A DNA stretch of 25,852 bases from Nitrosospira sp. (GTDB lineage Bacteria > Pseudomonadota > Gammaproteobacteria > Burkholderiales > Nitrosomonadaceae). The stretch is taken from assembly GCA_030453055.1 (NCBI GenBank), contig JAKDLC010000001.1, positions 1 through 25,852 of the forward strand, read 5' to 3'. A program made the translations under genes and the position numbers. This document shows, piece after piece, positions 1 through 25,852 of this stretch. Under the pieces are notes generated by a model. That model was given only the letters and a program-made list of their open reading frames with translations, had not been told where the DNA came from and ran no database searches. Within the stretch, counting starts at the first letter, position 1, and the number at the start of each line of letters is the position of its first letter.

Positions 1-737
1 ACCTTCTCACGCGAATGCGCAAAGCCGGTCAAGGTCAGGACGCCTATGCAGGCCGCGGCTATCAGCACAGGCCAGGTGGCGCGGCGCGTCATGCCGGCAG
101 GCCGGTCTGAGACCGCCAGCACGGTCGCCAGGCCTATCAAAACCAGGCTGAGCGAGAAGATGATTACCCTGGTGCCCAACTGGGGCAGCAGATAAAAACC
201 CAGCAGCAGCGTTCCCACCACGCTGCCCACGGTGCTGATGGCGTAAACCGATCCCGACGATGTGCCGACGTGGCGCAAGTGCTGCGTCGAGCGCTTGATC
301 ACATACGGCCCGACCATGGCGAGACTGGTCAACGGCAGGGTAAACAGGACGAGTGCGCTGGTGAACGCGCCGGCCCGCATGCCCCATGAATCCGTGGCAA
401 CCAGGACGGTTCCCGTCATGAATGGAATGGCTGCGGCAGTCATGGCCGCGAAAAGAATCACATGCGGCAATTGCACCTGCGGCAGCCGATCCGCCATGGA
501 GCCCCCCAGATAGTAGCCCAGCGCCAGGGCGATGAGCGTCACGGCGATGATGGAAGACCAGACATAGAGGCTGACCCCGTAAAACGCGCCGATGATACGC
601 GCGCCCAGGAGTTCCAGCACCATCACCGCCGCGCCGGTGATCATGACTACAACATAAAGCAATACCGTGTTGCCGGTGGCGAACTCGGCGGGAAGAGAAG
701 GGCGATGCTCCGGAAATGCTGTGGAATTCTGTGCCAT
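1..737 (-). CDS. Partial membrane protein, spermidine-synthase-like family (N-terminal part)
   Basis: The reading frame is open to the left edge, so about 245 residues of the N-terminus are visible and the C-terminus is outside the window. It starts MAQNSTAFPEH and contains several hydrophobic helices (about residues 23-45, 55-79, 92-115, 125-147, 165-185 and 190-209). The segments MVLELLGARIIGAFYG, followed by ALALGYYLGGSMADRL, and GSVYAISTVGSVVGTLL are the pattern I associate with the membrane half of proteins annotated as fused MFS/spermidine synthase. The aminopropyltransferase-like domain would lie beyond the edge. The substrate is unknown; many such proteins are not proven polyamine enzymes. 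A weak purine stretch (AGGGA) precedes the ATG. A dyad element and a promoter-like pair lie 158-203 bp upstream. Transcribed divergently from the cytochrome operon. Family call fairly sure, function not. Confidence 0.7.
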   Translation of the reverse strand, partial: MAQNSTAFPEHRPSLPAEFATGNTVLLYVVVMITGAAVMVLELLGARIIGAFYGVSLYVWSSIIAVTLIALALGYYLGGSMADRLPQVQLPHVILFAAMTAAAIPFMTGTVLVATDSWGMRAGAFTSALVLFTLPLTSLAMVGPYVIKRSTQHLRHVGTSSGSVYAISTVGSVVGTLLLGFYLLPQLGTRVIIFSLSLVLIGLATVLAVSDRPAGMTRRATWPVLIAAACIGVLTLTGFAHSREK

Positions 738-894
738 GCGGTATCCCTGAGTTAATGATCGGAGGTGGTTTTACGGGCGTGCACGTTTGCGGCGAAAAAA
801 GCGGCCTTACTGGCGGAGAAGAGATGCCGCGTGAGAATCGGCGAGCGGGAGAGTGGTTATCCGGGGCGCACTTCCGAAATAACATTGAGACCGA

Positions 895-923
895 AGTATT
901 GGTCAGAGGCCACACCGTGTCAA
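895..923 (-). promoter_or_regulatory. Candidate -35/-10 promoter next to dyad, leftward
   Basis: On the minus strand TTGACA (918-923) abuts the dyad at 924-940, and AATACT (895-900) follows after exactly 17 bp. The same arrangement (TTGATT, 17 bp, AATACT) occurs before PEP-CTERM gene 2. The -35 is perfect; the -10 is weak, as expected for an activator-dependent promoter. It points to the gene ending at the left edge, with a leader of about 150 bp. Confidence 0.4.
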
Positions 924-940
924 TGCGACATATTGCCGCA
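924..940 (-). promoter_or_regulatory. 17-bp dyad element, copy 1
   Basis: Plus strand TGCGACA-TAT-TGCCGCA, an inverted repeat with 7-bp arms and a 3-bp centre. One of five such elements in the window, all in upstream regions. The arms fit a dimeric DNA-binding protein site; the cognate regulator is not in the window. Confidence 0.55.
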
Positions 941-979
941 GGACAGTGGGAACACTAACGCGCCCATCAGGCCCGGGTC

Positions 980-996
980 CGCGACAATATGTCACA
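980..996 (+). promoter_or_regulatory. 17-bp dyad element, copy 2, upstream of the cytochrome operon
   Basis: Plus strand CGCGACA-ATA-TGTCACA, 39 bp from copy 1 and in the opposite sense, so the pair could serve both divergent genes. This is the most degenerate copy. It lies about 250 bp before the cytochrome start. Confidence 0.45.
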
Positions 997-1122
997 TTCC
1001 CAAGACATGTTTTCCGCTATACACTTCCACGCGCACATCCTCCGAAATCAGCCATCCATGGAGCGGGATCGGAAGTGAGTACAAATAAAACAGCGTTGCA
1101 AAGCAGTCTTATTGGCGATTCT

Positions 1123-1128
1123 TATAAT
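1123..1128 (+). promoter_or_regulatory. -10-like TATAAT before the cytochrome operon
   Basis: A perfect TATAAT hexamer 120 bp before the chosen cytochrome start. No good -35 is seen at 16-18 bp (the nearest TTGCAA is 21 bp away), so the call is tentative. Confidence 0.3.
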
Positions 1129-1247
1129 CTCTTGACCCAGCCGGATATGAATTTTCCCTCCTTGCTCTTTATTGAGCATCGTCAGTGTTATGTCTGCATC
1201 ATTTCCTGCCCCTTGGTTTCCGGCTGGCGGCGGTTGAGTTTCCCTTT

Positions 1248-2225
1248 ATGGATGTCACCGGGGCGAGCCGCTTGAGAAAGCTGTTGCTGCTCATGGCGGC
1301 ATGGCTGCAGCTGATATTCCTGCCGCCGGGTCTCCTGGTTATTTCCCAGAGCGCCTCGGCACAGGACGATGCCGCTAAAACCCCAATCCAGGACATGGTC
1401 TTGAAGGGGGATGCGAGATGCACCCGCTGTCACGACGAGCATGAAAAATATCCCGTGCTCTCCATCGGCAAGACCAAGCACGGCACCGTCGCCGACAGCC
1501 GTACTCCCACCTGCACGAGTTGCCACGGCGAGAGTGAGGTGCACGTCAGGAATCCCGAGAAACACGCCTTCCCCGAGCGTTCGTTCGGAAAAAACTCGAC
1601 GAACTCGGCGCAGGAGAAAAATCAGGCCTGCCTGGCCTGTCATGAAGGCGGCATACGCATGCACTGGGCCGGCAGTCGCCATGCGAACCAGGATGTTCCT
1701 TGCGCCGCTTGTCACCAGGTGCATGCGGCGCACGATAAGGTACGCGACAGGCTGACGCAATCGGAAGTGTGCTTCGCCTGCCATAAGGAACAGCGGATCG
1801 AGATCAAGCGGCCTTACCGCCACCCGATAAGGGAAGGCAAGGTCGCCTGTTCCGACTGCCATAACCCGCATGGTTCCGCCGGCCCGAGCATGATGGTGCG
1901 CGATAGCATCAACGACACGTGCTATACCTGCCACATGGAGAAACGCGGCCCTTTTGTCCGCAACCATCAGCCGGTACAGGAGAATTGCGCCATTTGCCAC
2001 AATCCGCATGGCACGACCGCTCCCAACCTGCTCAGGTGGCGCTCGCCCTTCCTGTGCCAGGAGTGCCATGAGCCGAATACCCACCAGGGAGCCATCGGGT
2101 CGTTCGACGCGCCGGGTGGCCGCGAACAGAATACCCTGGCGCGGGGCTGCCTGAATTGCCATACCCAGATTCACGGCAGCAACAGCCCGCTGGATGAGCG
2201 CAACGAGCGTCTTTTCCAGCGTTGA
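1248..2225 (+). CDS. Decaheme c-type cytochrome, MtrA/DmsE/PioA type
   Basis: The protein has 325 residues from the ATG chosen here and exactly ten CXXCH heme-binding motifs, with first cysteines near residues 58, 89, 128, 152, 175, 201, 225, 247, 270 and 301. The start at 1248 gives a conventional signal peptide (basic SRLRK, hydrophobic core to about residue 33, then SASAQ); a longer frame starts at 1185 but adds a poor leader. Size, heme count and the neighbouring MtrB-like barrel match the MtrA/PioA/MtoA family: periplasmic cytochromes that insert into an outer-membrane porin and carry electrons across the outer membrane. Direction (uptake or export) cannot be read from sequence. It lies 12 bp before the barrel gene, so the two are surely co-transcribed. 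No monoheme donor and no MtrC-like outer cytochrome is nearby. Heme attachment would use the Ccm system encoded at the right end. Confidence 0.92.
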   Translation: MDVTGASRLRKLLLLMAAWLQLIFLPPGLLVISQSASAQDDAAKTPIQDMVLKGDARCTRCHDEHEKYPVLSIGKTKHGTVADSRTPTCTSCHGESEVHVRNPEKHAFPERSFGKNSTNSAQEKNQACLACHEGGIRMHWAGSRHANQDVPCAACHQVHAAHDKVRDRLTQSEVCFACHKEQRIEIKRPYRHPIREGKVACSDCHNPHGSAGPSMMVRDSINDTCYTCHMEKRGPFVRNHQPVQENCAICHNPHGTTAPNLLRWRSPFLCQECHEPNTHQGAIGSFDAPGGREQNTLARGCLNCHTQIHGSNSPLDERNERLFQR

Positions 2226-2237
2226 TAAAGATCGGCG

Positions 2238-4310
2238 ATGGTCGGCCTGAAAATACCCGGACGCCGGTTTTTACCGATCGAGGCTGCCGTTGTCACGCTG
2301 TTGATTTCTCCGGGTTCGGCGGGATTGGCCTGGGCGGATACGGCGAGCGATCGTGTCACGCGGCTGACCCGGCCCCACAGCACGGTCGACTTGGGAGTCG
2401 GCTACCTTTTCAACGATGGCGCCCGTTTTGGCCAGTATAGCGGTATGCGCGACGCAGGGCCTTACGGGCTGATCAATGCGGATATATTGAAACGCAGCGA
2501 CGCCACGGGAACCTGGTACAGGTTGAGGGGGCGCAATCTCGGGCTCGATAGTCGCGAACTGCGCCTGGAACACAGCCAGCAGGGCAACTGGGGCTATGTT
2601 ATCGATTTCAGCCAGACTCCACGCTATGAACCCTTTACGGTAAGGACCGCCGTCAGCGGAATCGGAACCTCCCATCTCCACGTTCCCACTACGCCTACCG
2701 CCGGAGATCCCATGCTGTTCAAGACGGAGCGCACCGCGGTCGGATTCGGGCTCGGCAAATCGTTTGCGGGAAATATGGATTTCCAGTTGCACTTTCGTAA
2801 TGAAGAAAAAGATGGCGCGCGCGTGTTTGGGCGAGGCACGCGCTCAATTTTTGCCGGGGCTTTCGGATTTACGCCGGAGCCCATCAATTCCACCACCCGG
2901 CTGTTCGGCGCCACGCTCGGCTATAACGGCAAACGGTTGCAGTTATCCGGGGGGTACTACGGCACCATGTATGTCAATCACAATACGGCGCTCCACATTA
3001 CGGGAGGCAGCAGCGCCGGCGGCGGCAGTGCCTTGAATACCTATAACCCCATTGCGCTGCCGCCCGACAACCAGTCGCACCAATTATTCCTGGGCGGCGG
3101 CTACAGTTTTACCCCGACCACACGCGGAAATTTCAAGGTTGCGTACACGCACGCGACGCAAACCAATGCATTCATTCACAGCCTGCTGCTTGCGCCCGGT
3201 GTGGGCAGCCATCTGGGCGGGCGCATCGATACGACCCTGCTGCAAGGGGGCCTTACGGCGCGCCCGCTGCCCAAGCTCTCTCTGCTGGCCAATATCCGCT
3301 ATGAGGATCGGGATGATAAAACCCCCATCCTCAATTACAATCCGCACGCACCCGGTTATCCCGGATTCAACCAGCCGTTCTCCATGCGGACATTGAACGC
3401 CAAGGTGGAAGCATACTACGCCTTGCCCATGAGCTTCCGTCTGACCGGCGGCGTGGATTTCGATCAGCGGCACCGCGATTATGGCGCGCCCATCGTTGTC
3501 CGCCATCGGGGCCGCACCGATGAATGGTCGTATCGGGTCGAATTGCGCCGCTCGATGTCCGAAACCGTTACCGGTGCGGTTTCCTATATCTATAGCGACC
3601 GCAGCGGCTCGGATTTTCTGCGTTCGATCATACCCGGCTACCCCGGTTTCGTTTCTCCTATCAACCTGGCGGATCGTTCGCGGCACAAGGTGCGTTTGCT
3701 GATCAACTGGGTGCCCATCGAGCCGCTGTCGCTGCAATTCATAGTGGACGAATCGCGCGACAATTACGGGCGCGACAATACTGCGAATCTGGGGCCGCAG
3801 GAAGGCATGGCGCGCGATTATGCGGTCGATGCGACCTATACGTTCTCGGACGCATGGCATGCAACGGCATGGTTCTCGAGAAACGAAACCCGCCTGGACC
3901 AGTTTTCGAGGACCAATCCCGTCACGGCCGGCGGACAGTTCTGGGCCGCCGATCTCAGCCATCAGAGCACCTCCTTCGGCTGGAGCGCAAACGGCAGACA
4001 GAAACCCAAGCTGGACATGGGGGCCGATCTGTATTATTCCGACATCAACGATAAATACCGGCAAAGGGCGCTTACCGGCTCGCCGATCGATTCTCTTCCG
4101 GACATTTCCACAGAGCTGAGCAATCTGAGGCTGTTCGTGAGATACGCAATACAGAAAAACATGGGCCTTCGGCTTGACTATATCTACAATCGCTTCAAAA
4201 CCGATGAATGGACCTGGGCGAACTGGACCTTCACCGACGGCACGCGGCTGAGTCAGGACCCGCTTCAGGCGATCAGCTTCGTCGGTCTGTCGGGCTACTA
4301 CAATTGGTAG
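2238..4310 (+). CDS. Outer-membrane beta-barrel, MtrB/PioB family
   Basis: The protein has 690 residues with an N-terminal signal sequence (cleavage likely after about residue 33, AWA). The mature part has alternating polar/aromatic strands typical of a large barrel, and it ends in GYYNW, the terminal-aromatic signature recognised by the outer-membrane assembly machinery. Together with the decaheme gene 12 bp upstream, this identifies it as the MtrB/PioB/MtoB porin that sheathes the cytochrome through the outer membrane. The length is typical of the family. There is no cysteine at all, so it lacks the N-terminal CXXC seen in Shewanella MtrB. The start codon has only a weak ribosome site, so translational coupling to the upstream gene is likely. 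Two decayed copies of the 3' end of a close paralogue lie 1.1-2 kb downstream. Confidence 0.88.
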   Translation: MVGLKIPGRRFLPIEAAVVTLLISPGSAGLAWADTASDRVTRLTRPHSTVDLGVGYLFNDGARFGQYSGMRDAGPYGLINADILKRSDATGTWYRLRGRNLGLDSRELRLEHSQQGNWGYVIDFSQTPRYEPFTVRTAVSGIGTSHLHVPTTPTAGDPMLFKTERTAVGFGLGKSFAGNMDFQLHFRNEEKDGARVFGRGTRSIFAGAFGFTPEPINSTTRLFGATLGYNGKRLQLSGGYYGTMYVNHNTALHITGGSSAGGGSALNTYNPIALPPDNQSHQLFLGGGYSFTPTTRGNFKVAYTHATQTNAFIHSLLLAPGVGSHLGGRIDTTLLQGGLTARPLPKLSLLANIRYEDRDDKTPILNYNPHAPGYPGFNQPFSMRTLNAKVEAYYALPMSFRLTGGVDFDQRHRDYGAPIVVRHRGRTDEWSYRVELRRSMSETVTGAVSYIYSDRSGSDFLRSIIPGYPGFVSPINLADRSRHKVRLLINWVPIEPLSLQFIVDESRDNYGRDNTANLGPQEGMARDYAVDATYTFSDAWHATAWFSRNETRLDQFSRTNPVTAGGQFWAADLSHQSTSFGWSANGRQKPKLDMGADLYYSDINDKYRQRALTGSPIDSLPDISTELSNLRLFVRYAIQKNMGLRLDYIYNRFKTDEWTWANWTFTDGTRLSQDPLQAISFVGLSGYYNW

Positions 4311-4440
4311 CGAGGGTGTGGTGCGGGACGATTCTCAGGCGCAGCGCGCGCCACCTGTGACAAGCGATGTGTCAATCAGGTGCGGCGAACTTGCCGATCA
4401 GGTAATCGAACGGTACAGATGAATGCAACCGTATGATAAG

Positions 4441-4469
4441 CAAAGGCCGCCCGGATGGGGCGGCCTTTG
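4441..4469 (-). terminator. Strong hairpin between convergent genes
   Basis: A 12-bp perfect stem (CAAAGGCCGCCC paired with its complement) closes a 5-nt loop. It lies 30 bp past the stop of PEP-CTERM gene 1 and 130 bp past the stop of the porin gene. The minus-strand side is followed by TTATCAT and the plus side has no T-run, so it most likely serves the leftward gene, possibly both. Confidence 0.6.
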
Positions 4470-4498
4470 CGATTGAAACAAAGCGGTTCAGAGCAAGC

Positions 4499-5272
4499 TT
4501 ATGCCGCTTTATCCGCCGCTTTATGCCGGCGTGCGACCGCGCCCATCAAACCCAGGCCGGCCAGCAACATGGCATAGGTTTCCGGTTCCGGTACGACGGC
4601 TATGCTGGCGTCAAAATCATAATTCCTGCTGCCGGCGGCTGTACCCACGGCATCGTAATCGGCGCCGCCGACGATAACGGAATAGGTACCCGCGTCCAAT
4701 GAAAAGATTTTGTTCACCATGCCGTCCGCCGTGCCATCGCCCATGACGCCGGGCTGCGTGGTGGCGCTGCCAAAATTGGCGGCGGTGCCATCGACAGCGT
4801 AACCCTTAAACGTTAAAAAACTGGTCTCACCCGCATCGTTTGCCGTCTGGAAACTACCCATCGCATTCCAGAAACCTTCGTCCGCGGCTGGGCCCGCCTG
4901 CATATCCCGCCATGCAAAAGCGGCGTCGGCGAAGTCGTGGGCAAGTGGGACGGCGAGCCCTTCATACACGGAGAAACCCGGCAGCAGAACTCCGCCTGCC
5001 TCGTTGGGGGTCATGTTCGATTCTACGGAGAGCTTTACTGCGGCGGGATTTTCCAAGGTGAATTGGAGAAATTGTCCGTTATGGGAATCGCCCCAATCCG
5101 CATCCGCCGCATCCGCCCAGCCGTAGTTGCTGTGGACGGATGTATTAACGCTACCCGAAGCCCCAACGCTGAGTCCGCTGAAAGTTCCAAGGTTTTTGTA
5201 GTCGGGATGCGCCATCGCCGGCAGTGAGACCATACCCGTGAGAAACAAGCTGAGTTGAAGTGATTTTTTCAT
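4499..5272 (-). CDS. PEP-CTERM sorted extracellular protein 1
   Basis: The protein has 257 residues. A signal peptide (MKKSLQLSLFLTGMVSLPAMA) ends before HPDYKN. The C-terminus carries the PEP-CTERM sorting signal: VPEPETYAML from about residue 227, a hydrophobic helix, then a basic tail (RRHK). Such proteins are known to be cut by exosortase and linked to extracellular polysaccharide. The middle part has GWADAADADWGDSH and LLPGFSVYEGLAVPLAHDF, shared in outline with the second PEP-CTERM protein at 6647-7453, so the two are paralogues. The molecular role of the middle domain is unknown to me. A good ribosome site (AAGGAG, plus strand 5281-5286) stands 8 nt before the ATG. Upstream are a sigma-54-like box and one dyad. 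No exosortase gene is in the window. Confidence 0.85.
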   Translation of the reverse strand: MKKSLQLSLFLTGMVSLPAMAHPDYKNLGTFSGLSVGASGSVNTSVHSNYGWADAADADWGDSHNGQFLQFTLENPAAVKLSVESNMTPNEAGGVLLPGFSVYEGLAVPLAHDFADAAFAWRDMQAGPAADEGFWNAMGSFQTANDAGETSFLTFKGYAVDGTAANFGSATTQPGVMGDGTADGMVNKIFSLDAGTYSVIVGGADYDAVGTAAGSRNYDFDASIAVVPEPETYAMLLAGLGLMGAVARRHKAADKAA

Positions 5273-5303
5273 GTGGAGTACTCCTTCTAAAGGTTTAGAG
5301 GTA

Positions 5304-5337
5304 ATTCTCGACTGAACATCATTCTCGACTGAACATC
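5304..5337. repeat. 17-bp tandem duplication in the leader of PEP-CTERM gene 1
   Basis: ATTCTCGACTGAACATC occurs twice in perfect tandem (5304-5320 and 5321-5337). It lies between the sigma-54-like box and the ribosome site, so it would be in the 5' leader of the transcript. Confidence 0.8.
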
Positions 5338-5361
5338 ATTGAATCGTGCCTGTCGAGCGGA

Positions 5362-5377
5362 AGCAATGATGTCGCCA
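5362..5377 (-). promoter_or_regulatory. Candidate sigma-54 (-24/-12) promoter of PEP-CTERM gene 1
   Basis: The minus strand reads TGGCGACATCATTGCT. Compared with the known consensus TGGCACGNNNNTTGCW it has the invariant GG and GC with the exact 10-bp separation and the full TGGC and TTGCT ends; positions 5-7 differ. The predicted transcript start is near 5351. PEP-CTERM genes are known to be under RpoN and the PrsK/PrsR pair in some betaproteobacteria, which makes this plausible. Confidence 0.5.
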
Positions 5378-5409
5378 TAACCTTAGTCCAAGGCAATAAC
5401 AGAAGTCAA

Positions 5410-5426
5410 TGCGGCATATCGTCGCA
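5410..5426 (-). promoter_or_regulatory. 17-bp dyad element, copy 3, before PEP-CTERM gene 1
   Basis: Plus strand TGCGGCA-TAT-CGTCGCA. On the minus strand it runs directly into TTGACT. It ends 32 bp upstream of the -24/-12 candidate, a position suited to an activator site. Confidence 0.55.
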
Positions 5427-5453
5427 ACCCCCATACGGATATGGGAATACCGC

Positions 5454-5655
5454 GAGATACGCAATCCAGAAAAACATGGGCCTTCGGCTCGACTACATCT
5501 ATAATCGCTTCAAAACCGATGAATGGACCTGGGCGAACTGGACTTACACCGACGGTACCCGGCTGAGCCAGAACCCGAATCAGGGGGGTCAGTTTCGTTG
5601 GCCTGTCGGGTTATTACAACTGGTAGCGAGAGCGTAGTGCGGATGATTCTCGGGA
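5454..5655 (+). pseudogene. Decayed 3' fragment of an mtrB paralogue, copy A
   Basis: The DNA from 5454 closely matches the intact barrel gene from 4139 through its stop and into the sequence just after it (AGCGAG, then a diverged GATTCTC block). It encodes IQKNMGLRLDYIYNRFKTDE as in the intact gene. A run of six G at about 5583-5588, one more base than the frame allows, shifts the frame so that the terminal SGYYNW and stop are read out of phase. No start codon or signal sequence remains. Bases 5461-5630 are identical to 6107-6276. It is a remnant of a second porin gene, not of the intact one, because it differs from that gene at many silent positions. Confidence 0.85.
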
Positions 5656-5671
5656 GGGGATTCTCTATCGA

Positions 5672-5905
5672 CTACCCATGATCCGTAAGCGTGCGGTAGG
5701 CTCGTGTAGTGTTCAGATAGGACTCACCAAATCTTAGGTTTGGTAGAGCGGTAAAGTACTTTATTTCGCCGATAGTTTGATTGGGCAGGAGAAATTCGCA
5801 CAGCTTTTCGAGGTTGACCCATCGATACGGTGTCTTCCTGAGAGCGCCATAGTACAGATTGAAGCCATCAATGTAGATGTTTGTTATTGTCAAATCCGGC
5901 TCCAT
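5672..5905 (-). pseudogene. Truncated NYN-domain (PIN-like nuclease) protein
   Basis: From the ATG at 5905 the frame encodes 77 residues beginning MEPDLTITN. NIYIDGFNLYYGAL is the classic first strand and loop of NYN/LabA-like domains, with the conserved aspartate and asparagine of the metal-dependent nuclease fold; VNLEKLCEFLLP and IGEIKYFTA also fit. Complete family members usually run to about 200 residues or more. Here the likeness fades after the stretch around RAYRTLTDHG and a stop follows at 5672, just where the mtrB-like fragment A ends. The later acidic residues of the active site are missing, so the protein is very probably non-functional. A hairpin lies immediately upstream. Confidence 0.65.
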
Positions 5906-5915
5906 AAATGCAGAA

Positions 5916-5931
5916 GCCGCCCGAAGGCGGC
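5916..5931 (-). terminator. GC-rich tetraloop hairpin
   Basis: Minus strand GCCGCC-TTCG-GGCGGC, followed by TTCTGCATTT. The UUCG-type loop and following T-rich bases are typical of an intrinsic terminator. No intact leftward gene lies directly upstream, so it may be a relic of one lost from this rearranged region. Confidence 0.45.
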
Positions 5932-6025
5932 CTCGCGCCCAACCACCGAAGCGATTGGGGGGATATAGGTGAAGCATGGATTAAAATGAAGGTTTTGTCA
6001 AGGGGTACGAATTGCGTGTTGCTAA

Positions 6026-6283
6026 CACAGCGTGCTGCTCGCCCCCGGAGTGGGTGGCAGCCTGCACGGACGCGTCGACACGACCCTGAGGCTGTTTGTG
6101 AAATGCGCAATCCAGAAAAACATGGGCCTTCGGCTCGACTACATCTATAATCGCTTCAAAACCGATGAATGGACCTGGGCGAACTGGACTTACACCGACG
6201 GTACCCGGCTGAGCCAGAACCCGAATCAGGGGGGTCAGTTTCGTTGGCCTGTCGGGTTATTACAACTGGTAGCGAGGGTGCAG
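6026..6283 (+). pseudogene. Decayed, internally deleted mtrB paralogue, copy B
   Basis: Two separate parts of the barrel gene are fused. Bases 6026-6088 encode HSVLLAPGVGGSLHGRVDTT, matching HSLLLAPGVGSHLGGRIDTT of the intact porin (near 3178-3239). Then, without a break in frame, RLFVKCAIQKN matches the intact gene from about 4128. About 890 bp between these points is absent. The same six-G frameshift as in copy A destroys the last strand. A TAA lies immediately before the homology, and no signal peptide is present. The 170 bp at 6107-6276 are identical to copy A. Confidence 0.82.
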
Positions 6284-6302
6284 GTTAAGTGCAGAAAAGA
6301 AA

Positions 6303-6332
6303 GTTCGTAACATCTTCGGGGATGTTACGAAC
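6303..6332. repeat. Perfect 12-bp inverted repeat
   Basis: GTTCGTAACATC and its exact complement flank a 6-nt TTCGGG loop. It follows remnant B by 20 bp. No T-run follows on either strand, so it is not a textbook terminator; it could be an end of a lost mobile element or a protein site. Confidence 0.6.
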
Positions 6333-6547
6333 CAAAGGAGGTTATAGGAGGAAATGCACTAAGAAACAACAACGACTACATGCTTAACAGCATCAGCATC
6401 AGAAAATCTTTTAAAACTCTAACTTCAGGTGGTACCGACTCACCATAACTTCCGGTAAGCCAGGTCTTGCTCTCAACGTAGCGTACGTTTCCGTAAAAAA
6501 CCATGTAAATCAGTTCTTGGGAAGGCTTAATCGAGAGTTTTATAAAT

Positions 6548-6626
6548 CACCCCGCCGCAAGCAGCGGGGTGTTAACTGCGTTCTTACCATTCGTCGGCTT
6601 TCAGCCGACTCCCGCCCCAAGAGGCG
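6548..6626 (-). terminator. Hairpin cluster downstream of PEP-CTERM gene 2
   Basis: Three stems lie in a row: 6613-6626 (CGCC/GGCG), 6593-6609 (GTCGGC-TTTCA-GCCGAC) and 6548-6571 (CACCCCGC, 8-nt loop, GCGGGGTG). Read leftward from the PEP-CTERM gene 2 stop at 6647, the last is the strongest and is followed by ATTTATAAAA, so it is a plausible transcription terminator. The ordered cluster is more structure than a terminator needs and may be a structured RNA or transposon-end relic. Confidence 0.45.
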
Positions 6627-6646
6627 AGGAATCAAGCTTGCAGAGA

Positions 6647-7453
6647 TTAAACGCTACCGGTCCTGATGCGACGCCGTGTGATGGCCCCCATCAACCCCAA
6701 GCCGGCCAGCAGCATGGCGTAGGTTTCCGGTTCGGGCACCACGCCTACCGTCAGGGTACCCTCGAGGCCATATTTGGTCATTTTGTCCGGATTCGAATCA
6801 AGCTGCGCCAGATAATCCGATCCCCCAACAAACACTGAATAGTCGCCGGCCCCCAGATTCATGAAAGTATGCGACACCATATTGTCCTGCGTCCCATCCG
6901 AACCATAGCCCGTGCCATCATAGGCGTGGCCGATATACTCGAAAAAACTCAGTCTGGCCGGAATGACCGTGCCGTTGAGGTCGCCTGGACTGTTGCCAAT
7001 CGACCAGTCGGTCATCGCCCGGAACGAGCCTTCGGCATAATCGGGCCGGCTTGCCACGGATAGATCCGAGCCGTCATGAGGCAACGGTATCGGCCTAAGG
7101 CTCGCAAGCCCCTGGTAGAGCGAAAAACCGGGGATCAATCCGAGCTCCGCGGTGTGGACATTGCCGCGATGATCGGTGACCTCGCCAGTCGCCTCCTTGA
7201 ACGAAAGCGTGACGTTGGATTCCTCGGTCAAGGTGAAGCGGAAAGGCCGCACTCTATGGCTGTTGCCATAGTCGGCATCCGTACCGTCGATCCAGCCCCA
7301 GTTGCCGGTGGCCGCCTGGCCGGTCAAGGTAGTGCTGGTCAATGTGCTGCCGTCGAAAGTGCCGAAGTTGCGGTGGCCATAGCCGATGTGGGCCATCGCC
7401 GGCACTGACGTCATGCCGGCCAGAAGTAACGCGTAGCTAAGTGTTTTTTTCAT
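6647..7453 (-). CDS. PEP-CTERM sorted extracellular protein 2
   Basis: The protein has 268 residues with a signal peptide (MKKTLSYALLLAGMTSVPAMA) and the sorting tail VPEPETYAMLLAGLGLMG from about residue 239, followed by a basic end (TRRRIR). Between these, NFGTFDG, GNWGWIDGTDADYGNSH and LIPGFSLYQGLASL parallel the first PEP-CTERM protein, so the pair arose by duplication and diverged widely. Known family logic: exported, cut by an exosortase and attached to extracellular polysaccharide. A purine-rich site (AAGGGAAA) precedes the ATG. Two back-to-back dyads and a -35/-10-like pair lie 100-162 bp upstream; hairpins follow the stop. The function of the central domain is not recognised. Confidence 0.85.
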   Translation of the reverse strand: MKKTLSYALLLAGMTSVPAMAHIGYGHRNFGTFDGSTLTSTTLTGQAATGNWGWIDGTDADYGNSHRVRPFRFTLTEESNVTLSFKEATGEVTDHRGNVHTAELGLIPGFSLYQGLASLRPIPLPHDGSDLSVASRPDYAEGSFRAMTDWSIGNSPGDLNGTVIPARLSFFEYIGHAYDGTGYGSDGTQDNMVSHTFMNLGAGDYSVFVGGSDYLAQLDSNPDKMTKYGLEGTLTVGVVPEPETYAMLLAGLGLMGAITRRRIRTGSV

Positions 7454-7552
7454 TTGGAGTTTCCCTTGATTAATTTATGACAGGAATGTCAATTTATTAA
7501 GAAAAATAGAACTCAGTACATCGGAATGCTTGTCAGCAATACCGATGAGCCG

Positions 7553-7581
7553 AGTATTTATCATTCAGGTCAGTAAATCAA
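7553..7581 (-). promoter_or_regulatory. Candidate -35/-10 promoter of PEP-CTERM gene 2
   Basis: Minus-strand TTGATT (7576-7581) abuts the dyad, and AATACT (7553-7558) follows after 17 bp. The same layout occurs at 895-923. A GGC...TTGC pair further down has a 12-bp instead of 10-bp gap, so it is not a valid sigma-54 box. Confidence 0.4.
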
Positions 7582-7598
7582 TGTGGCATATTGCCGCA
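7582..7598 (-). promoter_or_regulatory. 17-bp dyad element, copy 4
   Basis: Plus strand TGTGGCA-TAT-TGCCGCA. It directly adjoins copy 5 with no base between, and on its gene-proximal side adjoins TTGATT. Confidence 0.6.
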
Positions 7599-7615
7599 TG
7601 CGGCAAATTGTCGCA
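7599..7615 (-). promoter_or_regulatory. 17-bp dyad element, copy 5
   Basis: Plus strand TGCGGCA-AAT-TGTCGCA. Together with copy 4 it forms a 34-bp tandem pair of dyads, which would allow two dimers to bind side by side. Confidence 0.6.
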
Positions 7616-7682
7616 TGGAAAGAGGTTGCGAATGGAATAAACCTGAATCGGGTAGTTGAATGGGGTGAAGCGTGCGGTTTTT

Positions 7683-7709
7683 GATGGGTTACGCTCCGCT
7701 CCACCCATC
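7683..7709. repeat. REP-like hairpin
   Basis: GATGGGT, a 13-nt loop (TACGCTCCGCTCC) and ACCCATC. A related hairpin lies at 18696-18724, with the loop in the other orientation. Part of a small family of intergenic palindromes with a CGCT core. Confidence 0.55.
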
Positions 7710-7732
7710 CTACGCCCACCGACTCCCCTCCC

Positions 7733-7848
<116 letters not shown>

Positions 7849-7927
7849 AGGTAGGGCGCAATAAGCGAAAGCGCATTGCGCCGTATGAAACTAACGGATT
7901 ATGTGTTGGGTTGTTTCCCGGCCAAGG

Positions 7928-10012
7928 TCAGAACCGGAAATTCTTGTCTTCCCATTCTTCCTCTCGCCCCGCCAGTTTGCAGATTGCATCGATGAGTTCC
8001 CGTGGTTCGACAGGCTTGGTGAGATACTCCTGATAGCCGGCGTTTAGCGCGCTGATTTTGTCTTCCGCACGAGCAAACGCTGTGACTGCGATGGCCGGGG
8101 TGTTGCCGCCGCTTTCGGCGGGAAGGTTTCTCACTTCTCGCATGAATTGATATCCGCTCTTCTCCGGCATCCCGATGTCGCTGATAATGATATCCGGTCT
8201 TTCATTCGCCAGGAGTTCCAACCCTTTGTTCGCAGTCGCGGCGGCGGTCACGCGGGCTTGACAGTGAGTCAGTATCCGTTTGATGAGTTCACGTGCGTCC
8301 GGTTCGTCATCGACCACCAACACTTTTACTCCTGAAAGATTCTCGCTATCGAAGGGCTTCGGCGTCAGGGATAACGAGCCATTATCGCTGATAATGGCAA
8401 GCGGCAGGTTCACAATGAAAGTTGCGCCTTTACCCGCGCCGTCGCTTTCCGCCCGAACGACTCCGCCATGCAGTTCCACCAGTTGCTTGACAATGGCGAG
8501 GCCCAGACCCAGGCCGCCGTATTGCCGGGTCAGCGAGGCATCGGCCTGCCGGAAGCGATCGAAAACATAGGGGATGAATTCCGGTGAAATACCCAGACCC
8601 GAGTCATTGATCCTGATTTCGGCATATGAGCCTATTTGCTCAACCGCAATTTCTATCTTGCCGCCCTTGGGCGTAAATTTGATCGCGTTGGAAAGTAGGT
8701 TCCAGAAGACCTGCTGGAGCCGGTTGGAATCGCCCGAGATCGGGCTGACTTGCCGGTCAATGGTTTTTTCCAGAATAATACCTTTGGCCTGCGCGGTTGG
8801 ATTCACCGACTCAACCGCCGCCTCCACCAGGAGAGCAAGGTCCCATTGCTGCATATCGAGCCTGACCTATCCGGAGATGATGCTGCTCATTTCAAGAAGA
8901 TCCTCGATCAGTTTATTTTGTGCGCGGGCATTTCGCTCGATGGTTTCCAGAGCCCGATGAATGTCCTCATTCGTCATATTTCCGCTCAAGATAAGTTGCG
9001 ACCACCCCAGGATCGCGTTCAGCGGCGTGCGAAGCTCATGAGAGAGGGTCGCCAGAAATTCGTCCTTGAGCTGACTGGCCCGTTCCGCTTCATTCTTGGC
9101 AATACGCTCCTTTTCAAGTAATTGCGTTTTTTCTGCGTCTGCCAGGGCCAATGCCTCGCCGAGTCTCTCGACCTCATTGCTGGTGGCTTTGCCATGACGG
9201 CTGGGCCGGATGCCGCGGGTGATGCCCGCCACCTGACGGCCAAGGTCGGCCAACGGCTCCAATATGCCGAGGCGGGTGAAAAAAAACATAGCCGTCATCG
9301 CGAGTAATGCAACGATAATGAGCACCATCTCTAACAGGGTCTGGCGTTCGAGCAGGGCCAGCTTGAGGTCCAATTCAGTTTGTGTGCGGGCGTTGAATGA
9401 ATCCCTGAACTGCTGAATCGGCTCCATGATGGCGGCTTTCCCGGCGTCATAGCGCTTGCCAAACAGCAAGCCGACGGCGAATTCCCGGTCAGGCTTGCGG
9501 CGTATCGTAAAATTACCCTTTCCGTCGTCGTATAAGCCTTCCGCAGCCGCGAACGCCCGATTTTCCAAGTCGAGCAGATTATCGGAGCGCTCCAGAGATT
9601 TTTGCAGCAGGACAAATTCGTCGTTGCTGAAGCTTGCTCGATGAAACATGTCGACCAAAGGAACCGCCTTGCCTCGTTCGAAGGCGGGGGCTTTCCCCAC
9701 TGCCACGAGGTGCCAGTAAGTCGGGGAATAACTCTGCGGGCGCGGCCGCACACCATTGCGAATATCGAGTATCTCCATGAAATAACGCTTGTAAATCGCA
9801 TCGCCGGTGGTCACGTATGCACGCGCCATGCGGGTGAGGTCCTCAGAGCTTTGAATCAGCTCATCGACGAGCAAAAGTGTGTGAAACCGGTGACGCTCGA
9901 TTTGGATGATATCTTCGCGAATGCTTATCGTATGGAATGCGAGCGCGCCGATACTTAGCAGTAGCAACATCAGGGCGACATTGGAAAATCGGGTAAAGCT
10001 CTGGATATTCAC
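7928..10012 (-). pseudogene. Hybrid sensor histidine kinase broken by an in-frame amber codon
   Basis: Read through, the frame encodes 694 residues: TM helix 1 (about 10-28), a ~200-residue periplasmic sensor region, TM helix 2 (about 228-248), a HAMP-like linker, the H-box SHELRTPLN with phospho-accepting His near 325, a catalytic domain with N-box (NLLSNAIKF, ~438), DSGLGI (~470) and GGLGLGLA (~500), then a receiver domain with Asp near 612 and Lys near 666. At codon 382 (8867-8869) a TAG sits where families have the conserved lysine of ISGK, and the same frame resumes VRLDMQQWD. The halves could be made as 381- and 308-residue proteins, but the second has no clear ribosome site. The N-terminal GTG start lies in a tandem repeat and lacks a ribosome site. 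No response-regulator partner adjoins. Likely a recent pseudogene, unless the stop is suppressed or a sequencing error. Confidence 0.82.
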
Positions 10013-10082
10013 TTGGGTATATTCACTTGGGTATATTCACTTGGGTATATTCACGTCGGTATATTCACGTCGGTATATTCAC
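10007..10082. repeat. 14-bp tandem repeat at the kinase start
   Basis: The 14-bp unit ATTCACTTGGGTAT occurs three times (10007-10048), then ATTCACGTCGGTAT twice (10049-10076), then a partial unit ATTCAC. On the minus strand each unit supplies GTGAATAT; the last one is the kinase start codon. Because 14 is not a multiple of three, successive GTG codons fall in different frames. Confidence 0.85.
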
Positions 10083-10404
10083 GTGGCGCTTTCTGCGTTT
10101 ACCATTTCATTTACCCACCATTAATGTATTGCAGCCAAATTCTATACGCGGCGGCTCTTGATTGGCCATTCTTTTTCAAAACCTCCGGCATTTCCTGCGC
10201 TTCCAGCTGTCTGGCGGGTTATTGGATATTCATTTGATTCATTCATCGCTTACGCGGGCTTCTGTCTGACGGAATGCGTTATCCCTACCGGGGCGCAATT
10301 ACCATTTACCATTTACCAATTCTTCATTTTTGTGCAATGCCGCTGAAACAAACCGATGCTAAATTGCCGCCTGATCATTACTTTGACTTAAGGAGGAAAT
10401 GAAA
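10083..10404. other. Intergenic region between kinase and sulfate-binding homologue
   Basis: About 320 bp between divergent genes. Besides a short ACCATTTACCATTTACC repeat (about 10302-10318) I see nothing definite: no dyad, no hairpin terminator, no convincing -35/-10 pair. A strong ribosome site (AGGAGG, 10391-10396) ends it. Confidence 0.5.
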
Positions 10405-11412
10405 ATGCGTTCATATCGCTCCCGTATTATTTTTGCTGCGCTTGCAACTCTGCTCGGTTTGGGTGCGGCCGCCGCCGCCCTGCATAGTATTTCTTACCAC
10501 GATATCCATCCCGCCGCGGAAATGGTTGATGATTTCAATGAGGCGTTCGCCAGACACTGGAAAGCACGATCCGGCGTCGCCGTTATGGTCAAACCGGCCC
10601 AAAGCAAATCGGGTGTACCCATACATGCGGTCATGGACGGGCTTGAGGTCGTGACGCTTGCCTTATCCTATGACGGGGGCGCACTAAAGAAAAGCAACCC
10701 GTTCAAATTGCCCGATTGGCAGGAACCCTTACCGAAAAATTCCCCCTATACGTCGACCATCGTATTTCTGGTACGCAAAGGCAACCCGAAGAAGCTGAGA
10801 GATTGGGACGATCTCGCACGACCCGGCGTCGAAGTGATCACACCGAATCCGAAGACTTCGGACGACGCGCGCTGGAATTACCTGGCCGCTTGGGGCTATG
10901 CGCTAAAGCAACCCGGTGGCGGTCAAACAAGTGCGCTCGAATTCGTCAGGAAATTGTTTGTTAACGTCAAGGCGCTGGATTCCGGGACCCGCGGCGCGAT
11001 GTCGACTTTCGTCGAACGCGGCGCCGGCGATGTGATGCTGGCGTGGGAAAACGAAGCCCATCGGATTGTCAGAGAGCAGGGTGGGGATAAGTTTGAAATC
11101 GTTACCCCGTCCATGTCAATCGTCGCCGAGCCTACCGTCAGCGTGGTGGACAATGTGATCGACCGGGGCGGCGCGCGCGATGTCGCCAAGGCCTATATCG
11201 ATTATCTCTATACCACGAAAGCGCAAGATATCGCAGGCAAACACTACTATCGTCCGCGTGATGAGAAAGTGGCGGCGAAATATGCAATGCAGTTTCCGGC
11301 CTTAAGGCTGTTCACCGTCGATGAGGTCTTCGGCGGTTGGAAGAGAGCGCAGAATGCGCATTTCGACGATGGTGGAACTTTAGACCGGATTAAACCTAAA
11401 TCCGGTAGTTGA
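10405..11412 (+). CDS. Divergent periplasmic sulfate-binding-protein homologue (Sbp/CysP family)
   Basis: The protein has 335 residues with a signal peptide (core about 8-25). Two ATGs are available; the one at 10405 stands 8 nt from AGGAGG, the one at 10399 only 2 nt, so I prefer 10405. Family landmarks are strong: VVTLALSYD, SPYTSTIVFLVRKGNPK, VEVITPNPK, ARWNYLAAWGYAL, AWENEA, EIVTPSMSIVAEPTVSVVD, KHYYRPRD and DEVFGGW. Yet sulfate-contacting positions known from Salmonella Sbp differ: SYD near the N-terminus is SYH, the HGGSGKQ loop is replaced by AQSKSG, and the SSGG tight turn is TSDD (151-154). The tryptophan of AWEN is kept. Two aspartates at the oxyanion site should disfavour sulfate, so the ligand may be something else. 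No ABC permease or ATPase gene adjoins. Confidence 0.82.
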   Translation: MRSYRSRIIFAALATLLGLGAAAAALHSISYHDIHPAAEMVDDFNEAFARHWKARSGVAVMVKPAQSKSGVPIHAVMDGLEVVTLALSYDGGALKKSNPFKLPDWQEPLPKNSPYTSTIVFLVRKGNPKKLRDWDDLARPGVEVITPNPKTSDDARWNYLAAWGYALKQPGGGQTSALEFVRKLFVNVKALDSGTRGAMSTFVERGAGDVMLAWENEAHRIVREQGGDKFEIVTPSMSIVAEPTVSVVDNVIDRGGARDVAKAYIDYLYTTKAQDIAGKHYYRPRDEKVAAKYAMQFPALRLFTVDEVFGGWKRAQNAHFDDGGTLDRIKPKSGS

Positions 11413-11451
11413 CGCTGCGCTAACCAGAGTACCTCAAAACTGTGTTCCATC

Positions 11452-11478
11452 GTCGGATTACGCTTTCGCTAATCCGAC
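11452..11478. repeat. REP-like hairpin
   Basis: GTCGGATTA, loop CGCTTTCGC, TAATCCGAC: a 9-bp perfect stem 40 bp past the sulfate-binding homologue stop. It could act as a terminator or mRNA-stabilising structure. The stem family recurs at 11653 and, in part, at 19881. Confidence 0.55.
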
Positions 11479-11488
11479 AAAACGCTTC

Positions 11489-11601
11489 GTCATTCCCGCG
11501 AAAGCGGGAATCCGGACGCTGACTGGAACAGGCCGTCATCCTGCAGCGGGTGAATTCGGGTAACCGAAAACCCCATGGATTCCCGCTTTCGCGGGAATGA
11601 C
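11489..11601 (-). repeat. dRS3-flanked repeat element, copy 2 (113 bp)
   Basis: The reverse complement aligns end to end with 7733-7844, with 25-bp identical terminal inverted repeats. The shared core includes CTGCAGGATGACGGCCTGTT. Opposite orientation to copy 1, so the two bound 3.6 kb of intervening DNA as an inverted pair. Confidence 0.8.
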
Positions 11602-11652
11602 CGCGTAACGGAACTGAACACTCCCAATCCTATGCTCTTCTGAGGCCTTTTG

Positions 11653-11676
11653 TCGGGTTACGCTGCGCTAACCCGA
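11653..11676. repeat. REP-like hairpin
   Basis: TCGGGTTA, loop CGCTGCGC, TAACCCGA. It is a variant of the hairpin at 11452-11478 with compensating stem changes (GAT to GGT paired with ATC to ACC), suggesting selection for the stem. Confidence 0.5.
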
Positions 11677-11807
11677 TCTACGCCTGCTGTTCTCGCGGCA
11701 GGGATGGATTTTTTTCTGATTATGTACGCCAGCGCACTGAACAGATGCCGGAGAATGGAGAAGATGGCGACTATCGACAACGGCGCGAAGCAGCTTGTAG
11801 GTCGAAT

Positions 11808-11833
11808 TAGTTTGTAGGATTAGTTTGTAGGAT
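11808..11833. repeat. 13-bp tandem duplication
   Basis: TAGTTTGTAGGAT is present twice in direct tandem in front of the BON lipoprotein gene. Confidence 0.7.
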
Positions 11834-11905
11834 TAGCGAAAGCGTAATTCGACGACGGAACTGTGAGCCAAGGCGGGGTTTTATTTTCACTCTGGAGAAA
11901 GCAGC

Positions 11906-12478
11906 ATGAATACGCACAATAAATTACTTGTTCTGACCGTAACGCTCATCAGCGCATTATTCATTTCCGCTTGCGGGAAAACCGAGGACAAAGCCGCCAA
12001 ACCCGAGACCAAAACTACGGCGGGAACGGTGATAGACGATAGCGTTATTACGACGAAAGTGAAATCCGCGTTGCTGGCGGACGATATTGTCAAGGGTCTT
12101 GATATCCAGGTGGAGACGCGCAAGGGTGAAGTTCAACTCAGCGGTTTCGTGGACAGCCAGGAGCAAATTGATCGCGCTACAGCGGTAACGAAGGGCGTCG
12201 AGGGTGTCAAAAATGTAATCAATAAGATGACCATAAAGACCGCCGGTACCACGGTGGGCGATAAGATCGATGATGGGCTCATTACCACCAAAGTGAAAGC
12301 GGCGCTACTCGCGAACGATGTCGTCAAGGGTACCGATATCGCCGTGGAGACGCGCAACGGGGAAGTCCAGCTTAGCGGGTTTGTAAATAATCAGACCCAG
12401 ATCGACCGGGCAACCGAGATCGCACGTGGCGTGGAGGGCGTGAAGAATGTCGTCAATAAAATGACCATCAAAAGTTAA
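11906..12478 (+). CDS. Lipoprotein with two BON domains (OsmY-like)
   Basis: The protein has 190 residues. The signal peptide ends in the lipobox ISAC with lipid-accepting Cys23, so it should be membrane anchored. Two BON domains follow (about 42-112 and 118-190); both show ITTKVKxALL, VETRxGEVQLSGFV and GVEGVKNVxNKMTIK. They are so alike that the gene arose by a fairly recent internal duplication. BON domains are known in OsmY and related envelope proteins and are thought to bind phospholipid; OsmY-type proteins are typically stress induced. GGAG stands 8 nt before the ATG. It leads a rightward group with a CsbD gene 53 bp on and two small membrane peptides, consistent with an envelope or osmotic stress cassette (inference). 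Confidence 0.88.
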   Translation: MNTHNKLLVLTVTLISALFISACGKTEDKAAKPETKTTAGTVIDDSVITTKVKSALLADDIVKGLDIQVETRKGEVQLSGFVDSQEQIDRATAVTKGVEGVKNVINKMTIKTAGTTVGDKIDDGLITTKVKAALLANDVVKGTDIAVETRNGEVQLSGFVNNQTQIDRATEIARGVEGVKNVVNKMTIKS

Positions 12479-12531
12479 AGCGCAATTGTAGAACTTATTG
12501 ATTAATCAATCTTAACCCGAGGAGTATAAAA

Positions 12532-12750
12532 ATGAACTGGGATCAAGTGGAAGGTAACTGGAAACAATTCAAGGGCAAAGTCAAGGAGCAATGGGGAGAC
12601 CTGACCGACGATCATCTCGACAAGATTGCCGGCAAACGAGATCAACTGTCCGGGAAAATTCAGGAATCTTATGGAATCAGCAAGGAAGAGGCGGAGAAGC
12701 AAATTTCCGATTGGGAAAAAAAGCAGAAAGATGTATATCCCCGGAAGTAG
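12532..12750 (+). CDS. CsbD-family stress protein
   Basis: The protein has 72 residues starting MNWDQVEGNWKQFKGKVKEQ, the hallmark of CsbD proteins, followed by WGDLTDDHLDKIAGK and the helix of GISKEEAEKQI. It is hydrophilic, charged and has no signal peptide, so it should be cytoplasmic. Family members are often induced in general stress (sigma-B in Bacillus), but the biochemical role is unknown. GGAG lies 7 nt before the ATG. The position 53 bp after the BON lipoprotein gene suggests co-transcription. Confidence 0.9.
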   Translation: MNWDQVEGNWKQFKGKVKEQWGDLTDDHLDKIAGKRDQLSGKIQESYGISKEEAEKQISDWEKKQKDVYPRK

Positions 12751-12846
12751 GGTGGAGTGGCATGCAGCAGCGCGTGGTCGGCACACAGGGTTCGCCAGTT
12801 TGGGGTGCGCCGATCGTCGATAAACTAATCATAAGAGGCACAGATC

Positions 12847-12996
12847 ATGCTTTACACCATTGCAGTTATTGTAGGCATTTTGTGGCTGCTTGGATTGATG
12901 ACTTCCTTCATGATGGGCGGCCTTATCCATATTCTTCTGGTAATCGCCATCGTGCTTTTCGTGCTGGGAATCATAGGCGGACGTAAGCCACAGTGA
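12847..12996 (+). CDS. Small membrane protein, lmo0937-like, copy 1
   Basis: The protein has 49 residues: MLYTIAVIVGILWLLGLMTS, then FMMGGLIHILLVIAIVLFVL, ending GGRKPQ. Two hydrophobic helices are separated by a short glycine turn. The pattern with GGLIHILLVIAI is that of the short lmo0937-type membrane peptides common in stress clusters. A ribosome site (AGAGG) precedes the ATG by about 9 nt. The paralogue 43 bp downstream confirms it as a real gene. The function is unknown. Confidence 0.82.
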   Translation: MLYTIAVIVGILWLLGLMTSFMMGGLIHILLVIAIVLFVLGIIGGRKPQ

Positions 12997-13039
12997 CGGA
13001 GCGGATTGCCGATAAAATCAACCATGAGAGGTAAATGTC

Positions 13040-13189
13040 ATGCTCTACACCATCGCTGTTGTTTTGATTATCCTGTGGTTGCTGGGGTTGGTCAGTGCCT
13101 ATACTATGGGTGGTTTTATCCATATTCTTCTGGTAATCGCCATCGTGGTTATCCTGCTCAGAATCATAAGCGGACAGAAGCCATTGTGA
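13040..13189 (+). CDS. Small membrane protein, lmo0937-like, copy 2
   Basis: The protein has 49 residues starting MLYTIAVVLIILWLLGLVSA and ending ISGQKPL. It matches copy 1 in length and in most positions (HILLVIAIV is kept), so it is a tandem duplicate. The leaders are also related (GATAAA, then GAGAGG or AGAGG 8-9 nt before ATG). An arginine replaces a glycine in the second helix (LLRIIS versus VLGIIG), so the two may not be equivalent. Confidence 0.82.
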   Translation: MLYTIAVVLIILWLLGLVSAYTMGGFIHILLVIAIVVILLRIISGQKPL

Positions 13190-13318
13190 CGAAGCGGAGA
13201 GCTTTTTGGAAAATGAACTCGATCAAGGTACGCCGATCGGTTCGCGCGCATTCCGAGTGTCAACCACTCATCGGCTCTAACCGATGGGCGGAGCGACAGC
13301 AAACGGGTTATGCAGGCA

Positions 13319-13954
13319 TCATCCGCTGCTGATGATCAGCCGCTTCCTTCTGATTATTTCATTGATTATTTCCTGAAATTGCTTCCGCGCTTCATTTTCG
13401 ATGAAAACGGGCCCGATAATTCTGAGAAGCCAGATACCGGGGATAATGTCCGCGTGGTAAATAATGCGCGTGTGATCGCCTTCCGGCGATAGTTGCGTCG
13501 TCTCTTCCATTTTGCGCATGCTGCCGCTGATCATGCGTTCCTGAATTTTCTTGAAAGGCGACAAATAAACTTTTCGCACCGATTCGAGTGAAACAGTAAC
13601 AAATCCATATTTTTCCATCCCGCTCTGCGAGACCTGGACACTGTTGCCCGACCTGTCGATAACCCTACTGGACTGGATGCTGGAAATAAAGTTGGGTATG
13701 TTATCGAAGTCCGTCAGTACTGCCCACGCCTGCGGGGGTAGAACCGGCACCGTAAAGGTTGCATCCACCGTAATCTGTTCACCGTCGTTCTGTACTTTAA
13801 TCTTGATATCGGTATCGTGGCGCTCGGCCTGCTCCGTCGAATTGGCGGTTGGCGCTTTTCCGTTGTCTGACGGTTTTCCTTCGTTGGCCCATACTGACCT
13901 GAAAAGGAACAGCATGACCAGAAGCGTGATGACTGTGGAAAGAGTTATCTTCAT
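13319..13954 (-). CDS. Exported SRPBCC/START-like protein (polyketide-cyclase type)
   Basis: From the ATG at 13954 the protein has 211 residues and a signal peptide (MKITLSTVITLLVMLFLFRS, then VWA); a longer frame starts at 14026 but adds a cysteine-rich leader that makes no sense before a signal. The mature part has FTVPVLPPQAWAVLTDFDNIPNFI, the typical beginning of a ligand-binding SRPBCC fold, and ends with the long C-terminal helix around FIENEARKQFQEIINEI. The ligand is unknown. It is related in fold to RatA at 17599-18036 but is exported. It lies 90 bp after the guaA stop in the same direction and could be a distal operon gene. The gap to the small membrane protein genes (convergent) has only a weak hairpin at 13269-13286. 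Confidence 0.75.
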   Translation of the reverse strand: MKITLSTVITLLVMLFLFRSVWANEGKPSDNGKAPTANSTEQAERHDTDIKIKVQNDGEQITVDATFTVPVLPPQAWAVLTDFDNIPNFISSIQSSRVIDRSGNSVQVSQSGMEKYGFVTVSLESVRKVYLSPFKKIQERMISGSMRKMEETTQLSPEGDHTRIIYHADIIPGIWLLRIIGPVFIENEARKQFQEIINEIIRRKRLIISSG

Positions 13955-14044
13955 CGAAATACAGAATCGCTTTTTTAGGTTAAACCTTGCGCAGGCATTG
14001 ATGCAAAAGGCGCATTGCAGAAACATGAAGTTCGCTGACGTAAC

Positions 14045-15622
14045 TTACTCCCACTCGATCGTCGCCGGCGGCTTGCCCGAAATATCGTAGACTACGCGAT
14101 TGATGCCGCGTATTTCGTTGACGATGCGATTGGAGACCTTGGCCAGCAGGGTATAGGGGAGCTCCACCCAGTGCGCAGTCATAAAGTCTTCCGTTTTGAC
14201 CGCTCTCAATGCTACCACGTAATCGTAGGTGCGTCCGTCGCCCATTACTCCTACTGACTTTACCGGCAGGAAGACGGCGAAGGCTTGCGAGATTTTTTCG
14301 TACCAGCCGGACGCACGTAATTCCTCGATGAAAATTGCGTCGGCGCGTCGCAGTAATTCGGCGTATTCGTACTTCACTTCACCAAGAATACGGACGCCCA
14401 GCCCGGGGCCGGGGAAAGGATGGCGGAAAACCATGTCGTGTGGCAGGCTCAGCGCCAGCCCGAGTTCACGCACTTCATCCTTGAACAATTCGCGCAAGGG
14501 TTCCAGCAATTTCAAATGCAGCGTATCGGGCAGGCCGCCGACGTTGTGGTGGGATTTGATGGTCTGGGCCTTTTTCGTTTTACCGCCGGCGGACTCTATC
14601 ACGTCGGGGTAGATCGTTCCTTGGGCAAGCCACTTGGCATTCGGGATTCTGGCGGCTTCGTGCTGAAATACTTCGACAAACTCGCGACCGATGATACGGC
14701 GCTTTTGTTCGGGATCGACGACGCCGTGCAAGTGCTTGAGAAACGCTCCGCTCGCATCGACATGGATAACCTTTACTCCCAGATTTCGGGTAAAGGTGTC
14801 CATGACCTGTTTGGCTTCATTTAATCGCAACAGGCCGTTGTCCACGAATACGCAGGTCAGCTGTTTTCCGATGGCGCGATGAATCAGCGCTGCCGCCACC
14901 GATGAATCAACCCCGCCCGACAAACCCAGAATGACTTCGTCCGCCCCCACTTCGGAACGGATTCGGCCGGTCGCTTCTTCCATGTAGTCGGGCATGTTCC
15001 AGTCATGGCCGGCGCCGCAAATCTCATGTACGAACCGCTCGATGATGGCCTTGCCTGGCAGGGTGTGGGTGACTTCCGGATGAAATTGCATGCCGTAGAA
15101 CCCGCGCGCCTCATCTGCTATCGCGGCGTTGGGCGTAGCGGCATTGCTCGCCATTACCTTGAAACCGGGAGGAAGCGTGGTGACCTTGTCGCCATGGCTC
15201 ATCCATACGTCCAGTACCCGTTCCCCTTCCGCATCGCAGCGATCGTGAATATCCCGCAGCAGCGCAATCCGGCCCTCCGCGCGCACTTCGGCATAGCCGA
15301 ATTCACGCACGCTGGAAGTTTCAACGGCGCCGCCCAACTGCGCGGCCATGGTCTGCATGCCGTAGCAAATGCCCAGTACCGGAATACCCAGCTCGAATAC
15401 GATTTGCGGTGCGCGCGGTGTTGCGTCCTCTGCGACGGAATCGGGGCCACCGGAAAGAATGATGCCTTGCGATGCGAAGTCATTGATGAATCGTGAACTG
15501 ACATCGCATGGGTGCACTTCGCAATAAACATTGGTTGCCCGGATGCGGCGGGCGATCAACTGGGTATATTGCGAACCGAAATCGAGGATGAGTATTTTTT
15601 GATGCACGGAGTTTTGCTGCAC
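14045..15622 (-). CDS. guaA: GMP synthase (glutamine-hydrolysing)
   Basis: The 525-residue protein converts XMP, ATP and glutamine to GMP, the last step of de novo guanine nucleotide synthesis. The class I glutamine amidotransferase domain comes first: GICYGMQ with nucleophile Cys86, and FHPEVTHT with His181 and Glu183. The ATP pyrophosphatase P-loop [10 protein letters not shown] is at about 233-241, and the dimerisation domain ends in the family-typical TIEWE. Length is normal. The start is a GTG at 15622; a second GTG at 15607 ([11 protein letters not shown]) is possible, and neither has a good ribosome site. It follows guaB, 127 bp away, in the usual guaBA order, with a long inverted repeat in the gap. 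Confidence 0.97.
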
Positions 15623-15646
15623 GGAGCGCGTCAGAGGACGAAGCTA

Positions 15647-15749
15647 TTGAAAATGGCTGGATTGGCGTCAGGCAACGCGCGAGGAGGCGCATAGTTATTC
15701 ATATGCAACGACGAGCAACGCGACATGGCGGCAATCCAGCCATTTTCAA
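15647..15749. repeat. Long inverted repeat between guaB and guaA
   Basis: Arms of 18 bp (TTGAAAATGGCTGGATTG at 15647-15664 and its exact complement at 15732-15749) enclose 67 bp that contain GCAACGCG twice in direct orientation. The right arm begins at the base next to the guaB stop codon. In the guaBA transcript it would form a large stem-loop and might set the guaA/guaB ratio, or it may be a dispersed repeat element. Confidence 0.7.
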
Positions 15750-17210
15750 CTATTCCAGGTGATAATTTGGCGCCTCCTTGGTAATCTGTACATTATGGAC
15801 GTGGGATTCACGAATACCGGCGGAAGTGATTTCGATAAACTCGGCTTTGGCGTGCATTTCGTCAATTGTTGCACAGCCGAGGTAACCCATGCCCGAACGT
15901 ATCCCGCCTATGAGCTGGTGGATCACCGCAATTACGCTGCCTTTGAAAGGAACGCGGCCTTCCACGCCTTCTGGCACCAGCTTCTCGGCGTCTTGCTCTG
16001 CCTGCTGGAAATAGCGGTCGCTCGAACCTTGCTGCATGGCGGAAAGAGAGCCCATGCCGCGATAGGTTTTATAGGATCGTCCCTGGAATAATTCAATTTC
16101 TCCGGGTGACTCCTCGGTCCCGGCGAACAAGCCACCCAGCATTACGCAATTGGCTCCGGCCGCAATCGCCTTGGCGATATCGCCGGAGTAGCGAATACCG
16201 CCATCGGCGACCAGCGGTACGCCGGTTTCGTTCAACGCGTTGGATACGTTCTTGATCGCGGTGATTTGCGGCACACCCACCCCCGCGACGATGCGCGTCG
16301 TGCAAATCGAGCCGGGACCTATTCCGACCTTTACGCCGTCAGCTCCGTGGCTCACCAGCGCCCTGGCGGCGGCGGCGGTAGCGATATTACCGCCGATAAC
16401 CTGAATTTGAGGAAAGCGTTTCTTTACCCATTGCACCCGGTCAAGCACGCTCTGGGAGTGGCCATGCGCGGTATCCACCACGATGACATCCACGCCGGCT
16501 TCGGCCAGCGCTTCTGCGCGTTCGTCGCTGCCTTCGCCGACCCCGATGGCGGCGCCCACGCGCAGGCGCCCCAGATCATCCTTGCATGCATAGGGATGCT
16601 CCGACGTCTTGATGATGTCTTTCACCGTAATCAATCCGCGCAACTCGAAATCGCTGTTCACCACCAGGACTCTCTCCAACCGGTGTTGATGCAGCAACGC
16701 CTTTGCTTCTTCGCGAGAGGTGTCCTCATTTACGGTCACGAGCCGATCTTTCAGCGTCATGATATTTTTGATGGGTTGATCCAGGTTGGTCTCGAAGCGC
16801 AAATCCCGGTTGGTGACGATGCCTACGACTTTCGAGCCTTCCACCACTGGCAAACCCGATATTTTGTATTTGTGGATCAGATTGAGCACTTCGCGCACGG
16901 TCATGTCCGGAGGAATGGTAATGGGTTCTTTCACCACGCCGCTTTCAAATCGTTTGACCTTGGCTACATGAGCCGCCTGGTTTTCCGCCGGCATGTTCTT
17001 GTGGATGATGCCGATGCCGCCTTCCTGAGCAAGAACAATGGCAAGCCGCGCGTCGGTAACCGTGTCCATGGCCGCTGAAACCAGCGGGATATTAAGGGAG
17101 ATTTCGCGGGTTAGCCGGGTGGTTAAATCGACATTGCGCGGCAAAACTCCCGAGTGTGCGGGAAGCAGCAAAACATCGTCAAAGGTCAGGGCTTTTTCAA
17201 CCAGTCGCAT
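15750..17210 (-). CDS. guaB: Inosine-5'-monophosphate dehydrogenase
   Basis: The 486-residue protein oxidises IMP to XMP with NAD, the committed step to GMP. The N-terminal part of the barrel ([12 protein letters not shown]) is interrupted by a pair of CBS domains (about 93-203), then the barrel resumes with [13 protein letters not shown], the active-site loop [15 protein letters not shown] with Cys303, and the mobile flap around [11 protein letters not shown]. Length is standard. The ribosome site AAGGA stands close before the ATG, and a -10 box lies just upstream, giving a very short leader. First gene of the guaBA operon. Confidence 0.97.
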
Positions 17211-17230
17211 ATTATCCTTCGCAAAGCCGC

Positions 17231-17236
17231 ATTATA
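17231..17236 (-). promoter_or_regulatory. -10 box of guaB
   Basis: TATAAT on the minus strand, 20 bp before the guaB ATG. The -35 region at 17 bp is poor (TTTCCC). In this genome context it is the best guaBA promoter visible. Confidence 0.45.
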
Positions 17237-17300
17237 ACGAAACTCCCGGTTGCGGGAAATGAACCATCGGGCTCGGCAGAATACCGCCTGCTAATTGCAG

Positions 17301-17612
17301 TCAGTCATGAGACAGGGCGGTCTTGAATTCTTGTGCGCGTTTTCTACGCCCCTCTTTGGGGTCGACCATCAAAGGACGGTAGATCTCTACACGATCATGA
17401 TTACGCAGGGTCGCGCCGGGTTGGACCAATTTGCCAAATATGCCCAACTTATTCTGTGAAGGAACGATTTGCGAAAATATGTCGAGGATTCCGGAAAGCG
17501 CTACGGCCTGCTGCACCGTCGTTCCCTCCGGCAGGCTCATCCGCAGCACAACCTGATCGTCCGGCAGCGCATGGGTTACCTCGATCTCGATGGTTCGCTC
17601 AGGAATGTCCAT
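17301..17612 (-). CDS. RnfH-family ubiquitin-like protein (UPF0125)
   Basis: The protein has 103 residues from the ATG at 17612 (MDIPERTIEIEV); a longer frame to 17648 overlaps ratA more and lacks support. It has the beta-grasp pattern of the RnfH/UPF0125 family: VVLRMSLPEGTTVQQAVALSG, KLGIFGKLV and DRVEIYRPLMVDPKEGRRKRA, the last being very characteristic. Its start overlaps the ratA stop by 14 bp, matching the well known ratA-rnfH pairing next to smpB. The biochemical role is unsettled; the name comes from linkage to rnf genes elsewhere. No terminator is seen between it and guaB. Confidence 0.88.
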   Translation of the reverse strand: MDIPERTIEIEVTHALPDDQVVLRMSLPEGTTVQQAVALSGILDIFSQIVPSQNKLGIFGKLVQPGATLRNHDRVEIYRPLMVDPKEGRRKRAQEFKTALSHD

Positions 17613-18036
17613 AAACCTGTTCCGCGCGTTCGATGAACGCCTCCACAAAGCTGTTGGCGATAATGAAAAATACCGGCCCCACCAGCTTTTCGAGAAATAT
17701 GTGCGCGAACGTGTAATGCAAACGAAATTCTATCTTGCAGGCGTCTTCCGTGAGGGGAATGAAGCGCCAGTGGCCATCCAGATTTTGAAACGGACCATCG
17801 AGCAAAGTCATCTCGATCAATTCCGGAGGTCGCCGGGTATTCTCGGTCGTGAAGCTGTGCTTGATGTGATGATAATTGATCTTGATGGTCGCGTGGGTAA
17901 CGGCCTCGCCCTGCTGACTGACGGACGAACCGCCGCACCACGGCAGAAATTCGGGATACGCGTCGACATCATCCACCAGATCGAACATCTGTTTCGCGGA
18001 ATAACCGACCAGAACCGACTTTTCTATATCACTCAT
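17599..18036 (-). CDS. ratA: RatA-type START-domain protein (toxin / coenzyme Q-binding family)
   Basis: The 145-residue protein begins MSDIEKSVLVGYSAKQMFDLVDDVDAYPEFLPWC, the diagnostic N-terminus of the RatA/YfjG and Coq10-like family: a SRPBCC fold with a hydrophobic ligand cavity. HWRFIPL and the C-terminal helix IANSFVEAFIERAEQVY fit. E. coli RatA was described as blocking 70S ribosome association; mitochondrial Coq10 binds ubiquinone, so a role in quinone handling is also possible. Divergent from smpB (185 bp apart) and overlapping the rnfH-like gene, the standard arrangement. Confidence 0.9.
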   Translation of the reverse strand: MSDIEKSVLVGYSAKQMFDLVDDVDAYPEFLPWCGGSSVSQQGEAVTHATIKINYHHIKHSFTTENTRRPPELIEMTLLDGPFQNLDGHWRFIPLTEDACKIEFRLHYTFAHIFLEKLVGPVFFIIANSFVEAFIERAEQVYGHS

Positions 18037-18173
18037 GAGATAAACATGAATCCTGCCATTGACCGCTCACTTTTCCACTCATTTGCCACTCGTTCAGCTC
18101 GGGGACCCGGCCTTGCTTCTTCAGAAGTCGCACACCCCGCCTATCGAACTGCCGGATTCAGGCTGAAACCTGT

Positions 18174-18179
18174 TAAAAT
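18174..18179 (+). promoter_or_regulatory. -10-like TAAAAT before smpB
   Basis: TAAAAT lies 42 bp before the smpB start, within TGTTAAAATA. No good -35 at 17 bp. Weak call based on position. Confidence 0.3.
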
Positions 18180-18221
18180 ACACGAAACCCGTGGGGAACT
18201 CACCTTTTTTTCTTTCTTTAT

Positions 18222-18665
18222 ATGAGTATCGTTCAGAATAAGAAAGCTTTTCACGATTATTTTATCGAGGAGAAATACGAAACCGGCGTGGTTTTCGAAG
18301 GTTGGGAAGTCAAGGCGATCCGCGCGGGACGGGTACAGATAAAAGAAGCTTACGTCATCATCCGTAACAGTGAACTGTTTCTCATCGGCTGCCATATCAG
18401 TCCGTTGCCAACGGCATCCACCCATATCAGCCCGGATCCGGTCCGCACCCGCAAGCTGCTTCTGCACGCCGATGAAATCAAACGGCTCATTGGTAAGGCG
18501 GAGCGCGCCGGCTACACTCTGGTCCCGCTGGACATGCACTACAAGGCGGGGAAAATCAAGCTCGAAATCGGTCTGGCGAAAGGCAAGAAGCAGCATGACA
18601 AACGCGAATCCGAGAAGCAGAAGGAGTGGATGCGCGACAAGCAGCGTCTGATGCGCGCGAAGTAG
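18222..18665 (+). CDS. smpB: SsrA-binding protein SmpB
   Basis: The 147-residue protein binds tmRNA and brings it to stalled ribosomes for trans-translation. It shows the family pattern: [47 protein letters not shown]-like strand (FLIGCHISP), [10 protein letters not shown] and the basic C-terminal tail ([17 protein letters not shown] onward) that becomes helical in the ribosome channel. Length is normal. No Shine-Dalgarno sequence is seen; the leader before ATG is T-rich (TTTTTTTCTTTCTTTAT). Divergent from ratA as in many proteobacteria. The tmRNA gene itself is not in the window. Confidence 0.96.
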
Positions 18666-18695
18666 TCTATGCGGTGTGTAATTTATGCCCCCGTA

Positions 18696-18724
18696 GGATG
18701 GGTGGAGCGTAGCGCAACCCATCC
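18696..18724. repeat. REP-like hairpin after smpB
   Basis: GGATGGGT, loop GGAGCGTAGCGCA, ACCCATCC: an 8-bp stem starting 31 bp past the smpB stop. Same family as 7683-7709, in reverse orientation. It may double as the smpB terminator, though no T-run follows. Confidence 0.55.
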
Positions 18725-18831
18725 ACATAAGCGCCTAACTGAGAATGGGTCATAGGCATATTGTGATTTGATCTCTTCCAGGGTATCCGTAAATCATCAA
18801 CTTCGGCTTATAGCAGCCGCCTATTGTTATC

Positions 18832-19854
18832 ATGCAAAAACCCATTGCCATCTGGTTACTGGTTTGCTGCGCGCTGGTGTTTGCCATGGTGGTCGTTGGC
18901 GGCGTCACGCGGCTCACCAATTCCGGGCTCTCCATCGTCGAATGGCAGCCCATCGTTGGCACCATGCCACCGCTCAGTCAAAGCGACTGGGAAGAGGTTT
19001 TTGAAAAATACCATCAATCGCCTCAGTATAAAAAGGTTAATCTCGGCATGAGCCTGGAGGAATTCAAGGGCATTTTCTGGTGGGAATATTTTCACCGGCT
19101 GCTGGGGCGAGTCATCGGGTTGGCGTTTTTTATTCCATTTTTATATTTTATCATCAGAAGGGAAATCGATCGGCCATTGGGCCTGAAACTGGCGGGAATT
19201 TTTTTGCTGGGCGGCTTGCAAGGAGCAATGGGATGGTACATGGTAAAAAGCGGATTGGTAGATAATCCGCATGTCAGCCAGTATCGGCTTACGGCTCATT
19301 TGGGGCTTGCCATCGTTATTTATGGCGCCATGCTCTGGGTTGCGCTGGGGTTGCTTTCGCGCGGTGGCGCAATACACGGAAGCAGCAGATTACGAAGCCT
19401 GAGCCGTTTTTCCATTGCGCTTACGGCCCTGATATTCATAATGATTTTATCGGGAGGCTTCGTCGCGGGCATTCGGGCGGGCTTGGCCTACAATACTTTC
19501 CCGCTAATGGATGGTCACTTCATACCACCGGAAATATTCATGCTGGAACCCTGGTATCGCAACTTTTTCGAAAATATGGCGGCGGTACAATTGAATCATC
19601 GCATGATCGCCTGGACGCTGGCAATCCTGGTTCCGGTATTCTGGGTCAAATCCAGGGACTTGCCTCTTCCCGGCTCGGCCCATCTTGCCTGCAACCTGCT
19701 ATTGACTATGCTGGTGGTGCAGATAAGTCTGGGCATTGCGACATTGCTGCTGGCCGTTCCCCTGCCGCTGGCGGCGTCTCACCAGGCGGGTGCGGTGTTG
19801 CTGTTCACCGCCGCCATTTGGGTAAATCACCAGTTGCAGGGTAGGGCGCAATAG
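18832..19854 (+). CDS. ctaA: Heme A synthase, COX15/CtaA family
   Basis: The 340-residue integral membrane protein converts heme O to heme A for aa3-type cytochrome oxidase. It has about eight hydrophobic helices and the conserved histidines expected to ligate two hemes: EYFHR (His88), TAHLG (His156), LNHR (His256) and SHQAG (His317). [16 protein letters not shown], with the strictly conserved TRLTxSGLS, is diagnostic of the long (proteobacterial/mitochondrial) COX15 type. No ribosome site is obvious before the ATG. It stands alone here rather than with ctaB, and is convergent with the ccm operon (54 bp between stops). Its presence implies an aa3 oxidase elsewhere in the genome. Confidence 0.93.
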
Positions 19855-19908
19855 GCGTAGCGTTCCGCTGTATGGCATGTCGGATTACGCTACGCTAATG
19901 ACCTGCGG

Positions 19909-21249
19909 CTACGGCAGCGGCTGATCAATTACAACATTAATACCCTTGTCGCCTACCCTGACCGGTTGGCTGAGACCTTGCAGGTCGCCACTTTGCGGCA
20001 TGGGAGAACCGGACTTCGAGATTCTGGCGCCCACTACCACTTCGTCGGGAAAAGTGGATAGCTGTACGCCAGACCGGGCCATGGAGTCGTTCAGCGAGAA
20101 AGTCGCCGGTAAATCCTTGACTTGCAGACGCATGGTCGCCAACGGCGCCCTGGGACCCATTTTAGCGCGAGCAAAAACATACAAGCTATCGTTGGGGGAT
20201 GCCTTGCCGGCGAGGGCGGGACTCAGCGTCACTTTACCGGAAAGCGTGCCATTTCCCGGCGCTGCGGCGGCTCCCGCACCCGTTCCGGCGGCTGCGGCTG
20301 ACCCCGGTTTATTGCCGTCAGGGGGAGGAACCTGACTGCCCGGCGACTGATCCTGCGCTCTTGCCACCATACTGCCTTTCCCGGAAGCCAGCGATTTCGC
20401 TTCGGCAATGCTGCTGCTGACGGACTGCGCCAGTTCGGATTCCGCGGGAATAAGCACCAGTAATTGCTCCCAGTATGCGGCTGCCTGCTTGAATCTTTTC
20501 TGCTCGAATTCGGCCGTGCCCGCCAGCGCCAGCGCCTTGGGGTTTTCAGGATCGAGTTGCAATGCCTTGTTGATCAACTCCAGGGGCTTTCCCATCAGGC
20601 TGCCGTTGTTCGTCATCGCCACAATATCAGCGTAATCGGTTATCAATGCGGCGTTTTCCGGCGCTAAAGCAAGCGCCTTCTCGTAAGCAACTCTCGCTTC
20701 GTTGAAACGCTGCATCATGGCGTAGGTTCTCCCCAGCATGATCCAGCCTTCTATATCATCCGGCTGATCCTTCAGCCGCGCGGCAAGAGCGTTCAGCACC
20801 GCCGAAATGTCTTGATGGCCGCCCTGGTCCGACGCGGCTGACATCGGCATCTGCTCGACAGCCGGCTGCGGTGTCAGCGCCCGTGTGTTGCCCAACCAGA
20901 GATAAAGTGAAACCGCCAGAAGCGGCAGCGCCAGTACCACTAATGTTATCGTTGCAACATTACGATCGCCGCCGGCCGCCAATGTTTCTGTCATGGATTT
21001 CCCGCCGGGAATGTCTTCCAGCATTCGTTGCTGAAGTTCGCGCTTGCTTTGCTCGTATTGCTCATGCGTGAGAATGTCGCTGTGTAAATCGGCATCGAGC
21101 TCGGCTAATTGATCGCGATAAATACTGACGTTGGTTGTGTCACGCGCAACCCCGGCTCGACGATTCTTTTTTGTCAGTAATAACGTAGGAAGAACAAACA
21201 GCAGAGCGCCGACAATGAAAATGCCGGCAACCACCCAGAATGACGTCAT
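19909..21249 (-). CDS. ccmI: Cytochrome c maturation protein CcmI (CycH)
   Basis: The 446-residue protein is a chaperone that holds apocytochrome c for the CcmF/H ligation complex. Two membrane helices (about 3-25 and 98-119) bracket a cytoplasmic leucine/charged segment (YRDQLAELDADL, with TKRE-like SKRELQQRML). Then come periplasmic TPR repeats (about 155-290, e.g. EGWIMLGRTYAMMQRFNEAR and NPKALALAGTAEFEQKRF) and a proline/glycine-rich linker leading to a C-terminal beta domain with SGKVTLSPALAG. This is the full-length bipartite type. Its start overlaps the ccmH stop by 4 bp (ATGA). Last gene of the operon. Confidence 0.92.
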   Translation of the reverse strand: MTSFWVVAGIFIVGALLFVLPTLLLTKKNRRAGVARDTTNVSIYRDQLAELDADLHSDILTHEQYEQSKRELQQRMLEDIPGGKSMTETLAAGGDRNVATITLVVLALPLLAVSLYLWLGNTRALTPQPAVEQMPMSAASDQGGHQDISAVLNALAARLKDQPDDIEGWIMLGRTYAMMQRFNEARVAYEKALALAPENAALITDYADIVAMTNNGSLMGKPLELINKALQLDPENPKALALAGTAEFEQKRFKQAAAYWEQLLVLIPAESELAQSVSSSIAEAKSLASGKGSMVARAQDQSPGSQVPPPDGNKPGSAAAAGTGAGAAAAPGNGTLSGKVTLSPALAGKASPNDSLYVFARAKMGPRAPLATMRLQVKDLPATFSLNDSMARSGVQLSTFPDEVVVGARISKSGSPMPQSGDLQGLSQPVRVGDKGINVVIDQPLP

Positions 21250-21737
21250 GCGTTGTTACCCTTGCTTTCCTTTAGCAAGGCTTCGGCCTGCTGGCGCTGC
21301 TTTTCGGAGAGCGCTGGCTCTTCAATCCGTCTGCGGCGGCGCTTGAGGTAGAAAACCAGAAATACCGCCCCCACAGCAAGAAAAATGAACGGACCGAACC
21401 ACAATAACACGGTCGTGGATTTAACCGGCGGACGATAGAGCACGAAATCGCCGTAGCGCGCCACCAGAAAATCGACAATCTCCTTGTCGCTTTTGTTATC
21501 CTTCATCTGTTCGCGGATTTCGCGTCGCAGGTCGTTGGCAAAGTCCGCGCGGGAGCCCGCCAGCGATTCATTCTGACACACGAGGCAACGCAAATCTTCA
21601 GATAACTCGATCATGCGTCTCTCGATCTCCGGGTCCTCGGCCACCGGCGCCGCTTCTCTGGCCCAACTCCAACTTGACGGCAGCACGAGCATCAACAAAA
21701 GCAAAAAGGTAAATTTTCTCAAGCTGAAAAAACTCAT
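21246..21737 (-). CDS. ccmH: Cytochrome c maturation protein CcmH
   Basis: The 163-residue protein is a thiol-disulfide component that reduces the CXXC of apocytochrome before heme attachment. It has a signal sequence (about 1-26), the motif LRCLVCQNESLAGS with Cys51 and Cys54, a three-helix periplasmic domain, a membrane helix (about 109-131) and a basic/charged tail (KRRRRRIEEP). It is the short form, without a fused TPR domain, which is supplied by the separate ccmI. Overlaps both neighbours by 4 bp, so translation is coupled. Confidence 0.95.
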   Translation of the reverse strand: MSFFSLRKFTFLLLLMLVLPSSWSWAREAAPVAEDPEIERRMIELSEDLRCLVCQNESLAGSRADFANDLRREIREQMKDNKSDKEIVDFLVARYGDFVLYRPPVKSTTVLLWFGPFIFLAVGAVFLVFYLKRRRRRIEEPALSEKQRQQAEALLKESKGNNA

Positions 21738-22258
21738 CCCTGCAGCTCCTTTACCAGCGGCAGAATTTTCGTCTCCAGTGCTTCTACCGTCACAGGACCG
21801 ATTTGTTTGTACCGGATCACCCCGTTCTTGTCGATGACATAGGTTTCCGGCACGCCGTAGACGCCATAATCTATGCCGGTTCTACCTTCCGGATCCCGGA
21901 TGCTGACTGTGTAGGGGTCTCCGAATTGTTTTAGCCATTGCAGCGCCAGGTCCCGCTCGTCCTTGTAATTGAGACCGTAGACCGGGACGATGCCGGATCT
22001 GGCTAACTCGACCAGCAGCGGATGCTCTTCGCGGCAGGAAACGCACCATGAGGCCCACACGTTCAGCAGCCATACCTTGCCCAGATTTTCTTTGGAAGTC
22101 AGCGTTTTTCCCGGTTCGTGTAATCGCTGCAGCTGGAAATCAGGGGCAGGTTTTCCGATTAATGGTGATGGAACCTGGCGTGGATTGAGACCAAGGCCGA
22201 TGAGCAAAAACACAACAAGCACAAGGAACGCCACCAGCGGCAGCAGAAAACGCATCAT
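21734..22258 (-). CDS. ccmG: Thiol:disulfide interchange protein CcmG (DsbE)
   Basis: The 174-residue membrane-anchored thioredoxin passes reductant from the inner-membrane DsbD/CcdA system to CcmH and apocytochrome. An N-terminal anchor (about 4-22) is followed by GKPAPDFQL, the active site WASWCVSCREEHP (Cys72, Cys75) and the cis-proline segment YGVYGVPETYVID (Pro137). The first ATG of ATGATG overlaps the ccmF stop by 4 bp. The acidic GREEHP-type residues after the CXXC are typical of the CcmG branch rather than of general thioredoxins. Confidence 0.95.
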   Translation of the reverse strand: MMRFLLPLVAFLVLVVFLLIGLGLNPRQVPSPLIGKPAPDFQLQRLHEPGKTLTSKENLGKVWLLNVWASWCVSCREEHPLLVELARSGIVPVYGLNYKDERDLALQWLKQFGDPYTVSIRDPEGRTGIDYGVYGVPETYVIDKNGVIRYKQIGPVTVEALETKILPLVKELQG

Positions 22259-24282
22259 GCCTTTTTGCTCCGGGCGATCAAGGGAGGCACCGGGATCGAG
22301 CCCGCGATTTTCCTGTCATCGGCAGGCTGAGCGGGCTGACGCTTTTCACGCACCGCCAGACGATAGCGTCGATCGGACACGGCCAGAAAGCCTCCCATCG
22401 CCATTAATATACATCCGAACCAGATCCAGTCTACAAAGGGTTTGTGATAAACCCTTACTATCCACGCTCCATTCTCCAGCGGTTCACCCAAAGCAACGTA
22501 GAGGTCGCGAAGCACGCCGGTGTCTATCGCGGCTTCGGTCATGGCCATGCCCGAAGCGGTGTAGGTTCGTTTCTCGGGCTCCATGGTGCGAATTTTTTCA
22601 CCGTTGCGCAACACGTCCAGTTCGCCGATGTCAGCCATGTAGTTGGGACCAGGCGCTTTCTTCACACCGTTGAAACGGAATGTGTAGCCGCCCACTTCGA
22701 CTGTGTTGCCGATTTCCATACGCACGTCTTTTTCGGTTTCGTAACCCCCCACCACGGTTACGCCAATAATAAACACCGCTATACCCAGATGCGCAAGATG
22801 CATGCCGTAATAGCTGCGCGATTGCGAGGCAAGCTTCGCAACCAGCCCCGTCTTGCCACTGCTCAGCAGGCGATGCCGCAGATTGACCGCCATGCTGGCG
22901 ATGACCCAGGAAGCCAGCAGCAAACCGAAGCTTACCCATGGTTTCCATTCGCCCAGGATGAACGGCAATAGCAGCGCAGTCACCACACTCACTGCAAAAG
23001 CCCAGCGCAGGCGCACCGTCAGGTCCGGCAAACTGGCTTGTTTCCAGCGCGCGAGCGGGCCGACTCCTATCAGGAAAATCGCCGGTGTCATCAGCGGCAC
23101 GAATACGGCCTCGAAGTAGGGGGGGCCAACCGATAATTTACCCAGTTCAAGGGCATCGATAATCAGCGGATAAAGGGTGCCGAGCAGAATGCTCCCGGCC
23201 GCCACCATCATCAGCAGATTATTGCCCAGCAGCAACGATTCCCTCGACAGCAATTCGAATTTGCCGCCCAGGCCGATCTTGGGCGCTCGCCAGGCGAACA
23301 GAAGTAGCGACGCTCCGATGACGATGACCAGAAACGCCAGGATGAATATGCCTCGCTTGGGATCGGTGGCGAAAGCGTGAACCGATGTCAGGACGCCGGA
23401 GCGAACGAGGAAGGTACCCAGCAGACTCAACGAGAATGCGCAGATTGCCAGCAACACGGTCCAGCTCTTGAAGCTGCCGCGTTTCTCGGTGACCGCCAGT
23501 GAGTGAACCAGGGCGGTTCCTACCAGCCACGGCATGAAAGATGCATTTTCCACCGGGTCCCAGAACCACCAGCCACCCCAGCCAAGCTCATAGTAAGCCC
23601 ACCAGCTGCCAAGCATGATGCCAATGGTGAGGAACGACCACGCAATGGTGGTCCACGGGCGCGACCAGCGCGCCCAGGTCGCATCCAGCTGTCCGCTGAG
23701 CAGTGCGGCGATGGCGAAAGCGAACGCCACGGAAAATCCTACATAGCCCATATAGAGCATGGGTGGATGAAACACCATGCCGGGATCCTGCAGCAAGGGG
23801 TTGAGATCGCTTCCCTCCATCGCCCCCGGCAGCATACGGTCGAAGGGGTTGGATGTGAATAGCATGAACAGCAGAAAACCTACGCTTACCAATCCCATCA
23901 CGCCCAGCACCCGCGCTACCATATCGTCCGGCAACCGGCGGCTGAATACGCTGACGGCGACCGACCAGCACGCCAACATCAGCACCCACAGCAGCAGCGA
24001 GCCTTCATGCGATCCCCAGGTAGCCGCAAAACGATACTCTAGTGGTAGTCTTGAATTGGAGTTTTGAGCGACGTTTATGACCGAGAAATCGTTATTGACG
24101 AACGAATAGGCAAGGCAAAAGAATGCGATGGCGATAAATACAAATTGCCCCTGAACCACGGGCCGGGCCAGCGCTACCCATGAGGGGACGCCGCGGGCCG
24201 CGCCGATAATGGGTAAGGTGCCTTGTATCAGTGCGAGCAGCAACGCGAGGATGAGAGCGAAATTACCGAGTTCTGGGATCAT
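22255..24282 (-). CDS. ccmF: Cytochrome c heme lyase subunit CcmF
   Basis: The 675-residue multi-pass membrane protein joins heme from holo-CcmE to apocytochrome c. It has the heme-handling WWD motif WGGWWFWDPVENASFMPWL in a periplasmic loop, ATWGSHEGSLLLWVL with the conserved histidine, GMVFHPPMLYMGY with another, and HLAHLGIAVFIIG with conserved histidines in the C-terminal third, before a large periplasmic loop and a last helix (WFGCILMAMGGFLAV). Length is normal. It starts 106 bp after the ccmE stop, the only real gap in an otherwise tightly overlapped operon. Confidence 0.96.
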   Translation of the reverse strand: MIPELGNFALILALLLALIQGTLPIIGAARGVPSWVALARPVVQGQFVFIAIAFFCLAYSFVNNDFSVINVAQNSNSRLPLEYRFAATWGSHEGSLLLWVLMLACWSVAVSVFSRRLPDDMVARVLGVMGLVSVGFLLFMLFTSNPFDRMLPGAMEGSDLNPLLQDPGMVFHPPMLYMGYVGFSVAFAFAIAALLSGQLDATWARWSRPWTTIAWSFLTIGIMLGSWWAYYELGWGGWWFWDPVENASFMPWLVGTALVHSLAVTEKRGSFKSWTVLLAICAFSLSLLGTFLVRSGVLTSVHAFATDPKRGIFILAFLVIVIGASLLLFAWRAPKIGLGGKFELLSRESLLLGNNLLMMVAAGSILLGTLYPLIIDALELGKLSVGPPYFEAVFVPLMTPAIFLIGVGPLARWKQASLPDLTVRLRWAFAVSVVTALLLPFILGEWKPWVSFGLLLASWVIASMAVNLRHRLLSSGKTGLVAKLASQSRSYYGMHLAHLGIAVFIIGVTVVGGYETEKDVRMEIGNTVEVGGYTFRFNGVKKAPGPNYMADIGELDVLRNGEKIRTMEPEKRTYTASGMAMTEAAIDTGVLRDLYVALGEPLENGAWIVRVYHKPFVDWIWFGCILMAMGGFLAVSDRRYRLAVREKRQPAQPADDRKIAGSIPVPPLIARSKKA

Positions 24283-24352
24283 GGTTTTAAGGGTGGGTTG
24301 TGGATTAAAGTTATGGATTAAGATATGGCCGGTAAGCCGCGATTCGGGTTGA

Positions 24353-24374
24353 GGAGAAAGATTTTCCTTTCTCC
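24353..24374. repeat. Small hairpin between ccmE and ccmF
   Basis: GGAGAAAG, 6-nt loop, CTTTCTCC in the 106-bp gap. No T-run follows on the minus strand, so if it acts at all it would be as an attenuator or RNA processing site separating ccmCDE from ccmFGHI. Confidence 0.35.
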
Positions 24375-24388
24375 GTCAAGGTTCTGCG

Positions 24389-24838
24389 CTATTGCACCAG
24401 CACTGTTTTCCGTGCCTTATCCGCTTGCTCCAAGGCGTCGGCGGCTTCCGGCGGCATGTAATTTTCATCATGCTTGGCGAGCACCTCGTCTGCACGGAAA
24501 ACGCCATCGTTCGCCAGCTTTCCCTGGGCTACCACGCCCTTGCCTTCCTTGAACAGGTCGGGAAGAATGCCGGTATAGACCACAGGGATGACTTTTGCGG
24601 TATCGGTCACGACGAAATTCACTGTCACGCCATCCCCCTGGCGCTTGACGCTGCCTTCTTCCACCAGGCCGCCGATGCGAAAGCTCCTGCCCACGGGAGC
24701 TTCGTTATTGGCCACTTGGCTGGGGCTGAAGAAAAATACCAGATTGCTCTGGAATGCATTCAAAACCAGTATCGAAGCAACACCTAATGCAGTCACGCTT
24801 GAAGCGATAATTGCCAGTTTTTTATGACGTGGTTTCAT
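24389..24838 (-). CDS. ccmE: Heme chaperone CcmE
   Basis: The 149-residue periplasmic protein, anchored by one N-terminal helix (about 8-28), carries heme covalently on His123 in [11 protein letters not shown] (with Tyr127), the known HxxxY signature. The beta-barrel core has [20 protein letters not shown] and [23 protein letters not shown], all typical. It receives heme from CcmC and hands it to CcmF. Its start overlaps the ccmD end by 17 bp. Confidence 0.96.
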
Positions 24839-25019
24839 TTCCCTTCTCTTGTTTAGTTGACTGATGAATCAGACTTAAATGTCTGAGCAAAGTTCGTTTG
24901 CGGTTAAAAACGAGAGCAATCTCCCCGGCTATGCAGATAAACGCCACCAGATAGGATCCCCATACATAAAATCCATATCCGCCCATATCCAGAAAATCCG
25001 ACAAACCGGCCCAGTTCAC
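24822..25019 (-). CDS. ccmD: Heme exporter protein CcmD
   Basis: The 65-residue protein starts with GTG at 25019 (reading [20 protein letters not shown]), overlapping the ccmC stop by 4 bp (GTGA). An alternative ATG lies at the MGGYGFYVW segment. It has a single membrane helix (about [17 protein letters not shown]) followed by a basic stretch ([10 protein letters not shown]), as in other CcmD proteins, which bind CcmC and CcmE and help release holo-CcmE. CcmD sequences are poorly conserved; the gene order ccmC-ccmD-ccmE and the [10 protein letters not shown] pattern make the call secure. Confidence 0.85.
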
Positions 25020-25756
25020 TGCGTCGCCCCGTGCAATTCGCCTACCCATACTGTGTGACGTTCTCTTTCCAGAATAATGGCCCGCGTGCGAATCAACGTC
25101 ATAGCGATGGCATACATCCAACAGGCGAGCGACATGATCAGCATGCCGGTCAGCATGGTAGTGGCCATTTTCGGCGATTGAGTAAGGCTGACGGAGGCTC
25201 CCTGATGCAGGGTATTCCACCATTTTACCGAGAAATAGATGATCGGGATGTTGACCACGCCCACCAGGGCAATCATGGCGCCGGCTTTGTCGGCGCGGCG
25301 CGGGTCGTCTATTGCCGCTTGCAGCGACATGAAGCCGATATAGAGAAACAACAGGATCAATTCGGACGTGAGGCGCGCATCCCATACCCACCACGTACCC
25401 CACATGGGCTTGCCCCACAGTGAGCCGGTCCATAAGGCAAGAAAGGTGAACATCGCCCCTGTCGGCGCGATGGCCGTGGCGATCATGGAAGAAAGCCGCG
25501 TATTGAAGGCAAGCCCGATGCCGGCCCACATCGCCATGACCACGTAAAGGAACATGGACATCCAGGCGGCGGGAACATGAATGAAAATAATGCGATAGGC
25601 CTCGCCCTGCTGAAAGTCGGTGGGGGCTACAAAGAACCCGATATAAAGCCCCACCGCACACAGTACGAGCGCGGCGATGGAAAACAGCGGAATCATTTTA
25701 CCGGCAAGAAAATAGAAACTTGCCGGGGAAGAATATTTGAACCAGTTTATCGCCAT
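25016..25756 (-). CDS. ccmC: Heme handling membrane protein CcmC
   Basis: The 246-residue, six-helix membrane protein binds heme and delivers it to CcmE. From MAINWFKYSSP it has IFIHVPAAWM (His60), the WWD motif WGTWWVWDARLTSELILLF (119-137) and NTLHQGAS (His184); these two histidines are the known axial ligands in E. coli CcmC, at the same positions. The start at 25756 fits family N-termini; a TTG further upstream (25798) extends the frame but is unlikely. No ribosome site is obvious. It is the first ccm gene visible; ccmA and ccmB, if they are in this operon, would lie past the right edge, but the last 96 bp show no end of a ccmB frame. Confidence 0.95.
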   Translation of the reverse strand: MAINWFKYSSPASFYFLAGKMIPLFSIAALVLCAVGLYIGFFVAPTDFQQGEAYRIIFIHVPAAWMSMFLYVVMAMWAGIGLAFNTRLSSMIATAIAPTGAMFTFLALWTGSLWGKPMWGTWWVWDARLTSELILLFLYIGFMSLQAAIDDPRRADKAGAMIALVGVVNIPIIYFSVKWWNTLHQGASVSLTQSPKMATTMLTGMLIMSLACWMYAIAMTLIRTRAIILERERHTVWVGELHGATQ

Positions 25757-25852
25757 GTTAAAAAATATTAATTCCGTATCCCGGTTTTTACGCGTCAAGT
25801 GTGTAACTCGTAATTTTAAACTAAAAACCTTGAATTCAGAATTGGTTTCTTC

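Follow-up and report, generated by a model that had tools for sequence, protein, structure and literature searches.

A sharp 17-bp palindrome before mtrAB and PEP-CTERM genes of Nitrosospira is probably the operator of the RegB/RegA redox system

We propose that a 17-bp dyad, TGYGRCA-NNN-TGYCRCA, which recurs in a 25,852-nucleotide stretch of Nitrosospira sp. DNA (the window; contig JAKDLC010000001.1), serves the RegB/RegA redox two-component system as its operator and would be bound by RegA, a reading to which we assign a probability of about 0.9. Judging by its sequence, the dyad is very probably a RegA/PrrA box in a sharp form with fixed spacing. Its match to published sites, placement, conservation and co-occurrence with RegA are read from the genomes themselves, and from them we infer binding, activation and the redox signal. 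RegA is a global redox regulator, and the box points to a controller, open to experimental test, for the extracellular electron transfer that has been proposed in ammonia oxidisers, to which the host bacterium apparently belongs. Parts of PMC4263372 and PMC5506826 describe the DNA sites of the RegA family as degenerate or unpredictable in some species; with a sharp box in a fixed promoter register, the RegA regulon could be read off the sequence of many of the order's genomes. The features of the window are as follows.

1..737, minus strand: fused MFS/spermidine-synthase-like membrane protein, N-terminal half, running off the window; assigned by likeness to the L146 gene and the full gene of congener G017 in L251
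895..923, minus strand: sigma-70-type promoter TTGACA-N17-AATACT, adjoining box 1 (TTGACA at 918-923)
924..940, minus strand: putative RegA-type box 1, TGCGGCAATATGTCGCA on the minus strand; exact; fits the PrrA consensus; for the MFS/spermidine synthase gene
980..996, plus strand: putative RegA-type box 2, CGCGACAATATGTCACA; one mismatch; for mtrA
997..1025, plus strand: promoter-like TTCCCA-N17-TACACT, adjoining box 2; for mtrAB
1248..2225, plus strand: mtrA-like decaheme c-type cytochrome, DmsE family (TIGR03508, 278 bits, cut-off 192.2)
2238..4310, plus strand: mtrB/pioB-type outer-membrane barrel (TIGR03509, 337 bits, cut-off 240.05)
4499..5272, minus strand: PEP-CTERM protein, FxDxF family (NF038126, 54.5 bits, cut-off 50), behind box 3
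5404..5409, minus strand: -35-like TTGACT, adjoining box 3; N17 further on only CTAAGG, no good -10
5410..5426, minus strand: putative RegA-type box 3, TGCGACGATATGCCGCA on the minus strand; one mismatch; 138 bp upstream of the PEP-CTERM gene; fits the PrrA consensus
6647..7453, minus strand: PEP-CTERM protein, FxDxF family (NF038126, 54.9 bits, cut-off 50), behind boxes 4 and 5
7553..7581, minus strand: promoter TTGATT-N17-AATACT, adjoining box 4
7582..7598, minus strand: putative RegA-type box 4; exact; of two tandem boxes the one nearer the promoter; 129 bp ahead of the start codon
7599..7615, minus strand: putative RegA-type box 5; exact; directly adjoining box 4 (17-bp period); fits the PrrA consensus

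All five copies lie at the positions, and upstream of genes, where a sequence-only reading of this DNA had placed them; boxes 1, 4 and 5 match the dyad exactly, and boxes 2 (C as first base) and 3 (C for T at position 11) deviate by one mismatch each. With up to two mismatches the window holds six matches against 1.33 ± 1.19 expected, a number reached in 0 of 100 shuffles; the sixth, with two mismatches, is at position 1743 within mtrA. The hexamers TTGACA, TTGACT and TTGATT adjoin the gene-proximal edge of the copies at 924, 5410 and 7582, as that reading had described, and AATACT indeed follows 17 bp further on at the 924 and 7582 copies. Across the strain's own assembly the exact dyad occurs at 8 sites versus 0 for a reversed-pattern control, and at 22 versus 6 when one mismatch is allowed. 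Six weak one-mismatch sites were counted as chance: four, on contigs C198, C227, C415 and C425, have no AT centre, and two fall inside ORFs, of 423 aa on C7 and 140 aa on C440. Intergenic placement held up in stretches of three genomes, where none of 31 exact AT-centred sites and 5 of 53 sites with up to one mismatch lie more than 50 codons deep in an ORF of 150 aa or longer; such ORFs make up 77% of those stretches, with ORFs and gene calls taken from our own ORF heuristic.

The sequence-only reading named no published site with this sequence; comparison with published consensus sequences points to a RegA/PrrA-type box and does not support a site new in kind. Common to RegA, PrrA, RegR, ActR and RoxR sites and to the dyad are GCGRC and GYCGC half-sites 5 bp apart. 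The family consensus sites quoted in parts of PMC5506826 and PMC5435760 include the PrrA form YSCGGC-N5-GWCRMA, whose only three matches in the window, on both strands, are all dyads (boxes 1, 3 and 5), and which fits 8 of 21 distinct exact sites (13 do not fit) versus 0 of 20,000 random 17-mers. The RegR form fits none of the five window dyads, and the boxes at 980 and 7582, together with the box before the strain's own regB, match none of four published patterns tried, two of which are loose (48 and 20 window matches). The sites in the literature are degenerate, and their spacers range over 0-10 (PMC5435760, in part), whereas here we find a sharp 17-bp palindrome of fixed spacing, set further apart by its mostly fixed position against the -35 and by frequent tandem copies at a 17-bp period. 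ChIP-seq of PrrA in Rhodobacter gave no strong consensus (PMC4263372). According to parts of PMC5506826, RegA of the lithotroph Acidithiobacillus ferrooxidans has binding sites upstream of genes that oxidise ferrous iron and sulfur, but its motif could not be predicted, unlike the sharp box here. The portions of the literature searched contain no site for this regulator, and those of PMC11742914 give no motif.

The genome encodes a RegA homologue (G000:C352) that consists of a receiver and a short Fis-type helix-turn-helix with MHRRTLQR. It scores 201.6 bits against NF033791, the next response regulator reaching 68.7; because this is under the curated cut-off of 250, we call it a RegA-type homologue and not an NF033791 equivalog. 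Its nearest structure is 3rqi (168.9 bits, full length), and the PrrA effector domain 1umq spans the helix-turn-helix. A RegB-type kinase on C444 scores 176.4 bits against NF033792 (cut-off 350) over half a protein, 253 residues being on the contig, and contains HELGTPL and GGSTNPF, the RegB quinone motif being named GGXXNPF in PMC8191878. Both GGSTNPF and the H-box AHELGTPL are present in 21 of 21 family loci read, the strain's own gene included for the quinone motif, which varies outside the family (GGYMNPL in L156, DGASNPL in L193). An RDQIxxCK-type redox-box cysteine (the redox-box residue of RegB is Cys-265) occurs in all 20 complete relatives, and that of the strain itself is on the other gene piece, on C352. 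The strain's regB has a box that ends 84 bp ahead of it, and with up to one mismatch the box is upstream of regB in 22 of 25 family genomes (18 of 21 loci plus four more genomes), the exceptions being G016 and G020, without a box there, and G019, with one only at two mismatches. A box before regB and a kinase with quinone motif and cysteine are features shared with RegA/PrrA-type systems. In the mechanism we propose, RegB, a membrane kinase with quinone-site motif and redox-box cysteine, would set the activity of RegA, a response regulator whose Fis-type helix-turn-helix would bind the palindrome TGYGRCA-WWW-TGYCRCA, presumably as a dimer; with regBA among its own targets, the system would be autoregulated.

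In a set of 250 genomes from the order, 62 of 118 with a RegA homologue have the exact box, versus 4 of 132 without (P about 1e-20; 181 versus 4 exact sites), where 118 stands for at least 118, at most the best 13 candidates per genome having been scored, so that some RegA genes may be missed. When the strain's own family is removed, the figures are 55 of 110 and 4 of 132. The other 56 RegA-bearing genomes, G250 of the same family among them, have no exact box, and G031 has RegA yet only 1 site versus 4 control matches at up to one mismatch. Of the 185 sites 75 are listed, and at least 12 of those listed have a regA gene within 2.5 kb, where about 0.12 would be expected; 10 of the 12 are upstream of it, at 9 promoters, and the other 2 downstream (G186 and C25 of G202). 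Outside the family the box precedes 8 of 13 recognised regB genes, which come from 20 loci, 7 of them yielding no regB with the pattern used; G047 enters both this count and the near-regA count. Co-occurrence and the regB box alone do not settle which protein binds, and 4 of the 66 box-positive genomes have no RegA match; a different dimeric regulator (LuxR-, CRP- or Fis-type) co-inherited with RegBA might bind the dyad, with RegBA merely one of its targets. We consider this improbable, as the half-sites agree with the RegA-family consensus, the box near regB persists where RegA is only 52-68% identical to that of our strain, and a second regulator would need to track RegA throughout the order.

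The RegA reading also gains from the position of the box within promoters. We picked 36 promoters by hand for a clear target direction, not at random, and 30 were left once look-alikes had been removed, with at most 55% identity downstream and standing before unrelated genes and in several families. In this hand-chosen set of dissimilar promoters, TT follows immediately 3' of the dyad in 21 of 30 cases versus 2.6 expected, and xAxxxT begins 23 bp past the dyad in 21 of 30 versus 2.3 expected, the next best offset giving 8; neither a -35 nor a -10 is at the expected place in six (L016, L141:2960, L146:3397, L152, L155 and L156). Tandem boxes at a 17-bp period are frequent. This register, with the box mostly ending at the -35 and a 17-bp spacer beyond, suggests that the box-binding regulator is an activator centred near -44, from where RegA would most likely activate RNA polymerase directly, often from tandem boxes. 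That RegA instead mainly represses from these boxes seems to us unlikely, if by no means far-fetched: the box adjoins the -35, a good -35 is present at some promoters (TTGACA at 918-923), and PrrA represses the adhesion gene fdp in Rhodobacter (PMC7561615, in part), but the box stops before the -35, many -35s are poor (TTCCCA, TTCCTA), as we would expect at activator-dependent promoters, and in Acidithiobacillus most RegA binding was upstream of the -35 (PMC5506826, in part). We give almost no credence to the idea that gene duplication alone, with no selection, multiplied a single ancestral promoter and so produced the repeated dyads of the cluster. The window does hold PEP-CTERM genes related to one another and a duplication of mtrB 3' ends, and the 5410 promoter resembles C79:2829, but duplication as the sole cause is contradicted by the thirty dissimilar promoters, in most of which box, -35 and -10 stay in register, before unrelated genes.

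As a mark of PEP-CTERM promoters, the role first given to it, the box holds for 5 of 30 genes inspected in the strain's genome and fails for the other 25 (of 32 PEP-CTERM matches, 29 over cut-off, those on C380 and C90 were left out). In up to 450 bp upstream of the 25 box-less genes nothing reaches 12 bits, L124 offering only 5 bp. The sites could alternatively be the PEP-CTERM upstream element, PrsR enhancers with sigma-54 promoters. That element, as parts of PMC1569441 and PMC9850573 present it, shares with the dyad 17-nt sites, sometimes repeated, upstream of PEP-CTERM genes; motif 1 comes from a study that included N. multiformis (PMC1569441), a PEP-CTERM response regulator of Desulfovibrio bound predicted PEP-CTERM targets (PMC3333781, in part), the strain's own genome has two PrsR-type fragments that each span about half of TIGR02915 (C52, 178 bits; C387, 174 bits), and the box-bearing gene at 4499-5272 has a sigma-54-like match with two mismatches. 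However, motif 1 has TTTACA at its end and precedes a -24/-12 promoter by 32-92 nt, whereas the dyad differs in sequence, usually adjoins a -35 with N17 to the -10, and is also found ahead of regB, mtrA and TonB receptor genes. A TTTACA-ended motif (guessed dyad TGTAAA-N5-TTTACA, up to three mismatches) with -24(GG)/-12(GC) is absent at the five box-bearing PEP-CTERM genes, and the combined sigma-54 and TTTACA signature is clear only at PEP-CTERM genes L129 and L130 (weakly at L127), all without the dyad. Given the missing signature and the different sequence and promoter geometry, we reject PrsR and sigma-54 for the box-bearing genes as very improbable. RegA itself is a concrete candidate for a further PEP-CTERM regulator; the 2006 study of these systems states that more of their regulators and DNA motifs are still to be found (PMC1569441, in part), and the portions of the literature searched hold no link between RegA and PEP-CTERM genes, the one paper there to name RegA, RegB, redox and PEP-CTERM leaving them unconnected.

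That one regulator ties the matrix to the electron conduit, as the sequence-only reading had suggested, seems true of this strain given the shared box, but the regulator would be RegA and its regulon wider, with regBA, a PEP-CTERM subset, EPS genes, TonB-dependent receptors and the fused MFS/spermidine synthase as candidate members and, in the window strain and one congener, mtrAB. The conduit link fails at the 22 named MtrB loci inspected in other genera, among them Nitrosomonas communis: the box is absent at up to one mismatch, and nothing reaches 10 bits within up to 2.5 kb upstream of mtrB, L048 and L052 holding only about 1.1-1.2 kb, so that the mtrA promoter may be missing in both. The two Nitrosomonas mtr loci examined have no box, and at four mtrA loci of the order in genomes without RegA (L198-L201) nothing reaches 7 bits. 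Parts of PMC10415592 describe Mtr-type conduits of ammonia oxidisers, with MtrA/MtrB homologues, as a proposed adaptation to oxygen limitation; no word starting with "regulat" appears in the text of that paper. Tentatively, and at somewhat under even odds, RegBA of Nitrosospira-like ammonia oxidisers may read the quinone pool and answer a shortage of oxygen or another acceptor by switching on exosortase-sorted matrix proteins, EPS, outer-membrane receptors and, where present, MtrAB, with the box serving as a RegA code across much of the order; if so, these bacteria would have a redox-controlled electron route through a self-built matrix, with tandem boxes as a cooperative variant. The L146 MFS/spermidine synthase gene scores 207 bits against NF037959 (cut-off 40). 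Between mtrA and its MFS/spermidine synthase gene, G017, the one congener with mtrA, keeps both boxes in the same promoter geometry, and with them the link of box and mtrA: the counterpart of box 1 is exact (L251:11853, promoter TTGACG-N17-AATACT), as is that of box 2 (L251:11790, promoter-like TTCCCG-N17-TACACT).

Five copies of the 17-bp dyad TGYGRCA-NNN-TGYCRCA, reported in a sequence-only reading, are present in the window at 924-940, 980-996, 5410-5426, 7582-7598, and 7599-7615, three of them exact and two with one mismatch. Allowing two mismatches, we count 6 matches against 1.33 expected, a number reached in 0 of 100 shuffles. Across the whole assembly (2.50 Mb in 446 contigs, 80% complete), 22 dyad sites with at most one mismatch compare with 6 for the reversed pattern, and 8 exact sites with 0. 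The dyad centre is nearly always A/T in the sites of the window's family, giving the working motif TGYGRCA-WWW-TGYCRCA. Scatter inside genes, named in that reading as a refutation, is not seen for exact AT-centred sites: in stretches of the own genome, G021, and G024, none of 31 lies >50 codons inside an ORF of at least 150 aa (our own ORF calls), and such ORFs cover 77% of these stretches; at up to one mismatch, 5 of 53 sites lie that deep inside one.

Comparison with known regulators indicates that the dyad is a sharp RegA-type box, its predicted binder belonging to the known RegB/RegA family of redox kinase and response regulator. A site on contig C444 ends 84 bp before a regB-type gene, whose 253 residues to the contig end carry GGSTNPF and AHELGTPL and match the ActS/PrrB/RegB redox kinase model at 176 bits (residues 11-251). 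The remainder of regB, with its conserved cysteine, lies on C352 and is followed by regA. This RegA scores 201.6 bits against NF033791, short of the curated cut-off of 250, and the next response regulator 68.7; its best solved relatives are 3rqi, a Burkholderia protein, over the full length, and PrrA (1umq) over the HTH.

RegBA is a well-studied redox system whose RegA sites are called degenerate in the available text of PMC4263372 and PMC5506826. We tried four published forms, seen in excerpts of their sources: PrrA YSCGGC-N5-GWCRMA, RegR GNGRCRTTNNGNCGC, and Rhodobacter capsulatus RegA SSGNVRDNHYSNCSS (all PMC5506826), and a PrrA form with an N0-10 spacer (PMC5435760). In the window, scanned on both strands, the PrrA N5 form has three matches, all of them dyads (924, 5410, and 7599), and the RegR form has none; the two loose forms give 48 and 20 matches. 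The PrrA N5 form fits 8 of 21 distinct exact sites and 0 of 20000 composition-matched random 17-mers. None of the four forms accounts for the sites at 980 and 7582 or for the one before the own regB, and from this comparison the window dyads are related to published RegA-family sites but form a sharper palindrome.

The box recurs before regB, suggesting autoregulation. It is found with at most one mismatch in 18 of 21 family loci; the box of G019 has two mismatches, and G016 and G020 have no box there. A further four family genomes (G002, G006, G007, and G013) each show, among the sites listed, one at 1.35 to 1.4 kb before regA, bringing the count to 22 of 25 family genomes. Of 20 further loci, drawn from 19 other families, 13 contain a recognisable regB, and a box precedes 8 of these genes (18.6 to 27.2 bits); the remaining 7 loci were unscorable with the regB pattern used. 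Outside the family, 12 of the 75 sites listed fall within 2.5 kb of regA (roughly 0.12 expected); ten of the 12, at nine promoters, are upstream of it and two are downstream.

Box and RegA also co-occur across genomes. We compared 41 relatives, 25 of the family and 16 others of the order. Each family genome encodes one RegA (74-100% identity) and holds 4 to 14 exact sites, totalling 220 versus 5 for the control pattern. RegA (E < 1e-40) occurs in four of the other 16, G027, G031, G037, and G039, with 1, 0, 4, and 9 exact sites, respectively; among the remaining twelve only G026 has any (2, control 1). With an AT centre and up to one mismatch, sites versus controls are 16 vs 0 in G021, 19 vs 0 in G024, 10 vs 1 in G039, 8 vs 2 in G037, 2 vs 0 in G027, 1 vs 4 in G031, and 0 vs 1 in RegA-less G036. 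Among 250 order genomes, those with RegA have exact AT-centred sites in 62 of 118 cases (181 sites) and those without it in 4 of 132 (4 sites), with a Fisher P of 1.1e-20 that becomes 1e-18 once the own family is left out; 56 genomes have RegA and no site, among them G250 (own family, 1.3 Mb).

We aligned 36 sites whose target was clear; removal of look-alikes reduced these to 30. TT directly follows the dyad in 21/30 promoters (2.6 expected) and xAxxxT begins 23 bases after it in 21/30 (2.3 expected), corresponding to a -35, a 17-bp spacer, and a -10; six promoters have neither. The dyad thereby sits at about -52 to -36, next to -35 hexamers that are often poor (e.g., TTCCCA), an arrangement suggesting that its binder is an activator in contact with polymerase. 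Spacing is exactly 17 bp in 10 of the 14 neighbouring site pairs <70 bp apart and 15 bp in two, which suggests RegA dimers bound side by side.

Candidate targets of the box in the own genome (contigs, C) and in relatives (genomes, G)
Window, 4499-5272 and 6647-7453: PEP-CTERM genes
Window: MFS/spermidine synthase gene and mtrA
C79 (two) and C136 (one): PEP-CTERM genes; the C136 box may belong to the divergent gene instead
C185: TonB-dependent receptor, separated from a YbbP-like permease by a stretch with three tandem boxes
C444: regB
C334: epsD
C434: site near queG and XrtA-type EPS genes
C75: site upstream of dksA, without promoter signals
G005, G021, G039 (family scans), and G006 (by eye): TonB-dependent receptors
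G006: ECF-type sigma factor
G005, G006, G017, G021, and G024: PEP-CTERM genes (C-terminal pattern)
G024: MFS/spermidine synthase gene

The YbbP-like permeases of the own genome (L018, C185:1685-4189) and G024 (L146:675-3173) are 62% identical and have a box 397 and 224 bp upstream, respectively; the gene may be a further common target. The L146 locus (G024:C1:2059896-2065829) packs eight boxes into 6 kb, seven of them exact and one mismatched; they precede genes for an ABC-type permease and a spermidine synthase as well as several small genes with no family assigned. L154-L155 (G039:C1:652765-671062), from a genome outside the window's family, has seven exact boxes in 18 kb, at least two of which precede TonB-dependent receptor genes.

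For the electron conduit, 1248-2225 passes the DmsE-type decaheme cut-off and 2238-4310 that of the MtrB/PioB model, the nearest named MtrB being that of Nitrosomonas communis (56%), which points to a probable Nitrosospira-like ammonia oxidiser. We found mtrA in one of 22 congeners searched, G017 (72% identity), and the divergent intergenic region there keeps both boxes, both exact; its promoters read TTCCCG-N17-TACACT on the mtrA side and TTGACG-N17-AATACT on the side of the spermidine synthase gene. G017 has six boxes inside 19 kb, one of them 98 bp before a PEP-CTERM gene. In other genera, 22 named MtrB loci, including those of Nitrosomonas communis and Nm33, showed no site with up to one mismatch. 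The link between box and mtrA thus holds in both genus genomes with mtrA but, judged from these loci, is young or local. The idea of one regulator tying matrix proteins to electron transfer survives in outline for this genus, but with a regulator family already known and a wider regulon. Extracellular electron transfer in ammonia oxidisers has been proposed, in the portion of PMC10415592 available, as an answer to oxygen limitation.

The dyad had also been taken to mark PEP-CTERM promoters; five own PEP-CTERM genes do carry it, but these are 5 of 30 inspected, making PEP-CTERM one target class among several. A known PrsR/sigma-54 element at PEP-CTERM genes differs in sequence from the dyad (excerpts of PMC1569441, PMC9850573, and PMC3333781) and is clear in the own genome at two PEP-CTERM genes other than the box-bearing ones. 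A PrsR-type regulator is present, seemingly split over C52 and C387, so PEP-CTERM genes may have two regulatory arms here. The available text of the open-licence literature searched yielded no link between PEP-CTERM and a palindromic promoter, between RegA and PEP-CTERM, or between RegB/RegA and Nitrosospira or Nitrosomonas.

Halves of an MFS/spermidine synthase gene lie at two contig ends (window 1-737 and L017, C79:3-845), and gene order in G017 (L251) agrees with joining them; C79, with three more PEP-CTERM genes, is therefore probably the window's left neighbour. The last 184 nt of mtrB (4139-4322) recur around the PEP-CTERM genes at 5454-5637 and 6100-6283; these duplication remnants are 97% alike mutually and 71% to mtrB. 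A REP-like element, cattcccgcgaaagcgggaat, seen by eye, flanks the histidine-kinase region in inverted orientation at about 7735-7850 and 11490-11600.
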